NCBI GenBank assembly: GCA_019752335.1
Contig: JAIEMJ010000023.1
Coordinates: 248,001-312,000, forward strand
Length of the DNA stretch: 64,000 bases
Reading direction: 5' to 3'
DNA from: Bryobacteraceae bacterium
GTDB taxonomy: Bacteria > Acidobacteriota > Terriglobia > Bryobacterales > Bryobacteraceae
Of the stretch, positions 1-64,000 are shown piece by piece; the first letter of the stretch is position 1; the number at the start of each line of letters is the position of its first letter. The notes beneath the pieces were generated by a model. The model worked only from the letters and a program-made list of their open reading frames with translations, was not told the DNA's origin and did not search any database. The position numbers and the translations under genes were made by a program.

Positions 1-1179
1 GTGATGGCGCTGGAGTTTGCCCTGATCGCGAAACTACAGGCGGTGGCCAGCGCCTTCGGGCAGGATGCGCTCTTTCGCTTTCACCGGAGGATGGGTCTGC
101 TGGTACCCGCGCTGCTGGTTCTTCATGTGGGGCTCATGTTAATGAATGGTTTCCCGGCTTCCTGGCTCAATCCGCTGGACCTCGAAACTTCTTGGCCCAT
201 CCGTTGGGGCACTTGGAGCCTGTGGGCGCTGGTGACGCTGGTGGTGATCTCCCTGGCTCGCCGGCCACTGCGCCTGGCCTACGACTGGTGGATCTGGACC
301 CATGGCACGCTGGCGGAACTCGCCGTCCTAATGGGCCTGGCGCATGTCTGGATGGCGGGCGTCGCCGCCGCAGGCCGGCCGATGCGTGTCTTGCTCTCAG
401 TTTATGCCGTCATGTTCGCCGGCTTGCGAGTCTGGTTCAATTTCCTGCGCCCCCTGCGGCTCTGGTCACAACCCTGGGAGGTCATCGAGAATCGCAAGGA
501 ACTGGGCGCCACCCGAACCCTTCTGCTTCGGCCAGTTGGCCATCCGGGCTTTGTTTTCGAACCTGGGCAGTTTGCCTGGTTGAACACCGGCCGGACACCC
601 TTCCACAAAGACCGGCATCCCATCTCGATCTCGTCCGCCGCGAGTGACGAACCAGGCGGAAACCTGGCCTTTTCCATCAAAGCGCTCGGCGACTGGTCAG
701 GCGGCGTGGTGCCCAAACTGCGGCCGGGCCAAAGAGTCTGGGTGGATGGGCCGTTCGGGGTCTTTTCCCCGGATCGCGCGCAGGGCGCCGGGTATGTGCT
801 CATTGGCGGCGGCGCCGGAATCTCGCCTCTTTTTTCGATGTGCCAGACATTCGCCGAACGGGGAGACGTCCGCCCCGTCTGGCTATTCTTCGGCGGCCGC
901 GATCAGGATAGCCTCACCTTCCGCGATGAACTGGAGCGGTTGCGGGGAAACATGAATCTCCAGGTGGTCTATGTTCTGGAACAACCTCCTCCGGGTTGGT
1001 CTGGAGAATCGGGGTACCTCACGGCGGACCTCCTGCGAAAGCACTTGCCGCGTCAGTATCGCCGGTTCCAGTATCTCGTCTGCGGCCCGGAGCCAATGAT
1101 GGATGCCATGGAACGCGTTCTACCCGAATTGGGCGTTCCCGGCACGCAGATCCACAGTGAGCGCTTCGTGATGATCTAA
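1..1179 (+). CDS. Ferric reductase-like transmembrane flavoprotein oxidoreductase (5' partial)
   Basis: Membrane b-type cytochrome with a cytoplasmic FAD/NAD(P)H domain, expected to move electrons from NAD(P)H across the membrane. The first ~150 residues hold hydrophobic helices with four candidate heme-ligand histidines (RFHRRMG, VLHVGLM, WTHGT and GLAHVW). The rest is a ferredoxin-reductase fold: FAD-contacting RHPISISSA, glycine-rich GGGAGISPLFSM for NAD(P)H, and CGPEPMM near the C-terminus. The frame is open from base 1 and the family normally has further N-terminal helices, so the start is probably outside the window. Electron acceptor (ferric iron, quinone or a sulfoxide-reductase-like partner) cannot be told from sequence. 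Confidence 0.85.
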   Translation: MMALEFALIAKLQAVASAFGQDALFRFHRRMGLLVPALLVLHVGLMLMNGFPASWLNPLDLETSWPIRWGTWSLWALVTLVVISLARRPLRLAYDWWIWTHGTLAELAVLMGLAHVWMAGVAAAGRPMRVLLSVYAVMFAGLRVWFNFLRPLRLWSQPWEVIENRKELGATRTLLLRPVGHPGFVFEPGQFAWLNTGRTPFHKDRHPISISSAASDEPGGNLAFSIKALGDWSGGVVPKLRPGQRVWVDGPFGVFSPDRAQGAGYVLIGGGAGISPLFSMCQTFAERGDVRPVWLFFGGRDQDSLTFRDELERLRGNMNLQVVYVLEQPPPGWSGESGYLTADLLRKHLPRQYRRFQYLVCGPEPMMDAMERVLPELGVPGTQIHSERFVMI

Positions 1180-1190
1180 CCGAGCGGGCA

Positions 1191-1222
1191 AAAGGCCGGT
1201 GAGGGGGAACCCACCGGCCTTT
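1191..1222. terminator. Bidirectional hairpin terminator between convergent genes
   Basis: Perfect 11-bp inverted repeat AAAGGCCGGTG / CACCGGCCTTT with a 10-nt loop. It sits 12 bp after the oxidoreductase stop and 44 bp beyond the end of the convergent PEP-CTERM gene. The A-run and T-run at the two feet make it usable from both strands. Confidence 0.75.
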
Positions 1223-1265
1223 CGTTCTGTCGTATTTCTATGAAGTGGAGGGTTTCCTGGGGTCG

Positions 1266-2102
1266 TTAGGCCTTACCTCCGGTGGCGATTTTGCTCCGGT
1301 AGCGGAGCAGGAGGGAAATCAGAATCAGCGCGGCGCCCATGGTGAGTTGGGGTCCCGGCTCGGGGACGGGGGAGTTGATTTGTACGCCGACGCGGAAGTT
1401 AGCGAGGTTGATGATCCATTGGCTGCTGCTGGCGTTCGCCACGATCGAAATGGTAAGGATATCCTCCGTAGAGGTGATGCCATAGAAGCCAGGTCCGCTG
1501 GCCGCATAGGCCGCGCTCTGGCTGGCATCGTACCGGTTTATGGTGCTCACGGAGTTCGGTGTGTTCGCCGACGTCGTGGTGATCGTAAAGCCGGCTGGAT
1601 CGTTCGATCCCAGATTGGAGATGCTGGCATAGTCAAAGGCGACACTTCGCACACCGGGCGTGGGCGCGAAGGAGATGTTCATGGAAGGAGTACCGCTAAC
1701 GCCAGGGGCCGTCGAGAACAAGTAGACCATCTGGGAGTACGCGCCGTTGGCCGTAACCGTGTTGTAGCTTGGGCCGCCACCGCTATTGCGGGTGCCGTCA
1801 TTGAGGGGCCGCACCTGCAGGTTGTTGCCGGCGGCGCCTGTATTCGCACCAGAGAAGGTGATGCCACTAATCGTCTGCCCAGAGATATTGGTCGTGGTTG
1901 CCGTGTTCCGGTTGAAGGAGTATGCGCACGGACTTACGCACTCGCTCGCCAAATCGACCATGTCGTAGGTCAACGCGGGCGCCGGCAGCAGCGTTAAGAA
2001 AGTAGCGCGCTGGCCACTACCGCCGTAAGCATTGCCCGTGTATGTAGTGACCGCGCCGAACAAGGTTCCGACGCCGAACACCAAACAAAACCCAAATCTC
2101 AT
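1266..2102 (-). CDS. PEP-CTERM sorting-domain protein
   Basis: Secreted protein of 278 residues. A hydrophobic signal peptide (FCLVFGVGTLFGAV) is followed by a Ser/Thr/Asn/Gly-rich beta-type region without cysteine pairs I can assign. The end is a PEP-CTERM tripartite signal: VPEPGP, a hydrophobic helix (GAALILISLLL) and a basic tail RYRSK. In this family the exosortase cleaves at PEP and the product is released or attached at the surface. A GGGAG Shine-Dalgarno lies 6-7 nt before the ATG. No exosortase gene is in this window. The function of the mature domain is unknown. Confidence 0.8.
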   Translation of the reverse strand: MRFGFCLVFGVGTLFGAVTTYTGNAYGGSGQRATFLTLLPAPALTYDMVDLASECVSPCAYSFNRNTATTTNISGQTISGITFSGANTGAAGNNLQVRPLNDGTRNSGGGPSYNTVTANGAYSQMVYLFSTAPGVSGTPSMNISFAPTPGVRSVAFDYASISNLGSNDPAGFTITTTSANTPNSVSTINRYDASQSAAYAASGPGFYGITSTEDILTISIVANASSSQWIINLANFRVGVQINSPVPEPGPQLTMGAALILISLLLRYRSKIATGGKA

Positions 2103-2180
2103 AACACTCCCACACGACCGAAGAATCGGCGTTCACCTATAAGTGTGTTTTGGGAGGGAAAATTCTCATTTATTTTTCGA

Positions 2181-3551
2181 CTATTTTTTGAGTGAGGCAA
2201 GAATCGACACTTGGTACGCAGCCGCCTTCGCCGCGATCGACGCCGTGTCCAACGTCAACATCTGCCGGTCCCGCAGCAGCATCCGGCCGTTTACCATCAC
2301 GTCCCTCACGTCCGACGCCTTCAGGGCGTAGACAAGCTGAGAGTAGACGTTAAATAGTGGCAGGGCATGGGCTTCCGAGAGATCGATGGCGATCCAGTCG
2401 GCGGCTTTACCCTTCTCCAGCGAGCCGGTTTTGGCCGCCAGATTGAGGGCGCGGGCGCCTTCGATGGTGGCCATGGCGAAGGTCTGTTCGGCGCTGAGGG
2501 AGCGGGGGTCGCCGGTGGAGACCTTTTGCAATTTCGCGGCCAAATCCATCTCTTCGAAGAGATTCAGATCGTTATTCGACCCCGCTGGACCGTCCGTGCC
2601 CAAGCCCACGGCGATCCCCGCCGCCCGCATCTTTAGCACTGGCGCGACGCCGGAGGCGAGCTTCATGTTGCTCGACGGATTGTGCGCCACGCCGACCCCC
2701 TTGGCCGCGAGCAGCTTCAAATCAGAATCGGTGAGCCAGACGCCGTGGGCGGCCAGCGTAGGCCCGTCGAAGATGCCGAGCTTGCTGAGGCGCGCGGCGG
2801 GCGTCATGCGGAACTCCTTCAGACTATCGTCGTTCTCCTTCTTGGTCTCGGAGAGATGAATCAACAGCGGCGCGCCGTACTTGTTGGCGAGCGAGCGGCA
2901 GGCCTTGAGGGTGGCATCGTCGTTGGTGTAGGGCGCGTGCGGCGCCACGGCGGCGACGATCAGCGGATCGTTCTTGAACTGCTGCAAGAATCTCTCGGTG
3001 CGGGCGAGGCCCTCGGCGGGCGTCTTCGCATCCGGCACGGGAAAGCGAATGATGGACTGCCCGAGGACGCCCCGAAGCCCGGCTTTGCGGGTCTCGTCGG
3101 CGATCACCTCCTCGAAATAATACATGTCGGCGTAGGTGGTGGTGCCGGAACGGATCATCTCCCAAAGGGCGAGGCGCGTGCCCCAGCGGACGAAGTCCGC
3201 GGTAACGTTGCGGGCTTCGGCGGGGAAGATGAACTTTTCGAGCCAGTCCTGCAGATTGAGGTCATCGGCGATGCCCCGGAAGAGCACCATGGGGGCGTGG
3301 CCGTGCGTGTTGATCAGACCGGGAGCGAGGATGGCGCGCGGACGGTCCAGCCGTTGTTTGGCGGTGTGGCGCTTGAGTAAGTCGGCCGCCGGGCCGGCGT
3401 CAACGATCTGGGTGCCTTGGATGGCGAGGGCGCCGTTCTCGATGACGCGGCGCGTTGCGTCCATGGTGACGACGTAGCGCGCGGTGACGAGGAGATCGAC
3501 GTTGGCCGCCCAGACGGCAGAGCTAAGCAGGAGGAAGCAGGTGAGTCGCAT
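2181..3551 (-). CDS. Exported amidohydrolase of the MTA/SAH (nucleoside) deaminase family
   Basis: Metal-dependent deaminase of 456 residues, closest by motif to 5'-methylthioadenosine/S-adenosylhomocysteine deaminases and TrzN/AtzB-type enzymes. Metal ligands are all present: NTHGHAP (HxH), LLIHLSE, AAHGVWL and GLGTDGP. Unlike the cytosolic enzymes it starts with a signal peptide (MRLTCFLLLSSAVWAA), so it should act outside the cytoplasm. It overlaps the cytidine deaminase gene by 29 bp and follows purine nucleoside phosphorylase, giving an operon for nucleoside salvage. Exact substrate is not determined by sequence. Confidence 0.85.
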   Translation of the reverse strand: MRLTCFLLLSSAVWAANVDLLVTARYVVTMDATRRVIENGALAIQGTQIVDAGPAADLLKRHTAKQRLDRPRAILAPGLINTHGHAPMVLFRGIADDLNLQDWLEKFIFPAEARNVTADFVRWGTRLALWEMIRSGTTTYADMYYFEEVIADETRKAGLRGVLGQSIIRFPVPDAKTPAEGLARTERFLQQFKNDPLIVAAVAPHAPYTNDDATLKACRSLANKYGAPLLIHLSETKKENDDSLKEFRMTPAARLSKLGIFDGPTLAAHGVWLTDSDLKLLAAKGVGVAHNPSSNMKLASGVAPVLKMRAAGIAVGLGTDGPAGSNNDLNLFEEMDLAAKLQKVSTGDPRSLSAEQTFAMATIEGARALNLAAKTGSLEKGKAADWIAIDLSEAHALPLFNVYSQLVYALKASDVRDVMVNGRMLLRDRQMLTLDTASIAAKAAAYQVSILASLKK

Positions 3552-3936
3552 CGAAGGCCTTTGGCAGGAGGTCGGCTAGCTGGTAGGTGGCATGGGAGCC
3601 GTCGAGGCCCCACAGCACGACGGGGATGTTGCCGCAGAGGTCCCAGAGGACCTGGCGGCAGGCGCCGCAGGGCGGCGTCAGCGCGAAGGCGTCGGCATTG
3701 CGCGGCGCGGCGCAGACCACGATCTCGCGGAAGGTCCTCGGAGCCACGCCGGCGGCGATGGCGCTGAAGACCGCGACGCGCTCGGCGCAGACCGTCAAAC
3801 CGTAGGACGAATTCTCGACGTTGCAGCCCGAGAAGACGCAGCCATCCTGGGTCTCAATCGCGGCGCCCACCAGGAAGTTCGAATGGGGCGCATAGGCGTG
3901 CAGACGCGCGGCCAAAGCGGCTTCAGCGAGCTTCAT
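3523..3936 (-). CDS. cdd: Cytidine deaminase
   Basis: Zinc enzyme of 137 residues that deaminates cytidine and deoxycytidine to the uridines. The two signature motifs are intact: CAE (in VCAERVAVF; Cys ligand and catalytic Glu) and PPCGACRQV (two Cys ligands). Length fits the homotetrameric short form. The start overlaps the stop of the phosphorylase gene by ATGA, and its 3' end overlaps the amidohydrolase start, so the three genes should be translated as one unit. Confidence 0.93.
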   Translation of the reverse strand: MKLAEAALAARLHAYAPHSNFLVGAAIETQDGCVFSGCNVENSSYGLTVCAERVAVFSAIAAGVAPRTFREIVVCAAPRNADAFALTPPCGACRQVLWDLCGNIPVVLWGLDGSHATYQLADLLPKAFDATHLLPPA

Positions 3937-4748
3937 GCGGCCACCAATCTGGGGATAATGCCCGTCAGCAATTGGACGAAGCGGCCGTGGACTTGCCGGC
4001 CGGTCTCCATTACCTCTTCATGGTTGATCTTCTCGTCGGTGACGCCGGCGGCCATGTTGGTGACGCAGGAGATGGCCAGCACGGGCAGGCTCATGTGGTT
4101 AGCGGCGATCACTTCGGCGACGGTGGACATGCCGACGAGGTCAGCGCCGATGGTGCGCAGGAAGCGAATCTCGGCGGGCGTCTCGTAGTTGGGTCCGCTG
4201 AGCGCGGCGTAGACGCCTTCGGGCAGCGTAAAGCCGAGCCCTTCGGCGACGGAGTGCGCGACCCCGCGCAGACGCCGGCTGTAGGCTTCCGACATATCGG
4301 GGAAGCGCGGCCCGAGGGAGTCGTCATTGGGGCCGATGAGCGGATTGGTGCCTTGCAGATTGATATGGTCACTGATGACGACCAGCGCGCCGCGGTTGTA
4401 GGCCAGGTTAATCCCGCCTGCCGCATTGGTGACCACCAGCGCTTCGATGCCCAGCGCGGCCATGGCGCGGACGCCAACGACGACTTGCTTCGGCGTGTAG
4501 CCCTCGTAGAGGTGATTGCGGCCGGACATCACCGCCAAGGGGACCCCGGCCAGTTCGCCGAAGACCAGCTTGCCGGCGTGGCCAATGGCGGTGGACGCGG
4601 GCCAGCCGGGGATGTCGGCGTAGGGAATCTCCAGGCGATGGGTGAGAGTGTCGGCGAAGGCGCCGAGTCCGCTGCCGAGGATAATGCCGACGCGAGGCTT
4701 CGCGACGATGCGCCGTTCGAGGTAGGAAACTGTTTCGTGTTCTCGCAC
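3933..4748 (-). CDS. Purine nucleoside phosphorylase, trimeric type I
   Basis: Cleaves purine nucleosides with phosphate to the base and (deoxy)ribose-1-phosphate. Of its 271 residues, the conserved parts are GLGAFADT near the N-terminus, MSGRNHLYEGY (phosphate/ribose site), VTNAAGGIN, SGPNYETPAE and ISCVTNMAAG, whose Asn is the purine-contacting residue typical of guanine/hypoxanthine-preferring trimeric enzymes. First gene of the salvage operon, divergent from the zinc dehydrogenase with only 39 bp between the start codons, so both promoters must overlap or lie within coding sequence. Confidence 0.92.
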   Translation of the reverse strand: MREHETVSYLERRIVAKPRVGIILGSGLGAFADTLTHRLEIPYADIPGWPASTAIGHAGKLVFGELAGVPLAVMSGRNHLYEGYTPKQVVVGVRAMAALGIEALVVTNAAGGINLAYNRGALVVISDHINLQGTNPLIGPNDDSLGPRFPDMSEAYSRRLRGVAHSVAEGLGFTLPEGVYAALSGPNYETPAEIRFLRTIGADLVGMSTVAEVIAANHMSLPVLAISCVTNMAAGVTDEKINHEEVMETGRQVHGRFVQLLTGIIPRLVAA

Positions 4749-4787
4749 TTCCTTTTGAGTGTAGCCCCATCGGCTAAACTGCTAGCT

Positions 4788-5774
4788 GTGCGCAATCTGA
4801 TTTTAGAAAAGCCGGGCCAATTCGCCTGGCACGAGAGTGACGAGCCAGTGTTGGCCGGCGGCGACGCGCTGGTCCGCGTGTTGAGCGTAGGCATCTGCGG
4901 GACGGATCTGCATGCCTACCGGGGTCGGCAGCCCTTTTTCAGCTATCCGCGGATCCTGGGGCATGAGTTGGCCGTCGAGGTGCTGGCGGTGGGGGCGGGG
5001 GCACAGGGCGTGCAGGTAGGAGACCGGTGCGCGGTGAATCCTTATCTAAACTGCGGCCATTGCCAAGCCTGCCTGCGCGGCAAGACGAATTGCTGCGAGA
5101 GCCTGAAGGTGCTCGGTGTTCACGTGGATGGCGGCATGCGCGAGCGCTTCACCGTGCCCGCGACACATCTGTATCCAAACGCGCGGCTCGCCACGGAGCA
5201 ACTGGCGCTGGTAGAGACGTTGGGCATCGGCTCGCATGCCGTGCTGCGCGGCAGCCCGGCCCAAGGGGAGCGGGTGCTCGTGATCGGCGCCGGGCCGATC
5301 GGCCTGTCGGTGATTGAGTTCCTGCGCCTGGAAGGCGCTTCAGTGGAACTCCTGGATCTGAGCGCTGCGCGCCGCGCCTTCGCCGCGGCGAACTATGCGC
5401 TGCGGGCCTGCCACGCGGACGCCGAAGGCATTCCGCCCGCGACGCTGGTCTTCGATTGCACCGGCAATCCGCAATCGATGCAGGCGGCGTTTCGCTTCGT
5501 CGCTAACGGCGGCAAGCTGGTTTATGTGGGTCTTTTTGTGGGCGACGTGACGTTCCACGATCCGGACTTTCACCGGAAGGAGATCACGCTGCTCGCCACG
5601 CGCAACAGCACGCCCGCCGAGCACCGGCGCATCATTAGCCTGATGGAGAGCGGCGAGATCAACACGAAGCCCTGGGTGACGCACCGCGTGCCGGTGGACG
5701 AGATGACCGCGCGCTTTCCCGATTGGCTGGACCCGGAGGCGGGCGTCGTGAAGGCCGTGGTCGATTGGGCGTAA
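4788..5774 (+). CDS. Zinc-dependent medium-chain alcohol/polyol dehydrogenase
   Basis: NAD(P)-dependent MDR enzyme of 328 residues, related to threonine-3-dehydrogenase, sorbitol and galactitol-phosphate dehydrogenases. CGTD and GHE give catalytic zinc ligands; NCGHCQACLRGKTNCC gives the four-Cys structural zinc; GAGPIGL is the Rossmann loop. I chose GTG at 4788 because the family begins at VRNLILEKPGQ; the open frame upstream is antisense to the phosphorylase gene. It is followed within 12 bp by an SDR and then the quinoprotein, suggesting stepwise oxidation of a sugar or polyol. The substrate is not known. Confidence 0.85.
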   Translation: MRNLILEKPGQFAWHESDEPVLAGGDALVRVLSVGICGTDLHAYRGRQPFFSYPRILGHELAVEVLAVGAGAQGVQVGDRCAVNPYLNCGHCQACLRGKTNCCESLKVLGVHVDGGMRERFTVPATHLYPNARLATEQLALVETLGIGSHAVLRGSPAQGERVLVIGAGPIGLSVIEFLRLEGASVELLDLSAARRAFAAANYALRACHADAEGIPPATLVFDCTGNPQSMQAAFRFVANGGKLVYVGLFVGDVTFHDPDFHRKEITLLATRNSTPAEHRRIISLMESGEINTKPWVTHRVPVDEMTARFPDWLDPEAGVVKAVVDWA

Positions 5775-5786
5775 ACTGAGATTCGC

Positions 5787-6569
5787 ATGGCATCGGTACA
5801 CAACTACATGGATTTGAGCGGCCGCGTCGCCGTCGTTTTGGGGGGCACGTCTGGCTTGGGCCGTACGCTGGCTCTCGGCTTAGCGAAGGCGGGCGCGGAC
5901 GTGGTCGTCACGGGACGGCGGGAGAACCTGATTGACGAGGTGGCTCAGGAGATCGAGGCGCTCGGGCGCCGCACCCTCCGCCAGACCTGCGACGTAATGG
6001 ACCGCGAGCAGATCCTCGCTTTCCGCGATCAGGTGGTGAAGCAATTGGGCGGGGTGGACATCCTGCTGAACGCCGCCGGCAAGACCATGCGCAAGCCCAC
6101 CGTCGCCATGACGGTGGACGAATGGCATTCGGTGATGGACACCAACCTCACCAGCATGGTGGTGGCTTGCCAGGTGTTTCATGAGCCGCTGGTGAAGAGC
6201 GGGCATGGCCGGGTGATCAACATCGCGTCGCTGAGTTCGTTCGTGAGCTTGAACGAAGTAGCCGCGTACGCCGCTTCGAAGGCCGGCGTGCTGTCGCTCA
6301 CCAAGAGCCTGGCGATTGAGTGGGCGCGGCAAGGGGTGAACGTGAACGCGATTGCGCCCGGCGTCTTTCTCACCGATCTCAACTCGGCGCTGCTCAACGG
6401 TACGGACCGGGGACGCGAATTCCTGCTGCGGACGCCGATGAAGCGCTTCGGCAAGGCCGAGGAACTCGTCGGCGCGGCCGTGCTGCTGGCTTCGGACGCC
6501 GCGAGCTTCATCACCGGCCAAGCCATCGCCGTGGATGGCGGCTTCCTGTGCTCCGGCGTAAACTCGTGA
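5787..6569 (+). CDS. SDR-family oxidoreductase, gluconate-5-dehydrogenase-like
   Basis: Classical short-chain dehydrogenase of 260 residues. It shows the cofactor loop GGTSGLG, NAAG, the catalytic Ser in NIASLSS, YAASK (Tyr/Lys pair) and the C-terminal GQAIAVDGG. The overall pattern resembles gluconate-5-dehydrogenase and related sugar-acid SDRs. It lies between the zinc dehydrogenase and the quinoprotein gene, whose GTG start overlaps its TGA stop, so all three are probably co-expressed. Substrate assignment is an inference from neighbours. Confidence 0.85.
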   Translation: MASVHNYMDLSGRVAVVLGGTSGLGRTLALGLAKAGADVVVTGRRENLIDEVAQEIEALGRRTLRQTCDVMDREQILAFRDQVVKQLGGVDILLNAAGKTMRKPTVAMTVDEWHSVMDTNLTSMVVACQVFHEPLVKSGHGRVINIASLSSFVSLNEVAAYAASKAGVLSLTKSLAIEWARQGVNVNAIAPGVFLTDLNSALLNGTDRGREFLLRTPMKRFGKAEELVGAAVLLASDAASFITGQAIAVDGGFLCSGVNS

Positions 6570-8791
6570 GACTGGCGCTGCTGCTGTGGGGTAGCCTCGC
6601 TTGGGCGCAGCATCCGGAAGCGGTGCGCGAGGGGCAAAAGCTGTTCGTGCGGCAGTGCTCGGCGTGCCACGGCGATACCGCGAAGGGCGGCCGGGGACCG
6701 GATCTCACCACCGGCGACTGGAAGCACGGCAGCGCGCCCGCGGACCTGGTCCGCAACATCGTCAAGGGCATCCCCGGCACGCAGATGCCGGCGATCACCA
6801 TGCCCGTCGCCGAGGCCGAGGCCATCGCGACTTACTTGCTGTCGTTGAGCGAGAGCGCGGACCGCGCCACCGGAAACGAGGCCAACGGCAGTAAGTTATT
6901 CGGAGCGAATTGCCGTAGCTGCCATATGTTCGGCGGGCAGGGCGGCTTACTCGGCGGCGACTTATCGAATATCCGCGCCAAGTACCGGCCATCGGTGTTA
7001 ACGAAGCGTCTGAGTGAGCCGGTTTCTCTGGTGACGGCCAACGGAATTACGGGCGCACGCAAGGGCGAGGATACCTTTACCTTGCAGTTACTTGACACCC
7101 AGGGAAAGTGGCACTTACTCGATAAACGCGGGCCCGCGAAGGTACTAACGCAGCCGCATCCTTCGCTCTCGGAAGCCCAGCGCGCCGACGTCACGGCATT
7201 TCTCTACAAGACGACCCCCACTTACGACGCTTCCCTGCCCTGGAAGCCCGCGCCCGGCTTCAATGTCACGATGGCGCGGCTACAGAATCCGCAGGCCGAG
7301 CCGCAAAATTGGCTCACCTACTGGGGCGACTTACAGGGCACGCATTATTCGGGCCTGAAGCAAGTAACTCCGGCCAACGCCGCGTCGCTCAAATCGGCCT
7401 GGACCTATCAACTCGGCGGCAACACCGTCGAGACCACGCCGCTGGTGATTGACGGATTGATGTTCGTCACCGGCCCGTTGAACAACGCCGCCGCGCTCGA
7501 TGCCCGCACCGGGCGTCCGCTGTGGCAATACACGCGGCGGCTGCCGAATGTTGCCAGCCACTGCACCGTGATGACGAACCGCGGCCTGGCCGCGTTCGGC
7601 GACCGTCTCTACATGGCGACGCTCGATACGCACCTCGTCGCGCTCGACGCGACGAGCGGCAGCGTCGTGTGGGATATCGAAGTGGATGATTACCGCAGGG
7701 GCTTCTCCATCACCCATGCGCCCTTGGCCATCGACGGCAAGATCATCGTTGGCGTCACGTCAGGCGAATGCGCGCTGACGGGCTTCGTCGACGCCTACGA
7801 CGCGGCGACGGGCAAGAAGCTGTGGCGCGTCCACTCGACGCCGCAACCGGGCGATCCGCAACGCAAGACCTGGGCGCCCGAATCTTCGGCAGACTACGGC
7901 GGCGCTCCCACCTGGACCACCGGCACCTACGATGCTGCCACCGACACCATCTTCTGGATGACCGGCAATCCCGGCCCCGACTACGACGGCCCGGTCCGCG
8001 AGGGCGACAATCTTTATTCTTGTTCCGTACTGGCGCTCGACCCCAAGACGGGCAAGATCAAATGGTGGTTCCAGTTCACGCCGCACGACGTCCATGACTG
8101 GGACGCCAACCAGACGCCCGTGCTGATCGACGGCTTCGTGAAGGGCAAGCAGCGCAAACTGCTCGTCACCGCGCAGCGCAACGCCTTCTACTACGTGCTG
8201 GACCGCGAGAGCGGCGAGTTCCTCACCGGCCAAGCCTTCGCCAGACAGACCTGGGCCAGCGGGCTGGACGCCAAGGGCCGGCCCATCGTGCTGCCCAGCA
8301 CGACGCCCACGCCCGCGGGCAACTACGTTTGCCCGGACGCGGCCGGCTCTGCCAATTGGGGCTCGCCTTCGTATGATCCGGCCACGAAGTTCTTTCTGGT
8401 GTCGGTACGCGAGGCTTGCGCCACGTACACCAGCGTGACGAAGCCGCCGGTGCCCGGCGAAGGTTTCACCGGAGGCGGCGTCGAAGTCGATCCCAAAGTC
8501 GGCACTCCGGGCGCGGTACGTGCCTTGGACGCGCTGACGGGCGCGCTCAAGTGGAATTTCCCGTTGCAGGTGGGCTCGTCCGCGACGGGAGTGCTGGCGA
8601 CCGCGGGCGGCGTGGTCTTCGCGTCCAGCAACGACGGCAACCTGATCGCGCTGGAGTCGCGGACGGGCCGGTATCTGTGGCACTACTACACGGGCGCCAA
8701 TATCATCGCCTCGCCGATGGCGTATGCCGTCGGCGGCAAGCAGTACGTGGCCATCGCTTCGCAGTCCGCGATCTTCGTCTTCGGGCTTTAA
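6566..8791 (+). CDS. PQQ-dependent dehydrogenase with two N-terminal cytochrome c domains
   Basis: Exported quinohemoprotein of 741 residues. A signal peptide (LALLLWGSLAWAQ) is followed by two mono-heme cytochrome c domains with CSACH (31-35) and CRSCH (116-120), then an eight-bladed PQQ propeller from about residue 250 to the end. In the PQQ domain PHDVHDWDANQ places an Asp (511) at the catalytic-base position and a second Asp (513) two residues later, the pattern linked to lanthanide-dependent alcohol dehydrogenases. The GTG start at 6566 overlaps the SDR stop; the frame is open further upstream, but that part is antisense/out-of-frame SDR sequence. Alcohol, polyol or sugar oxidation in the periplasm with electrons passed to its own hemes is the likely role. 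The cytochrome part has unusual TTA codon use. Confidence 0.88.
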   Translation: MRLALLLWGSLAWAQHPEAVREGQKLFVRQCSACHGDTAKGGRGPDLTTGDWKHGSAPADLVRNIVKGIPGTQMPAITMPVAEAEAIATYLLSLSESADRATGNEANGSKLFGANCRSCHMFGGQGGLLGGDLSNIRAKYRPSVLTKRLSEPVSLVTANGITGARKGEDTFTLQLLDTQGKWHLLDKRGPAKVLTQPHPSLSEAQRADVTAFLYKTTPTYDASLPWKPAPGFNVTMARLQNPQAEPQNWLTYWGDLQGTHYSGLKQVTPANAASLKSAWTYQLGGNTVETTPLVIDGLMFVTGPLNNAAALDARTGRPLWQYTRRLPNVASHCTVMTNRGLAAFGDRLYMATLDTHLVALDATSGSVVWDIEVDDYRRGFSITHAPLAIDGKIIVGVTSGECALTGFVDAYDAATGKKLWRVHSTPQPGDPQRKTWAPESSADYGGAPTWTTGTYDAATDTIFWMTGNPGPDYDGPVREGDNLYSCSVLALDPKTGKIKWWFQFTPHDVHDWDANQTPVLIDGFVKGKQRKLLVTAQRNAFYYVLDRESGEFLTGQAFARQTWASGLDAKGRPIVLPSTTPTPAGNYVCPDAAGSANWGSPSYDPATKFFLVSVREACATYTSVTKPPVPGEGFTGGGVEVDPKVGTPGAVRALDALTGALKWNFPLQVGSSATGVLATAGGVVFASSNDGNLIALESRTGRYLWHYYTGANIIASPMAYAVGGKQYVAIASQSAIFVFGL

Positions 8792-9042
8792 TCAATCACC
8801 GTCAGCAATCGCGCCCGGCCCTGCTTCGGCCGGGGGCGTTGCAGGTGGCGGTTGACGTCCTCGAGAGACGCGAACATGCCCTCGAAGGCCGCGAGTTGGC
8901 GTGACGGTGGCCGGCGGCGGCTCGAGAAATCGCGGGCGCGGAAGAGTTGGCTGGCGGCGATCACGGCCGTGCCCATAGGCCGGTACTCGTGGGTCCCAGA
9001 GGCCCACGCCTGATCATCCATGCGCCAAAGTGCAAATCCCAT
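8788..9042 (-). CDS. Small hypothetical protein
   Basis: Open frame of 84 codons whose stop overlaps the quinoprotein stop by 4 bp on the other strand. The product is Arg-rich in its second half and has no signal peptide or motif I recognise. A GC-rich hairpin (8812-8838) lies within its 3' end and might instead terminate the quinoprotein transcript. It fills an otherwise empty 300-bp gap, which is the main support; it could be non-coding. Confidence 0.4.
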   Translation of the reverse strand: MGFALWRMDDQAWASGTHEYRPMGTAVIAASQLFRARDFSSRRRPPSRQLAAFEGMFASLEDVNRHLQRPRPKQGRARLLTVID

Positions 9043-9094
9043 ACGCCCTATTTTCCCCTACCTTCAGACGATTTTGCGCGGGAGGACCCGGTCA

Positions 9095-9649
9095 CTAACC
9101 TTCCGGGCTGGACGGCGTCACGCTAAGTGCGCGCGCGTAGTGATCGATCCACTGACGCTGTTCAGGTGTTTCGGGTACGGCCATGCCACGCGCCGCGCTG
9201 AGCCGTTGTACCACTTCGTCGGGATGCCCACCGTTAGCCACGAAGAGACAAGCCGCCAAACCGGTGCGCCCAATGCCCTGTCGGCAATGCAGGACCACGT
9301 TTCGTCCACCTTCCAACTCTGCCTGTAGCTTGCCAAGCGACTCCGACAGTTGCTCGTCTGAGCGTGGTACTTCTCGATCAGGGATCGGCAGCCGGAGGAA
9401 TCTCATCCCGCGCGATAGGGCGAAGGCCTCCTCGGGCATGAGTTCAAGATCCTTTTCTTCGTCCGGAGTCAACAAAGAGAAGATGGTATCGACGCCGGCC
9501 CCTCGCCAACTGGCCAGTTCGTCATTCAGCCATTCTCCGCCACGGGGACGTGCGGCCATGGCCAGTTTGCCCGGCCGTGATCCCTCAATCCAGTGCAGTT
9601 CGGTCCACATCATGCAGTCCACTCGATTCCTTCGTTCATCGTGACTCAT
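9095..9649 (-). CDS. Dual-specificity/tyrosine protein phosphatase family protein
   Basis: Small cysteine phosphatase of 184 residues. The P-loop HCRQGIGRTG matches the HCx5R(S/T) signature, with Cys nucleophile and phosphate-binding Arg. Upstream, PIPDREVPR supplies the general-acid Asp loop typical of this fold. No signal peptide, so cytoplasmic. An internal ATG at 9613 (MMWTELHWIEG) is an equally possible start. No kinase is adjacent, so its target is unknown. Confidence 0.82.
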   Translation of the reverse strand: MSHDERRNRVDCMMWTELHWIEGSRPGKLAMAARPRGGEWLNDELASWRGAGVDTIFSLLTPDEEKDLELMPEEAFALSRGMRFLRLPIPDREVPRSDEQLSESLGKLQAELEGGRNVVLHCRQGIGRTGLAACLFVANGGHPDEVVQRLSAARGMAVPETPEQRQWIDHYARALSVTPSSPEG

Positions 9650-9683
9650 TGGGGATGCGCTGGTGGACCAGTAATCCTGCGAC

Positions 9684-9701
9684 TACGGGCTGAAGCCCGT
9701 A
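9684..9701. repeat. Short perfect inverted repeat in intergenic DNA
   Basis: TACGGGCT-GA-AGCCCGTA, an 8-bp stem with a 2-nt centre, between the divergent phosphatase and exported-protein genes. No T-run follows. It could be an operator or a fragment of a dispersed intergenic repeat; with one copy here I cannot tell. Confidence 0.5.
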
Positions 9702-9752
9702 ACCACTCTGGGGGCCCCTCTCAGGTCCGAATTTGCTTGAGTTCCCTCAGCG

Positions 9753-9761
9753 AAAGGAGGG
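9753..9761 (+). promoter_or_regulatory. Strong ribosome binding site AAAGGAGGG
   Basis: Near-complete match to the anti-Shine-Dalgarno, 11 nt before ATG 9773. It fixes the start of the following exported protein, since the longer open frame from 9593 has no such site. Confidence 0.8.
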
Positions 9762-9772
9762 AAAATAGCAGT

Positions 9773-10273
9773 ATGAGACTACTGCTGTGCCTCAGCGGAC
9801 TCGCCCTCTCAGCCTTGGCGCAGGGCCGGCTCAGCGTTCCCGGTAGCGGCCTCACCATCCAGCGGCCCGCGCCGCCCGTGCATCGGAACGTGATCACTCG
9901 TCCTGGCTATTGGGGAGGCGGTTTTTGGGGCTTCCCGCCGCGGGTCGAAATCGTTCAGCCTCCACCGCCACCGGAGCCGAAGACACCGGTGCTGGTGAGC
10001 AGCCCGCTCTACCAGGCCGACAAAGCCAAGCCCGAGATGCGCGAGTACGGCGGCGGAACGCTACCACCTTCCCAGACAGTCGCCGGACAGGTGGCGATCA
10101 TCGCCTTCCAGGACGGCCGCGTTGAGCCCGTTTGGGCCTATTGGGCGGAAGGCGACCAACTCGCCTATGTCGTCGTCGGCGATCAGGTAAGAAAAGCGCC
10201 CCTCAAGTCAGTGGACGCATCGCGTAGCGAGAAGCTCAACCAGCAACGCGGGATCGTCTTCCGCGCGCCCTAA
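9773..10273 (+). CDS. Hypothetical exported protein
   Basis: Exported protein of 166 residues, function unknown. It has a clean signal peptide (LLLCLSGLALSALAQG), then a Pro-rich linker (PPPPPEPKTPV) and a C-terminal half that reads like a small beta domain (VAIIAFQDGRVEPVWAYW, LAYVVVGDQV). The strong ribosome site at 9753-9761 supports this start rather than the longer open frame. Its stop abuts the convergent acyl-CoA dehydrogenase gene directly (10273/10274). Confidence 0.75.
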   Translation: MRLLLCLSGLALSALAQGRLSVPGSGLTIQRPAPPVHRNVITRPGYWGGGFWGFPPRVEIVQPPPPPEPKTPVLVSSPLYQADKAKPEMREYGGGTLPPSQTVAGQVAIIAFQDGRVEPVWAYWAEGDQLAYVVVGDQVRKAPLKSVDASRSEKLNQQRGIVFRAP

Positions 10274-11446
10274 TCATTTGCCCAACAGCGCCTTCGCAAT
10301 CACCACGCGCTGCATGTTGCTGGTGCCCTCGTAAATGCGGCCGATTTTGGCGTCACGGTAGAGCTTTTCCACGGGATAGTCCTTGGTGAAGCCCGCGCCG
10401 CCGAAGACCTCCACGGCCGCCGAGGCCACCTCTTCGGCGATGGTGCTCGCGTAGTATTTGGCCATCGCCGCTTCCGTGGCAAAGGGTTGACCGGCATCGC
10501 GCAATCGGGCAGCGTTATAGACCAGCAAGCGCGCGGCTTCCACCTTAACGGCCATCTCCGCCAGGTTGAACTGGACGCCCTGGAACTCGCCGATCGCCTT
10601 GCCGAACTGCTGCCGCTCTTTCGCGTAAGCCACTGCGTGTTCCAACGCGCCGGCCGCCAGGCCCAGCATCTGTCCGCCGATGGCGATGCGGCCTTCGTTC
10701 AACGTCTCAATGGCGATCTTGTAGCCGATGCCTACGCCGCCCATCACGTTTTCCTTGGGCACCCGGCAGCCATCCAGCAGCAGTTCGCAGGTGGACGACG
10801 CGCGGATGCCGAGCTTGTCCTCCTTCTTGCCCACCGCGAAACCGCGGAAGCCGCGCTCCACCAGAAACGCGGTGATGCCTTTGTAGCCCGCCGCGGGATT
10901 GGCGTTCGCGAAGACCAGGAAGAGCTCGGCTTCGTGCGCGTTGGTGATCCAAAGCTTACGGCCATTCAGCACCCAGTGGTCGTGCTTCTCTTCGGCCCGG
11001 GTGGTCAAGGCGAAGGCGTCCGAACCGGAGGAGGCTTCGGAGAGAGCGTAGGCGCCCACGGTACGCGTGGCCAATTGAGGCAAGTACTGCTTCTTCTGCG
11101 CGTCGTTGGCCCAGCGATGCACGGCGTTGTTGACGAGCGTATTCTGCACGTCCACCACGACGGCCACGGACGGATCCACGGCCGCCAATTCTTCCACCGC
11201 GAGCACGGCCTGGAAGAAGCTGCCGCCCTGCCCGCCGTACTCCTCGGGAATGTCGATGCCCATCAGGCCCAGGGCGAAGAGATCGCGCACGACGCCAGGC
11301 GCCAGCCGGCCATGATCGTCCATCTCGCGCACCAGCGGCCGGATTCTCTCCCGGGCAAACTTACGCACGCTCGCGCGGAACATCCGCTCTTCTTCGGTCA
11401 ACTGCGTGAGCGCCACGGGAGCAACGTCGGAGATGGCTGGGGTCAT
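10274..11446 (-). CDS. Acyl-CoA dehydrogenase
   Basis: FAD enzyme of 390 residues introducing the alpha,beta double bond in an acyl-CoA. It has the full short-chain-type layout: N-terminal helical domain, FAD signature AYALSEASSGSDA, the middle beta domain WITNAHEA, GIRASSTCEL, and C-terminal FGGAGFTKDYPVEKLYRDAK with the catalytic-base region IYEGTSNMQR. It stands alone, without electron-transfer flavoprotein or thiolase genes, so chain-length or branched-chain preference cannot be placed. Confidence 0.92.
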   Translation of the reverse strand: MTPAISDVAPVALTQLTEEERMFRASVRKFARERIRPLVREMDDHGRLAPGVVRDLFALGLMGIDIPEEYGGQGGSFFQAVLAVEELAAVDPSVAVVVDVQNTLVNNAVHRWANDAQKKQYLPQLATRTVGAYALSEASSGSDAFALTTRAEEKHDHWVLNGRKLWITNAHEAELFLVFANANPAAGYKGITAFLVERGFRGFAVGKKEDKLGIRASSTCELLLDGCRVPKENVMGGVGIGYKIAIETLNEGRIAIGGQMLGLAAGALEHAVAYAKERQQFGKAIGEFQGVQFNLAEMAVKVEAARLLVYNAARLRDAGQPFATEAAMAKYYASTIAEEVASAAVEVFGGAGFTKDYPVEKLYRDAKIGRIYEGTSNMQRVVIAKALLGK

Positions 11447-11473
11447 AGCTTCATTATGCTACCTTCGATTCGT

Positions 11474-13147
11474 ATGTGGCGCTTGTTTTTCCTGACTGGG
11501 ATGTCAACTCTTTCCTTGCTGGCGCAGGGCTATGATTTTGTGATTTCCGGAGCCAAAGTGGTGGATGGAACGGGTGCCGCGTGGTTCCACGGCGACCTCG
11601 CCGTGCAGGGCGGGCGCATCGCCAAGCTGACCCCCGCTGGGCTCTTGAAAAGCGCCCCGGCCAAGCGGCGCATCGACGCCACGGGCCTGGTGCTCTCGCC
11701 TGGCTTCATCGACATTCAAGGCCATTCGCGCGACTATCTACTGAACGGCGACGGGCGCGTGATCGGCAAAGTGTCCCAGGGGGTCACCACCGAGATCATG
11801 GGCGAAGGCAGCAGCAATGCGCCGGCCAATAGCCGCACCTCCACGCAGACTCCGGGCAGCGCCATGAGCCGCGGCGGCCCCATCCGCTTCGCCGGCGACC
11901 ACGGCTTCGACGAATGGCTGCGCGCCATGGAGACCCACGGTGGCAGTGTCAACATGGGCTCCTTCATGGGCGCCGGCACGCTCCGGCAATACATGAAGGC
12001 GATGGCCCCCGGCCGGCTGACGGCCGTGGAGACGCAGGAACTCCAGCGCGTAATCCGCCTCGGCATGGAGGATGGCGCCTTCGGGATCGCCTCCGCCTTG
12101 ATCTATCCGCCCGACAGCTATTCCAACACGGACGAACTCGTCGAAATGGCCAAGGCGATGTCGCCCTACGGCGGCGTCTACATCACCCACCTGCGCTCCG
12201 AAGCGGATCAACTCTTGGAAGCGATCGACGAGGCCATCGACATCGGACGCCGCGGCGGCGTGCCGGTGGAGATCTATCATCTGAAGGCGGCGGGCAAGGA
12301 AAACTACAGCAAGCTGGACGCGGCCATTGCCCGCATTGAGCAGGCGCGCGCGGCGGGACTTGACGTACAAGCGAACATGTATCCGTACACCGCGGGGTCC
12401 ACGGGGCTCACATCCTGCTTTCCGGCCGACGTCGCCGCCGACGGCAAGCTCTTCGCCAACTTGGACAACTTAGCCATTCGGCAGCGGATCAAAACGGAGA
12501 TCGAATCCGGCAAGGTGAACTACGAGAATCTCTGTTTGCAAGCCGGGCCGGAGGGCGTGCTGGTGCTGGGCTTGAACAAGCCGGAGAACCAGAAGTACGT
12601 GGGCAAACGTTTGAACGAGATCGCCGCCGCCATGAATAAGCACTGGGTGGACGCCGCCATGGACCTCGTGCTGAGCGAGCGCCAACGCATCGGCACCGTC
12701 TATTTCATGATGAGCGAAGCGAATGTGAAGCGGCAGTTGCAATTGCCGTGGATCAAGATCGGCACCGACGCCGGCGGGCCCAATCCGGCCAACGCCACGT
12801 CGCGCGTCCATCCGCGCTCCTACGGCACCTACACACGCATCCTGGGGAAGTACGTCCGCGACGAAAAGGTGCTCCCGCTGGAGGAGGCGATCCGCAAGGT
12901 CACCTCCGCGGTAGCCACCCGCCTTTCGATCCATGACCGGGGCGTGCTCCGCGAAGGCATGGCCGCGGACTTGGTCCTCTTCAATGAACGCACCGTCGCT
13001 GAACGCGCGACCTACGAGAATCCGCATCAAGTCTCCGCCGGCATCGAGCACGTCTTCGTAAACGGTGTGGAAGTGTGGGCGGACGGGAAGCACACCGGAG
13101 CCAAACCCGGTAAGGCCCTGCGAGGGCCCGGCTACCGGCCTAGGTAA
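11474..13147 (+). CDS. Exported N-acyl-D-amino-acid deacylase family amidohydrolase
   Basis: Amidohydrolase of 557 residues with a signal peptide (MWRLFFLTGMSTLSLLAQG). It follows the D-aminoacylase layout: small beta domain (SGAKVVDGTGAAW), SPGFIDIQGHSRD, GVTTEIMGEGSS, YITHLRSEAD, IYHLKAAG, and IGTDAGGPN near residue 430. The His-rich metal site is altered: HxH reads QxH and the bridging Cys of classic D-aminoacylases (in NCG) is replaced in GEG. An ATG at 11456 would add six residues; I prefer 11474 because it opens the signal peptide. The open frame back to 10487 is antisense to the dehydrogenase gene. Confidence 0.82.
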   Translation: MWRLFFLTGMSTLSLLAQGYDFVISGAKVVDGTGAAWFHGDLAVQGGRIAKLTPAGLLKSAPAKRRIDATGLVLSPGFIDIQGHSRDYLLNGDGRVIGKVSQGVTTEIMGEGSSNAPANSRTSTQTPGSAMSRGGPIRFAGDHGFDEWLRAMETHGGSVNMGSFMGAGTLRQYMKAMAPGRLTAVETQELQRVIRLGMEDGAFGIASALIYPPDSYSNTDELVEMAKAMSPYGGVYITHLRSEADQLLEAIDEAIDIGRRGGVPVEIYHLKAAGKENYSKLDAAIARIEQARAAGLDVQANMYPYTAGSTGLTSCFPADVAADGKLFANLDNLAIRQRIKTEIESGKVNYENLCLQAGPEGVLVLGLNKPENQKYVGKRLNEIAAAMNKHWVDAAMDLVLSERQRIGTVYFMMSEANVKRQLQLPWIKIGTDAGGPNPANATSRVHPRSYGTYTRILGKYVRDEKVLPLEEAIRKVTSAVATRLSIHDRGVLREGMAADLVLFNERTVAERATYENPHQVSAGIEHVFVNGVEVWADGKHTGAKPGKALRGPGYRPR

Positions 13148-13192
13148 CATCCCTCATCTTGGCCCTGGGCCATTCCACCGATAAAGCAAGGA

Positions 13193-14011
13193 ATGAGTGC
13201 GAAAATCTATCGCGGGCCCATCCAGGCCGTCATTTTCGACTGGGGCGGCACAGTGACTGACCATGGCTGCGAAGGAGCTGTCCAGGCCATGCGGAGCGCG
13301 ATGCAGGAGTCCGGCGTTCATCCCACCGAAGGCGACCTGCGCCGGAGAATGGGCGTGGCCAAGCTCGAGCAACTGCGCGGACTTTTTGAGAGTGAAGCGG
13401 TCCGCGAAGCGTGGGTCGCGCGGCACGGCCGCGCCGCCGAAGAGCGCGATCTGTCTTACCTGCACGAGCGCTACATAGCCTTTGAGCTGCAAACCTCGTC
13501 ACGCGACCTCCTGCCCGGCGTATTGCCGCTGCACGAGTTCCTCAGGCAACTCGGCGTTCGTGTCGCGACAACCACCAGCCAACCGCGGCCGGTGCTGGAA
13601 CAGATGATTGACTTCGGCCGCCGCCAAGGCTTCACCCCGGAAGCGAGCGCCTGCCCCGACGACACCGGCATCGGCCGCCCGGCGCCGTACATGTGTTATC
13701 AGGTCGCCACCCGCATGCGCTTGCATCCACTCGGTGCCTGCATCAAAGTGGGCGACACCGTGGCTGACGTCGAGGAAGGGCGCAGCGCGGGTATGTGGAC
13801 GATCGGCGTGGCCGAGACCGGCAACGAGATGGGCACGGGTTTGGCGTCGCTCAGCCAACTGCCGGAAACCGAGCGTAAACTGCGCGCGGCTAATGCGCGC
13901 ACGCGACTGAAGGCGGCCGGCGCTCACTTCGTCGTCAACACGCTGCCGGACTGCCTGCCCGTGTTCGAGCGCATTCAACAGCAATTGCTGCGCGGCACCC
14001 TCGCAAACTGA
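13193..14011 (+). CDS. phnX: Phosphonoacetaldehyde hydrolase (phosphonatase)
   Basis: HAD-superfamily enzyme of 272 residues that cleaves the C-P bond of phosphonoacetaldehyde. Evidence is the nucleophile motif FDWGGTVTDHGC, the Schiff-base lysine region MGVAKLEQLRGL, and PDDTGIGRPAPYMCYQ followed by IKVGDTVADVEEG, all family-specific. The residue two after the nucleophile is Gly where most phosphonatases have Ala. AAGGA lies just upstream of the ATG. The usual partner, 2-aminoethylphosphonate transaminase (phnW), is not adjacent. Confidence 0.88.
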   Translation: MSAKIYRGPIQAVIFDWGGTVTDHGCEGAVQAMRSAMQESGVHPTEGDLRRRMGVAKLEQLRGLFESEAVREAWVARHGRAAEERDLSYLHERYIAFELQTSSRDLLPGVLPLHEFLRQLGVRVATTTSQPRPVLEQMIDFGRRQGFTPEASACPDDTGIGRPAPYMCYQVATRMRLHPLGACIKVGDTVADVEEGRSAGMWTIGVAETGNEMGTGLASLSQLPETERKLRAANARTRLKAAGAHFVVNTLPDCLPVFERIQQQLLRGTLAN

Positions 14012-15592
14012 CTAACGCACCGTCAGGGTAGCGAGGTTACTCGCCACGCCGCTCTGCGTAATCCGTAGCGGATAGGTGCCCGGCGCCAGCGAGGAGGGCA
14101 CCTGAATGTTCACCTGATAGAGGCCCAGGTATCCGGGCGTTACGCCGGCGTAGAGCACCGTCACTGGATTGCCGTTCAGGGTCACCACCGGCCGTACCGC
14201 GGCCTCGTTGGCGGCCATCGGAATCTCACCGGTCGCGAGCGCCGCGCGCAGCCGGCCCAACCCGGTGGCGTAGATCACCGCAAAGGACCCGGCCGCAATC
14301 GGATTGCTCTCGGTCACCACCTGATTGGTCAGCGCATCGACCGCCACGGCGGCGCCCGTTCCGCCCTCGTTCAACGTGAAGATGCCCGGCGCCTGGTCCG
14401 CCACGCGCAGGGTGAGCTTGCCGCTCACTTCCGTGCCCCGCCGGATCTGTAACGCCGCGTTGCCCGCGGGCACATCGTAGGGCAGCAGCGCGTTAATCTG
14501 CGTCGGCGCGACGAAATACAGCGGCAGCGTGTCGCCATTCAGCAACACCGCCGTGCTGCTGAGTTCTTTCGGCAGACGGTTCGTACCCGCCACCTGCACC
14601 TCAGAAGCGAAGCGCTCGCCAAAGATCGACACAATGGAGCCCGGCGCCATCGGCAATGCGGACTGGAAGGTCGCCGCGCTGGCCACGCTGCTTAAATCCG
14701 GCACCGGCGCCGCCGCCGTTCCGCCGCAGGCCGAGGGGCTCGTATTCGGCCACAGCGCCGGGTAATTCGCCAGGTAGTCGTCATAGAGATTCTGCCGCCA
14801 GACGTACCAACTGATGGCGTGCGGCTGCAGTTCGCGCAGCGCGCAATTCCAGTCCTTGATCTCGGCCGCGGTGGGAAACCGCGACGCTTCACCGCCACAG
14901 TTGCGGCAACGGAAGGCCTGCGCATCGAACACCGTCTCGGCGCCCATGCGCGTCTTCGTGAATTCGAGCGACGCGCGCATCGCGGCGAGCGCTTGCGTCT
15001 TCAAGTAGCCATTCGTCTCAAACGGGTAATACCAGACTCCCACGAAGTCGGCCACGCCGGTCTGGTCCGCGTACTTGTTCCCGATGCAGGCATTCTCGCG
15101 GTTCACTTCCCCGCCCGGCGCCCAGGATTGCGGCGCGCCGATGTCGTGAAAGATCTTGGCTTCCGGCCACAGCTTCCGAATCTCCGTGCGCAAGGTGCGC
15201 AGGTCCGCCGCGCTCACTTGGCCGCAGAGGCTGGTGCGGTAGGTCCACGGGTCCACCCAGTAGGGCTCGTTGAAGACGAAGAGCGCCTTCACCAGCGCCG
15301 AGCGCGACTGCGCGTAGCGGATGAAAGATTGCCCCGTCGGCGTTATCGTCCAAATACCGTTTGAAAGTGTATAAGGTGGATTGTAGATGCCGATAATCAG
15401 CTTCAAGCCCGCGCGGTCGGCCGCGTCGAACGTAGTCGCCCAGTTGTTCGGATTGCCATCCACGGTCGTCACGACAAAGCTATAGCCCAGGCTCTTCAAT
15501 CGCGGAAAGTCGGAGACGCCCGGCCAATGCGTTCCGGTCTCCACCTGGGCGCACAGCAAGCTTGCCCACAAGATGAGCCAGCCGTGTTTCAA
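14012..15592 (-). CDS. Secreted glycosidase-like protein with TIGR03437 (Solibacter-type) C-terminal domain
   Basis: Two-part secreted protein of 526 residues. After a signal peptide (ILWASLLCAQ) comes a TIM-barrel-like region of about 270 residues with FVFNEPYWVDPW, resembling the Asn-Glu-Pro acid/base motif of clan GH-A glycosidases. From about residue 300 it matches the TIGR03437 domain of Solibacter-type proteins: APGSIVSIFGERFA, YVAPTQINALLP-type FVAPTQINALLP, APGIFTLN, YATGLG and VNIQVPSSLAPG. It overlaps the glycosyltransferase gene by 4 bp and is the last gene of the polysaccharide operon, so trimming or release of the polymer is a fair inference. The second catalytic Glu was not identified. 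Confidence 0.75.
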   Translation of the reverse strand: MKHGWLILWASLLCAQVETGTHWPGVSDFPRLKSLGYSFVVTTVDGNPNNWATTFDAADRAGLKLIIGIYNPPYTLSNGIWTITPTGQSFIRYAQSRSALVKALFVFNEPYWVDPWTYRTSLCGQVSAADLRTLRTEIRKLWPEAKIFHDIGAPQSWAPGGEVNRENACIGNKYADQTGVADFVGVWYYPFETNGYLKTQALAAMRASLEFTKTRMGAETVFDAQAFRCRNCGGEASRFPTAAEIKDWNCALRELQPHAISWYVWRQNLYDDYLANYPALWPNTSPSACGGTAAAPVPDLSSVASAATFQSALPMAPGSIVSIFGERFASEVQVAGTNRLPKELSSTAVLLNGDTLPLYFVAPTQINALLPYDVPAGNAALQIRRGTEVSGKLTLRVADQAPGIFTLNEGGTGAAVAVDALTNQVVTESNPIAAGSFAVIYATGLGRLRAALATGEIPMAANEAAVRPVVTLNGNPVTVLYAGVTPGYLGLYQVNIQVPSSLAPGTYPLRITQSGVASNLATLTVR

Positions 15593-16764
15593 ACGCGACT
15601 CCCCACTAGTGTTTTGGGGCTATTCAGCAGCCAAGGCGTCTTGCGGAGCACCACCGAGTCATAGGCGGCAATATTCTCGTCCACCATGCGCTCTACCGAG
15701 AAACGCTCAATCCCCTCGTGGCGCGCGGCCAGGCCCAGGTCCGTCGCGCGTTCCCGGTCGGCCAGCAGGTCGCAGAGTTGCGCCGCGATGCTCGCGGGCA
15801 TGGCCGGCTCAGAAAACAAACCCGTCTCCCCATGCCGTATCATCTCGACGTTGCCCGGAATGCGGCTACACACAATCGGGCATCCGGCCACCATAGCCTC
15901 CATCAACGAGATGGAAAGGCCCTCCCACAACGAGGGATGCACAAAGACGTCAAAGGCCGCCAGCAACGCGGGCACTTCGCGTCGGAAGCCGAGGAAAGTC
16001 ACCTTCGCCCCGACGCCGCGCTCCGCGGCCCGCGTCCGCAACGCCGCCTCCAGTTCGCCTTCGCCCGACAGCACCAGCCGCACCCGCGGATGCTCCGCCA
16101 GGATCTCCGGCAGGGCGTCAATCATGTATTCGAAGCCCTTCTGTGTCGCCAGCCGTCCCACGCTACCGAGGATGATTTCGTCCGGCCCAAAGCCGAACTG
16201 GCGCCGCGCGCCGACGCGATCAACGCCCAGGAAGCGATCGACGTCGATGCCATTCAGAATGGTGCGAATGCGGTCACCGCGTTCGATGCCCAGCTTCATG
16301 GCGATCTGCCGGTGCTCCTCGCCCACGGTAATCATCAGGTCCGCGCAGCGCGCGCCCAGCTTTTCGCAAGCTACATAAACCTGCTTCACCAGCGCGGGCG
16401 TGAACTGGTGGAAGCCAAACCCGTGCACATAGTGAATAATGTTCGGCACGCCCGCCATCCGCGCCGCCAGCCGCCCCAACATACCGCCCTTCGAAGTGTG
16501 AGTCGCCACCAGGTCAAACTTCTCGCGGCGGCACAGATTGTAGAGGTGAAACAGCGGCACGACGTCGAGCGGCGAAAGCGACCGCCGCCAACCGGGAATG
16601 TCCACCGGAATGGCTCCGGCATCCCGAAAATGCTGCTGGGTCTCGGGGTCCAGCGCCACTACCCACACCTTATCGCCCCGCGCGATCATCGCCTTCACGA
16701 TCGACAGCACCACGACGCTTCCGCCGCCCCAAGCGCCGCCCGCTAACACCTGTAACGCCTTCAT
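15589..16764 (-). CDS. GT4-family glycosyltransferase
   Basis: GT-B retaining glycosyltransferase of 391 residues with the Glycosyltransferase-4 N-terminal and group 1 C-terminal domains. GGAWGGGSVV is the N-terminal acceptor-side loop; NGIDVDRF, GSVGRLATQKGFEYMI and the EX7E motif EGLSISLMEAM mark the donor site. ATG 16764 overlaps the previous stop as ATGA. It is the only classical glycosyltransferase in the operon apart from the initiating transferase, so the repeat unit may be short or other transferases may lie elsewhere. Confidence 0.9.
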   Translation of the reverse strand: MKALQVLAGGAWGGGSVVVLSIVKAMIARGDKVWVVALDPETQQHFRDAGAIPVDIPGWRRSLSPLDVVPLFHLYNLCRREKFDLVATHTSKGGMLGRLAARMAGVPNIIHYVHGFGFHQFTPALVKQVYVACEKLGARCADLMITVGEEHRQIAMKLGIERGDRIRTILNGIDVDRFLGVDRVGARRQFGFGPDEIILGSVGRLATQKGFEYMIDALPEILAEHPRVRLVLSGEGELEAALRTRAAERGVGAKVTFLGFRREVPALLAAFDVFVHPSLWEGLSISLMEAMVAGCPIVCSRIPGNVEMIRHGETGLFSEPAMPASIAAQLCDLLADRERATDLGLAARHEGIERFSVERMVDENIAAYDSVVLRKTPWLLNSPKTLVGSRV

Positions 16765-17723
16765 GCTACTTCCTCCTGGCTCGCCGCCTCGCTCTCCATC
16801 GATCCGGCCATCACCGGCTCCAGCGGCACCAGGCCCTTCGCCACCCGCGCCGAAGAAATCACCGCCTGCACGCGTTCCAGGCGCTGATCCCTGGGGAAAC
16901 ATTTGCGCACCGTTCTGAGGCCGAAGCTCGCCAGTCCACTGGTCAACATGCCGGAGGCCATCGGGTGCAATTCGCACACCATATTCTGCGATAGACACTC
17001 AAAGCCCATGCGCAGCTTAAAGTCGTGCAAGCCCGCCGTATTCACCAGCGACTTCAAACCATAGCTCATCCCCACAATTTCCGGCCTCGACAAAGCCGCT
17101 TCCGTCAGCGTGTACGCCAAAGCGTGATTTGGGTAGTGCTCCAGACAATCCAACCGCGACATCTGGTGCAGGATGTGAAACCAGCCATCCTCCTCGTAAG
17201 TCACCGCGTAAGCGCCCAGGATGCCGTCAATGAACGAACCGAAGGCCGTAATCCTGGCCGAGGCGTCCACCGCACCTACCAGGCGGGCAAAGGGCAAAGC
17301 CTCGCCAAATTCGCTCTCGTAGCGCCCCTGCCGCGACATCGTCTCCTGATTCAGGCGTAGCCCTTGGCCCAGTAACTCGGACGGAGTTACTTCGCGGACC
17401 TCGCAGTGTTCCAAGCCGCGCCTCACCTTGCTGCGTAAGCGCGACTGCACCGTCTTGAGACTATATTCCTTGTCCCGGCACACATAGAGTCCGCCGGGCG
17501 TGCCTTCACGCGTGATCGACGGATACCGCACTCCCAGGCTGCCCGTCCCCCGGAGTAAGTTGCGCATTTCGCCGGGTTCCGGATCGAGCGCCAAATGGTA
17601 GGGCAGGCTCATCAGCATCTTGCCGTCCGTCGAATGCCAGAGCGCGCTCTCTGACTCCACAATGCGCCGCCCGCGCAACTCCATAAACCGCGCCAGCCCG
17701 CGACCCACCTTCTGCTTAAACAT
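16761..17723 (-). CDS. GNAT/FemAB-like acyltransferase, copy 2 of tandem pair
   Basis: Product of 320 residues in the polysaccharide operon, paralogous to its upstream neighbour. Shared blocks are KVRRGLEHCEVREV, LRLNQETMSRQGR, YPNHALAYTLTEAAL and LHDFKLRMGFE. The arrangement resembles the FemAB/GNAT-type transferases found in exopolysaccharide loci, which put acyl or aminoacyl groups on sugars. I chose ATG 17723, 8 bp inside the preceding gene; the longer frame merely reads its neighbour out of frame. It carries one ACTTACTC site. Confidence 0.65.
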   Translation of the reverse strand: MFKQKVGRGLARFMELRGRRIVESESALWHSTDGKMLMSLPYHLALDPEPGEMRNLLRGTGSLGVRYPSITREGTPGGLYVCRDKEYSLKTVQSRLRSKVRRGLEHCEVREVTPSELLGQGLRLNQETMSRQGRYESEFGEALPFARLVGAVDASARITAFGSFIDGILGAYAVTYEEDGWFHILHQMSRLDCLEHYPNHALAYTLTEAALSRPEIVGMSYGLKSLVNTAGLHDFKLRMGFECLSQNMVCELHPMASGMLTSGLASFGLRTVRKCFPRDQRLERVQAVISSARVAKGLVPLEPVMAGSMESEAASQEEVA

Positions 17724-18738
17724 CGCTCTCTCCTTCACCAGCCACCACCGTCCGCCGCCGTACCCAATCCGCCAACTCCTGCGCAATCGCCTGGTCCTCT
17801 TCGAGCGACGACATTCGCGCGCCGGCCGCCAGAATCTCCAGCCGCTCCGCCAGCCCGGCCAACTGGCTGAAGCGCCCCGCCTGACGGGCCAACGGCCCCG
17901 CCAGCCGCGAGGTTGCCAAGGGCTCGAGTAGTGAATGCACCACCACCACCGCATCTTGCGGCCTTACCTCGTAGCCCATACGAATCTTGTAGTTGTGCAA
18001 TCCCTCGCTAATCCTGAGCGGCAACGTGCCTAGGCACACTCCTACCACCTCGGGAAGACTCATCGCCCGCTCAATCAGGAAATAATCAATGGCGTGATTC
18101 GGGTAACTCTTGAATAACTCGGGCCGCGACATTTGAATCAGTAAGTGCTCCCAACCCGCGTCGCGGCAGGACATCACATAACTGGCCATCTGATCGCCCA
18201 CAAACGCGCCCCAACACTCCGAACCTCGCGTAGAATAAACAGCCTCCACGGTGCGCGCCCACGTCTTCGGATCCCCAAACTCCGGCCGGCTGCGTCCATG
18301 CCGCGCCATCGTCGCCAGATTGAGTTCGAGGCCCTGCACCAACAACTCTTTCCGCTCAACGGGCCGGATCTGGCAGCTCTCCAGGCCGCGCCGGACAAAG
18401 TTACGCGTTCGCTTCTGTAACTTCGGCAAACAGTAGCTACGATCCTGAACCACGTAGGCGCCACAAGGCAATCCCACCTGCCGGTTAGAAGGGTAGCGCG
18501 CCACCACTCCACCCGCGCGGTGGAGCAATGCTTGTACCTCGTCCCGCCGCGGCTCGATACTCACTTGATCCGGCAGACTGGTGAAATAGCGGCTGTCGAT
18601 ATCCACATTCGCCCACCAAACGCCGCTGGCCTCATACACGCGGCGTCCGCGCCGCTCGAGCAACTCGGCCAGCCGCTCACCCGGCCGTACGCCGGCCTTC
18701 GCCAGCTCAATACCGGCTCCCGCTTCCAGTTCAACCAT
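17716..18738 (-). CDS. GNAT/FemAB-like acyltransferase, copy 1 of tandem pair
   Basis: Product of 340 residues, the upstream member of the tandem pair: NFVRRGLESCQIRPV, LELNLATMARHGR, YPNHAIDYFLIERAM and LHNYKIRMGYE align with the second copy. No signal peptide or membrane segment, so it acts in the cytoplasm, probably on a nucleotide- or lipid-linked amino sugar. The gene overlaps the flippase gene by 8 bp. The acyl donor is unknown. Confidence 0.65.
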   Translation of the reverse strand: MVELEAGAGIELAKAGVRPGERLAELLERRGRRVYEASGVWWANVDIDSRYFTSLPDQVSIEPRRDEVQALLHRAGGVVARYPSNRQVGLPCGAYVVQDRSYCLPKLQKRTRNFVRRGLESCQIRPVERKELLVQGLELNLATMARHGRSRPEFGDPKTWARTVEAVYSTRGSECWGAFVGDQMASYVMSCRDAGWEHLLIQMSRPELFKSYPNHAIDYFLIERAMSLPEVVGVCLGTLPLRISEGLHNYKIRMGYEVRPQDAVVVVHSLLEPLATSRLAGPLARQAGRFSQLAGLAERLEILAAGARMSSLEEDQAIAQELADWVRRRTVVAGEGESDV

Positions 18739-20152
18739 GTTGTTTCACCATTCGTAACATCGAAAATCTCGACTCATAAATCGCGAGTACCGGCGCATAC
18801 GCGGCAAGCACCAGCGCACCCTGCAGCCACAGGCCCACCCGGCCAGCTTCCATGGCCTGCATCAGCCCAATCATCATCAACAGCGGCAGGTTGATTGACC
18901 CCAAAAACAGCAGGATCTTGCCCAGCGGCTCGCCAGCCGCCTCGCGCGCAATGAACAACTCGGCATTCACCACGACGCCCAGCGCCGCCAAACTCGTCCA
19001 GGCCGCGCCGCAAAGTCCGCCGCCGTTCGTGAGGACCAACCACTGTGCCAAGGACGTGACCGCCAGCATCACCGCCAACAGCCGCAGGACCATCCCAAAA
19101 CGCTCCGCGGCCCGAAAGAACGGCGTCACCGCGCAATGGATCGACAGGAAGAACACCCCCCAGACCGTGATCGCCGCCGCCTCAATTCCTGCCGCGTACT
19201 GCGGTAACACCAAGCGCACCACCGGACCGACCCACAAGGTCCCGATCGCCAGCAACGGCGGCAAGAGGTAGCTGAATAGGCGAATCGGCGCCTCATAGAA
19301 CACCACCACGCTCTTCACGCAACCGACGCGGCCATACTCCTTGAGTAAGTGCGAGCTGATCACCTGCGATACGCCGAAATTCGCGATGAAAATCGAAAAT
19401 TCATTGATCATCATACTCACGGCGTAGTAACCCGCCATGGTTGGCCCGAGAATCGGCGTGAGTAACAGCAAATCCAGGTATCGGAGCAACCCAAACATCG
19501 AATCCGCCAGGGAAATTGGAATGCCCGTGGCCATCAATATCTTTACCCGAGCCGGCTCACAACCCATCCGGAACGCATCCGGCTGCTCGCGCCACAAATA
19601 CCACACCGGAAACGCGATGCCGACGATGGTCGCGACGCCAATGCCGGCCAAGCCGAAACAGTAGCTCAGCACCACGGCTCCCAGTAGATCCACCGCGCCC
19701 GCCAGCATCAGCTCACGGCCCCGCAGTGCGAAACGCTGGCGAGCTCCGGCCAACTCCCGCAGATACTGGTGCGGTTGCGCCAACAGCATCACCGCCGCCA
19801 TCAGCCGGAGCGCCAGCGCGTAACTCGCATTCGCCGCGAAGAAACTTGCCCCCAGCAGGATCGCGGCGAACGCCAGACCCGCCATCAGAATATACGCGCC
19901 CGCCGACCGCAGATCCCGCTCGATCTCGTCCTCGCGTCCCTGCCCCGCGAACGCAGGTAAACGCATCGACATGCCCTTCGAGATTCCCAAACGTAGAAAA
20001 TCGCCGGTCATGTAAATCACCATTACCGTCTTCCAGATCCCCATCGTCGTAGGGCCAAGAATCCGCAACACCAGCACTGACCGTAACACCGCCAGCACCA
20101 CACTAACCGCGGCGCTGCCGCTCATCAGACGCGCGTCACGCAACATGCGCAT
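18731..20152 (-). CDS. Wzx-type polysaccharide flippase (lipopolysaccharide biosynthesis protein)
   Basis: Integral membrane protein of 473 residues with about 12-14 hydrophobic helices, e.g. AVSVVLAVLRSVLVLRIL at the N-terminus and LLLFLGSINLPLLMMIGL near the end. This is the MOP-superfamily fold used to flip undecaprenyl-linked repeat units. Start taken at ATG 20152 (MRMLRDARLMSG); 20146 is equally possible. It overlaps the polymerase gene, as expected for a Wzx/Wzy pair. No specificity can be read. Confidence 0.85.
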   Translation of the reverse strand: MRMLRDARLMSGSAAVSVVLAVLRSVLVLRILGPTTMGIWKTVMVIYMTGDFLRLGISKGMSMRLPAFAGQGREDEIERDLRSAGAYILMAGLAFAAILLGASFFAANASYALALRLMAAVMLLAQPHQYLRELAGARQRFALRGRELMLAGAVDLLGAVVLSYCFGLAGIGVATIVGIAFPVWYLWREQPDAFRMGCEPARVKILMATGIPISLADSMFGLLRYLDLLLLTPILGPTMAGYYAVSMMINEFSIFIANFGVSQVISSHLLKEYGRVGCVKSVVVFYEAPIRLFSYLLPPLLAIGTLWVGPVVRLVLPQYAAGIEAAAITVWGVFFLSIHCAVTPFFRAAERFGMVLRLLAVMLAVTSLAQWLVLTNGGGLCGAAWTSLAALGVVVNAELFIAREAAGEPLGKILLFLGSINLPLLMMIGLMQAMEAGRVGLWLQGALVLAAYAPVLAIYESRFSMLRMVKQHG

Positions 20153-21458
20153 GCCGCACCTCGCTAGTCCGCCGCCGCAGTGCCAATATACGTTCCGGCA
20201 GCAGCGGCCCCACGCACACCCTCCGGTAGGCCTCCATGAGCGCGAGTAACATCCACAGGCCGCGATAGTTCTCAATGTTAATCGTCACGCCCGCGAGCGC
20301 AATCACCACCAATCCAGCCAGCAAAAGACTCGCCTGTCCATGGCCCTGTTGGTTCGCCACGAGTAACGCTGGTACCGCCATGGCCAACACCACCATCGCG
20401 TAGGTCATAAAGCCGAGGATGCCGGTTTCCGCCAGGAGCCCCAAGTAGGTATTGTGCGCGAAGCCAATCGCTTGCGCTTCGCCGCCCTGTCCCAAACCAT
20501 AGTTGCCCCGCCCGACGCCCAGCCACGGATTCGCCTGCCACGTCCGCCACGCCACATTCCACAGTTCGCGGCGCTGCTGTGCTTCGGGATTGTCCAGATC
20601 CACCGTGGTAGTCGTCAATCGCGCGGTGACCGGATTCGAGTTCAACCACTCGTCACGGTTCGGCAACGACATCACCAGCAGGCCGCTCATCAACAAGCTG
20701 ATGCCCACCGCCCACTTCACGCGAGTAGAACTGAAGAAAAAGGCCAACGCGGCGAGCGCCGCGCCAACGGCCATCAAGCTCCCGCGCGACGCCGACAGAA
20801 ACACGGCCGCCAATTGCAGGGGCATCACCCACCAAAGCCATCGTTCGCGCCGTCCCTGCAGTTGCCAGTAGAGTAGTGTGAGAAAGAAACTCACCCCAAT
20901 ATGCGCGGCAAAGAGGTTGGAGTCCTCAAACGTACCCTGCGCGCGAAATTGCAGGGAAAACACCGTCTCTACCCCCGCCCACTGGTAAAGTAGTGATCCG
21001 CCTACGCCCAACGCGGCGACCACCGCGCTTGACCCTACCCACGCCCGCAAGGCCCAGCGCAGATCACGCGCGTCTTCAATGAAGTTCACGGCCAGGTAAA
21101 AGTACACCCACAGCGAAAGGCTCTTCGCAATTTCCACCAACGCGCCCAGCGGGCTTTTGTAATCAGCCGTTAGCTGTAAGTTCCAAAGCGCCGTGGCCGA
21201 AAGCACCCCAACATTCAGCAGAAATGCGACCGCAGAAGGCCAACGGAACCCACTCGACATCGACCGCCAGAGCAACAGCAGCAGCGCTAGCGGCAGGAGT
21301 AAGTCGGCCAGCGCCAGGTTCATCAACTTGCCGCCGTTGTTCACCACCTTCGAAACCGGGAAAAGCGCGCAGACCAGCACCAGCAATCCGCGCCGCAGCC
21401 CGTCCAGCCGGGCGGTAGCGAACAGCGGGTCCAGACCGGCCTGAGCGCTCGCGGTCAT
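20136..21458 (-). CDS. O-antigen ligase/Wzy-type polymerase
   Basis: Integral membrane protein of 440 residues with about 11-12 helices and a large periplasmic loop near residues 270-330. It contains the O-antigen ligase/polymerase signature region: ASRGSLMAV, WQANPWLGVGRGNY and FAHNTYLGLLAETG. In this operon, with a flippase and chain-length protein, polymerase activity is more likely than ligase. Starts with 4-bp overlap to the sugar transferase gene and carries one ACTTACTC site. Confidence 0.85.
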   Translation of the reverse strand: MTASAQAGLDPLFATARLDGLRRGLLVLVCALFPVSKVVNNGGKLMNLALADLLLPLALLLLLWRSMSSGFRWPSAVAFLLNVGVLSATALWNLQLTADYKSPLGALVEIAKSLSLWVYFYLAVNFIEDARDLRWALRAWVGSSAVVAALGVGGSLLYQWAGVETVFSLQFRAQGTFEDSNLFAAHIGVSFFLTLLYWQLQGRRERWLWWVMPLQLAAVFLSASRGSLMAVGAALAALAFFFSSTRVKWAVGISLLMSGLLVMSLPNRDEWLNSNPVTARLTTTTVDLDNPEAQQRRELWNVAWRTWQANPWLGVGRGNYGLGQGGEAQAIGFAHNTYLGLLAETGILGFMTYAMVVLAMAVPALLVANQQGHGQASLLLAGLVVIALAGVTINIENYRGLWMLLALMEAYRRVCVGPLLPERILALRRRTSEVRHAHVA

Positions 21459-22111
21459 ACGCGGGACAACTCTACTTTCCTCGGCGCCATCCCCAGCGCC
21501 AGGGCCGGCGCCTTGACGAGAATCAGATAGATGGTTTGCAGAATGAGCCCGGCATCAAACCAGAACGACTGGCGCCGGATGTACTCGAAGTCCATCTCCA
21601 ACCGCATCGGCAGGATGACGCGCTGATAGTGCTCCTGCGGATCCATGCCGCCGGGATCCACCACGGACAGTTCGGGAAAAAAGCGCACCTGCACCAGGCC
21701 CGTTAAGCCAGGCACCGCCTCCAATACCTGTCGTTGCTCCGGTGAGTAACATCTTTCCACCGTGGAGATATCCTCTGGCCGAGGGCCCACAACCGACATC
21801 TCTCCGCGCAGAATATTCAGAATTTGCGGCAATTCGTCAATCTTGAAAAGACGGAGCCAACGCCCCACCGGGAAGACGCGACGGTCCTGCTGGGCGGTAA
21901 ACGCGCCTTGCCGGTCTGCGCCCACGTGCATCGTGCGGAACTTCAGTTGGCCAAAAGGAACGCCGCGGTGGCCCATCCGCGGCGCCACGTAGAAAACCGG
22001 GCCGCGGGAACTTAGCTTGATCAGAATGGCCGCCAGTAGCATCAGCGGCCCCAGAAACAGCAGCGCGATCCACACCAGCGTGAGATCGGTCGCCCGCTTC
22101 CACCAAGGCAT
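21455..22111 (-). CDS. Initiating sugar transferase (polyprenyl-phosphate phosphoglycosyl transferase, PglC-like)
   Basis: Monotopic phosphoglycosyl transferase of 218 residues that loads the first sugar-phosphate on undecaprenyl phosphate. It has one N-terminal re-entrant helix (LTLVWIALLFLGPLMLLAAIL), the catalytic Asp-Glu in FKIDELPQILN, and EMSVVGPRPED. It lacks the extra N-terminal membrane and CoA-binding-like region of WbaP/WcaJ, matching the short PglC form that uses UDP-diacetylbacillosamine-type sugars. It begins one base before the end of the aminotransferase gene region. Confidence 0.9.
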   Translation of the reverse strand: MPWWKRATDLTLVWIALLFLGPLMLLAAILIKLSSRGPVFYVAPRMGHRGVPFGQLKFRTMHVGADRQGAFTAQQDRRVFPVGRWLRLFKIDELPQILNILRGEMSVVGPRPEDISTVERCYSPEQRQVLEAVPGLTGLVQVRFFPELSVVDPGGMDPQEHYQRVILPMRLEMDFEYIRRQSFWFDAGLILQTIYLILVKAPALALGMAPRKVELSRV

Positions 22112-23329
22112 CTAGACGCCTACCGCCTGCCGCGCATGACGTTGCACAATTGCCTTCGCTGACGTCGCCACGTGCTGGATCTCCTCAGGACTCATCCCCG
22201 GAAACAGCGGCAGCGACACCAGGCGCGGCCACACCGCCGAAGCCTGTGGGAATTCCTCCGGCTGGCAATGATACTCGCGGACGTAGTAAGGATGCAGGTG
22301 CAGCGGCATCCAATGCACGGAACAAGTAATTCCCGCTGCCTTCATCTCTTCAATAAACTGCGCCCGGTCAATCGCCAGGGCTTCCAGGTTCAGTTGAACC
22401 GGGAAAAGATGCCAGGAGGACTGCCGGTCCTCTAGTTCCGGATGCAGCGTGAGTAAGTCACCACAGTTAGCCAACAACTCCCGGTAAGTCACGGCGAGCG
22501 CCTGCCGCTCGCGCCACAACTCGTTGGCGCGCGCCAGTTGGCCCAGGCCGATCGCCGCGGCCACATCCGTCATGTTGTACTTGAAACCGGCCTCGACAAT
22601 TTCGTAGTACCAGGATCCCTTGGCTTCGAAACGGGTCCAGGCATTCTTCGAGAGCCCATGCAGAGACATCATACGCACGCGCTCGGCTAGCCCCTGATCG
22701 CTGGTCGTGAGCATGCCGCCCTCGCCCGTGGTGATGCATTTGTTCGCGTAGAAGGAGAAACACGCCATCGGCGATGTTTCTCCTACACTGCGCCAGGGTG
22801 CAGTCGAGTGAGACCGGTAGTAGGCGGGTAACGTGTGCGCGGCGTCCTCGAGAAGAGAAACGTGATAGCGCTTGGCAATCTCGTTCATCGCGTCCATGTC
22901 GCACATCTGTCCGCCGTAGTGCATCGGGATCATGGCCTTGAGCTTCCCGGTCGGCGCCCACTTCGCCGCCGCGGCTTCCATGGCGCCCGGGTCCACTAAC
23001 AGCGTGCGGGGATCGCAATCGACCAGGACGGGCCGCGCACCAAAGTAACGCACCACTTCCGCCGTCGCGGCGAAGGTCATCGTGGGCACCAACACCAAGT
23101 CACCCTCGCGGACCCCGTAGGCTTCCAGGCCCAGATGGAGGGCCGCCGTGCAGGAGTTCAAAGCTACGGCGTAGCGCGCGCCGACGTACTCCGCGAAGCG
23201 CTCCTCGAACTCACGCGCCACCTTGCCGGTGGTTAGCCAGCCGGAGTCCAGTACCCTCTGTACTCCCGCCTTTTCTTCGGCTCCGATACTCGGCCGGAAA
23301 AATGGAACCGTCATTTGTTCGCTCTTCAT
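22112..23329 (-). CDS. DegT/DnrJ/EryC1/StrS sugar aminotransferase
   Basis: PLP enzyme of 405 residues that converts nucleotide-linked keto sugars to amino sugars. Typical features are GWLTTGK, NSCTAALHLGL, VLVPTMTFAATAEV, LLEDAAH and the Schiff-base lysine in FYANKCITTGEGGM. Next to the 4,6-dehydratase it most likely makes a 4-amino-4,6-dideoxy sugar (perosamine or bacillosamine type). Carries one ACTTACTC site. Confidence 0.92.
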   Translation of the reverse strand: MKSEQMTVPFFRPSIGAEEKAGVQRVLDSGWLTTGKVAREFEERFAEYVGARYAVALNSCTAALHLGLEAYGVREGDLVLVPTMTFAATAEVVRYFGARPVLVDCDPRTLLVDPGAMEAAAAKWAPTGKLKAMIPMHYGGQMCDMDAMNEIAKRYHVSLLEDAAHTLPAYYRSHSTAPWRSVGETSPMACFSFYANKCITTGEGGMLTTSDQGLAERVRMMSLHGLSKNAWTRFEAKGSWYYEIVEAGFKYNMTDVAAAIGLGQLARANELWRERQALAVTYRELLANCGDLLTLHPELEDRQSSWHLFPVQLNLEALAIDRAQFIEEMKAAGITCSVHWMPLHLHPYYVREYHCQPEEFPQASAVWPRLVSLPLFPGMSPEEIQHVATSAKAIVQRHARQAVGV

Positions 23330-23355
23330 TGTCTCGCTCCATTAATTGCGGTTGC

Positions 23356-25320
23356 CTAGTTGCGGGTAACTGGCACGCGCTTGATTGTCTTTATCGCCAG
23401 CGGCGATCCGTTCGCCACAGCTAACTCCGCCACTTTCACGGGGCTGCCCGCGCCACGCACCGGTAATTCCCGCACCTGAGTCGTCGCTGGCCACACTTCC
23501 GGCAACTCGCCCATTACTTGTTCGATCTCGCCTTGCTTGAGTAAGTCGCGCCAGCGCTCTACTTTGCCGAGCATGCTGGTCCGCGGCCCGCCCTTGATCT
23601 TACGGATGATATGAATCCGCCCATGTCCGGTGGGCTCAGTAATCTCATCGTCATCCTGAAGCTCTTCGCTCATCTTTTCCGCCGCACCCAGGCCCGTGAA
23701 AACCACAGGAATGTCGACGTCCGGGATATAACCGGCTAGCGAGATCATCGTCCGGGCCAACTCGTGTATCACCACCGGGGTTCCCATCTCCAGCACGAAA
23801 ATACCGCCCGACTCGCCAAAGACAGCGGCCTGCAGTACGAGGCGTACGGCTTCCGGAATCGACATGAAAAAGCGGCGCGCTTCGCGGTCGGTCACCGTTA
23901 CCGGGCCACCCTGTTCAATCTGTTGACGGAACAGTTGCACCACACTGCCGGCGCTGCCCGCGACATTGCCAAAGCGCACGGTAACGAAGCTGGTGGAGGC
24001 CATCTGATTCATCTCCTGCACCGCCATCTCGGCCAAGCGCTTGGAGAGTCCCATGTAGCTCTTCGGGCGCACCGCTTTGTCAGTGGAGACGTTGATGAAA
24101 CGCTCGGCGCCCGCCCGGGAAGCGGCTCGGGCCACGGTCGCCGTGCCGATGACGTTGTTGCGGATCGCCTCATGCGGACGGTCCTCCATCATCCCGACAT
24201 GCTTGAAGGCGGCCGCATGGAAAACTACTTCCGGACGGATCGCCTCAAACTCCCGATCGAGCGTCAACTGATCGGTAATGTCCATCAGCAGTGGGACGAC
24301 CTTCAGCGCCGGAAACAGTTGGCGTATTTCACGATGGATAAAGAAGAGATTATTCTCCGAGCGCTCGAGTAAGTAGAGCGACTCCGGACGGAAACTCGCA
24401 ATCTGCCGGCTCAGTTCGCTCCCGATCGAGCCGCCCGCGCCAGTCACCAGGATCCGGCGCCCTTGGATGAAGCGCTCAACCTCGGTGAGGTTGATGTCCA
24501 CTTCCTCTCGCTGCAGGATCACTTCAATCGAAACGTCATCCACCCAGCTCTGCGCGCTCTCCCGGACCGCATTGCGACTCCGCAGCAGCACGTAGTTGCG
24601 ATCCTCCCGGCGGCAAAGCGAAGTTAGTTCGAGCAGCCGCTTCCGGCCTAGCCCTGGATTGACGAAGCAGATCAAGTCGGCGCCGGTCTTATCCGCTACC
24701 TGGCCTAACTCCGACACCGGGCCAGCAATCCGGACACCGAGTAACTCGGTACCCTTGCGGGAGGCATCGCCCGTGAGGACGGCGACCGGTAACCATTGCT
24801 GAGAAGCGCGGACGTCGCGCAGCACACCCAGCACGGCAGGCCCTTCGCCTACCACCAGCACGCGCCGCGCACCGGGCGATTGCCGGCGTTTGGCCTCGGT
24901 AGTCAAGCGGGCCCAGGAGTAGAGTCCGCAGATAAACGCCGTCAGCAACAAGGCGTCCAGCAGCAGGACCGAGCGGGGGAAGCTGAGTTCAGGCAGCAGC
25001 ACCAGGATGAAGAGGCCGAACAGCACGGAACTCGCCGCCACCGATCCGACGATGGGCGGCAAGTCGGCATAACTCGCCGTACTCAGTGGCCGGCGGTCGA
25101 GCCGGAAGTAGTAAAAGGAGATGAGGCGGCAGGCCAGCGCCAGGGGCAAAGCACCGGCGATCTGTACCCAATCTTCGCGGCCAAGCCGCAGATCAAATCG
25201 CAACCAAAAGGCCCCAAGCATCGACAACGCACTTAGCAGGGCCAAATACAGGACGGTACGCAAGCGCCACAGCGACACAAGTCCGTGCTGCATTGAGGGA
25301 TGGGGATTCATGATACTCAT
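23356..25320 (-). CDS. CapD/WbpM-type nucleoside-diphosphate-sugar 4,6-dehydratase
   Basis: Membrane-anchored protein of 654 residues. The N-terminal ~150 residues form four hydrophobic helices, then a CoA-binding-like region (VLVVGEGPAVLGV), then the SDR dehydratase domain: TGAGGSIGSELSRQI, VFHAAAFKHVGMME, NVSTDKAVRP and MGLSKR. The Met in MxxxK where most SDRs have Tyr is characteristic of the WbpM group acting on UDP-GlcNAc. ATG 25320 overlaps the chain-length gene stop as ATGA. It is the first sugar-modifying step of the operon. Confidence 0.9.
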   Translation of the reverse strand: MSIMNPHPSMQHGLVSLWRLRTVLYLALLSALSMLGAFWLRFDLRLGREDWVQIAGALPLALACRLISFYYFRLDRRPLSTASYADLPPIVGSVAASSVLFGLFILVLLPELSFPRSVLLLDALLLTAFICGLYSWARLTTEAKRRQSPGARRVLVVGEGPAVLGVLRDVRASQQWLPVAVLTGDASRKGTELLGVRIAGPVSELGQVADKTGADLICFVNPGLGRKRLLELTSLCRREDRNYVLLRSRNAVRESAQSWVDDVSIEVILQREEVDINLTEVERFIQGRRILVTGAGGSIGSELSRQIASFRPESLYLLERSENNLFFIHREIRQLFPALKVVPLLMDITDQLTLDREFEAIRPEVVFHAAAFKHVGMMEDRPHEAIRNNVIGTATVARAASRAGAERFINVSTDKAVRPKSYMGLSKRLAEMAVQEMNQMASTSFVTVRFGNVAGSAGSVVQLFRQQIEQGGPVTVTDREARRFFMSIPEAVRLVLQAAVFGESGGIFVLEMGTPVVIHELARTMISLAGYIPDVDIPVVFTGLGAAEKMSEELQDDDEITEPTGHGRIHIIRKIKGGPRTSMLGKVERWRDLLKQGEIEQVMGELPEVWPATTQVRELPVRGAGSPVKVAELAVANGSPLAIKTIKRVPVTRN

Positions 25321-27056
25321 GACTGGGTTCCGTTCCGGTCTTCCTGGTCCACGGCCTGCTCCGCCGTGCCGCGGGACCGCTTATCAAACAGCTCGCGCCA
25401 GGCATCGCCGCGCGTCGCCACCGCCGTCGATTCCACTTCCACCACCGTGGGACGCGGAGTTTCCCGCCGCCGGTAGTACTGCGGCGCCGGCGCAGGGGCG
25501 GGCAGACTCTGGTGCTCGTCGCGATCAGTGGAGCGTTGGCCACCGGCCGGAGCCCTGGCAGGCAAATTGCGCTCTAAGTAGTCGGTGATGAAGGCCGCTC
25601 CGAGCGCGCCGAAGCCGGAAGCAAAGAAACCGAAGATGAGTAAATAGGCGCGATGCTGCGCGGCGGGAAGCACGGGCACTTCGGCAGCCTCAAGGATCGC
25701 CACATTGAGAATGCGGCTGCGATCCAGCGCGTCGCCCAAACGGGCCTCTTCCAATTTCCGCTGATAAAGCAAATAGTTTTCTTCCGCGATCTTGACGGAG
25801 CGTTCCAAGTCATTGTGATTCGCCGTCATCTCTTCGAGACGAGACTGGCGGGCGCGATACTCGGACAAGTCCGCGGCTAAGGCGGCGCGGCGCGCGCGTA
25901 AGCCAGCCGCCTGACTCTCGAGACGCAGACTCTCGGCTTCCAGCGATTGCCGCAGAGGGTTGGGGGCATGAGACGTATCCGCGAGTTGGGGTTGCGACTC
26001 CTTCTCCAGCGCGGCGCGCGTCTCGGCAATCTGCTGGTCTACGTCTTTCACCAGCCGGTACTGCGGATCGTACTTCGTGAGTAAGTCAGCACGCTTGTTC
26101 TGCAGGTCAATCAACGTGCCCTTCAAGCGATCGGCCAGGGCGCTGGTCCGCACCACGCGGCTACCGGTCTCTACCTGCAGCGGCTGCGCGCCGCGCTGCT
26201 TGGCGAGCAGACGCAGGCGTTCCTCCGCATCGCGAGCCTGGCCATCGGCTTCTTCCAGGGCGGCCTTTAGATCGGTAGCGCGGCGAAGATAGGCTTGCTT
26301 CTGCTCGTTGATCAAGGAGACATCGCCGGTCTGGCGGAAATGCGTAAGTGCCTTTTGGGCATTTTCCAGTTGCTGCTGATAACTGGCCGTGCGCTCATCG
26401 AAGAACTGCGCCGTGCCTCCGTTGCCGTGGACTTCGATGTGCTTCTTGAGATACAGGCTGGCGAGTAAGTTCGGCACCTTCGCCGCGACCTCAGCCGAGT
26501 TGGCGGTATTCCGCAGGCTGATGATATTGGTTTTGCCAACCTGCTGGATCTTCAGATTGCTCTCGAGTTGGCCAATGGCTTCGGCAATGGCCCGGCGATC
26601 CGGCGCGGCCTTACCCGCCAACACGGTTTGGCGGACAACCTGATTGTAGAGTTCGTGGCTTTTGAGTAGCTCAATTTCGGCGGCTACCTCAGCTTCGCCG
26701 ATGACGGGCGTGGCGGCAGCTTCCGGGCGGCTCTTCTTGAGGATGAGTTTAGTTTCCGCTTCGTACTTATTCGGCATCGTGAAGACGTACACCAGCACCG
26801 GCGCAAAGAGCACGGCGAAAAGACCTAAGATCAACCAGCGGCGCTTCATCAGAAGGGCCAGAATCGTGACCAGGTTCAAGCCACGGTCGGCTTGGCGGCG
26901 CATCTGATTGCGTGTCACGATGGGCGCCGGCATCCGGTTAAGGAGAGGGTTGAGCACCTCGGGAACATGTCCCGGCGCGGCCGTACCGCCCGACCGGCGG
27001 TCGCCGTATACTTCCACTCCCATGCCGGGTTGACGATACTCTGGTTTGCGTTCCAT
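25317..27056 (-). CDS. Polysaccharide chain-length determinant protein (Wzz/GumC-like)
   Basis: Inner-membrane copolymerase of 579 residues. Two membrane helices, WLILGLFAVLFAPVLVYVF at about 74-92 and AYLLIFGFFASGFGALGAAF near 490, flank a long periplasmic coiled-coil-rich region with Gln-rich segments. The C-terminal tail is short, disordered and Pro-rich and has no Walker motifs, so no BY-kinase domain. It lies 18 bp after the export-protein gene. Two ACTTACTC sites. Confidence 0.87.
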   Translation of the reverse strand: MERKPEYRQPGMGVEVYGDRRSGGTAAPGHVPEVLNPLLNRMPAPIVTRNQMRRQADRGLNLVTILALLMKRRWLILGLFAVLFAPVLVYVFTMPNKYEAETKLILKKSRPEAAATPVIGEAEVAAEIELLKSHELYNQVVRQTVLAGKAAPDRRAIAEAIGQLESNLKIQQVGKTNIISLRNTANSAEVAAKVPNLLASLYLKKHIEVHGNGGTAQFFDERTASYQQQLENAQKALTHFRQTGDVSLINEQKQAYLRRATDLKAALEEADGQARDAEERLRLLAKQRGAQPLQVETGSRVVRTSALADRLKGTLIDLQNKRADLLTKYDPQYRLVKDVDQQIAETRAALEKESQPQLADTSHAPNPLRQSLEAESLRLESQAAGLRARRAALAADLSEYRARQSRLEEMTANHNDLERSVKIAEENYLLYQRKLEEARLGDALDRSRILNVAILEAAEVPVLPAAQHRAYLLIFGFFASGFGALGAAFITDYLERNLPARAPAGGQRSTDRDEHQSLPAPAPAPQYYRRRETPRPTVVEVESTAVATRGDAWRELFDKRSRGTAEQAVDQEDRNGTQS

Positions 27057-27074
27057 TACGTTCTTAAACTCCGC

Positions 27075-27719
27075 TTACCGGAAACTCAGAGGGAAAAAGA
27101 ACCCCAAGCGGGATACGGCCATGAAACGGTCAAACTTCGCCATGTTACTTTTCCCGGCATAGACGGCGTCACCGGGCAACAGACGGATGTCCTCGTTCAG
27201 GTGGCCCTTGCCGAGGATGTCGCGAACGTTCACCCGTTTCACTTCCATCATTTCCGGATTGATCCGGCGGAAGAGGAGCACCTGATCTTGCTTCGCATTT
27301 TGCGTAAATCCGCCAGCCATGGATACGGCATCGGTGAGGGTAAGGTCACCGCGCAGATCCAGCTTGCCGGGCTTCGTAACCTCGCCGCCGACGATGACGT
27401 AAGGCTTGTTGAATTCCTTTAGGGTAAGCGTGATGGCCGGCTCATGAAGCACCCCGGCGTACTTGGCGGCGATCGCGGCGCGGGCCTCTTCTAAGGTAAG
27501 GTCTTGTAACTTGAGTTCGCCCACCATCTGAAGAGGCACGAAGCCATCGGGCTGCAACGTCACCGTCTGCGTAAACTCAGGCGTGAACTTAAACTGAATC
27601 TCCACGACGTCGCTCGTTTGCAGGCGGTAGCGGGGAGTGCGGCTACTGAACTGGCTGGGCGTATCGGCAGCGGATAACGCGCCAGCAAGGAGACCGAGGA
27701 AGAGAAGGTACTTCGTCAT
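27075..27719 (-). CDS. Polysaccharide export protein (Wza/SLBB family)
   Basis: Periplasmic/outer-membrane export component of 214 residues and first gene of the polysaccharide operon. After signal peptide LLFLGLLAGALSAA comes the poly_export domain (YRLQTSDVVEIQFKF, TLQPDGFVPLQMVGEL) and an SLBB-type domain (YVIVGGEVTKPGKLDLRGD). There is no lipobox cysteine, unlike Wza of Escherichia. I chose ATG 27719 at the signal peptide; the frame extends 17 codons further. Confidence 0.88.
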   Translation of the reverse strand: MTKYLLFLGLLAGALSAADTPSQFSSRTPRYRLQTSDVVEIQFKFTPEFTQTVTLQPDGFVPLQMVGELKLQDLTLEEARAAIAAKYAGVLHEPAITLTLKEFNKPYVIVGGEVTKPGKLDLRGDLTLTDAVSMAGGFTQNAKQDQVLLFRRINPEMMEVKRVNVRDILGKGHLNEDIRLLPGDAVYAGKSNMAKFDRFMAVSRLGFFFPLSFR

Positions 27720-27960
27720 GGCTTCAATCTGAATGGTACGGAGAGAGCCATTCAGTAACAATCGAACCAAGGTACTGGTCTAGTCCTTGCTACGGTATTT
27801 TCCAGGACAGCCCGGGATGGAAGAGCCTGCTCGCAGCGTTGCGGTACTCGGTGGCGATATTGTAGTTTCAGATAGTTGCAGGCTGATCGGCGGCGAAATT
27901 GACCTTTAAATCAGAAGTACCGAAGTGCTACTTGCTGTAGTACGAAGGTTTTTTTCTTAC
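27720..27960 (-). promoter_or_regulatory. Leader/promoter region of the polysaccharide operon
   Basis: 241 bp without a gene before the first polysaccharide gene and after the preceding aminotransferase. It is more AT-rich than its surroundings and holds several short repeats of TACTTC/GGTAC type, with an A-run just after the aminotransferase stop. I could not fix a -35/-10 pair. No other long gap interrupts the following 11 genes, so the main promoter should be here. Confidence 0.45.
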
Positions 27961-29067
27961 TTAGTGAGAAAGCGCATCTTTCAGCGCGTTTACCCCGGCC
28001 GCCAGGTCTTCGGGCGGGGTGAGAAGACTTAGAACCACTCGGGGATCACCGGAAAAGTCGTAGAAGTAACCTGGCTGAAGGAGCACTCCGTAGACCTGAA
28101 TCAGGCGAAGTGCCAGTACTTCCTCGTCGGTCGTACTGGGTAGTTTCAAAACAGCCGTCCAACCGGCTTGCGGTGGCTGATACACCATCCCAGAGTCCGC
28201 GAAAGCCTCCACCAGGTAGGCGCTGTTCCGGCGCAGACGCGCAAGAATGGGCGCTTGCAACTCCACGCGGCGCGCGAGCCAGGAGACGGCGGCCCACTGC
28301 ACGGGCGCGCTGACGGAGAGGTAGGTGTCGGCGATCAGTTCAAGCCTCTCGCGCATGGCGGCAGGAAGACTGCGCGGCATAACCAGCCAGCCGAGTTTCA
28401 TCTGCGGAAGGCCGCAGATCTTCGAGAGTCCGCTAAGGACGAAGGCGTCGAGCGCGGCCAAGGTGGGGGGCTGCGCTGGGGTGAGCGGGTAATCAAGGAA
28501 GACTTCGTCAGCGATGAGGGCGATGCCCAAGGCGGCGCACCGTTCGGCGAGCCGGTCTGGCCGGATAAGAAAGTCACCGGTCGGGTTGTTGGGATGGACG
28601 GCGATGAGCGCGCGGGTTCGGGTGGAGGCCAGATTCCAAGGGTCTGGGGCGTGGAGCGGGTAGGGTACAGTTTCGAGCAGTTCCAAGCCAGCGAGAAACT
28701 CGAACAGAGGGTAAGAGGGACGCGGAATGAGGACTTCGTCGCCGGGATCAGCGAGGAGTTTGAAGAGATAGTGGTAGGCCTCGCTAGTGCTGGCGGTGAG
28801 CAGGATCTGATCCGGGTGGACCTCAGCGCCGAGGCTGGCATAGTAGGCCGCCACGGCTTCGCGGGCGGGCTGGAGCCCCATAGCGGAGGGCTGATAGCGG
28901 AGCGCGCGGGGGTCGGCGAGCGCGGCGAGGAGGTCCTCGGGATAGGGGATGCCGGCTTGGGTGGGGTTCGAGACCGTCAGGTCCAGCAGCGGCCGCCCGG
29001 AAGTGGCGCGGGCGAGAGACAAAGCGTTGGGACGGGACTCCCCGGAAAATCGGCGCGAATGTTTCAC
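27961..29067 (-). CDS. Class I/II PLP-dependent aminotransferase
   Basis: Fold type I aminotransferase of 368 residues. Diagnostic segments are DLTVSNPTQAG (substrate loop), LTASTSEAYHYLF (PLP phosphate site), VHPNNPTGD, ADEVFLDYP and the Schiff-base lysine in LSGLSKICGLPQMKLGW. Substrate probably an aromatic, branched or aspartate-type amino acid; not resolved. Divergent from the [2Fe-2S] gene with a 60-bp gap. Confidence 0.88.
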   Translation of the reverse strand: MKHSRRFSGESRPNALSLARATSGRPLLDLTVSNPTQAGIPYPEDLLAALADPRALRYQPSAMGLQPAREAVAAYYASLGAEVHPDQILLTASTSEAYHYLFKLLADPGDEVLIPRPSYPLFEFLAGLELLETVPYPLHAPDPWNLASTRTRALIAVHPNNPTGDFLIRPDRLAERCAALGIALIADEVFLDYPLTPAQPPTLAALDAFVLSGLSKICGLPQMKLGWLVMPRSLPAAMRERLELIADTYLSVSAPVQWAAVSWLARRVELQAPILARLRRNSAYLVEAFADSGMVYQPPQAGWTAVLKLPSTTDEEVLALRLIQVYGVLLQPGYFYDFSGDPRVVLSLLTPPEDLAAGVNALKDALSH

Positions 29068-29127
29068 GCGCGTACCTGGCCGCCAAGAGACAATAGGAGT
29101 GCCAACCTCCTTTGATTATCTCGCACC

Positions 29128-30075
29128 ATGCTCGATTCCTTTCTACGTTCTGTTGATCCTGAATGGCCCGCCACGCTGGGCCGCCTTTATCCGCGCATCC
29201 ACGCCGTGGATCGCGACGCCACGCGCATTTGGTTCAGTCTGTATCCGCTGCTGCTACACGAGCGCAGTGAGGTTACGGGAGACCGGGCGGCCTTCGAAGT
29301 CTTCTACCAACTCCGTGGACCTTATCGCCTGCAGGACGCCATCCATACTTCGCATCGCTTTCTCTACGGCCATCGCTTTTGGCCGGCCGCCCGGCGAGCG
29401 ACGCTGTCAGCGGACGTGGCCGGCACGCTGGAGGAAACCGTAGCGGCCGTCGCCCGCCAGATGGATCACCCGGAGCCCTTAAGTTTGGGCATCGCGGCGA
29501 TCGCGCTGATGACCTTGCGCCAGGCGCCGGAGAGGATGCGGACTTCCGAACCTGCGCCGTCGAGTAGCCATACCGAGACCCCGGAGGCGTGGCTCAAGCG
29601 CCGCGAGGCGAAGCCGGGGTTCTTTGGACGGCTGACGAGCAAGCCGCGGATCGTCTTCAACGAGCAGGACCCGGCCGGGTCATTTCCCTTGAATCCCACG
29701 CAGGACATCACCATGGCGGCCTGCGAAGACAAGCGGCCCTATCATTTGCACGATCCGCGCTGCTTTGAGGACATGGGGCCGATTCCGGTGGAATGCCGGT
29801 CGGGATCATGCGGCACCTGTTGGGTGGGTGTATTAGGTGGCAACGAGAATTTGTCACCTGCGACGGCCTACGAGCGGAAACGCATGGAGTACCTTGGCTA
29901 TTGGGACGCGGGCTTTGAAGACCGCGCAGCCGCGCGGCCGTTGATTCGGCTGGCTTGCCAGACTCAGGCCTCGGGGCCGGCCTCGATTGTGATCCCGCCC
30001 TGGTGCGGCGTGTTCGGTCCCACGCGGCGCGAGCGCGAGCCAGGCAGGCATAATGAAGGTGGATGCGTTTCCTGA
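29128..30075 (+). CDS. Protein with C-terminal plant-type [2Fe-2S] ferredoxin domain
   Basis: Product of 315 residues. The N-terminal ~150 residues are a helical region I do not recognise; an acidic/Ser linker follows, and residues ~170-305 form a ferredoxin fold with cysteines C223, C228, C231 (CRSGSCGTC) and C277 (RLACQTQ). No signal peptide, so cytoplasmic. The stop overlaps the start of the DsbA-like gene by 13 bp. It may pass electrons to a partner oxidoreductase, not visible here. Confidence 0.8.
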   Translation: MLDSFLRSVDPEWPATLGRLYPRIHAVDRDATRIWFSLYPLLLHERSEVTGDRAAFEVFYQLRGPYRLQDAIHTSHRFLYGHRFWPAARRATLSADVAGTLEETVAAVARQMDHPEPLSLGIAAIALMTLRQAPERMRTSEPAPSSSHTETPEAWLKRREAKPGFFGRLTSKPRIVFNEQDPAGSFPLNPTQDITMAACEDKRPYHLHDPRCFEDMGPIPVECRSGSCGTCWVGVLGGNENLSPATAYERKRMEYLGYWDAGFEDRAAARPLIRLACQTQASGPASIVIPPWCGVFGPTRREREPGRHNEGGCVS

Positions 30076-30632
30076 TCACCATGTTCCTGTCCACCCTCGC
30101 CCTGTTGGCCGCCACGCCGGAAGGCAATCCGCGCAGCCCGGTGCGAGTGGTGATCTTCGAAGACTTGCAGTGCGGCGACTGCGCGCGCTTCCGGACGATG
30201 CTCGACGAACAACTGCTGCCGAAGTACAAGGAGACAGTGGCGTTTGAGCATCGCGACTTCCCGCTGGCCAAGCACAGTTGGTCGCGGGACGCGGCCCTGG
30301 TAGCCCGCTATTTCGACTTACAGAACCCCAATCTGGGAGTCGAATTCCGGCGTCAGGCCCTGGCGAATCGCGACAAGGTGACCGCCGCCGAGTTTGCCAC
30401 CTGGGTGGCGGGATTCTCCCGGCAGTATGCCGTGGATCCGGTGAAGGCGGTGGCCGCGCTGAAGAGCACCACGATCGGCGCGCAGGTGGACAAGGATGTG
30501 GCCGAGGGCGTCGCCCGCGGCATCACGAAGACGCCGACCGTGTTCGTCGATGGCGAGCCGTTCGTCGAGACCTTCACGTTCGAGGCCATCAGCCTGGCCA
30601 TCGACGCAGCCTTGGTGACCCAAAAGAAGTGA
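30063..30632 (+). CDS. Exported DsbA-like thioredoxin-fold protein
   Basis: Thiol-disulfide protein of 189 residues with signal peptide (FLITMFLSTLALLAA). The active-site CGDC is at 37-40 in IFEDLQCGDCARF and the cis-Pro loop is TKTPTVFVDG. The helical insertion is that of Thioredoxin_4/DsbA relatives. Starts inside the ferredoxin gene and ends overlapping the next SDR start, so the three are probably translated together. Confidence 0.85.
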   Translation: MRFLITMFLSTLALLAATPEGNPRSPVRVVIFEDLQCGDCARFRTMLDEQLLPKYKETVAFEHRDFPLAKHSWSRDAALVARYFDLQNPNLGVEFRRQALANRDKVTAAEFATWVAGFSRQYAVDPVKAVAALKSTTIGAQVDKDVAEGVARGITKTPTVFVDGEPFVETFTFEAISLAIDAALVTQKK

Positions 30633-31369
30633 CTCAACCTGTAGCCCTCATCACGGGCGCCAGCCGCGGCATTGGCCGCGCCGTCGCCCTCGAACTAGCC
30701 CGCACCCATCGTCTGGTGGCTACCTATCGCGGCCGGCGCGATGCGGCGGAGAGCCTGGCCGCGGAAACCGGCGCCGCCATCTTCGCCTGCGACGTGTCGC
30801 AACCGGCGGATCGCCGTGCCCTCGTCGACTTTGCCCTGGCCACTTACGGACAGATCAACCTCCTGGTGAACAACGCCGGGATGGCGCAGCGTGAGCGTCG
30901 CGACGTGTTGGAAGCTGGCGAAGAGAGCTTCGACGAGATCATCGGCGTGAATTTGAAGGGCGCTCATTTTCTGACGCAGTTGGTGGCGGCGCATTGGGTG
31001 CGCGGGGGCGAGCAGGGACGAATCGTCTTTGTCTCGTCAATTTCGGCATTCACGGCTTCCATCAATCGGGCGGAGTACTGCATTTCGAAGGCTGGGCTGA
31101 GTATGAGCGCGCAGGTATTCGCGCAGCGCTTGGCGCCCGAGGGGATCGGGGTGTTTGAGATTCAACCGGGGATCATTCGCACCGACATGATTTCGGCCGT
31201 GGAATCAGTGTACGAAGAGAAGATCGCCAACGGCCTCTTGCCCCAGCGGCGCATGGGCGAAGGAGCCGATGTCGCCCGCGCGGTGCGAGCCATCGCGGAC
31301 GGACACTTGGATTACTGCGCGGGACAGATCCTGCACGTGGACGGCGGCTTCCATTTGCGCAGCCTTTGA
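30629..31369 (+). CDS. SDR-family 3-ketoacyl-(acyl-carrier-protein) reductase-like protein
   Basis: Short-chain dehydrogenase of 246 residues with TGASRGIG, NNAG, SSISAF, YCISK and DGGFHL. Begins at GTG 30629, overlapping the previous TGA stop by 4 bp; the longer frame is out-of-frame DsbA sequence. It resembles FabG-type and sugar SDRs; substrate unknown. Converges on glgC with 22 bp between the stops. Confidence 0.83.
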   Translation: MTQPVALITGASRGIGRAVALELARTHRLVATYRGRRDAAESLAAETGAAIFACDVSQPADRRALVDFALATYGQINLLVNNAGMAQRERRDVLEAGEESFDEIIGVNLKGAHFLTQLVAAHWVRGGEQGRIVFVSSISAFTASINRAEYCISKAGLSMSAQVFAQRLAPEGIGVFEIQPGIIRTDMISAVESVYEEKIANGLLPQRRMGEGADVARAVRAIADGHLDYCAGQILHVDGGFHLRSL

Positions 31370-31391
31370 GTTGGCCCTAACGGGTCAGCTA

Positions 31392-32648
31392 TCAAAAGAT
31401 CACCGACGCTACGTCCACGGAACTGCGCCGGCCTTCGATCACGACGATACCCGTCTCCGTCACGTGATAGTGCTTCTTGTCTTCCTCGGGGTCAAAGCCG
31501 ATGCGCGCGTCATCCGGGATGATTACGTTTTTATCCAGAATCGCGCGCCGCACGTGCGCCCGCTTGCCGACGATGCAATTATCGAAGAGGATAGAGTCCT
31601 CCACGACGGCAAAATCGTGGATGCGCACGCCGCGCCCGAGAATCGAATTACGTACCATGCCGCCCGAGACGATGGTGCCGCCGGCGACAATGGAATTCAC
31701 CGCTTCGCCGCGCCTGCCACCGGACTCATCCAGCACGAACTTGGCCGGCGGATCGTCGTAACCGGCCGTACGCAGCGGCCAGCGGCGGTTGTACAGATTC
31801 AACTGCGGCGTCACGGAGCGCAGGTCCATGTTGGCGTCGTAATAGGCCTCAATCGTTCCCACGTCGCGCCAGTAGGCGAGTTGATTGGGTGGATCGCCCG
31901 GAATGTTGTTCGTCTGGAAGTCGTAGGCCATCATGGCGGAACGGCCGATCAGGCTGGGCAGGATGTCGCGGCCAAAGTCGTGCGTGGAGTCCTCGCGTTT
32001 GGCGTCGGCCAACAGCTCGCGCAACAGGCGTCCGGTGGAGAAGACGTAGTTCCCCATGGAGGCGTAGACGCGACTGGGATCACCGGGCATCGTCGGCGCA
32101 TCGGGATTCTTTTCGTGGAAGCCCAGAATGGCGCCGTTTTCGTCGGCCTCAATCACCCCGAACTCGCTGGCCAGGGACTTCTCCACCGGAATCGCCGCGA
32201 TCGAGACCTCGGCCGCCTTCTTCACGTGAAACTCGATCATGTCGCGAATGTTCATGCGGTAAATGTGATCGGCGCCGAAGATGCAGACCAGATCCGGGTT
32301 GGCCTGTTCGATCAGGTTCATGTTCTGGTAAATGGCGTCGGCGGTGCCGCGGTACCAGAATTCGCCCTGGTTGCGCATCTGGGCAGGCACCGGAATCACG
32401 AAGTGATTCTTGAGCAAGCCGGTGAACTCCCAGCCGTCGCGCAAATGCTGCAAGAGGCTCTGGCTCTTAAACTGGATCAAAACGTAGATGGAATAAATCC
32501 CGGAATTGATGAAGTTCGACAACACGAAGTCCACAATCCGGTACCGGCCGCCAAACGGGACGGCGGGCTTGGCCCGTTCCTTGGTGAGCGGGTATAAACG
32601 TGTTCCCTTCCCACCGGCCAGAATAAAGGCCATCACTCGCAGTTGCAT
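31392..32648 (-). CDS. glgC: Glucose-1-phosphate adenylyltransferase
   Basis: Makes ADP-glucose for glycogen. The 418-residue product has the nucleotide loop LAGGKGTRLYPLT, PAVPFGGRYRIVDF, GTADAIYQN, FGADHIYRM, SMGNYVF and a C-terminal left-handed beta-helix with hexapeptide repeats (SIVAGGTIVSGGMV). No other glycogen gene is adjacent. An internal ATG five codons in (MAFILAGG) is a possible alternative start. Confidence 0.95.
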   Translation of the reverse strand: MQLRVMAFILAGGKGTRLYPLTKERAKPAVPFGGRYRIVDFVLSNFINSGIYSIYVLIQFKSQSLLQHLRDGWEFTGLLKNHFVIPVPAQMRNQGEFWYRGTADAIYQNMNLIEQANPDLVCIFGADHIYRMNIRDMIEFHVKKAAEVSIAAIPVEKSLASEFGVIEADENGAILGFHEKNPDAPTMPGDPSRVYASMGNYVFSTGRLLRELLADAKREDSTHDFGRDILPSLIGRSAMMAYDFQTNNIPGDPPNQLAYWRDVGTIEAYYDANMDLRSVTPQLNLYNRRWPLRTAGYDDPPAKFVLDESGGRRGEAVNSIVAGGTIVSGGMVRNSILGRGVRIHDFAVVEDSILFDNCIVGKRAHVRRAILDKNVIIPDDARIGFDPEEDKKHYHVTETGIVVIEGRRSSVDVASVIF

Positions 32649-32794
32649 GCCACTTCCGCCTTTTCACACCCAAGTCAAAAAAACAGCCCACGGGCGCACG
32701 ATGATTAGCATAACCGATAGGCGCCGGCCTTCCGCTAACATGATTGCCAAAAATTGTTTTGGGCCAAGCCTATGATATCGTGAACGTCGAGCGC

Positions 32795-34030
32795 ATGACA
32801 TCTTCCCGCCGTTGGACAATTATTGGCCTGCTCTGCGTAGGCTTCATGGTGGCCTACTTTGACCGCGTCAATCTCTCGGTTGCCGTCACTGACCCCACCT
32901 TCCAAAGCCACTTCCATCTGAGTAAGGAAGAGCGGGGGCGGCTGCTGTCCGCTTTCTTCGTTTCCTATACGCTGCTCCAGATTCCCGCCGGCTGGTTTGT
33001 CGACAAGTATGGCGTGAAGATTCCCTACGCGGCCGGCTTCCTGGTTTGGAGCCTGATGTCGGCGGCGACGGCCTGGGTGGGCAACTTCTCCCAGCTCCTG
33101 GGACTGCGCTTATTGCTCGGCGTCGGCGAGAGCCTGAATACCCCGGCCGGCATGCGCTGGATCCGCTTCAACGTGCCCGAAAGTCAACGCGGACTGGTGG
33201 TAGGGATCTACATGGCCGCGGCCAAGGTAGGTCCCGCCATCGGCACGCCCATTGCCGGCGGTTTGCTGGTGAGCTACGGCTGGTCGAACATGTTTCTCAT
33301 CATCGGGCTCGGCTCCTTGCTGTGGCTGATCCCATGGCTGCTCCTGGTGAAGGATAACGACCGCGAACTCGAGGCCGCCGTGCAAAAGAAGGCGGGGGGC
33401 TCGAACCTGAGCTTTTGGGACACGCTGATGAGCCCCGTGATGCTCGGCACCATCATTGGCACGTTCTGCTATCAGTACTTCGTCTACTATTGCCTGACGT
33501 GGCTGCCTTCCTACTTCGCCGAGCAGCGCGGATTGAACGTCAGCAAGAGCAGTTGGTTCACCGGCGCCAGCTTCGGCGGCATGGCCATCGTCGCCATTCT
33601 GGCCGGCTGGTGGGCGGACCGGCTGATCGCCCGCGGCGCGGACCCCGTCACCATCCGCAAGCGCTTCATCATCGCCGGCTTCCTGGTCGCCAGCACCGAA
33701 ATCCTGGGCGCTTATTCGAGCTCCATTGAGGTGGCGCTCTTCTGGAGCATCTTCTCGCTCTCCGGCCTGGGACTCACCACGGCCAATTACTGGGCCCTCA
33801 CCCAGACGCTGCTTTCGAGCGCGGCCGTCGGACGCGTGGTGGGTGTGCAGAACGCTGCCGCCAATTTGCCTGGCGTCGTCGCGCCCTGGCTTACCGGCTA
33901 TCTGCTGACGCAAACCGGCAGCTACACCGCGCCCATGTACTCGATTCTTTTCTTCCTCGCCATGGGCGTAGGCGCTTATGTCTTTCTGGTGAAGCGCGAG
34001 TACGCGCCATCGGGAGCGCAAGCCGGATAG
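32795..34030 (+). CDS. MFS transporter, anion:cation symporter (hexuronate/galactonate) type
   Basis: Major facilitator of 411 residues with 12 predicted helices. Helix 1 contains YFDRVNLSVA, the mark of the ACS family that takes up sugar acids such as hexuronates and galactonate; R-x-G-G-like loops follow. ATG 32795 is the family-like start; GTG 32780 would add five residues. The gene ends directly at the paired-hairpin element at 34031. Confidence 0.85.
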   Translation: MTSSRRWTIIGLLCVGFMVAYFDRVNLSVAVTDPTFQSHFHLSKEERGRLLSAFFVSYTLLQIPAGWFVDKYGVKIPYAAGFLVWSLMSAATAWVGNFSQLLGLRLLLGVGESLNTPAGMRWIRFNVPESQRGLVVGIYMAAAKVGPAIGTPIAGGLLVSYGWSNMFLIIGLGSLLWLIPWLLLVKDNDRELEAAVQKKAGGSNLSFWDTLMSPVMLGTIIGTFCYQYFVYYCLTWLPSYFAEQRGLNVSKSSWFTGASFGGMAIVAILAGWWADRLIARGADPVTIRKRFIIAGFLVASTEILGAYSSSIEVALFWSIFSLSGLGLTTANYWALTQTLLSSAAVGRVVGVQNAAANLPGVVAPWLTGYLLTQTGSYTAPMYSILFFLAMGVGAYVFLVKREYAPSGAQAG

Positions 34031-34131
34031 CCCGCCGCGTAGGTGGCGGGGCAACGTTCCGGCGCTTTTCCCGAAAACCCCCACAAAACAGGCGTATTCA
34101 GGGCACTTTGCCCCATCGCTGACGCGATGGG
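34031..34131 (+). repeat. Paired-hairpin intergenic element, copy A
   Basis: Two 8-bp stems 61 nt apart: stem 1 CCCGCCGC-GTAG-GTGGCGGG (34031-34050) and stem 2 CCCATCGC-TGAC-GCGATGGG (34112-34131). The spacer holds GGGGCAACG-, CGAAAAC and CAAAACAGGC- like blocks that recur in copy B (49121-49219). It begins at the base after the MFS stop codon. Stems differ from copy B by compensatory changes. Confidence 0.7.
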
Positions 34132-34188
34132 CTGTCCGGGTTTCCCGAGCCCAGGGACATTTTTCTGGGCAATCCGTTGCGGAATCGT

Positions 34189-34701
34189 TTATAGGCTCGG
34201 CAGGGCCGCGCGTAGCTTGGCCAAGTCGTCGGCGTCGGCCGAATCGTAGAAGCCGCGGATGCGCATCTCGCGGTCGACGAGAATCATGCGCGTGGAATGG
34301 GTGAGGTCAGCCTCGATGTCGCCGACCTTGAAGACGTTGCGGCTGAGAACGTTCAATTGCTCCTTGGGGCCGGTGAGAAAGGTCCAACGGGCCGGATCCG
34401 CCTGGTAACGGCGCCCGTACGCGGCGAGGACTTCGGGGGTGTCGCGAGCCGGATCCACGGTGAACGAAACCAGGCGAGCCTGCGACTGGAGCTTTTTCAT
34501 TTGCGTGCTCATGCGCAAACACGGGCCGGGGCAGTGCGTGAAGATGAAGTCCGCAATCCAGACTTGGCCTTTCAGGCTTTCGCTTGAAAACGCCTGCCCG
34601 TTCTCCGCGGTCAGCGTGAAAGCAGGGACGTCGTAGAGCACGGGCAGTTCCGGCGTCCGGTGGCAGGAGGTGAGGAGCAGGAGAAGAAAGAGCCGCTTCA
34701 T
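34189..34701 (-). CDS. SCO1/SenC-family lipoprotein
   Basis: Copper-metallochaperone-like thioredoxin fold of 170 residues for assembly of the CuA site of cytochrome oxidase. A lipobox ends at Cys13 (LLLLTSC). The CxxxC copper motif THCPGPCLRM and the distal His in DLTHSTRM are present. It overlaps the ABC ATPase gene by ATGA and is the last gene of a ctaA-ctaB-ABC-sco operon. Confidence 0.9.
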   Translation of the reverse strand: MKRLFLLLLLTSCHRTPELPVLYDVPAFTLTAENGQAFSSESLKGQVWIADFIFTHCPGPCLRMSTQMKKLQSQARLVSFTVDPARDTPEVLAAYGRRYQADPARWTFLTGPKEQLNVLSRNVFKVGDIEADLTHSTRMILVDREMRIRGFYDSADADDLAKLRAALPSL

Positions 34702-35369
34702 TCCTCACCCACTTTGACGCCGTCCTGCAGCCGCAGACGGCGGTCGCAGCGATCGGCTTCGTCGCGCATTTCGGTGGACACCAGGACGGCCATGGGACGC
34801 GCGGCGCGAATCCGCTCAATCGACTCCCACAAGCGGCCGCGAGCATGCGCGTCTAGGCCGGCCGTGGGCTCGTCCAGCAAAATGATGCCTGGACGGTGCA
34901 GCATGGCCTTCGCGAGATCCGCGCGGCGAGCGAGACCAGCGGAGAGATCCTTCACGAGATCCCGCCGGCGGGCAGCGAGGTCGGTTTCGGCGAGCACTTC
35001 GTCGAGGCGCGGCGCCAGGTCCGCGCCGCCGATGCCCAGCAGTTCGCCTTGGGCACGCAGATTCTGTTCAACGGTGAGTTGGCGGTCGAGCGAGTTCGTC
35101 TGAAAGACGGCGCCGAGGTGCCGGCGAACCTGGCTGGCTTGATCCACCACATCGTAGCCGGCCACCAGCGCCTGCCCGGAAGACGGTTGCAGCGCCGTGG
35201 CGAGAATGCGAAACAGCGTCGACTTCCCTGCTCCCGCAGGACCCACAACGCCATACAGCACGGGGCCTTGGACGCGCAACGAGAGGTCGCGCAAAGCGAC
35301 GCAGGTTTCACCGCGGCGGCTGTGGTAAGCGTGCGTGAGGGACTCAACAAAGACTACGAGCGGCGTCAC
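34698..35369 (-). CDS. ABC transporter ATP-binding protein
   Basis: Cytoplasmic ATPase subunit of 223 residues. Walker A GPAGAGKSTLF, Q-loop region VFQTNSLD, a degenerate signature LSAGLARR, Walker B ILLDEPTAGLD and the switch His region replaced by VSTEMRDEADR. It resembles the CcmA/NatA exporters often found beside heme A genes. No permease gene is next to it. Confidence 0.87.
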   Translation of the reverse strand: MTPLVVFVESLTHAYHSRRGETCVALRDLSLRVQGPVLYGVVGPAGAGKSTLFRILATALQPSSGQALVAGYDVVDQASQVRRHLGAVFQTNSLDRQLTVEQNLRAQGELLGIGGADLAPRLDEVLAETDLAARRRDLVKDLSAGLARRADLAKAMLHRPGIILLDEPTAGLDAHARGRLWESIERIRAARPMAVLVSTEMRDEADRCDRRLRLQDGVKVGEE

Positions 35370-35378
35370 AGCGTGAGT

Positions 35379-36224
35379 CTATTGACGGTCGAGCAGCATC
35401 AGGCCGTAGAGCACGGGCAGGTAGATCACAGACGTCAGCAGGACGCCGCGCGCCAGCGGAATGGTGCGGTTCCGCACCACCCGCACCGCCGCGCGCAGGA
35501 AGTAGACGCCCAGGATCGCCGCGCCCACCAGGTACAGCGTGCCCGTCATGTGCAGCCAGGTCGGCACGAAGCTCACCGGGATGAGCAGCAGCGAGAAGAA
35601 GAGGATCTGGCGGGCCGTTGAGTCGCCGTCGGGCTCCACCACAGGCAACATCTTGATGCTAGCCTTCGCATAGTCGTCGCGGTACATCCAGGCGATGGCG
35701 TAGAAATGCGGAAACTGCCAGACGAAAAGCACGGCAAAGAGGGCGGCGGCTTCCCAATTGATGACGCCGCTGGCGGCGGCGTAGCCAATCACGGGCGGCA
35801 TCGCACCCGGCACAGCCCCGATGGTCGTCGCGTGCCAATGCTGCTGCTTCATGGGCGTATAGAGGAAAAGGTAAGTAACCAGGGTGAAGAGCCCGGCCAG
35901 CGCGGTAAGCGGATTCGCGCCCAGCCACAACTCGGCGAAGCCGGCCACGGAGAGCAAGAGTCCCCAGGCGAAAGCCTGTTTGGGCGTCACCAGTCCGCTG
36001 GGGATGGGACGGCCCTTGGTGCGATTCATCAGGGCGTCTGCCCGATGCTCGTACCACTGGTTAAAGGTCGCGGTGCCGGAGGCGATCAGCGCCGTACCCA
36101 GGAGCGTATGCAGCAACAGCAGCCAGTTCGCGCCGCCTTGGGTGCCAAAGACGTAGCCGATCCCGGTGCTCATCAGAATGAGCCACGTGATGCGCGGCTT
36201 CGTTAGATCAATATATGGCTTCAT
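35379..36224 (-). CDS. ctaB: Protoheme IX farnesyltransferase (heme O synthase)
   Basis: Membrane prenyltransferase of 281 residues that adds farnesyl to heme B. The prenyl-diphosphate motif NQWYEHRADALMNRTKGRP is present, as is the second Asp-rich loop YRDDYAKAS, with about nine helices. ATG 36224 overlaps the ctaA stop (ATGA); the much longer open frame upstream is out-of-frame ctaA. Confidence 0.94.
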   Translation of the reverse strand: MKPYIDLTKPRITWLILMSTGIGYVFGTQGGANWLLLLHTLLGTALIASGTATFNQWYEHRADALMNRTKGRPIPSGLVTPKQAFAWGLLLSVAGFAELWLGANPLTALAGLFTLVTYLFLYTPMKQQHWHATTIGAVPGAMPPVIGYAAASGVINWEAAALFAVLFVWQFPHFYAIAWMYRDDYAKASIKMLPVVEPDGDSTARQILFFSLLLIPVSFVPTWLHMTGTLYLVGAAILGVYFLRAAVRVVRNRTIPLARGVLLTSVIYLPVLYGLMLLDRQ

Positions 36225-37030
36225 GCCACCACACTCTTCCTTACTCGATTCTCTTCCATTGGATGCGTTTCCGCGCCCAGTTGGACGAGAGAATAAACCT
36301 GCATCGCATAAGCGACCGCCGCGCCCAGGGTGAGCGCTCCCGTCACGACATGCACGGTACGCGACGCCGTCATCCACCATTCGGGCGGCAGGCCATCGCC
36401 CGCCATCACGCGCCCCAAAAACGCGCCGAGGCCAAAGGCCATCTGCAAAGCCGTAACCCCGATCAGCACCTTCGCCGTCTGCTGCAGCACCGGATGCGGG
36501 TTGTCGTCTTCGAGCACGACCATGCCGGTGTAGAGCAGGAGTCCGCCGGCCAGCAAAGATCCGGCCAGGTGCGGCCACACCGGGAGACTGACGTGCCGGT
36601 AGATCGCGCCGAGGAAAATCTGTAGCATCACCACCGCCGGCGTCAGGCGGCTCAACGTCCGCAACGACGGCGACCCCGTATCCGGCACCTGCTCTGTCGC
36701 GGCAGGCACTGGCAGCCAAAGGGCCACGGCGCCGGCGAAGAGGATATGCGCCAGGCAGGCATGCAAAACAACGGCCCAGCGGAAACCCGGCATCAGAATG
36801 CCGACTGCGCCTTCGAGCAAAACGACGCTCACCAGGACGAGGGCAATGGGGCGTTTCGGACCGGCCGCGAGGACTAACACCGCTAGCAAAGCGACGATTC
36901 CGGAAAGGCCACGGTGCGGTTCGGCGGCGGGCAAACCCAGTTGCATCGCACCCGACAAAATTAGTACCAGGGTGCTCACAACGAGCGCCAGGGCCAAGGA
37001 GTGGAAGTGTCGAGACAGCATGCGGCTCAA
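36221..37030 (-). CDS. ctaA: Heme A synthase-like protein (COX15/CtaA)
   Basis: Membrane protein of 269 residues, about eight helices, converting heme O to heme A. Conserved His are seen in EPHRGL, VVLHACLAH, PHLAG and SRTVHVVTGA, and the internal two-fold repeat of four-helix bundles is visible. First gene of the heme A/oxidase-assembly operon; its leader 37031-37213 is shared with a divergent gene. The oxidase subunit genes are not in the window. Confidence 0.85.
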   Translation of the reverse strand: MSRMLSRHFHSLALALVVSTLVLILSGAMQLGLPAAEPHRGLSGIVALLAVLVLAAGPKRPIALVLVSVVLLEGAVGILMPGFRWAVVLHACLAHILFAGAVALWLPVPAATEQVPDTGSPSLRTLSRLTPAVVMLQIFLGAIYRHVSLPVWPHLAGSLLAGGLLLYTGMVVLEDDNPHPVLQQTAKVLIGVTALQMAFGLGAFLGRVMAGDGLPPEWWMTASRTVHVVTGALTLGAAVAYAMQVYSLVQLGAETHPMEENRVRKSVVA

Positions 37031-37213
37031 TTCTATTGTAACTGAGTCGAATTCTCCCCGGACAAGAATTTTTCCGGTTAGACGATAGGAAACGCAGGCG
37101 AAGAATTAACGGAAGTCCTTTGTTTTTAGCGAGCGAAGGTGCGACAATCAAAGATCTTGGCGAGGCGCTCCGGAATTGTGCGTACCCGCCGGATTGATTG
37201 ACACGTCCGTCCC

Positions 37214-38326
37214 ATGAAAATGTTTCGCCGAACCCTCACCCTCTGCGTGCTGGCCACGCTCCCTCTCTCGCTTTACTCTGCCGATTCGATGGCGCCGAAC
37301 GCCAACCACGCGGCGCGCTTCCTGGCCGGATTGCCGTCACTCGACGGCAGCCCCTACAAGGCTCTCGAAAGCGATCCCGCCTGGATCGAGCACAAGGCCA
37401 AGCTGGATGAGACCTTCGCCAAGATCGACGGTCCGCGCACGGGGCCGCAGCGCGAGTTCCAGAAGAGCGAGGTGGCGCCGGTGGATAAGGCGAAAAGCGT
37501 CTTTTACCCCTTCGCGGGCGCCGACGCCTGGAATGTCTATCTGTTCTACCCAAACGCCGAGTCCTACACGCTGATCGGCCTCGAACCCCCCGGGACGCTC
37601 ACCGGCACCGAGGCGTTGCTCAAGAGCAGCACCAATCTGGCCAAGAAACTGGGGAGCATTCGCTATACGTTGCGTTCCATTCTCGAACTCAGCTTCTTCG
37701 TCACGAAGGAGATGGACCACGAATACCGCGGCCAGATTACCGACGGTCTGCTGGTGCCGCTGCTGGTACTGCTAGCCCGCCACGACGTCACCATTGAGAG
37801 CGTGCGTTACGCGCTGGTGTCGGACACCGGCCAGATCATTGACCGGGACCCCAAGGATCCCAAGCTGCCGCGCAATAAAAATAAGTGCGTCGAGGTGAAG
37901 TTCTCGAAGAACGGCAAGAAGCAGGTGATGCGCTACCTCTCCGCGGACCTGGTCGCCCTGCAGTTCAACACGGGGCTGCTGATGTACCTGGACTCGCTTG
38001 GCCGCGTCAACACCTACCTCAAGGCCACCAGCTACATGCCACACCACGAATCCTGCGACATCATCCGCGCCAATATCCTTTCGCGCAGCGATCTGATTCT
38101 CCAGGACGACTCCGGCATGCCCTACCGCTATCTGAAGCCCGCCGAATGGGATGTGCGCCTCTACGGCAAGTACGTGAAGCCGATCACGATCTTCAACTAC
38201 CGTTCGCAGCCCGATATGCGAAAGGCCTACGAGGAAGCGGGCCGGGCCAAGGAACTGAAGTTCCCGATCGGCTATGGCTCTAACCGTGGTCCGTCGAACT
38301 TGCAGCTTTCGGTACGCAAGAAGTAG
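37214..38326 (+). CDS. Hypothetical exported protein
   Basis: Exported protein of 370 residues (signal peptide LTLCVLATLPLSLYSA). No family recognised. Notable stretches are FYPFAGADAWNVYLFYPN, reminiscent of a beta-sandwich, and a Lys-rich turn DPKDPKLPRNKNK. It has few cysteines. The gene's TAG is followed at once by the ATG of the isomerase gene, so it likely belongs with the sugar genes downstream. Confidence 0.75.
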   Translation: MKMFRRTLTLCVLATLPLSLYSADSMAPNANHAARFLAGLPSLDGSPYKALESDPAWIEHKAKLDETFAKIDGPRTGPQREFQKSEVAPVDKAKSVFYPFAGADAWNVYLFYPNAESYTLIGLEPPGTLTGTEALLKSSTNLAKKLGSIRYTLRSILELSFFVTKEMDHEYRGQITDGLLVPLLVLLARHDVTIESVRYALVSDTGQIIDRDPKDPKLPRNKNKCVEVKFSKNGKKQVMRYLSADLVALQFNTGLLMYLDSLGRVNTYLKATSYMPHHESCDIIRANILSRSDLILQDDSGMPYRYLKPAEWDVRLYGKYVKPITIFNYRSQPDMRKAYEEAGRAKELKFPIGYGSNRGPSNLQLSVRKK

Positions 38327-39163
38327 ATGAGCTACCGCTTCCGCCAGTCGATTTGCAACGAGGTCTTCGAGGGCTGGGAGTTCGCCAACACCTGCGCGGC
38401 GATTCAGCGCGCGGGCTACACCGGCATCGAGATCGCGCCGTTTACGCTAGCCGACACGCCCGCCGAGATCACGCCCGCCCGTCGCCGTGAGCTGAAGGCG
38501 ACCATGGCCGCGCATGGCCTCGAATTTGTCGGACTGCATTGGCTGATGGTGTCGCCCAAGGGGCTGCATGTCACGACGCCGGACGAGGCGCTCTACCAGC
38601 GCAGTTGGGCGCACATCGGCGGCCTGATCGACCTCTGCGCCGATCTCGGTGACGGCGGCGTTATGGTTTTTGGCTCGCCCTTTCAGCGGAACTCCACCGG
38701 CGGACTCACTCCCGAGCAAGCCACGCGGCGCTTCGTCGAAGGCCTGCGCGGCGTGGCCGGACAGGCCGCGTCGCGCGGCGTGAAGATTCTGGTGGAGGCT
38801 TTGCCCAAGGCCCAGTCCGACATCGTCAATACGGTGGCCGCGGCGGCCGCCATCGTCGACGAGATCGGCAGTCCGGCGATTCAGACCATGTTCGACACGC
38901 ACAACGCGGCCGACGAAACCGAAGCGCACGCCGCGGTGCTCGAAAAATTCTACGACCGCATCTTCCACGTACACGTGAACGAAATGGACGGCGGCTACTG
39001 CGGCAGCGCCGACTACGACTTCCGGCCGGTGCTTGAAGTGCTGAAGCGGCGCGAATTTGCGGGTTGGGTGTCGCTGGAGGCCTTTGACTTCAAACCCGGC
39101 GCCGAGTTCATCGCCGACCGCTCCTTGCGGCATCTCGAAAGTCTGATTGCTCAACTTTCGTAG
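38327..39163 (+). CDS. Sugar phosphate isomerase/epimerase (xylose isomerase-like TIM barrel)
   Basis: Cytoplasmic TIM-barrel protein of 278 residues. Metal ligands typical of AP-endonuclease-2/xylose-isomerase-like folds are visible in LVEALPK, MFDTHNAADE, HVHVNEMDG and SLEAFD. It belongs with D-psicose epimerase/inosose-type enzymes, but the substrate is not decided. Starts at the first base after the previous stop. Confidence 0.82.
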   Translation: MSYRFRQSICNEVFEGWEFANTCAAIQRAGYTGIEIAPFTLADTPAEITPARRRELKATMAAHGLEFVGLHWLMVSPKGLHVTTPDEALYQRSWAHIGGLIDLCADLGDGGVMVFGSPFQRNSTGGLTPEQATRRFVEGLRGVAGQAASRGVKILVEALPKAQSDIVNTVAAAAAIVDEIGSPAIQTMFDTHNAADETEAHAAVLEKFYDRIFHVHVNEMDGGYCGSADYDFRPVLEVLKRREFAGWVSLEAFDFKPGAEFIADRSLRHLESLIAQLS

Positions 39164-39193
39164 CCCTTCGGCCGAAAGAGTCTATTGAGGCAT

Positions 39194-40132
39194 ATGAAAT
39201 ACCTAGTAACAGGCGGGGCCGGTTTCATCGGCTCCAGTGTCGTGCGGTTGCTGACCGGAGAAGCGGGGGCCAGCGTGATCGCGCTCGATAATCTGAATTC
39301 CGGCCACGCCGCGAACCTCGCCGGTGTGGCTGGCGACTGGAGCTTGGTGCAGGCCGACATTCGCGACTACGAGGCCATCGCGCCGCATTTCGCGGGCGTC
39401 GACTACGTCGTCCATCTGGCGGCGATTCCCTCCGTGCCGCGCTCCATCCAGGAGCCGATCCCGTCGCACGAAGTGAACATCAACGGCACGTTCAACGTGC
39501 TGCGGGCGTCGCAAGCGGCAGGCGTGAAACGCCTGGTGTACGCGGCTTCGTCGTCGGCCTACGGCGACACGGACGTCCTGCCCAAGGTGGAGACGATGAT
39601 CCCGCGGCCGAAGTCGCCGTATGCGGCGCAGAAGGTGATGGGCGAGCACTATTGCTCGGTTTTCCATTCGTGCTTTGGCCTCGAGACAGTGGCGCTGCGC
39701 TTCTTTAACGTTTTCGGACCCCGGCAGGATCCGTCGAGCCCTTACTCCGGAGTGCTCTCGCTCTTTATGACGTGCCTGCTCGAAAATCGCCCGCCGACGC
39801 TCTTTGGGGACGGCGGACAGACGCGCGACTTCACCTACGTCGAAGACGTAGCCGGACTGGTGCGGAAGGCGCTCTACGCGCCGTCGAGCGTGGCGGGTAA
39901 GGTCTTCAACGCCGGCAACGGCAACCGGTATTCGCTCGTCGAGACGTGGGAGATGTTGCAGAAGATCGAAGGCGTGACCATCCCGCCCAACTTCGGCCCG
40001 CCCCGCGCGGGCGACGTCCGCGACTCGCAGGCCGACACGGTCGCGGCCAAGGCCGAACTCGGGCACGATCCCCAGTTTACGTTTGAGGAAGGCCTGCGGC
40101 GCACGCTGGCCTGGTATCGGGCCAACCGCTAG
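39194..40132 (+). CDS. NAD-dependent sugar epimerase/dehydratase
   Basis: Extended SDR of 312 residues, like UDP-glucose or UDP-GlcNAc 4-epimerases. Evidence: TGGAGFIGSSVVR, DNLNSGHAAN, HLAAIPSVPRS, the Ser in AASSSAYG, YAAQK and RFFNVFGPRQDP. Start placed at ATG 39194; a TTG at 39185 would add three residues. It may serve the cell-surface polysaccharide but is far from that operon. Confidence 0.88.
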   Translation: MKYLVTGGAGFIGSSVVRLLTGEAGASVIALDNLNSGHAANLAGVAGDWSLVQADIRDYEAIAPHFAGVDYVVHLAAIPSVPRSIQEPIPSHEVNINGTFNVLRASQAAGVKRLVYAASSSAYGDTDVLPKVETMIPRPKSPYAAQKVMGEHYCSVFHSCFGLETVALRFFNVFGPRQDPSSPYSGVLSLFMTCLLENRPPTLFGDGGQTRDFTYVEDVAGLVRKALYAPSSVAGKVFNAGNGNRYSLVETWEMLQKIEGVTIPPNFGPPRAGDVRDSQADTVAAKAELGHDPQFTFEEGLRRTLAWYRANR

Positions 40133-40134
40133 CC

Positions 40135-40767
40135 ATGTCGTTCGAAGTGACAGGGGGCGTCTACCGGTCTGCGCTGCTCAGCCAGTTCCCGTGGCTGCAC
40201 CACGGCTTCGGCGGGCGCGACGCGGCCGATTGGCCTCCTGTTCACCACGCGGCAGTGGTGCAAGTGCATGGGAGCCGGGTCGTAACGGCCAGCGAACCTG
40301 GCAGCCAGGGAGATGCCGACGCCCTGGTCACGGCGACGCCGGGCCTCTACCTGAGCGTCCGCACGGCGGACTGTCTGCCGCTCTTGATGGCCGATGTCCG
40401 GCAGCGGAGGGTCGCCGCGGTGCATGCCGGTTGGCGCGGCACGGTCGCCGGGATTCCGTTGGCGGCGGTACAGGCCATGGGTAGCCGGCCGGAGGACGTC
40501 TGGGTGGCGATCGGGCCCGGCATCGGCCGTTGTTGCTTTGAGGTGGGAGAAGAAGTGGCGCGCGAGTTCGGCCGGGACGGACGCCAGTGCATTGACCTCT
40601 TCGAGGTTAACCAGCAGAAACTAATCGACTTCGGCGTGCCGGCCGGGCAAATCGCCGCGCACGCGCCGTGTACCAAGTGCACGCCCGGCGCGTTCCATTC
40701 CTTCCGGCGCGACCAGGCCGCCGCCGGTCGTATGCACGCCGCTATCGCGATCTTGCAAAACGACTAA
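40135..40767 (+). CDS. YfiH/PgeF-family protein (peptidoglycan editing or purine nucleoside enzyme)
   Basis: Multicopper-polyphenol-oxidase-fold protein of 210 residues. The family's metal/active-site residues are in QVHGSRVV, RTADCLPLLM, AVHAGWRGTV, GPGIGRCCFEV and the C-terminal CTKC. Members hydrolyse or phosphorolyse purine nucleosides, or remove wrong amino acids in peptidoglycan precursors. It starts two bases after the epimerase stop. Confidence 0.87.
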   Translation: MSFEVTGGVYRSALLSQFPWLHHGFGGRDAADWPPVHHAAVVQVHGSRVVTASEPGSQGDADALVTATPGLYLSVRTADCLPLLMADVRQRRVAAVHAGWRGTVAGIPLAAVQAMGSRPEDVWVAIGPGIGRCCFEVGEEVAREFGRDGRQCIDLFEVNQQKLIDFGVPAGQIAAHAPCTKCTPGAFHSFRRDQAAAGRMHAAIAILQND

Positions 40768-40805
40768 ACGCTCCGGCCCGGCGGCGCGTCATTAAGGGTA
40801 GGGCC

Positions 40806-42422
40806 ATGGCTACCGAACGAGTCCGCATCCACGACGCCGAAGAAGAGATGGCGAAGGCGCGTCAACTCGCGCTCCGGTATCGCTACGAATTCGTCGATCT
40901 GAAGGAAGCGCGGATCGACCATGAGCTCTTCAAGAACGTCCCCGTCGATCTGATGTTCCGCTACAATTTCGTCCCCCTGGCGGCGGACGAAACCAGCCTC
41001 GACGTCGCGCTGGCGGACCCGCGCAACCTGAACCTGATCGACGAGTTGACCATCCTGCTAGGCAAGAAGCTGCGCGTAAAGGTCGCCACGCTGGGCCAGA
41101 TCGCCGATCTGCTCAAGAAAACAGAACAAAGCCAACGGGTACTCGAAGAGGTTACCGAGGGTTTCGCGCTCGACGTCCTGGGCAGCGAAGAAAACCCGGA
41201 CGAAACGCTCTCGATCGAAAAGCTGGGTTCGGACAACGACATCGCGCCGGTGATCAAGCTGGTGGATACGACCCTCTTTAACGCCCTCGAACGCCGCGCC
41301 TCGGACATTCACATCGAGACGCGCGACCAGGAAGTGGCCATCAAGTACCGCATCGACGGCGTGCTGCAATACGCCATGCCGCCGATCGCCAAGGACTGGC
41401 ATTCGACGATCCTCTCGCGCATCAAGGTGATGTCCGAACTGGACATCGCCGAGCGGCGCGTGCCGCAGGACGGCCGTTTCCGCGTACGCTACAAAGGCCG
41501 GCTGATTGACTTCCGCGTCTCCATCATGCCGACCGTACACGGCGAGGACGCCGTGCTCCGCGTGCTCGACAAAGAGAGCATGAGCGAGAAGTTCTCGAAG
41601 CTGTCGCTCGACGTGGTGGGCTTCGCCGACGCCGACGTCGTCAAGTTCCGCCGCTACATTCGCGAGCCCTACGGCATGGTGCTGGTGACGGGTCCCACGG
41701 GTTCCGGTAAGACGACCACGCTGTACGCCGCACTGAGCGAGATCAAGAACGACGAAGACAAGATCATCACCATTGAAGATCCCGTCGAGTATCAGATCAA
41801 GGGCATCACGCAGATTCCGGTGAACGAGAAGAAGGGCCTTACCTTCGCGCGCGGCTTGCGCTCCATCCTGCGGCATGACCCGGACAAGATCCTGGTGGGC
41901 GAAATTCGTGACCAGGAGACGGCTCAGATCGCGATCAACGCCGCGCTCACCGGCCACTTGGTCTTCACCACCGTCCACGCCAACAACGTGCTCGACGTGC
42001 TGGGCCGCTTCCTGAACATGGGCGTCGAACTCTATAACTTCGTCTCCGCCTTGAACTGCATTCTGGCCCAACGCCTGGTGCGCAACATCTGCGAGCACTG
42101 CAAGCGCCCGGTGAAGTATCCGGACGAGTTGCTGATTACGAGCGGCATGCGGCCTGAAGAGTGGCGCGACGCCGTCTTTATGGAAGGCGCCGGGTGCTTT
42201 GAGTGCAGCGGCACGGGCTATCGCGGCCGGAGCTCGATTCACGAACTGCTCGACTTGAGCGAGCGCATCCGCGAAATGATCATGGACAAGCGGCCCACCT
42301 CCCAGATTAAGCAGGCGGCGCGCGAGGAAGGCATGACCTTCCTGCGCGATTCGGCGCTCGACCGCGTGCGCCGGGGCATCACGACGCTCAAAGAAGTCAA
42401 CAAGGTCACCTTTATCGACTGA
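40806..42422 (+). CDS. Type IV pilus/type II secretion assembly ATPase (PilB/GspE)
   Basis: Hexameric motor ATPase of 538 residues. The N-terminal GspE-N domain spans ~1-160; then comes the ATPase core with Walker A GPTGSGKTTTLY, the Asp box, Walker B ILVGEIRD and His box TGHLVFTTVHAN. The zinc module CEHC...CFEC is present. ATG 40806 is the start; the longer frame upstream overlaps the YfiH gene. First gene of the pilus-type operon. Confidence 0.93.
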   Translation: MATERVRIHDAEEEMAKARQLALRYRYEFVDLKEARIDHELFKNVPVDLMFRYNFVPLAADETSLDVALADPRNLNLIDELTILLGKKLRVKVATLGQIADLLKKTEQSQRVLEEVTEGFALDVLGSEENPDETLSIEKLGSDNDIAPVIKLVDTTLFNALERRASDIHIETRDQEVAIKYRIDGVLQYAMPPIAKDWHSTILSRIKVMSELDIAERRVPQDGRFRVRYKGRLIDFRVSIMPTVHGEDAVLRVLDKESMSEKFSKLSLDVVGFADADVVKFRRYIREPYGMVLVTGPTGSGKTTTLYAALSEIKNDEDKIITIEDPVEYQIKGITQIPVNEKKGLTFARGLRSILRHDPDKILVGEIRDQETAQIAINAALTGHLVFTTVHANNVLDVLGRFLNMGVELYNFVSALNCILAQRLVRNICEHCKRPVKYPDELLITSGMRPEEWRDAVFMEGAGCFECSGTGYRGRSSIHELLDLSERIREMIMDKRPTSQIKQAAREEGMTFLRDSALDRVRRGITTLKEVNKVTFID

Positions 42423-42439
42423 CCGGCATCGACTAACCC

Positions 42440-43330
42440 ATGGCCACACTTTCCCAAAGAATTCGCCGGCTGTTGTCCGATCCGCCGCCCTCCTATGTCT
42501 TCGAGCTCTCCGAAGAAGGCATCGCCTGGGCCGCGCTCGACGAAGATGGCCCCGCGCGCACCGGCTTTGAACGCTTCCCCGGTCCGACGCTCGAAGTGAC
42601 GCCGCTCAAGGACAACGTCGTCGACCCGGACTATCTGGCCCAAGGCATCGAGCACATCGCCTTAAGCGCCCCGGCCAAGCGGCGCACGGCCGCCCTGATT
42701 CTGCCAGACTACTGCGGCCGCATCATGGTGCTGGACTTCGATACATTCCCTACGAAACCCGAAGAGCGCGAGGCGCTGGTGAAGTTCCGGATGAAGAAGA
42801 GTGTGCCCTACGACATCGACACGGCCGCCGTGAGCTTCGCCATCCAGCATGTCGACGGCAAGCGGCACGAAATTGTGGCCGCCGTGGTGTCGCTCGAGAT
42901 TGTCGCTCGTTACGAGAGCATCTTCCACGAGCGAGGTTTCCATACGGGTGTCGTGACGACTTCTTCCATCGCCGCGCTCGACCTGATCCGCACGCCCGGG
43001 GTGTCGGTGGCGGCGCGCCTGAATGGCCGCGCTTTGAGCGTCTCGGTGGTGGAGAATACGCGCATCAAGCTCTTGCGCTGCGTCGAGTTGCCGGACGTCT
43101 CGCGCGAGGAGATGGAAGGCGTCCTGATTCCCACGCTCGCCTACATTGAGGACGAATTGAAGGCCCGGCCGGAGACCTTGCTCGTTTGCGGCTTCGGCAC
43201 GCAGGACGACGAGGTGAATTGGCTCGGCGAATTCGGCCTCCGCGTCGAGCCCTTGCGGAGCCGCTTGGGCACTCCCACCCAGCACAACGCCGGGCTCCTG
43301 GGCTATCTCGAAAGATCGGAGGCTGCCTAG
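42440..43330 (+). CDS. PilM/GspL-like actin-fold assembly protein
   Basis: Cytoplasmic protein of 296 residues occupying the PilM position between the ATPase and PilN. It resembles PilM by VFELSEEGIAWAAL, LILPDYCGRIMVLDFDTFP and KFRMKKSVPYDID; it is shorter than the usual ~350. No membrane helix is visible, so it is not the transmembrane GspL form. Confidence 0.75.
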   Translation: MATLSQRIRRLLSDPPPSYVFELSEEGIAWAALDEDGPARTGFERFPGPTLEVTPLKDNVVDPDYLAQGIEHIALSAPAKRRTAALILPDYCGRIMVLDFDTFPTKPEEREALVKFRMKKSVPYDIDTAAVSFAIQHVDGKRHEIVAAVVSLEIVARYESIFHERGFHTGVVTTSSIAALDLIRTPGVSVAARLNGRALSVSVVENTRIKLLRCVELPDVSREEMEGVLIPTLAYIEDELKARPETLLVCGFGTQDDEVNWLGEFGLRVEPLRSRLGTPTQHNAGLLGYLERSEAA

Positions 43331-43331
43331 C

Positions 43332-43904
43332 ATGGCCAAGCCGCTCGACATTAACCTCGCGAGCCAACCCTTCCGGCGGGACCGGGGCGTCTTCGTCTTC
43401 TCGGTGGCGATCTCCGCGATTCTCTTGCTACTGCTGATCGTGCTCACCGGGCTAGCGATTCAACAGCGCAGCCAGGCCGACGATACGCGAATGGCCATCG
43501 GCAAGCTCGAAAAGAGCACGGCGACGCAACAGATAGAAATCGCGCGCCTGGAAGGCCTGCTGCGCCAGAACGAAAACGCGGCCGTGGTGGATCGCGGCTT
43601 GTTTCTGAATACGCTCATCCAGCGCAAGGCCGTGAGTTGGACGCGTGTCTTCTCGGACCTTTCGGGTGTCCTGCCCGCCGACGTGCGGCTGGTCGCGGTG
43701 CGGCCGCAGATCCTGGGGAATAACCAGGTGGTACTCGACATGACCCTGGCGTCGGCGACGAGCCGCCCGGTCGTGAATTTTCTGATGAAGCTGGAACAGT
43801 CGCCGATCTTCGGCGCGACCACGGTGTTGAGTTGGCGGCCACCGTCGCAGAATGAGAACGTCTTCGTCTACCGCGTGACGGCCAACTACGCGCAGAAACT
43901 TTAG
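43332..43904 (+). CDS. PilN-like fimbrial assembly protein
   Basis: Bitopic inner-membrane protein of 190 residues. It has the PilN-like cytoplasmic start DINLASQPFRRDRG, one helix at ~20-43, a coiled-coil (LEKSTATQQIEIARLEGLL), and a C-terminal ferredoxin-like domain. Adjacent to PilM by one base. Links the cytoplasmic platform to the periplasmic PilO/P parts. Confidence 0.78.
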   Translation: MAKPLDINLASQPFRRDRGVFVFSVAISAILLLLLIVLTGLAIQQRSQADDTRMAIGKLEKSTATQQIEIARLEGLLRQNENAAVVDRGLFLNTLIQRKAVSWTRVFSDLSGVLPADVRLVAVRPQILGNNQVVLDMTLASATSRPVVNFLMKLEQSPIFGATTVLSWRPPSQNENVFVYRVTANYAQKL

Positions 43905-43910
43905 AAACGC

Positions 43911-44582
43911 ATGAACCTCGACGTACTCAAGACTCTGAACATTCGCGACCCCCGCGTACTAATGCGGGTAATCCTGGGCCTCCTGCTGCTCGGGAATCTG
44001 ACGGCGTTCTACTTCGTGCTCTTTCCCCTGGGCGGCTCGCCGGAGGAACTGGACGAGACGTTGAAGACGCTGCAGGAAAAGGGCGGCGCGCAGCGTAAGT
44101 CGATTGAGCGGCTGCGGGTACTCACCACCAAGGTGGAAGGCGCGCGCAAGCAAGCCGGCGACTTCGAGGTGAGTAACTTCACGGACCGGCGCGTGGTTTA
44201 CTCGACGCTCGTCAACGAGATCACGCAAGCCGCCGATAGCGCCGGCATCAAGCTCAAGGATCACGCCCTGCAGAACGAAGAGATTGAGGGCTCGGATACC
44301 CTGGGCATGATCACCGTCAACGCCAACTACGAGGGCACCTACGGCGACCTGCTCAACTTCGTCAACCGCATTGACCGGTCCGAGCGGTTCGTCATTATCG
44401 ACAGCCTCGCCGCCACGCCGCAGCAGGGCACCAATCAGTTGAACGTCACCATGAAGATGAACCTCTTCGTGCGCAACACCGCTGACCTGCGTTTACCGAA
44501 CAGCATGCGGAAAGAGCTGCCCCCCGCGGAGAAGATGCCGGATAAGCCAGTCGAAAAACCGGTGGAGAAGACCAAGCTATGA
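43911..44582 (+). CDS. PilO-like assembly protein
   Basis: Bitopic protein of 223 residues: short cytoplasmic segment, one helix (VILGLLLLGNLTAFYFVLFPL), a coiled coil, then a ferredoxin-like periplasmic domain (YEGTYGDLLNFVNRIDRSERFV is typical of PilO). The C-terminal tail has Lys/Pro repeats. The stop overlaps the next ATG as ATGA. Confidence 0.8.
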   Translation: MNLDVLKTLNIRDPRVLMRVILGLLLLGNLTAFYFVLFPLGGSPEELDETLKTLQEKGGAQRKSIERLRVLTTKVEGARKQAGDFEVSNFTDRRVVYSTLVNEITQAADSAGIKLKDHALQNEEIEGSDTLGMITVNANYEGTYGDLLNFVNRIDRSERFVIIDSLAATPQQGTNQLNVTMKMNLFVRNTADLRLPNSMRKELPPAEKMPDKPVEKPVEKTKL

Positions 44583-45304
44583 AACTCGGCGCCGAAACGC
44601 AGAAAGTCGCGCTGCTGAGCCTGCTCGGGCTGGTGCTGGTCTACGTAGTGTACACCAACCTGATCGCGGGCCCCAGCGACGACCCCATTCCAGTGAAGAG
44701 CGGCTTGCCGGCCGCGGCGCCCACGAAGGCACCGGTGGCGGCGAAGACGCAAGCGCCTCCTTCGCTCGGCAAGAAGGGCCGCCAAGCGGCGGACTTCCGG
44801 CCGTCGCTGCGTCCCAAGCCGGACGAGGTGCGCGACCTCACCACGGTGGATCCGTCGTTGCAGATGGAACTGCTCGCGAAGCTCCGCACGGTCACCTACA
44901 CGGGCGCCGGCCGCAATCTCTTCGAGTTTGCCGGCGGTGGTCCGGTGGCGCCCACGACGCCCGACCCCAAGATCATTCCCGGCGCCAAGCCCGCGGCCCC
45001 GAAGCCGCAACGCGCGCAGGCTATCTATCCGATGTACCAGCCGCCGGCCCCGCCGCCGCCCAAGCCGCGCGCCCCTCCCATCAACATGAAGTACTACGGC
45101 TTTGTCTCGAACAGCGGAAGAGCCGTGAACCGCAAGGGCTTCTTTTTGGACGGCGATGAGATTATCGTGGTAGGGGAGGGCGACGTCATTAAGAGCCGCT
45201 ACAAAGTGCTGCGCATCGGCCTGACGTCGGCCGAAATGCAGGACACGCAGTTCGCCGATGACCGGCAGCAGTTGCCCCTCGTTGAGGAGCCTGCGGGAAG
45301 CTAA
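44579..45304 (+). CDS. PilP/GspC-like protein
   Basis: Product of 241 residues with one N-terminal helix (VALLSLLGLVLVYVVYTNLI) in place of the lipobox of classical PilP, an Ala/Pro/Lys-rich linker, a Pro-rich stretch PPAPPPPKPRAPP, and a C-terminal homology-region-type domain MKYYGFVSNSGR...DGDEIIVVGEGDVI. In build it is closer to GspC. Secretin would be the expected partner. Confidence 0.75.
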   Translation: MKLGAETQKVALLSLLGLVLVYVVYTNLIAGPSDDPIPVKSGLPAAAPTKAPVAAKTQAPPSLGKKGRQAADFRPSLRPKPDEVRDLTTVDPSLQMELLAKLRTVTYTGAGRNLFEFAGGGPVAPTTPDPKIIPGAKPAAPKPQRAQAIYPMYQPPAPPPPKPRAPPINMKYYGFVSNSGRAVNRKGFFLDGDEIIVVGEGDVIKSRYKVLRIGLTSAEMQDTQFADDRQQLPLVEEPAGS

Positions 45305-45309
45305 CGAAG

Positions 45310-46692
45310 ATGGCCAGACCAGTCCAGCGACGGCAAGGGGAGCGCGGTTTCGCGCTGCTGTTCGTCTTTGTGATGGCGGCCGCGATCTCCATTGGCCTCT
45401 ACATGGAACTGCCCCGCGCGGTCTTCGAGGCGCAACGCGCCAAGGAAGAGACCCTCTTTGATCGCGGCGAACAGTACAAGACGGGGATCAAGCGCTACTA
45501 CACCAAGTTCCAGCGTTACCCGAATACGATCGAGGAACTCGAGCAGACCAACGGCACGCGTTACCTGCGCCGCCGCTACAAGGACCCCTTCACCGGCAAG
45601 GACGACTGGAAGATTCTGAAGTTCGGCCCGGGCGGCGAGATTGAGGGCTCGGTCCACAACAAGAAGAAGACGGACAAGGACGGCCCGCAGAGCACGGGCA
45701 GCGTCTCGGCCGGTCCCACGGTCGGTGAGACGTTAGCGGAAAGCGCGGAACGGCTGGGTGGCCCGGGCGGCGCGCAAGACCGCAATCCGGCCTTGAACCG
45801 CCGTCCAAGCGACACCGGCATCGGCGCCCAATTAGCCAATGGGGCCAACGGCGGTGGCGCTGGTCCGGCAGGTCAACTGGGCCCCCAGGGCCAGCCGCAA
45901 GGGCAGGTGTCCGGTCAACTGCCGGGCGTCTATGGCCAGGGCCAATACGGGCAGCCGAATTATAACCAGCCGGGCCAATATCCCAACAATAATGGCTTCC
46001 AAGGCGCCCCCAATCCCAACCTCCCGAACCAAAATCAAGGGCTGCCCGGCGCTGCGCCGAATCCGTATGGTCAGAACGGCAACCCGAACTTCACCGGAAA
46101 CCAACCGAACTCCGGCCAACTGAGTCCTTACCCGCAGCAGCAATTCCAGGGCCAGCAGTTCCCCGGGCAGCAGTTCCCCGGACAGGGCGGCAATCGGCTA
46201 CCCGGCGGACTACCCTCCTCACCCTATCCCGGCCTGCCCGGCCAAGCCGCCAACTCGCAGCAAGGCGGGCAGATTGGGGTGCCTTTCGGGAATGGCGTGG
46301 GCGCGCCTGGGCAGAATGGCCAGAATCCGGCCTTGCAGATGATCAACAACCTCCTCACGCAACCGCGCCAGGGCATTCAGGTGGGTGGGCTCGCCGGCGG
46401 CCAACTCGGCGGCGCCATGCCGACCGGGATCGCGGGCGTCGTCAGCAAGCATAAGGGCCAAGGCATCAAGGTGCTGGAAGAGCGCACCAAGATTCACGAA
46501 TGGGAGTTCGTCTACGACGTCCGCAAGGACAAGAGTCTGCAAAAGGGCGCCATGGGCCAGCAGAACGGCGGCCGGCTCCCCGGCTCCGGACTCAACAACT
46601 CGAGTGGCGTGGGGTCCAACTCGAACGGCTTCGGCCAGCAGCAGAGTGGACAGCAGAGCGGCTTCCAGAATAACCAGCAGAACCGGCGCTAG
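45310..46692 (+). CDS. Pseudopilin-like protein with long Gln/Gly/Asn/Pro-rich tail
   Basis: Product of 460 residues. The N-terminus has a prepilin-like leader QRRQGERG with cleavage expected after Gly13, then FALLFVFVMAAAISIGLY; Glu at mature position 5 is replaced by Phe. Residues ~40-100 resemble a GspG-like head (YKTGIKRYYTKFQRYPNTIEEL, YKDPFTGKDDW). The ~300-residue remainder is a low-complexity, Gly/Gln/Asn/Pro-rich region ending in a Gln/Asn-rich segment. It ends the operon; no secretin follows. Confidence 0.7.
   Translation: MARPVQRRQGERGFALLFVFVMAAAISIGLYMELPRAVFEAQRAKEETLFDRGEQYKTGIKRYYTKFQRYPNTIEELEQTNGTRYLRRRYKDPFTGKDDWKILKFGPGGEIEGSVHNKKKTDKDGPQSTGSVSAGPTVGETLAESAERLGGPGGAQDRNPALNRRPSDTGIGAQLANGANGGGAGPAGQLGPQGQPQGQVSGQLPGVYGQGQYGQPNYNQPGQYPNNNGFQGAPNPNLPNQNQGLPGAAPNPYGQNGNPNFTGNQPNSGQLSPYPQQQFQGQQFPGQQFPGQGGNRLPGGLPSSPYPGLPGQAANSQQGGQIGVPFGNGVGAPGQNGQNPALQMINNLLTQPRQGIQVGGLAGGQLGGAMPTGIAGVVSKHKGQGIKVLEERTKIHEWEFVYDVRKDKSLQKGAMGQQNGGRLPGSGLNNSSGVGSNSNGFGQQQSGQQSGFQNNQQNRR
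46138..46182 (+). repeat. Tandem 15-bp repeat, three units
   Basis: Units CAGCAATTCCAGGGC, CAGCAGTTCCCCGGG and CAGCAGTTCCCCGGA encode QQFQG-QQFPG-QQFPG in the low-complexity tail of the pseudopilin-like protein. It is a plausible source of length variation. Confidence 0.8.
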
Positions 46693-46693
46693 C

Positions 46694-47332
46694 TCATTTC
46701 GCCGCGAAGCAGTAGAAGAGTCCCGCGCCGCCCGAGGCCGCTGATTTCGTCGCCGCACACGGCGACGCGTGTACGGAGTTCCACGAAAGCCCGCCTCCGT
46801 TGCGGTCATGATGGCCCACCTGGGCGGTACCTTCGCCATTGCTCGTCCAGTTGTTGCAAGTCCGGCCAGCACCCACGGGGAAAGCCCGCCCATCAGCCTG
46901 AGAGCCCGTGAGAATGTCATGCCGGACTGGCTGATCGCCGATCCCGTTCACGATCTCCCCTTTCTCCGTCAGGGCATTGTTCTTCGTAATGAGATTGCCC
47001 TTGCGCGCCAGTTCCAACGTGTCCCCGTGGAGTTCGGCGAGGTTGCCTGCAATTTGCACGCCCTTGGCGTTGTGCCAGGGCCCCGGGCCGATGCGGTCGC
47101 GCGCGTCGATGCCCGGCGTTTGCGTGCTCAGGTAAGCGCGCCAGGTCTGCTCGCCCGCGCCGGCGGCACTCGCTAGTTTCTGGCAGTGGGCATCGGCACC
47201 GGCCAGGCCGCCGAGATTGCCGCCGTCCCCAAGTCCCGTACTGGTGACGAAGAAAGACATGGATGGCTTGGGTGGCGTCTGCCCGCAGAGAGTGCAGGCG
47301 GACGCGAGGAAGATGCGAAGAGTAAGAGTCAT
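46694..47332 (-). CDS. Secreted lectin/DUF1554-like domain protein
   Basis: Exported protein of 212 residues (signal peptide TLRIFLASACTLCG). One domain with FFVTSTGLGDGGNLGG, AGADAHCQKLA, TWRAYLST, IGPGPWHNAKG and a C-terminal WTSNGEG and FYCFAAK; this resembles the C-type-lectin-like DUF1554/endostatin-fold group from memory. Several Cys may pair in the periplasm. Convergent with the pseudopilin gene by one base. Confidence 0.65.
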   Translation of the reverse strand: MTLTLRIFLASACTLCGQTPPKPSMSFFVTSTGLGDGGNLGGLAGADAHCQKLASAAGAGEQTWRAYLSTQTPGIDARDRIGPGPWHNAKGVQIAGNLAELHGDTLELARKGNLITKNNALTEKGEIVNGIGDQPVRHDILTGSQADGRAFPVGAGRTCNNWTSNGEGTAQVGHHDRNGGGLSWNSVHASPCAATKSAASGGAGLFYCFAAK

Positions 47333-47462
47333 GGAGGTTGTCCTTTCCTAGGGAATCTGCTGCTTCGAGTATACATCATTCTACCGGTAGATAAACTACC
47401 ATGATTCGGCGTCCGCGCCGCTCCCTCTATCTATCCCGCCAGCCATGCAGTAGAATTCAGCG

Positions 47463-48308
47463 ATGAGCTCTCGTCGTGACATGATCGCCGCCCTCGCCGC
47501 CGGTTTCGCTTTGCCTGCCCTCGCCGCCAAAGGCAAACCCCTCGGCGTGCAGCTGTACACCATTCGCAGCCTGGTCGCCAAACAGGCGCGCGAATCCATG
47601 CAAGCGTTGGCGCAGATCGGCTTCAAGGAAGTGGAAACCCTGCGCGCCATCCACCCCGTGGTGTTGCCGCTCTGCAAGGAGTTCGGACTCAAACCCGTCG
47701 CCGCGCACTTTGACCTCGGACTCATCGCCGGCCAAACGCCCGCCTTCCCGAAAGCGCTCGACGAGGCCAAAGACGCCGGGATCCGTTACATCGTCGTCCC
47801 CTACGTCGCCCCGCCCGACCGTGGCGGCCCCGACGTCTACAAGCGCATGGCCAAGCAGATCAACGAGGCCGGCGACGTCTGCGCCAAAATGGGCTTGCAA
47901 CTCTGCTACCACCAGCACGCCTTTGAGTTCGGCGAAGTGGAAGGCAAACGCCCCTGGGACATTCTGCTCTCCGAGACCGACCCCCGCACCATGGCACTCG
48001 AACTCGACGTCTTCTGGGTCTCCGTCGCCGGCCTCGATCCCGTCGCGTTGATCCGCCAACTCAAGGGCCGCGTGAAGCTGCTGCACCTCAAGGACCGCGC
48101 GCCCGGCGTGCCCAAGCAGTTCACCGAAGCCGTGTCGCCGGGCGCCTTCCGGGAGGTGGGCCTCGGCTCGCTCGACTTCCCCGCTATCCTCAAAGCCGCC
48201 GCCGACATGAAGGTGGAGCACTACTTCGTCGAGCAGGACCAGACCGCCGGCGACCCGATCGAAAGCGTCCGCACCAGCTTCAAGAATCTGCAAAAGATGG
48301 GCTTCTAA
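47463..48308 (+). CDS. Exported TIM-barrel sugar isomerase/epimerase-like protein
   Basis: Product of 281 residues with a Tat-like signal (MSSRRDMIAALAAGFALPALAA). The barrel belongs to the xylose-isomerase-like group; metal-ligand positions show LCYHQHAFEF and LELDVFWV. Length and motifs match the periplasmic inosose/sugar epimerase-like proteins common in acidobacteria and bacteroidetes. Substrate unknown. The SDR gene follows after 3 bp. Confidence 0.8.
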   Translation: MSSRRDMIAALAAGFALPALAAKGKPLGVQLYTIRSLVAKQARESMQALAQIGFKEVETLRAIHPVVLPLCKEFGLKPVAAHFDLGLIAGQTPAFPKALDEAKDAGIRYIVVPYVAPPDRGGPDVYKRMAKQINEAGDVCAKMGLQLCYHQHAFEFGEVEGKRPWDILLSETDPRTMALELDVFWVSVAGLDPVALIRQLKGRVKLLHLKDRAPGVPKQFTEAVSPGAFREVGLGSLDFPAILKAAADMKVEHYFVEQDQTAGDPIESVRTSFKNLQKMGF

Positions 48309-48311
48309 ACC

Positions 48312-49097
48312 ATGAGCGTATTTAAGGATCGTATCTTAGAGGGCCGCGTGGCCTTCCTCACCGGCGGCACCAGCGGCATCGGCTTCGGCGTGGCGCGGAT
48401 GCTGGCCGCACAGGGCGCGCGCGTGATGCTGAACGGGCGCAACCCGGAGAAGCTCGCCGCCGCAATCGCCGAAATTCGCGCCGCGGGCGGCGAAGCCGAT
48501 GGCGTCGCCGCCGACGTCCGCAACTACGACGCCATCGCCGCCGCGCTGGCGCAGTGCCGCGCGCAATGGGGCCTCATTGATATTTTGCTCTGCGGCGCGG
48601 CGGGCAACTTCCCCGCCCCGGTTACGGGCATGAGTGCGAACGGCTTTAAGGCCGTGATGGACATCGACGTCCTGGGCACGTTCAACGCCTGCCGCGCCGC
48701 GCATGAGCATCTGCGGGCGCCGGGAGCTTCGGTGGTGGCCATCTCAGCGAACCACGCAAGCGTCGCCTACGCGATGCAGGCGCATGTCTGCGCGGCCAAG
48801 GCGGGCGTCGAGCGGTTGCTGCAGGTGCTGGCTCTCGAGTGGGGTCCGCAAGGCATTCGCTGCAATCTGGTGAACCCGGGTCCGATTGACGATACCGAAG
48901 GCATGCGCCGCCTGGCGCCGACGCCCGAGGCGCGCGCGATGTCGGTGAAGAGCGTCCCGCTGGGCCGCTTTGGCACGAAGGAGGACATCGCGAATCTGGT
49001 CCTTTTCCTGTGTTCGGAAGCCGGAGCGTACTGCAACGGCGGCGTCTTCGTCTGCGACGGCGGCCAAGCCCTGATGGGCGCCCGCGCGATGGGCTGA
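48312..49097 (+). CDS. 2,4-dienoyl-CoA reductase-like SDR
   Basis: SDR of 261 residues with TGGTSGIGFGVA and CGAAGNF. The active-site block HVCAAKAGVERLL and LEWGPQGIRCNLVNPGPI-DDTEGMRRL match peroxisomal/bacterial 2,4-dienoyl-CoA reductases (DECR type), where the usual YxxxK Tyr is missing. Expected role is the NADPH reduction of polyunsaturated acyl-CoA. The paired-hairpin element B lies 24 bp downstream. Confidence 0.8.
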   Translation: MSVFKDRILEGRVAFLTGGTSGIGFGVARMLAAQGARVMLNGRNPEKLAAAIAEIRAAGGEADGVAADVRNYDAIAAALAQCRAQWGLIDILLCGAAGNFPAPVTGMSANGFKAVMDIDVLGTFNACRAAHEHLRAPGASVVAISANHASVAYAMQAHVCAAKAGVERLLQVLALEWGPQGIRCNLVNPGPIDDTEGMRRLAPTPEARAMSVKSVPLGRFGTKEDIANLVLFLCSEAGAYCNGGVFVCDGGQALMGARAMG

Positions 49098-49120
49098 GCC
49101 GAAGAGTTGAACCCGAGGAG

Positions 49121-49219
49121 CCCACCTCGTAAGAGGTGGGGCACCGCGGTCACTTTCTCGCGAAAACATTAGCAAACACGGCATAATTTGAGGACTAACC
49201 CCGCCGCTCGCGCGGCGGG
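49121..49219 (+). repeat. Paired-hairpin intergenic element, copy B
   Basis: Stem 1 CCCACCTC-GTAA-GAGGTGGG (49121-49140) and stem 2 CCCGCCGC-TCGC-GCGGCGGG (49200-49219), 59 nt apart. Spacer blocks GGGGCACCG, CGAAAAC and CAAACACGGC recur in copy A at 34031-34131. Same orientation and same place as A: downstream of a plus-strand gene. Confidence 0.7.
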
Positions 49220-49281
49220 CTAGAGCCATGCGGGCCTGTTTTTTGCTGAACCTCTGACGATAGCGTAAACTCTTAGGGAAC

Positions 49282-50664
49282 ATGCCAAAAACAGTTTCCC
49301 TCGCCCGCCAACTCGGCCTGGCCAGCGCTACGGCGCTCGTCGTCTCCAACATGGTGGGCACGGGCATCTTCACCACCACGGGCTTTCTGGCGGGCGACTT
49401 GGGCTCCGTTCCGCTGGTGCTGCTGATCTGGTTCGTTGGCGCCTTGGTAGCCTTGGCAGGAGCTTTCTGCTACTCCGAACTTGGCGTAAACTTCCCCAGT
49501 TCCGGCGGCGAATACGTTTACCTCACTCAGGCGTATGGCCCGGTGTGGGGCTTTATGACGGGCTGGATCTCTTTCATCGCGGGCTTCTCCTCGCCCATCG
49601 CGGCGGCCTCGCTTGCCTTCTCCAGCTATCTCGGCTACTTCTTCCCCGCGCTCAAGGACTCGGCCCCGTTTTTCACCATCGGTGGCGCCCTCCGTTTTGG
49701 CCCCGCCGAGGCCGTTGCCTGCGCCCTCATCCTCGCCATGACCCTGGTCAATCTGCTCGACCTCAAACTGGTCTCCAGCCTGCAAAACCTCTTCACCGGC
49801 TTCAAGATCGGCCTGCTACTGCTACTCTGCGCCGCCGGCTTCCTGGCGGGCACGGGCGACTGGGGCCATTTCTCTCAAACCGCCGTCCGGACCTCCTCCA
49901 GTTCGGTCTGGGCCCAGTTCTCGGTAAGCCTCTGCTTCATCTACGCCAGCTATAGCGGCTGGAATGCCGCCACCTATGTCGCCGAGGAAGTCGAGAATCC
50001 GGCCAAGACACTGCCCCGGGCGCTCGCGTTGGGCACGGCGATCGTAGCCTTGCTCTATCTCGCGATGAACATGCTCTTCATTTACGCCATGCCGCTTGAA
50101 CAGATGAAGGGCACCGTTGCCATCGGTTCCACCAGTGCCGCGAAATTGTTCGGGCCCGGCATCGCGGGCACGTTCGCCGCGCTGATGGCTATCGCCCTGT
50201 TCTCGACGGTGAATGCGATGGTCACCATTGGGCCGCGCGTCTACTACGCCATGGCCAAGAATCGCGCCTTCTTCACCTTCGCCGGCGTGCTCTCCGAACG
50301 CACGCGGACGCCCATCAACGGCATCCTGGTGCAGTGCGTCTTTGCCATGCTCGTCACCATGACGCCCTTGCCTTCGCTGATGCTCTTCATCGGCTTCACG
50401 CTGAACATCTTCACGGTAATCACCGTCGCCTCGCTATTCTTTTTCCGGAGCAAGCCGCATTGGCAAAAGCTTCCGGTCGTGAGCTTCGCCTGGCCGCTGT
50501 TCCCCGTCTTCTACATCATCGTCGGACTGTGGATCGCCTACTTCGGCCTAACCATGGAACCGAAGATGTCCTTCACCGCCTTCGGCATCATCGCCCTGGG
50601 AGCGCTCGTCTATCACTTCCGCATCAAGGACGGCGTCGCGGCCCACGCCGCGGCCAAAGGTTAG
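49282..50664 (+). CDS. APC-family amino acid permease
   Basis: Membrane transporter of 460 residues with 12 predicted helices. The family substrate-binding loop NMVGTGIF sits in helix 1, and FCYSELGVNFPSSGGEYVYL in helix 3 is typical of the LAT-like APC group. Substrate not assigned. folD begins 3 bp after its stop. Confidence 0.88.
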   Translation: MPKTVSLARQLGLASATALVVSNMVGTGIFTTTGFLAGDLGSVPLVLLIWFVGALVALAGAFCYSELGVNFPSSGGEYVYLTQAYGPVWGFMTGWISFIAGFSSPIAAASLAFSSYLGYFFPALKDSAPFFTIGGALRFGPAEAVACALILAMTLVNLLDLKLVSSLQNLFTGFKIGLLLLLCAAGFLAGTGDWGHFSQTAVRTSSSSVWAQFSVSLCFIYASYSGWNAATYVAEEVENPAKTLPRALALGTAIVALLYLAMNMLFIYAMPLEQMKGTVAIGSTSAAKLFGPGIAGTFAALMAIALFSTVNAMVTIGPRVYYAMAKNRAFFTFAGVLSERTRTPINGILVQCVFAMLVTMTPLPSLMLFIGFTLNIFTVITVASLFFFRSKPHWQKLPVVSFAWPLFPVFYIIVGLWIAYFGLTMEPKMSFTAFGIIALGALVYHFRIKDGVAAHAAAKG

Positions 50665-50667
50665 CAT

Positions 50668-51543
50668 TTGATCCTCGACGGCATCAAAATCAGAGACCAG
50701 ATTCTCGCCGAAGCCAAGCCGCGTGTCGCCGCGCTGCCGCGCCCTCCCGGGCTCGCGGTGGTGCTGGTGGGCGAAGACCCGGCCAGCGAAATTTACGTCC
50801 GCAACAAGATCAAAGCCTGTCACGATCTGGGCATCCACAGCGAGAAGTACACGCCGCCGCCCACGGTGACGACGGCCGAATTGCTCACGCTCGTCCGGCA
50901 ACTCAACCAGCAAGAGACCGTCGACAGCATCCTGGTGCAGATGCCGCTACCCGCGCAGGTGGATACCGCGGCCGTGCTTGCCGCGATTGACCCGCGCAAG
51001 GATGCCGATGGCTTTCATCCCTATAACGCGGGCCTGCTGCTGGCCGGGCAACCCGCGCCGCGCGCCTGCACGCCGGCGGGCGTCATGGAGATCCTGCGGC
51101 GCTGCCAGATACCGCTCGAAGGCAAACGCGCCGTCGTCGTCGGCCGCAGCGAGATCGTTGGCAAGCCGATGGCGCTGATGCTGCTCGAAGCCAATTGCAC
51201 CGTCACCCTATGCCACTCGCGCACGCGCGACCTCGCCGCCGAGTGCCGCCGCGCCGAGATTCTGGTCGCTGCGATTGGCAAGCCGGCTTTCCTCACCCGC
51301 GAACACATCAGTAAAGGCGCCGTCGTCATCGACGTCGGCATTAACCGCATCACGGACCCCGCCCAAGCCGAGCGCATCTTCGGCCGGCAGGAGCGCCCCA
51401 GCACCATCGTGGGCGACGCCCACCCGCTCCATATGGCCGAACTCGCGTCCGCCTACACGCCGGTCCCAGGCGGCGTCGGCCCGCTGACGATTGCCATGCT
51501 CATGCTGAATACGATCCAACTCGCCGAGCGCCGGCAAGCCTAA
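50668..51543 (+). CDS. folD: Bifunctional methylenetetrahydrofolate dehydrogenase/cyclohydrolase
   Basis: One-carbon enzyme of 291 residues. Diagnostic residues: YVRNKIKACHDLGI (Tyr/Lys active site), VQMPLPAQVD, PRKDADGFHPYNAG, CTPAGVMEIL, VVVGRSEIVGKPMALML and TPVPGGVGPLTIAML. Starts at TTG 50668, 3 nt after the permease stop, so translation is probably coupled. Confidence 0.94.
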   Translation: MILDGIKIRDQILAEAKPRVAALPRPPGLAVVLVGEDPASEIYVRNKIKACHDLGIHSEKYTPPPTVTTAELLTLVRQLNQQETVDSILVQMPLPAQVDTAAVLAAIDPRKDADGFHPYNAGLLLAGQPAPRACTPAGVMEILRRCQIPLEGKRAVVVGRSEIVGKPMALMLLEANCTVTLCHSRTRDLAAECRRAEILVAAIGKPAFLTREHISKGAVVIDVGINRITDPAQAERIFGRQERPSTIVGDAHPLHMAELASAYTPVPGGVGPLTIAMLMLNTIQLAERRQA

Positions 51544-51544
51544 C

Positions 51545-52141
51545 ATGCTGCGCGTCGGACTCACCGGTGGCCTCGCGACCGGCAAAAGCTTCGTCGGCCA
51601 GGCACTCGTGAAACTCGGCTGCCATCTCCTGCAGGCTGACCACCTCGGCCACGCCGTCCTCGCGCCCGATGGCGAAGCCTACCAGGCTGTCATCGACGCC
51701 TTCGGCCGCCAGATCCTGAACGACGATGGCCAGATCAACCGCAAGCGCCTCGGCGAGATCGTTTTCGCGAACCCCGCGGAACTCGCGCGGCTGAATGCCC
51801 TGGTCCATCCGGCCGTCTTCGCCCGCCAGGAGGCGTGGTTCGCCTCGCGTCCGCCGGGCGCCATCGCCATCATTGAGGCGGCGATTATGGTGGAGACGGG
51901 CAGCTACCGCCGCTACCATTGCCTGATCCTGACGGTGTGCCGTCCGGAGCTCCAAATCGCCCGCGCCATGGCGCGCGACGGCCTCACGGAAGCCCAAGTC
52001 CGGGACCGGCTCGCGCGCCAGTTGCCAGAGTCCGAGAAGCGCAAGCACGCCCACTTCGTCATTGACACGTCCCTCAGCGAGGAGGACACACTTGCTCAGA
52101 CCGCCCAAGTTTGCGCACAATTAAAGAGAAGAGCCCTATGA
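51545..52141 (+). CDS. coaE: Dephospho-CoA kinase
   Basis: Last step of coenzyme A synthesis. The 198-residue product has the P-loop LTGGLATGKS, DHLGHAVL (Asp for substrate), VHPAVF and the lid region RDRLARQLP. It starts 1 bp after the folD stop and overlaps the protease start as ATGA. Confidence 0.94.
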   Translation: MLRVGLTGGLATGKSFVGQALVKLGCHLLQADHLGHAVLAPDGEAYQAVIDAFGRQILNDDGQINRKRLGEIVFANPAELARLNALVHPAVFARQEAWFASRPPGAIAIIEAAIMVETGSYRRYHCLILTVCRPELQIARAMARDGLTEAQVRDRLARQLPESEKRKHAHFVIDTSLSEEDTLAQTAQVCAQLKRRAL

Positions 52142-53334
52142 AATCGAGAATCGCCCTCCTGACGGTTGCCCTAGTGGGAGCCTTTGTCTTCATCACTTCG
52201 CGCACCGGCCTGCCGGACTCCTGGTTCGCCAAGCTCGTCCATGGCGAGCCCGGCACGAGTAGTGGCGGGTTCTCCCGTCTGTGGAGTGGGCCCGAAGTCG
52301 CCCGCACCGCCGGCCTCAGCCCCGACGAGTTGAATTCAATCGAAATCTACAAAGCCGCCAACGCTGCCACCGTCAACATCTCGGCCACCACCTATCAATA
52401 CGACTGGTTCAACCGCGCCGTCCCCTCCGGCAGCATCGGCTCCGGCTTCCTCATCAACGACAAGGGCCAGATCCTCACCAACTACCACGTCGTCGGCCAA
52501 GCCGGTTCCGCGCCAGGCGCCAAGCTTTCCGTCACCCTGGCCGACAAGAGCAAGTACGAGGCGCGCGTCCTCGATAAGGACCCCGCCAATGACCTGGCCC
52601 TCATTCAGATCGAGCCCCGCAAGAAGTTAACCCACCTGCGCCTGGGCGATTCCGACAATCTCCAAGTGGGCCAAAAGGTGCTCGCCATCGGCAACCCGTT
52701 CGGCTTTGAGGGTTCGCTCACCACGGGCATCGTCAGCGCCCTGGGCCGCGCCATCCGCGACGAGAACGGCGGCGAGATGGAAGGCCTGGTGCAGACCGAC
52801 GCCGCTATCAACTCGGGCAATTCCGGAGGCCCGCTGCTGAACTCGGCCGGCGACGTCATCGGCATCAACACGGCGATTCTGGGCGTGACGGGCGGCAACA
52901 TCGGCATCGGCTTCGCCATGCCCATCAGCCGCGCCCGGCGCATGCTGGACGACTTCGCCGCGGGCCGCGTCTATTCCCCGCCCCAGCGCATCGGCGTCAA
53001 CGTGATGCCCGTCAGCGGTGAACTCGCCGAGGCCCTGGATCTGCCCGCTGAAGGCGGTTTACTCGTCAGCAAAGTAGTCCCCGGCTCCGCCGCGGCCCTG
53101 GGCGGCCTGCGCGGCGGCAATCGTGAAGTCGTTATCGGCAACGCCATCATCCTCGTGGGCGGCGACCTCATCACCGCAGTCGACGGAAAGCCGATCGAAC
53201 GCGCCGACGCCATCCCCCGCGCATTGGCCCGCAAGCGCGCCGGCGAAACGGTGGAACTCACCATCTTCCGCGGCGGTAAGACACAGAAGCTCAGCCTGAA
53301 GCTGCTGCCGTCGCGCCCCGAAGAGCGGCTTTAG
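52138..53334 (+). CDS. Membrane-anchored trypsin-like serine protease with PDZ domain (HtrA/DegP family)
   Basis: Periplasmic quality-control protease of 398 residues. One N-terminal helix (ALLTVALVGAFVFIT) anchors it. Catalytic triad is His117 (TNYHVV), Asp152 (NDLAL) and Ser229 (GNSGGP). One PDZ domain follows (~300-395) with GGLLVSKVVPGSAAALGG. Ends overlapping the convergent peptidase gene by 4 bp. Confidence 0.92.
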   Translation: MKSRIALLTVALVGAFVFITSRTGLPDSWFAKLVHGEPGTSSGGFSRLWSGPEVARTAGLSPDELNSIEIYKAANAATVNISATTYQYDWFNRAVPSGSIGSGFLINDKGQILTNYHVVGQAGSAPGAKLSVTLADKSKYEARVLDKDPANDLALIQIEPRKKLTHLRLGDSDNLQVGQKVLAIGNPFGFEGSLTTGIVSALGRAIRDENGGEMEGLVQTDAAINSGNSGGPLLNSAGDVIGINTAILGVTGGNIGIGFAMPISRARRMLDDFAAGRVYSPPQRIGVNVMPVSGELAEALDLPAEGGLLVSKVVPGSAAALGGLRGGNREVVIGNAIILVGGDLITAVDGKPIERADAIPRALARKRAGETVELTIFRGGKTQKLSLKLLPSRPEERL

Positions 53335-54389
53335 GGCGTCGTCGCGAGCCGCTTGTCGATTTTCTCGATGATGGAAGCGATGCCGGGCGTTAGCGGATAA
53401 CGGCATTTTTCGGAAACCGCGGTGCCGCAAACCGCGTGATAGTCGCTCAAAAACTTGATGGGATTGCGCGTCAGATAGCTACTCAGACTGCCTTTGTCTT
53501 TCGCCAGTACATGGCTGATGTACTCATCGGCAAAGTACAACGGATTCTGCCAAGCCCAGTCGAATCCGAGGGGATACACATCGTCAAACCTCACGCTGGA
53601 GTCCTGCGACAGGCGATAAATGAGCGTCTCCAGGAGGATAAAGTTGTCCTTCATGCGAGCTTGGTTATTGAGCGCCGGTTGCCGCATCTCCTGGATGTAG
53701 GGATGATCCGGCGAAAAGCTCATCAGGTCTTCGACGTACGTCGCGGTGCCCTCCCGGTAGAGCTGATCTACGAGCTGGTAAACCTCGCGATCCGCAGGCC
53801 CCAACTTGGCCAGGTCCGCATCCCGCCCGCGGTAGCCGTCAAACTGAGCGCTATGGAACAGCTCATGCTGCATCGTCATCACCACACCTTCCACGTCGCC
53901 CCGGTAAAACTGCAAACCAACATAAAAGTCGTCGGTGCCCGTTGACCATCCCGCGGACATCCCGCCGATCACGAAGTGCACATTCACCTTAAGGTTTGCA
54001 CTCGCAGTCAAATGGCGGCCCAAGGCCCCCACGAGACGCCGCGCAATCTCATTCTGCTGTTCCCGGATGCCAGCCGCCAGCGTGCGGATCTCTGCTTGCT
54101 TACGAAGACAGGACGCCCACTGGAACGGATCGCTCTTCAGTTCCGTCCCTTTCCTCGCCTCGGCCAGCGTCGTCGTGAGCGTCTCTTTCGTGACATCGCG
54201 GTACCGCCCCCTCACCTTCTGCACCAGGCTGTCTGTTGCAGGTAACACCGCCAGGTCTTCGAGTGTCGTGTCGAGAGGAGCGGCGAACGCCTGCAGCGTG
54301 GCGTCCGCATTTGAATAGTCAAAGCTAATGGCGATCTTCTGGGCGCGTCCACCAACGATCGCTAACTGAAACGCGAAGACGAGACGCAT
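53331..54389 (-). CDS. Secreted putative zinc peptidase (HExxH)
   Basis: Exported protein of 352 residues. The start at 54389 opens a signal peptide (MRLVFAFQLAIVGGRAQ); ATG 54413 would add eight residues. A zinc-binding HELFH motif at ~175 in MTMQHELFHSAQ, with a downstream Glu in YREGTATYVEDLM as third ligand, marks a gluzincin-type metallopeptidase (DUF5700-like). It has an isolated location and lower GC than its neighbours. Confidence 0.72.
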   Translation of the reverse strand: MRLVFAFQLAIVGGRAQKIAISFDYSNADATLQAFAAPLDTTLEDLAVLPATDSLVQKVRGRYRDVTKETLTTTLAEARKGTELKSDPFQWASCLRKQAEIRTLAAGIREQQNEIARRLVGALGRHLTASANLKVNVHFVIGGMSAGWSTGTDDFYVGLQFYRGDVEGVVMTMQHELFHSAQFDGYRGRDADLAKLGPADREVYQLVDQLYREGTATYVEDLMSFSPDHPYIQEMRQPALNNQARMKDNFILLETLIYRLSQDSSVRFDDVYPLGFDWAWQNPLYFADEYISHVLAKDKGSLSSYLTRNPIKFLSDYHAVCGTAVSEKCRYPLTPGIASIIEKIDKRLATTP

Positions 54390-54532
54390 TATGCGCCGCT
54401 GGTCAATGTCCATAGTATGTCCATCTTAACTTGGCCTAACCTCAAGAACTTAGTGGGATTCCGCTACCACCAGTGGAATGAAAAGCGCGAGCAAAGGGAA
54501 CACGGACGCCGCGTGTGGAGTCTAAATGGAAC

Positions 54533-55847
54533 ATGCGGCAACTACTCACCGCCCTCCTCGTCACCATCAGTCCGGCACTGGCCTGTTCGTGTCTCAATAC
54601 ATCCACCCCATGCTCCGTGCTTGGGGGATCGAGCGTCATCTTTGTGGCGGACGTGATCGCCGAGAGCGGTGAAAGATGGGGCGATGGGTCAGTGAAAGTA
54701 GCGATTGTCGAGCCAATCCAGAATGTGCCGGAGGGGCTGAAGGAAGCAACGATTGCGACAATGGCTCGGACCAGCTGCTATCGCCGGCTCCAACTCGGCG
54801 AGCGTTACGTGATCATCACCCAGGGTCCGGCCTACTCGGTCTCTTCCTGCAACGAGTCTTTCCGTCTGAAAGGGAACGAGCACATCCTCGACGCGATGCG
54901 GAACCAACTCAGGGGCGCCGCACCTCGCCTGGTGGGAACCATCCGGAAGAGTTCTGGGCTCTACGCTCGTGACGGTGGGATTGCGAATGTGCGGGTTGAG
55001 TTGAGAAATGGCGAATCGCGCTATTCGGGCACGTCCGACGGTGAAGGGCGGTATGTAATTTCAGGGCTGCAGGCCGCGCGCTACACCGTGCACATTTCGA
55101 AGAGTGGCTACGTCCCCGATGAAGAGTACAACCATCGCTGGTCCGGCAGGATGGCGTTAAACCGCGAAATGAACCGGGTTGAGCCCGTGAAAGACGCTCC
55201 CGGTGAAATCGAGATCCTGGGCCGGTCATGCCAGATTCGTGATCTGGCCATGTGGCCAGCCGGGCGCATCCGAGGCACTCTGCGCGGGGTCGACGGCAGG
55301 CCGATCGCGGGAGTTAACGTTCAGGCTTTCGGATTCGATGAGCGAGGCGAAAGACAATCCTCACCGCTAAAAACAGGGGTGACCGATTCGAAAGGACGAT
55401 ACAGCATAGAACCGCTCCCTTCTGGAAGGTATCTGGTGGGCGTGAATGCCCAGCCCTACCATGACGAGAGCCCGTACCGGCCCAGCGTCTACTCGGATGG
55501 ACAGCCGGTGTATCTCGGGGAGACGGCGACTGTGGATGACATCGACCTTGCGGTAGGTTCGCCGAGAACACCGGTAAAGAGTGAGAGCCGTCACCCCGGA
55601 CGGGAAGCCGCACCCGGGCGCGACGGTCAGGCTGGACACCCTTCAGGGCGTTCAGCGCTGGTTCTCGCGGGAGAAAACGGATGTCAATGGGGAACTGGTC
55701 GCACCGGTGTATGCCGAGGAGAGCTACGTCGTGAAGGTATTCCACTATGCGTCGGAGCTCAACTTTCGTAAGCTGGAAGGTTCTGCGACGGTTCATGTGG
55801 ACGGCCGGGAGGCTTCTGTGGTCGTAGTGCTCCAGAAGGAGCGTTGA
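54533..55847 (+). pseudogene. Secreted carboxypeptidase-regulatory-like protein, frameshifted
   Basis: An exported protein with signal peptide (LLTALLVTISPALA), a Cys-rich N-domain (CSCLNTSTPCS) and at least two carboxypeptidase-regulatory-like beta domains (SDGEGRYVISGLQAARYTV; DSKGRYSIEPLPSGRYLV). Near 55575-55582 the frame breaks: the +1 frame continues with VRAVTPDGKPHPGATVRL, DVNGELVAPVY and a clean stop at 55847, while the zero frame runs on 60 residues of unrelated, Arg/Gly-rich sequence to 55771. Removing one G in AAAGAG restores a single protein. Either a true mutation or a sequencing error. Confidence 0.72.
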
Positions 55848-56098
55848 GGAACGGGAGAACGAAATGCCACGATGTCTTGAGGTTCGAACTCCTCCAGACT
55901 CCACTTCCACCTCACAGCAGCCCAGGCGATGGAGCCCTCCTCTTCCAGCAAGGAGACAGCGCTACGCCCAGAACTTTCGGGTGCTGCCTGACACTTCACC
56001 GGGCTCACGTTCAGCGCAGAACAGCGCGGGGATGACAGCGGACATCTCGACTAAGCTCTGGGTGCAGTAAAATGCCAATCCCCTTTTAAATCACAAGA
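55848..56098. other. Intergenic stretch without a gene
   Basis: About 250 bp between the frameshifted gene and the clpP terminator. Open frames here are short and have no ribosome site or motif. AT content rises only near its right end. I see nothing supportable. Confidence 0.5.
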
Positions 56099-56124
56099 GC
56101 CCCCACCCGGCAAGGAGTGGGGGC
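56099..56124 (-). terminator. Rho-independent-type terminator of clpP
   Basis: GCCCCCAC / GTGGGGGC, a perfect 8-bp stem with a 10-nt loop, 24 bp beyond the clpP stop. On the minus strand the stem is followed by TCTTGTGATTTAAA. Confidence 0.75.
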
Positions 56125-56147
56125 TTCTGGTTTCGCGAAATGCGGGG

Positions 56148-56786
56148 CTAGACCTTCTGCAAAGGCTTCGTGGGTTCGCGCGAAGTGATAATGCGGTCAA
56201 CGATGCCGTACTGCACGGCTTGATCGGCTTCCAGAATATAGTCGCGCTCGACGTCGCGCGAGATGCGCTCCGTCGATTGGTCCGTCGCCTTGGCCAGGAT
56301 GTCGTTCAACACCTCGCGCATGCGCAGGATCTCTTTGGCGTAGATGTCGATGTCCGTGGCTTGGCCACCCAGGTTGCTCATCGACGGCTGGTGGATCAGG
56401 ATGCGCGAATGCGGCAACGTGAAGCGCTTGCCCTTCGTACCGCAGGCGAGCAGAACGGCGGCCATAGAGGCGGCTTGGCCGACGCAGGTGGTGACGATAT
56501 CGGGCTCCACCAGGTTCATGGTGTCGAGAATAGCCAGTCCGGCCGTGATCGAACCACCGGGCGAATTGATGTAGAGCGAGATGTCGCGTTCCGGGTCCTC
56601 GGCGGCCAGGAACAGAATCTGGGCAATGATCAGGTTCGCCACGTTATCGTCGATCGGCGTGCCGAGGAAGATGATATTCTCCTTCAGCAAGCGCGAGTAG
56701 ATGTCATAGGACCGCTCCCCGCGCGAAGTCTGTTCCACCACCATGGGAACCAGCACAGAACTCTGTGGTTCGTAAATCTTGGACAT
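56148..56786 (-). CDS. clpP: ATP-dependent Clp protease proteolytic subunit
   Basis: Serine peptidase of 212 residues forming the 14-mer Clp core. Catalytic residues are Ser107 (GQAASMAA), His132 (LIHQPS) and Asp178 (SRDVERD). ATG 56786 follows an AGGAGA ribosome site; a TTG one codon upstream is not needed. Neither trigger factor nor clpX flanks it, unlike the usual tig-clpP-clpX order. Confidence 0.95.
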
Positions 56787-56943
56787 CAATTCTCCTTACG
56801 TCTCGACCGCTGTATCAGAAAGAAGGCGCGGCGACGGGCAACCAAAGAGGGGAGGACCGGGCCAGAGCCGGCCAGCAAATGAGCACCGGCAACGGGCGCC
56901 CCATCCAAATCCCACTTCCCCCATCATACGGGATTCGCGAGCC

Positions 56944-58530
56944 TTAGCGCGACGCCGGGGGCCCGATAAAACGGTGATAACGGCCTAGCCAATAAGGCAG
57001 GACAAAGAATCCCCCGTCGTCCTCGCCCATTCCGCCGTTTCCGCCGTCCAACCGGAACGGGTTGCCGTTCCACTTCATCACCGCGCGCTCATCCGGCGGC
57101 AGCCAGTTGCGCGACTGCGGACGCCGGAAACGATCGAGCGCCGGATCGAGCTCGACGTCCGCGCGCCGGGAATTGTCGTAGCTCCATTGCACCAGGTCGA
57201 GCGGAATGCGCGCCAGCGTTTCGCGCGCCTCGGCCAGATCGACGCTGGCCGAGGGGTTCGCCGTCTGATAAATGAAGTGCCACAGCGGATTCCGCTCCCG
57301 GCGCGCGTTCTGCCACCACTGCTCCAGGGCCTGCCGGTAGCCCTTCAGCAGGGCCTCGTCGCGCTCATAGCGGAAGACGAGATAGAACGGCAGCATGGCC
57401 AGCTCTTCGTCCGAGTAGTTGATCTCTTCCCGCAATTCGAGGTACTTCGCCGCGTGGGCCAGGTAGCCTTCGTCCAGCGCCATCCGACGGTACTCGCGGC
57501 CATACTTGGCATCGCCGGTGACGTGTTCCGCGGTCTTCAGAAAAGAGAGCACTTCGAGCGCATTCAAGGGCCCATCCGACACACCGCGGCCCCGGAAATA
57601 CTCCCAGTTCCACCACCCCCAGCGCGTCGGTTTGCCGTCGGTATCCACTAGGGTGTATTGATGCTCGATGATGTGATCCATCATGCGGCGCGCCGTCGCC
57701 GCGACACGCGGCTTCAGCGGATCCCCGGCCGGCAGCAGGTCCCAGGCCAGACCGAAGATGAAGAAGTGGCCGACGATTTCGTCCGAACTAGCGTCGCCCT
57801 TCCAGCGGCCACCCGGCATATCGTGCCACTCGCCGTCTCCCGGTTGCGGCTCGCCCGCCGCGATCCAGGACCGGGCCGGAAAGCCCGAAACGCCGGTAAC
57901 GCTCTCCAGCCGCAGAATCGCCTCAATCGACTTCCGCGCCGCCGCTAGGGCCGCCGGCCGCGGCCGGACGGCATACTCGAAAAGCTTACCCGCCGCGTAC
58001 ATCGCCGTCCACAGACCGTCGTTGTCGTTCGACGCCAGTTGGTTGGTGGCGAGGTCGCCGGCGCGCTTCAGGCGCGAATCGGCCACCAGGCCATGCCGGT
58101 CATGCCGGGCGCGCACGCGGGCCTCGAAGAAGTCGGCCTTCTCTTCGAGCGTCATCGGCTTCAGTTGAAGGTGCGCGACGCCGCCCGGCGTGCGGGCCCA
58201 AACCCCGGCCTGCTGGTCCGGCCAGATGGCCTCTATGTGGTTATCTGGAAGATAGCGGCGCGAAGCGAAGAAGCGCTGCCCCGTCCCGTCGAGCCGCAGC
58301 AGTCCGCCTCGGGTGCCGATCCAGGTGGCGCCGTCAGTCGACCGGGTCCAGGCGGTCAGGCCTGGTACTGGTACCAATACCGGCGTCGATACCATTCCCG
58401 TGGATAGCGTGCCAGGGGCCCCTTGCGAAACGACGATCTGGGCGGTGGGACGGTCCACCGGGGGCGCGGTCGCCGCATGGGCTTGAAAAGAGAGGAAAAA
58501 AGCGACAGAATAAAGCCTACCGATGCGCAT
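56944..58530 (-). CDS. Exported protein with beta-propeller-like segment and alpha-barrel domain
   Basis: Exported product of 528 residues (signal LYSVAFFLSFQAHAA). Residues ~60-120 resemble two-component-regulator propeller blades (WIGTRGGLLRLDG, GVWARTPGGVAHL). The remaining ~390 residues are helical, rich in Trp/Tyr and Arg (DNDGLWTAMYAAGKLFEYA, RWGWWNWEYFRG), like six-hairpin glycosidase-type barrels. No catalytic residues can be named. Confidence 0.65.
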   Translation of the reverse strand: MRIGRLYSVAFFLSFQAHAATAPPVDRPTAQIVVSQGAPGTLSTGMVSTPVLVPVPGLTAWTRSTDGATWIGTRGGLLRLDGTGQRFFASRRYLPDNHIEAIWPDQQAGVWARTPGGVAHLQLKPMTLEEKADFFEARVRARHDRHGLVADSRLKRAGDLATNQLASNDNDGLWTAMYAAGKLFEYAVRPRPAALAAARKSIEAILRLESVTGVSGFPARSWIAAGEPQPGDGEWHDMPGGRWKGDASSDEIVGHFFIFGLAWDLLPAGDPLKPRVAATARRMMDHIIEHQYTLVDTDGKPTRWGWWNWEYFRGRGVSDGPLNALEVLSFLKTAEHVTGDAKYGREYRRMALDEGYLAHAAKYLELREEINYSDEELAMLPFYLVFRYERDEALLKGYRQALEQWWQNARRERNPLWHFIYQTANPSASVDLAEARETLARIPLDLVQWSYDNSRRADVELDPALDRFRRPQSRNWLPPDERAVMKWNGNPFRLDGGNGGMGEDDGGFFVLPYWLGRYHRFIGPPASR

Positions 58531-58609
58531 AGTGTCCTGTTCAGGATACGGTGCACTCGAGGGTTCGCGCTAAGGAATTTCTCGCACTGCGCCGATAGGC
58601 GAATGTGAG

Positions 58610-59593
<984 letters not shown>

Positions 59594-59600
59594 GCCGTTC

Positions 59601-60212
59601 ATGCTCTCTTGGCGACCAGTGCTCCGTTTCTTGCTCCCCGCTAGCTTCGGCGCGTTTCTCCTCGGCAACTTCATTTCCTGCGCCATATTCGCCAACGGTG
59701 AGCCGTTCGATCCGAAGACCGCGATCCTCTCTGACTTGCAGTCGCCGGACGACAACCCCAAGGGTTACCTCGCGGCGGCGGCCGGAACCGCGATTTCGGC
59801 CGTTCTCTTGATGCCAGCGATGGTCCTGTGCTACGGCCGCGTACGAAATGAACGCCCTACGCTCGCCCTCGCAGGCCTCATGGGAGTCGAGGCGGGACTT
59901 CTGTCGGCTCTAACCATCGGGATTCTCGCACCGTTCACTCATGACTATTCGGCCCTCCATATCCAATTGGCCTCGGCTACATTCATCGGCGTGTCTGCCG
60001 GCAGTTGGCTCCTCCTCCTGGCTGCGCGCGCCTCGCCAGCCTTCATCGGGTTTCAACTCGGAGCCTTGCTAGCCGTCGTCTTTCTTTGCCTTGGCCCGGT
60101 TGTCTTCAACAATGCGAGACTCCTCACCAGCCTCGCCTTCTGGGAGTGGGTGTTGTGTGCCGACTGCGGTGTGGCGATATGGGTTCTGGCTCGCAGACTC
60201 CGCCTCGAGTAG
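59601..60212 (+). CDS. Integral membrane protein, DUF998-like
   Basis: Membrane protein of 203 residues with six predicted helices; first LLPASFGAFLLGNFISCAIF, last WEWVLCADCGVAIWVLA. The segment FDPKTAILSDLQSPDDNP between helices 1 and 2 resembles the loop of DUF998/FRAG1-like proteins. Start at ATG 59601, 8 bp after the previous stop. Role unknown. Confidence 0.7.
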   Translation: MLSWRPVLRFLLPASFGAFLLGNFISCAIFANGEPFDPKTAILSDLQSPDDNPKGYLAAAAGTAISAVLLMPAMVLCYGRVRNERPTLALAGLMGVEAGLLSALTIGILAPFTHDYSALHIQLASATFIGVSAGSWLLLLAARASPAFIGFQLGALLAVVFLCLGPVVFNNARLLTSLAFWEWVLCADCGVAIWVLARRLRLE

Positions 60213-60267
60213 CCGCCGCCAAGCACACCGGGTTCAGATTCTGATCCGCTCAGTCTACACGCATAGG

Positions 60268-60297
60268 TTCGCTTAGGAACGACCCCTCTGATATAAT
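60268..60297 (+). promoter_or_regulatory. Candidate sigma-70-type promoter
   Basis: TATAAT at 60292-60297 with a weak TTCGCT at 60268-60273 and an 18-bp spacer, about 25 bp before the TTG start of the cytochrome-type protein. The -10 is a full consensus match in a GC-rich genome. Confidence 0.5.
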
Positions 60298-60322
60298 TTG
60301 CGCGTCGGCCAAAAGGGCTTTC

Positions 60323-62605
60323 TTGCGCAAATTTCTCCTGTTTTTCCTCATTTCGACCGCCTCCGCGTTGGCCCAGCCCCATGCGCTGGTGCAGCGCTAT
60401 TGCTCCGGTTGCCACAGCCCGGCGATGAAGGCCGGCCGCTTAGTGCTCTCCGGTTTGGACTTCGCCAAGGCCGGCGATAACGCCGCCATTTGGGAGAAGG
60501 TCCTGCGCCAAGTGCAGTCAGGCGCGATGCCGCCCGTGGGCTTGCCCCGGCCCGACGCCGCGGCCTTACAGACCTTTACGCGTACGCTTGCTGAATCCCT
60601 CGATAAAGCCGCGCTCACGCATCCGGACCCTGGCGCGCCGATGCCGCATCGGCTGAACCGCCTGGAGTACAGCAACGCCATTCGGGACTTGCTCGCGCTG
60701 GACACACAGCCCGGCTTGCGGCTGCCCGTGGACGAAAGCGGTTTCGGCTTCGACAACATGGCCGACCTGCTGTCGATGTCGCCGTCGCTGCTGGAACGCT
60801 ATCTCTCCGTGGCCCAGTTCGTCAGCCGGCAAGCCATCGGCGACCTGAAGATGAAACCCGAGGAGACCACCTACGGCTCCACCGTGCGTAGCTTGAAGCG
60901 CGCTCCCAGCGCCGACGAACTCCCGCTCGGCGCGTCTGGCGGCCTCGCGTTCCGGCATTACTTTCCGCTCGACGCGCAGTACGACCTGCGGGTGACGCTG
61001 GCGGGCTCCACCGGCGACGGCGCGCTGCCCACGCCCTACCAGGTGAAGCTGCCGGTGAAGGCCGGCTTACGTGCGGTGGTGGTGACCTTCGTGCGTGAGT
61101 CCGGCCGGCCGGAGGCCGCCTTGAAGACCACCGGCCGGGCGTTTCCTGGCCCGGGTGGCGCGTCTGAAAAGGCCGAGATGGACCTGCGCATCGACGGCGT
61201 TAGCGTGAAGCGCTGGACCGTGCCCCAACGCACCGGCGCGCCCGCGCCCGATGTCGCCACCACCGTGCTCGCCGGGCCCTACGAAGCGACCAGCCGAGGC
61301 CAGACGCCCGCGCGCGCTCGCATCTTTGCCTGCCGCCCCACCAAGGCCACCGAAGAAGAGCCCTGTGCGCGGACCATCCTGGCTTCGCTGACCAAACGCG
61401 CCTTCCGGCGACCCTCCGCCGAAACCGACGTCCGCCCGCTGCTGCGCTTCTACACCGAGGCCCGCCGCCAAGGCCTCGACTTTGACGAGAGCATCGGCCG
61501 CTCCCTCCAAGCCATGCTCGTCTCGCCGGACTTCCTCTTCCGCATCGAACGCGACCCCAAGCATCTCGCGCCCGGCACCGTACATCCGCTCAACGACTAC
61601 GAACTGGCCTCGCGGCTGTCGTTCTTCTTGTGGAGCAGCATCCCCGACGACGAGCTTCTGCGCGTCGCGGGCGAAGGCAAACTCCGGCAGCCCGCCTTCT
61701 TGCGCGCCCAAGTGAAACGCCTGATCGCCGACCCGCGCTCCGACGCGCTGATTCAGAATTTCGGGGGCCAGTGGCTCTTTCTGCGCACCTTGGCCAACGC
61801 CAAGCCCGACGCCGATATCTTCGCCAACTTCGACGAGAACCTGCGGCAGGCCTTTCAGCGCGAGACCGAGCTTTACCTCGCCAACATCTTCCGCAATGAG
61901 CGCAGCGCGCTCGAACTGCTCGACTCCAACTACACCTACCTGAACGAGAGGCTGGCCCAGCACTACGGCGTGCCCAACGTCTACGGCTCGCACTTCCGGC
62001 AAGTGCAACTGCCGGACACGCGCCGCGGCGGACTGCTGGGGCAAGGCAGCATCCTCACCGTCACCTCGTACCCGAATCGCACGTCCGTCGTGCAGCGCGG
62101 CAAGTGGATCCTCGAGAATTTGCTCGGTACGCCGCCCCCGCCGCCGCCCGCTGACGTGCCGGAGTTGCCCGCCAAGGCCAAGGACGGCCGCAAGCTGAGC
62201 CTGCGCGAAGCGATGGAGACCCACCGCGCGAACGCCGTTTGCGCCTCCTGCCACAGCCGCATGGATCCGATTGGCTTTGCGCTCGAGAACTTCAACGCGG
62301 TGGGCGAATGGCGCGCCGACGATGGCGGGGTCCACGTGGACGCGAAGGGCAAGCTGCCCAACGGCGCTGAGTTCGAAGGGCCCGGCGGCTTGAAGACGCT
62401 GTTGGTGAATCAGCATCGCGATGAGTTTGTGCAAACGATGGTGGAGAAGTTACTCACCTACGCGCTAGGCCGGGGCCTGGAAGCGCGGGACCGTCCCACG
62501 GTCCGCCTAATTGCCCGGCAAACCGCGGCCGATCAGTATCGTATGGCGGCCCTGGTAACCGCCATCGTGGAAAGTGCGCCATTTCAGATGAGGAGAAGTC
62601 GATGA
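60323..62605 (+). CDS. Planctomycete-type cytochrome / DUF1587-DUF1592-DUF1588-DUF1585 protein
   Basis: Exported protein of 760 residues. A signal peptide (LLFFLISTASALAQ) is followed by a heme-binding CSGCH at 27-31, the DUF1587 hallmark RLNRLEYSNAIRDLLAL, a carbohydrate-binding-like section, DUF1592 (DYELASRLSFFLWSSIPD), DUF1588 (RGGLLGQGSILTVTSYPNRTS, and CASCHSRMDP) and DUF1585. Starts at TTG 60323, which places the signal peptide well. Overlaps the DUF1552 gene by 4 bp; the two are regularly found together. Confidence 0.9.
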   Translation: MRKFLLFFLISTASALAQPHALVQRYCSGCHSPAMKAGRLVLSGLDFAKAGDNAAIWEKVLRQVQSGAMPPVGLPRPDAAALQTFTRTLAESLDKAALTHPDPGAPMPHRLNRLEYSNAIRDLLALDTQPGLRLPVDESGFGFDNMADLLSMSPSLLERYLSVAQFVSRQAIGDLKMKPEETTYGSTVRSLKRAPSADELPLGASGGLAFRHYFPLDAQYDLRVTLAGSTGDGALPTPYQVKLPVKAGLRAVVVTFVRESGRPEAALKTTGRAFPGPGGASEKAEMDLRIDGVSVKRWTVPQRTGAPAPDVATTVLAGPYEATSRGQTPARARIFACRPTKATEEEPCARTILASLTKRAFRRPSAETDVRPLLRFYTEARRQGLDFDESIGRSLQAMLVSPDFLFRIERDPKHLAPGTVHPLNDYELASRLSFFLWSSIPDDELLRVAGEGKLRQPAFLRAQVKRLIADPRSDALIQNFGGQWLFLRTLANAKPDADIFANFDENLRQAFQRETELYLANIFRNERSALELLDSNYTYLNERLAQHYGVPNVYGSHFRQVQLPDTRRGGLLGQGSILTVTSYPNRTSVVQRGKWILENLLGTPPPPPPADVPELPAKAKDGRKLSLREAMETHRANAVCASCHSRMDPIGFALENFNAVGEWRADDGGVHVDAKGKLPNGAEFEGPGGLKTLLVNQHRDEFVQTMVEKLLTYALGRGLEARDRPTVRLIARQTAADQYRMAALVTAIVESAPFQMRRSR

Positions 62606-63936
62606 TCGTCACCAAGAAGGCTCTTTCGCGCCGCACGCTGTTGCGTGGCGCTGGTACCGTGCTGGCGTTGCCGGTGTTGGACGCGATGCGTCCGGCATTC
62701 GCCGCCGCGGCCGCGCCACCGGCGCGGTTGGCGTTCATCTACCATCCGGTGGGCATGATCATGGACCGCTGGACGCCCAGCGCTACGGGCTCCGGCTTCG
62801 AGTTCCCCTCGGCGATGAAGCCGCTCGAACCCTTCCGCCAGAACCTCACCGTGCTCACCGGCCTCGCCCAGGTGCAGGGCCGCGCCCTCGGCGACGGACC
62901 GGGCGACCATGCCCGCGAAGGCGCCACCTGGCTCACCGGCGTCCATCCACGCCGCTCCGAGACGAACATCGGCTGCGGCATTTCGGCGGACCAGATCGCC
63001 GCGCGCGAACTCGGCAAGTACACGCAGTTGAGCTCGCTCGAACTGTCGCTTGAAGCTCCGGGCCTGGCTGGCGCTTGCGACCAGAACTATAGCTGCGCCT
63101 ACACGAATACCGTCTCTTGGAAGACGCCGACCAGTCCGCTGCCGATGGAGGCCAGCCCGCGCATTATCTTCGAGCGGCTCTTCGGCGAAGGCGGGACCAC
63201 GGATCCGGCAGCCCGGAAGCTCGCGCTCAACCAGCAGCGCAGCATCCTGGACTACGTCGCCGGCAGCATTGACCGGTTGCAGACCGAACTCGGCACCCGG
63301 GATCGTGGCAAGCTCAGCGAGTACCTCGACTCCATCCGCGACATCGAGCGGCGCATTCAGAAAGCCGAGCAACAAAGCGCCTCTTCTGGGCCGCTACCCA
63401 ATCTGGCCCGGCCCGATTCGACGCCGGAGAGCTTCGAAGAGCACGCTAAGCTGATGATCGAGCTGCAGGCGATCGCCTACCAGACCGACCTCACCCGCGT
63501 GATCACCTTCATGCTGGGCCGCGCGGGCAGCAATCGCGCCTATCGCTCCATCGGCATCTCCGACGGCCATCACTCCTTGACGCACCACATGAACGACAAG
63601 GAGAAAATCGACAAGGTGGCGCAGATCGATGCGCACCTGGTGAAGACCTTCGCGGCGTACCTGGACAAGATGAAGTCGACGCCGGACGGCGCTGGAGGTA
63701 CGCTGCTCGATAACCTCATGGTCTGCTACGGCAGCAGCCTCGGCGACGGCAACATCCACACGCACCATGACCTGCCGATCGCGTTGGTGGCCGGCAACCG
63801 TTTCTTTAAAGGCAACCGGCACTTGCGTTACACCTCGGAGACGCCGCTGAACAATCTATTCCTGAATCTCTTCGACGCCGCGCAGGTGCCGTGCGACAAC
63901 TTCGGCGACAGTACCGGACGTCTGGCCCAGGTGTAG
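62602..63936 (+). CDS. DUF1552 protein, Tat-exported
   Basis: Product of 444 residues with a twin-arginine signal (SRRTLLRGAGTVLALP) matching the family. The DUF1552 pattern is seen in AFIYHPVGM, GDGPGDHAREGATWLTG and SDGHHSLTHHMND; alkaline-phosphatase/sulfatase-like fold is suspected for the family. Translationally coupled to the DUF1592 protein. No catalytic role is proven. Confidence 0.88.
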   Translation: MIVTKKALSRRTLLRGAGTVLALPVLDAMRPAFAAAAAPPARLAFIYHPVGMIMDRWTPSATGSGFEFPSAMKPLEPFRQNLTVLTGLAQVQGRALGDGPGDHAREGATWLTGVHPRRSETNIGCGISADQIAARELGKYTQLSSLELSLEAPGLAGACDQNYSCAYTNTVSWKTPTSPLPMEASPRIIFERLFGEGGTTDPAARKLALNQQRSILDYVAGSIDRLQTELGTRDRGKLSEYLDSIRDIERRIQKAEQQSASSGPLPNLARPDSTPESFEEHAKLMIELQAIAYQTDLTRVITFMLGRAGSNRAYRSIGISDGHHSLTHHMNDKEKIDKVAQIDAHLVKTFAAYLDKMKSTPDGAGGTLLDNLMVCYGSSLGDGNIHTHHDLPIALVAGNRFFKGNRHLRYTSETPLNNLFLNLFDAAQVPCDNFGDSTGRLAQV

Positions 63937-63937
63937 C

Positions 63938-64000
63938 GTGCGCGGCCTTCTACTGGCACTTTCTCTTCTGACGCTGCAAGGCGCGACGACCGGCGATTTG
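63938..64000 (+). CDS. Start of an exported protein (3' partial)
   Basis: The last 21 codons, from GTG 63938, read RGLLLALSLLTLQGATTG, a signal peptide. It starts one base after the DUF1552 stop, so it should be the third gene of that operon. Its identity lies outside the window; in related genomes an ankyrin-repeat protein is frequent here, which I mention from memory only. Confidence 0.6.
   Translation, partial: MRGLLLALSLLTLQGATTGDL

Follow-up and report, generated by a model that had tools for sequence, protein, structure and literature searches.

Paired hairpins in a Bryobacteraceae genome belong to a new REPIN family most likely served by a class-3 Y1 transposase

Two intergenic segments in a 64,000-nt stretch of a Bryobacteraceae bacterium genome (hereafter the window; contig JAIEMJ010000023.1, positions 248,001 to 312,000) each carry a pair of 8-bp hairpins whose stems differ between the copies while the bases remain paired, raising the question of whether selection acts here on a structured RNA or on mobile DNA. 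The initial annotation, which entertained both readings, was correct as to coordinates, stems, 4-nt loops, spacers (61 and 59 nt), the one G-U pair in copy A and the conserved blocks between the stems (Table 1). It counted two stems per copy, and both are present, but one is the same unit in inverted orientation and not a different stem. With its context, stem 1 of copy A reads ATAG-CCCGCCGC-GTAG-GTGGCGGG-GC, and stem 2, taken from the opposite strand, reads ACAG-CCCATCGC-GTCA-GCGATGGG-GC. Stem 2 is therefore the stem 1 unit on the other strand, and the two stems are two subtypes of a single palindrome. Scanning the window for this unit returned the four hairpins of copies A and B plus one weak chance match.

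Table 1 Parts and neighbours of the two window copies (window coordinates).
Feature	Position	Strand	Remark
MFS transporter gene, left of copy A	32744..34030	+	stop codon TAG abuts hairpin
CGGA at copy A, fits CnGA foot	34024..34027	+	3 nt outside REP unit A1 hairpin
Copy A, REPIN/BIME-like, two inverted REP units and internal spacer	34029..34133	+	100.3 bits, model R1
REP unit A1 hairpin, CCCGCCGC-GTAG-GTGGCGGG	34031..34050	+	
Copy A internal spacer, 61 nt	34051..34111	+	conserved GAAAAC and AAAACnG blocks
REP unit A2 hairpin, inverted, CCCATCGC-GTCA-GCGATGGG	34112..34131	-	
CGGA, CnGA foot of REP unit A2	34135..34138	-	
SCO1/SenC family protein gene, right of copy A	34189..34701	-	convergent
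Short-chain dehydrogenase gene, left of copy B	48312..49097	+	
CCGA, CnGA foot of REP unit B1	49113..49116	+	4 nt outside B1 hairpin
Copy B, REPIN/BIME-like	49119..49221	+	90.1 bits, model R1
REP unit B1 hairpin, CCCACCTC-GTAA-GAGGTGGG	49121..49140	+	
Copy B internal spacer, 59 nt	49141..49199	+	
REP unit B2 hairpin, inverted, CCCGCCGC-GCGA-GCGGCGGG	49200..49219	-	
Amino acid permease gene, right of copy B	49282..50664	+	

The initial annotation had staked its proposal on further copies, and many were found in the same genome, which rules out a chance resemblance. Used as a DNA query, copy A gave 49 matches in the 7.2-Mb assembly. A covariance model built from 23 full copies gave 152, and a two-stem covariance model gave 100 at E ≤ 0.001 (both strands and overlaps counted in each case). 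When 0.71 Mb surrounding these hits was scanned without bias, 131 units were recovered, and the 134 units of the first scan were distributed over 84 places, comprising 40 single, 40 double and 4 larger arrangements. Overall, the genome contains about 130 units in at least 84 places. Neighbouring units were arranged head-in in 44 of 51 pairs, with spacings of mostly 77-82 or 50-51 nt (head-in pairs mostly within 50-82 nt). Several contigs of this draft genome (C6, C29, C24 and C45 of G000) start or end inside a copy or less than about 100 nt from one, so the repeats probably broke its assembly. We also noted a tmRNA gene (L025:996-1347) and a TPP riboswitch (L012:1791-1898) within a few hundred nt of a REPIN copy.

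Each unit spans ~30 nt and consists of NNAG, an 8-bp stem, a GTNA loop and a GC tail, often with CnGA ahead. This foot is seen in copies A and B, and on both sides of copy A. Only a third of the units (44 of 128) have it at exactly -7 to -4 relative to the hairpin, compared with ~3 per background position (~15-fold). Stems fall into at least six self-complementary types: ATCGC (n = 53), GCCGC (n = 41), ACCGC (n = 10), ACCTC (n = 9), ACAGC (n = 2) and GCCTC (n = 1). Stem pair 4 is G-C in 45 units and A-T in 72, pair 5 is C-G in 69 and T-A in 55, and pair 7 is G-C in 117 and T-A in 12. Across the many copies, 98.4% of cells in the local hairpins were paired versus 95.6% in shuffles, and none of 500 shuffles did as well, which bears out the stem covariation first noticed in the two window copies.

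Compensatory changes at four stem pairs, together with a position just downstream of stop codons and a 26.3-bit match of one hairpin to the Rfam family RF01687 (Acido-Lenti-1), are what a structured regulatory or small RNA (an sRNA or a 3'-UTR element) under RNA selection has in its favor. Such selection would favor G-U pairs on the transcribed strand, whereas a single-strand DNA hairpin needs no such bias. Among stem mismatches, G-T was not significantly commoner than A-C (14 versus 8, P = 0.29, a low-power test), and on the sense strand of the nearest upstream gene the counts were 9 G-U and 8 A-C, again with low power. Palindromic units with their stem subtypes account for the covariation, either orientation is seen and some units form arrays, a search of 36 relatives did not extend the family beyond one species, and every Rfam match to the element lay below the gathering score. 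Nor does pairing between the units behave as a conserved structure: although the minimum-energy fold of copy A pairs REP1 with REP2 into one whole-element hairpin, we rejected that hairpin because its pairing does not covary (89.5% paired versus 89.3% shuffled). The covariation is thus real, but a property of each local hairpin and without RNA-strand bias, and for this reason recognition at the DNA level accounts for it better than a functional RNA. The proposed selection on an RNA was not upheld, and we regard an RNA function as very unlikely.

Most units (126 of 134) lie outside called ORFs, and they are closer to gene 3' ends (median 63 nt) than to 5' ends (median 204 nt). In a sample of gaps chosen around copies, with genes called by a simple script, the element was present in 39 of 72 convergent gaps compared to 32 of 257 others (odds ratio 8.3, P = 1.5e-12). 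Both window copies follow plus-strand genes in the same orientation, as the initial annotation stated, but this does not extend to the genome, where either strand may carry the element and convergent genes border 39 of the 71 intergenic gaps with REPs; copy A itself sits between convergent genes. The preference for convergent gaps is what would be expected of intrinsic or bidirectional transcription terminators that look alike, an explanation we consider highly improbable: no T-run follows the hairpins, no intrinsic terminator was called at those of copies A and B, and a conserved 60-nt spacer and loop, flanked transposase genes (see below) and absence from relatives are not expected of terminators. 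Other REPs likewise favor convergent gaps and gene 3' ends (PMC3733652).

In about 8 of the 84 places, the unit's own TAG appears to serve as the stop codon of the upstream gene, giving a sharp spike at distance 1. Examples are G000:C6:262320, C1:242119 and copy A, where the AG of unit A1 (34029-34030) completes the stop codon of the MFS gene (34028-34030). REPs placed just after stop codons in E. coli can stall ribosomes, and genes whose stop codon is a REP TAG may be translated less.

The element is restricted to one species among the genomes searched: the two-stem model gave no match in any of 36 relatives, G001 of the same genus among them. A comparison with this sister species revealed an empty site. 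At G000:C32:17531, a 75-nt element separates a gene's stop codon from the start of the gene that follows. It sits within an insertion of ~110 nt that is absent from G001, where the two genes abut. Some 15-20 nt beyond each REP differ as well, and the ends are therefore not fixed to the base. Copies A and B are also absent from G001, but their sites are not clean empty sites because gene order is disrupted around A and the place of B is taken by different genes. Synteny breaks relative to G001 were seen at five of the six REP places examined in L149, L131 and the locus of window copy A, and L112 showed one clean empty site and one break. Rearrangement mediated by REPs could have caused these breaks, or breaks and REPs may simply share a location in convergent gaps and at contig ends. 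Copy A is 10-28% divergent from the other full copies, so the mobility of the element may be old.

A candidate partner enzyme is encoded outside the window. The genome holds 20 Y1_Tnp loci above the Pfam cut-off, one of which is an intact gene for a 160-aa Y1 (HuH) protein, P0001 (C53:9525-10004), with a REP unit on each side, one of them some 10 nt from the start codon. The two flanking units share one orientation, an arrangement also shown by the end hairpins of IS200/IS605 elements. Two frameshifted relics of this gene (G000:C4:36980-37449 and C15:161064-161446) also have REP units within 1.5 kb; the C4 relic has seven units in about 1.2 kb. No unit lies within 1.5 kb of any of the other 17 Y1_Tnp loci (3/3 versus 0/17; exact P = 1/1140, calculated by hand), which represent several further Y1 groups (L031-L040, L042-L045 and L047-L049). 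P0001 matches PF01797 and carries HVH at 83-85, Y141 and Q146 (the Y----Q motif) and conserved T6, Y10 and G11. It scores below the NCBIfam cut-off for IS200 transposases (40.5 versus 55 bits). Its predicted structure (pLDDT 79) matched IS608, ISDra2 and TnpA-REP (4er8) at E ~3e-4 or better, the resemblance to 4er8 being one of fold only, with modest TM-scores (~0.5).

These associations also bear on whether the element might be a MITE of a DDE-type insertion sequence, its palindromic units serving as terminal inverted repeats. Inverted ends around a conserved interior, a non-autonomous character and one empty site would fit. However, both ends form hairpins in their own right, with a loop that is conserved, units often stand alone (40 of 84 places), and the units flank a Y1 rather than a DDE transposase gene, with both flanking units in the same orientation; we judge a MITE origin to be extremely unlikely. 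By contrast, the initial suggestion of a mobile REP-like element is borne out by the high dispersed copy number, the inverted doublets, the empty site and the cognate REP-flanked Y1 gene.

What kind of REP system this is can be read from its closest counterparts. Class 3 Y1 proteins are a small class with a Y----Q motif, an extended N-terminal region and a 155-aa profile (Quentin et al. 2018, PMC6006769). They were reported from Acidobacteria, Planctomycetes and Proteobacteria with hairpins that have a CnGA foot, reach ~600 copies in Solibacter usitatus and were called weak and atypical (PMC6006769). The system described here likewise combines a short protein (160 aa, HuH and Y----Q, with N-terminal conservation) with flanking 5' CnGA-foot hairpins in high copy number. 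Because the foot and these features match, we file it as a new REP/BIME (REPIN) family of the 'class 3 TnpA-Y1' REPtron kind described in 2018, an assignment made from the published features rather than from the published class-3 profile. It departs from class 3 as published in its mostly perfect 8-bp stem, its GTNA loop, a foot that usually lies 3 nt outside the hairpin and a transposase on a separate, well supported branch.

More distant systems share parts of this organization. The intergenic inverted REP doublets of ~100 nt resemble the REPINs/BIMEs of Pseudomonas and E. coli, whose spread is ascribed to a Y1 transposase (RAYT) flanked by the same REPs (PMC3116915, PMC8266576). Compared with the RAYT REPs (TnpA-REP), the foot here is CnGA-like, not GT[AG]G, and P0001 reaches 26 bits against the cut-off of 80 for REP_Tyr_transpos, the NCBIfam model of REP-associated transposases. 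A canonical GTAG REP (class 2 TnpA-REP) was considered and rejected, the units having NNAG at this position and GTAG in only 6 of 134. The TIRtrons/TIRYT of Acidobacteria also have Y1 genes flanked by repeated inverted sequences, but those sequences are described as long terminal inverted repeats that bear no relation to GTAG REPs (Di Nocera et al. 2013, PMC3733652).

Relatives of P0001 numbered 125 in the genome collection, and the best 80 of these were kept; they come mainly from Acidobacteriota and Planctomycetota, with Legionella and others also represented. A word of at least 15 nt was common to the two flanks of the gene at 49 of 74 homologue loci, compared to 7% of mismatched controls. 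The commonest flank repeat is CCGAGCCGCGACCGTNAGGGAGCGG, which we read as CnGA followed by a stem with internal mismatches and a GTNA loop. Class-3 Y1 genes from Acidobacteriota, Planctomycetota, Legionella and one Desulfococcaceae genome have this repeat in their flanks (loci including L226, L230, L240, L247, L274, L288 and L293). In G021 the repeat, a palindrome distinct from that of the window, flanks the homologue and recurs at about 40 sites; the same query gave none in either of two further genomes, G009 and G053. Among the best 80 of 125, the closest relatives of P0001 are L219-L221 (43-46% identity in the best segment), and in a tree made solely from relatives found in this analysis they form a clade with P0001 (support 100/97), all having AG-8bp-GTNA hairpins; L219 carries CGGACAGCCC, as does the window genome. 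Relatives of the enzyme thus come with palindromes of their own and, judged from these sequences, REP hairpin design follows the transposase tree.

The Rfam family Acido-Lenti-1 (RF01687; PMC2864571) deserves separate comment. The first of its hairpins, on the complementary strand, reads TAG-CCC-N5-GTNA-N5-GGG, which is the design seen here, and the family too is a palindrome dispersed in many copies in Acidobacteriota genomes; it has a second hairpin (CGCCCCTCCGGGGCT) that the window element lacks. Units scored 23-28 bits (best 28.2 in sampled loci), short of the gathering score of 37 bits. A search of 20 class-3 loci from other species yielded no hit to RF01687 at E ≤ 0.5, and 30 of the best Acido-Lenti-1 copies had no Y1 gene next to them. 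Given the sub-threshold scores, the absence from class-3 loci and the lack of an adjoining Y1 gene, we do not claim that the two are the same family. Likeness to RF01687 was noted at L300-L329 and at window positions 34112-34141. Of 200 genomes of the class, 98 had matches to the family above the cut-off, and often every one of the ~29 candidates scored was a match. On its sequence features, Acido-Lenti-1 may be a DNA repeat rather than an sRNA.

Taken together, we put the probability at roughly 90% that the element is a REPIN/BIME, a ~75-105-bp piece of non-autonomous mobile DNA with two inverted REPs that is most likely served by a class-3 Y1 transposase. The REP would most likely be recognized as a single-strand DNA hairpin by the 160-aa HuH/Y1 enzyme encoded on C53, which would nick at or near the foot tetranucleotide, the presumed cleavage site, and rejoin the strands. 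The doublet would thereby be copied into intergenic sites, presumably by single-strand transposition, and copies would persist chiefly in convergent gaps and behind stop codons.

A wider reading, which we hold tentatively and at slightly short of even odds, is that class-3 Y1 enzymes make up a widespread REP system and that each enzyme lineage has its own hairpin, so that hairpin and enzyme would have diversified together. The perfect 8-bp GTNA hairpins found here would then mark one branch, and Acido-Lenti-1 would be a related or convergent DNA repeat wrongly classed as an sRNA. The enzyme-hairpin pairs found in relatives offer material for the study of recognition and co-evolution, and the rare class-3 Y1 proteins gain a defined, testable substrate family with natural stem variants. 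The hairpin pairs of the window add one more example to a known kind of bacterial repeat and are not a new RNA. That a covarying structure with the look of an RNA is explained as what is likely a transposase's DNA signal is a warning for RNA discovery based on covariation.
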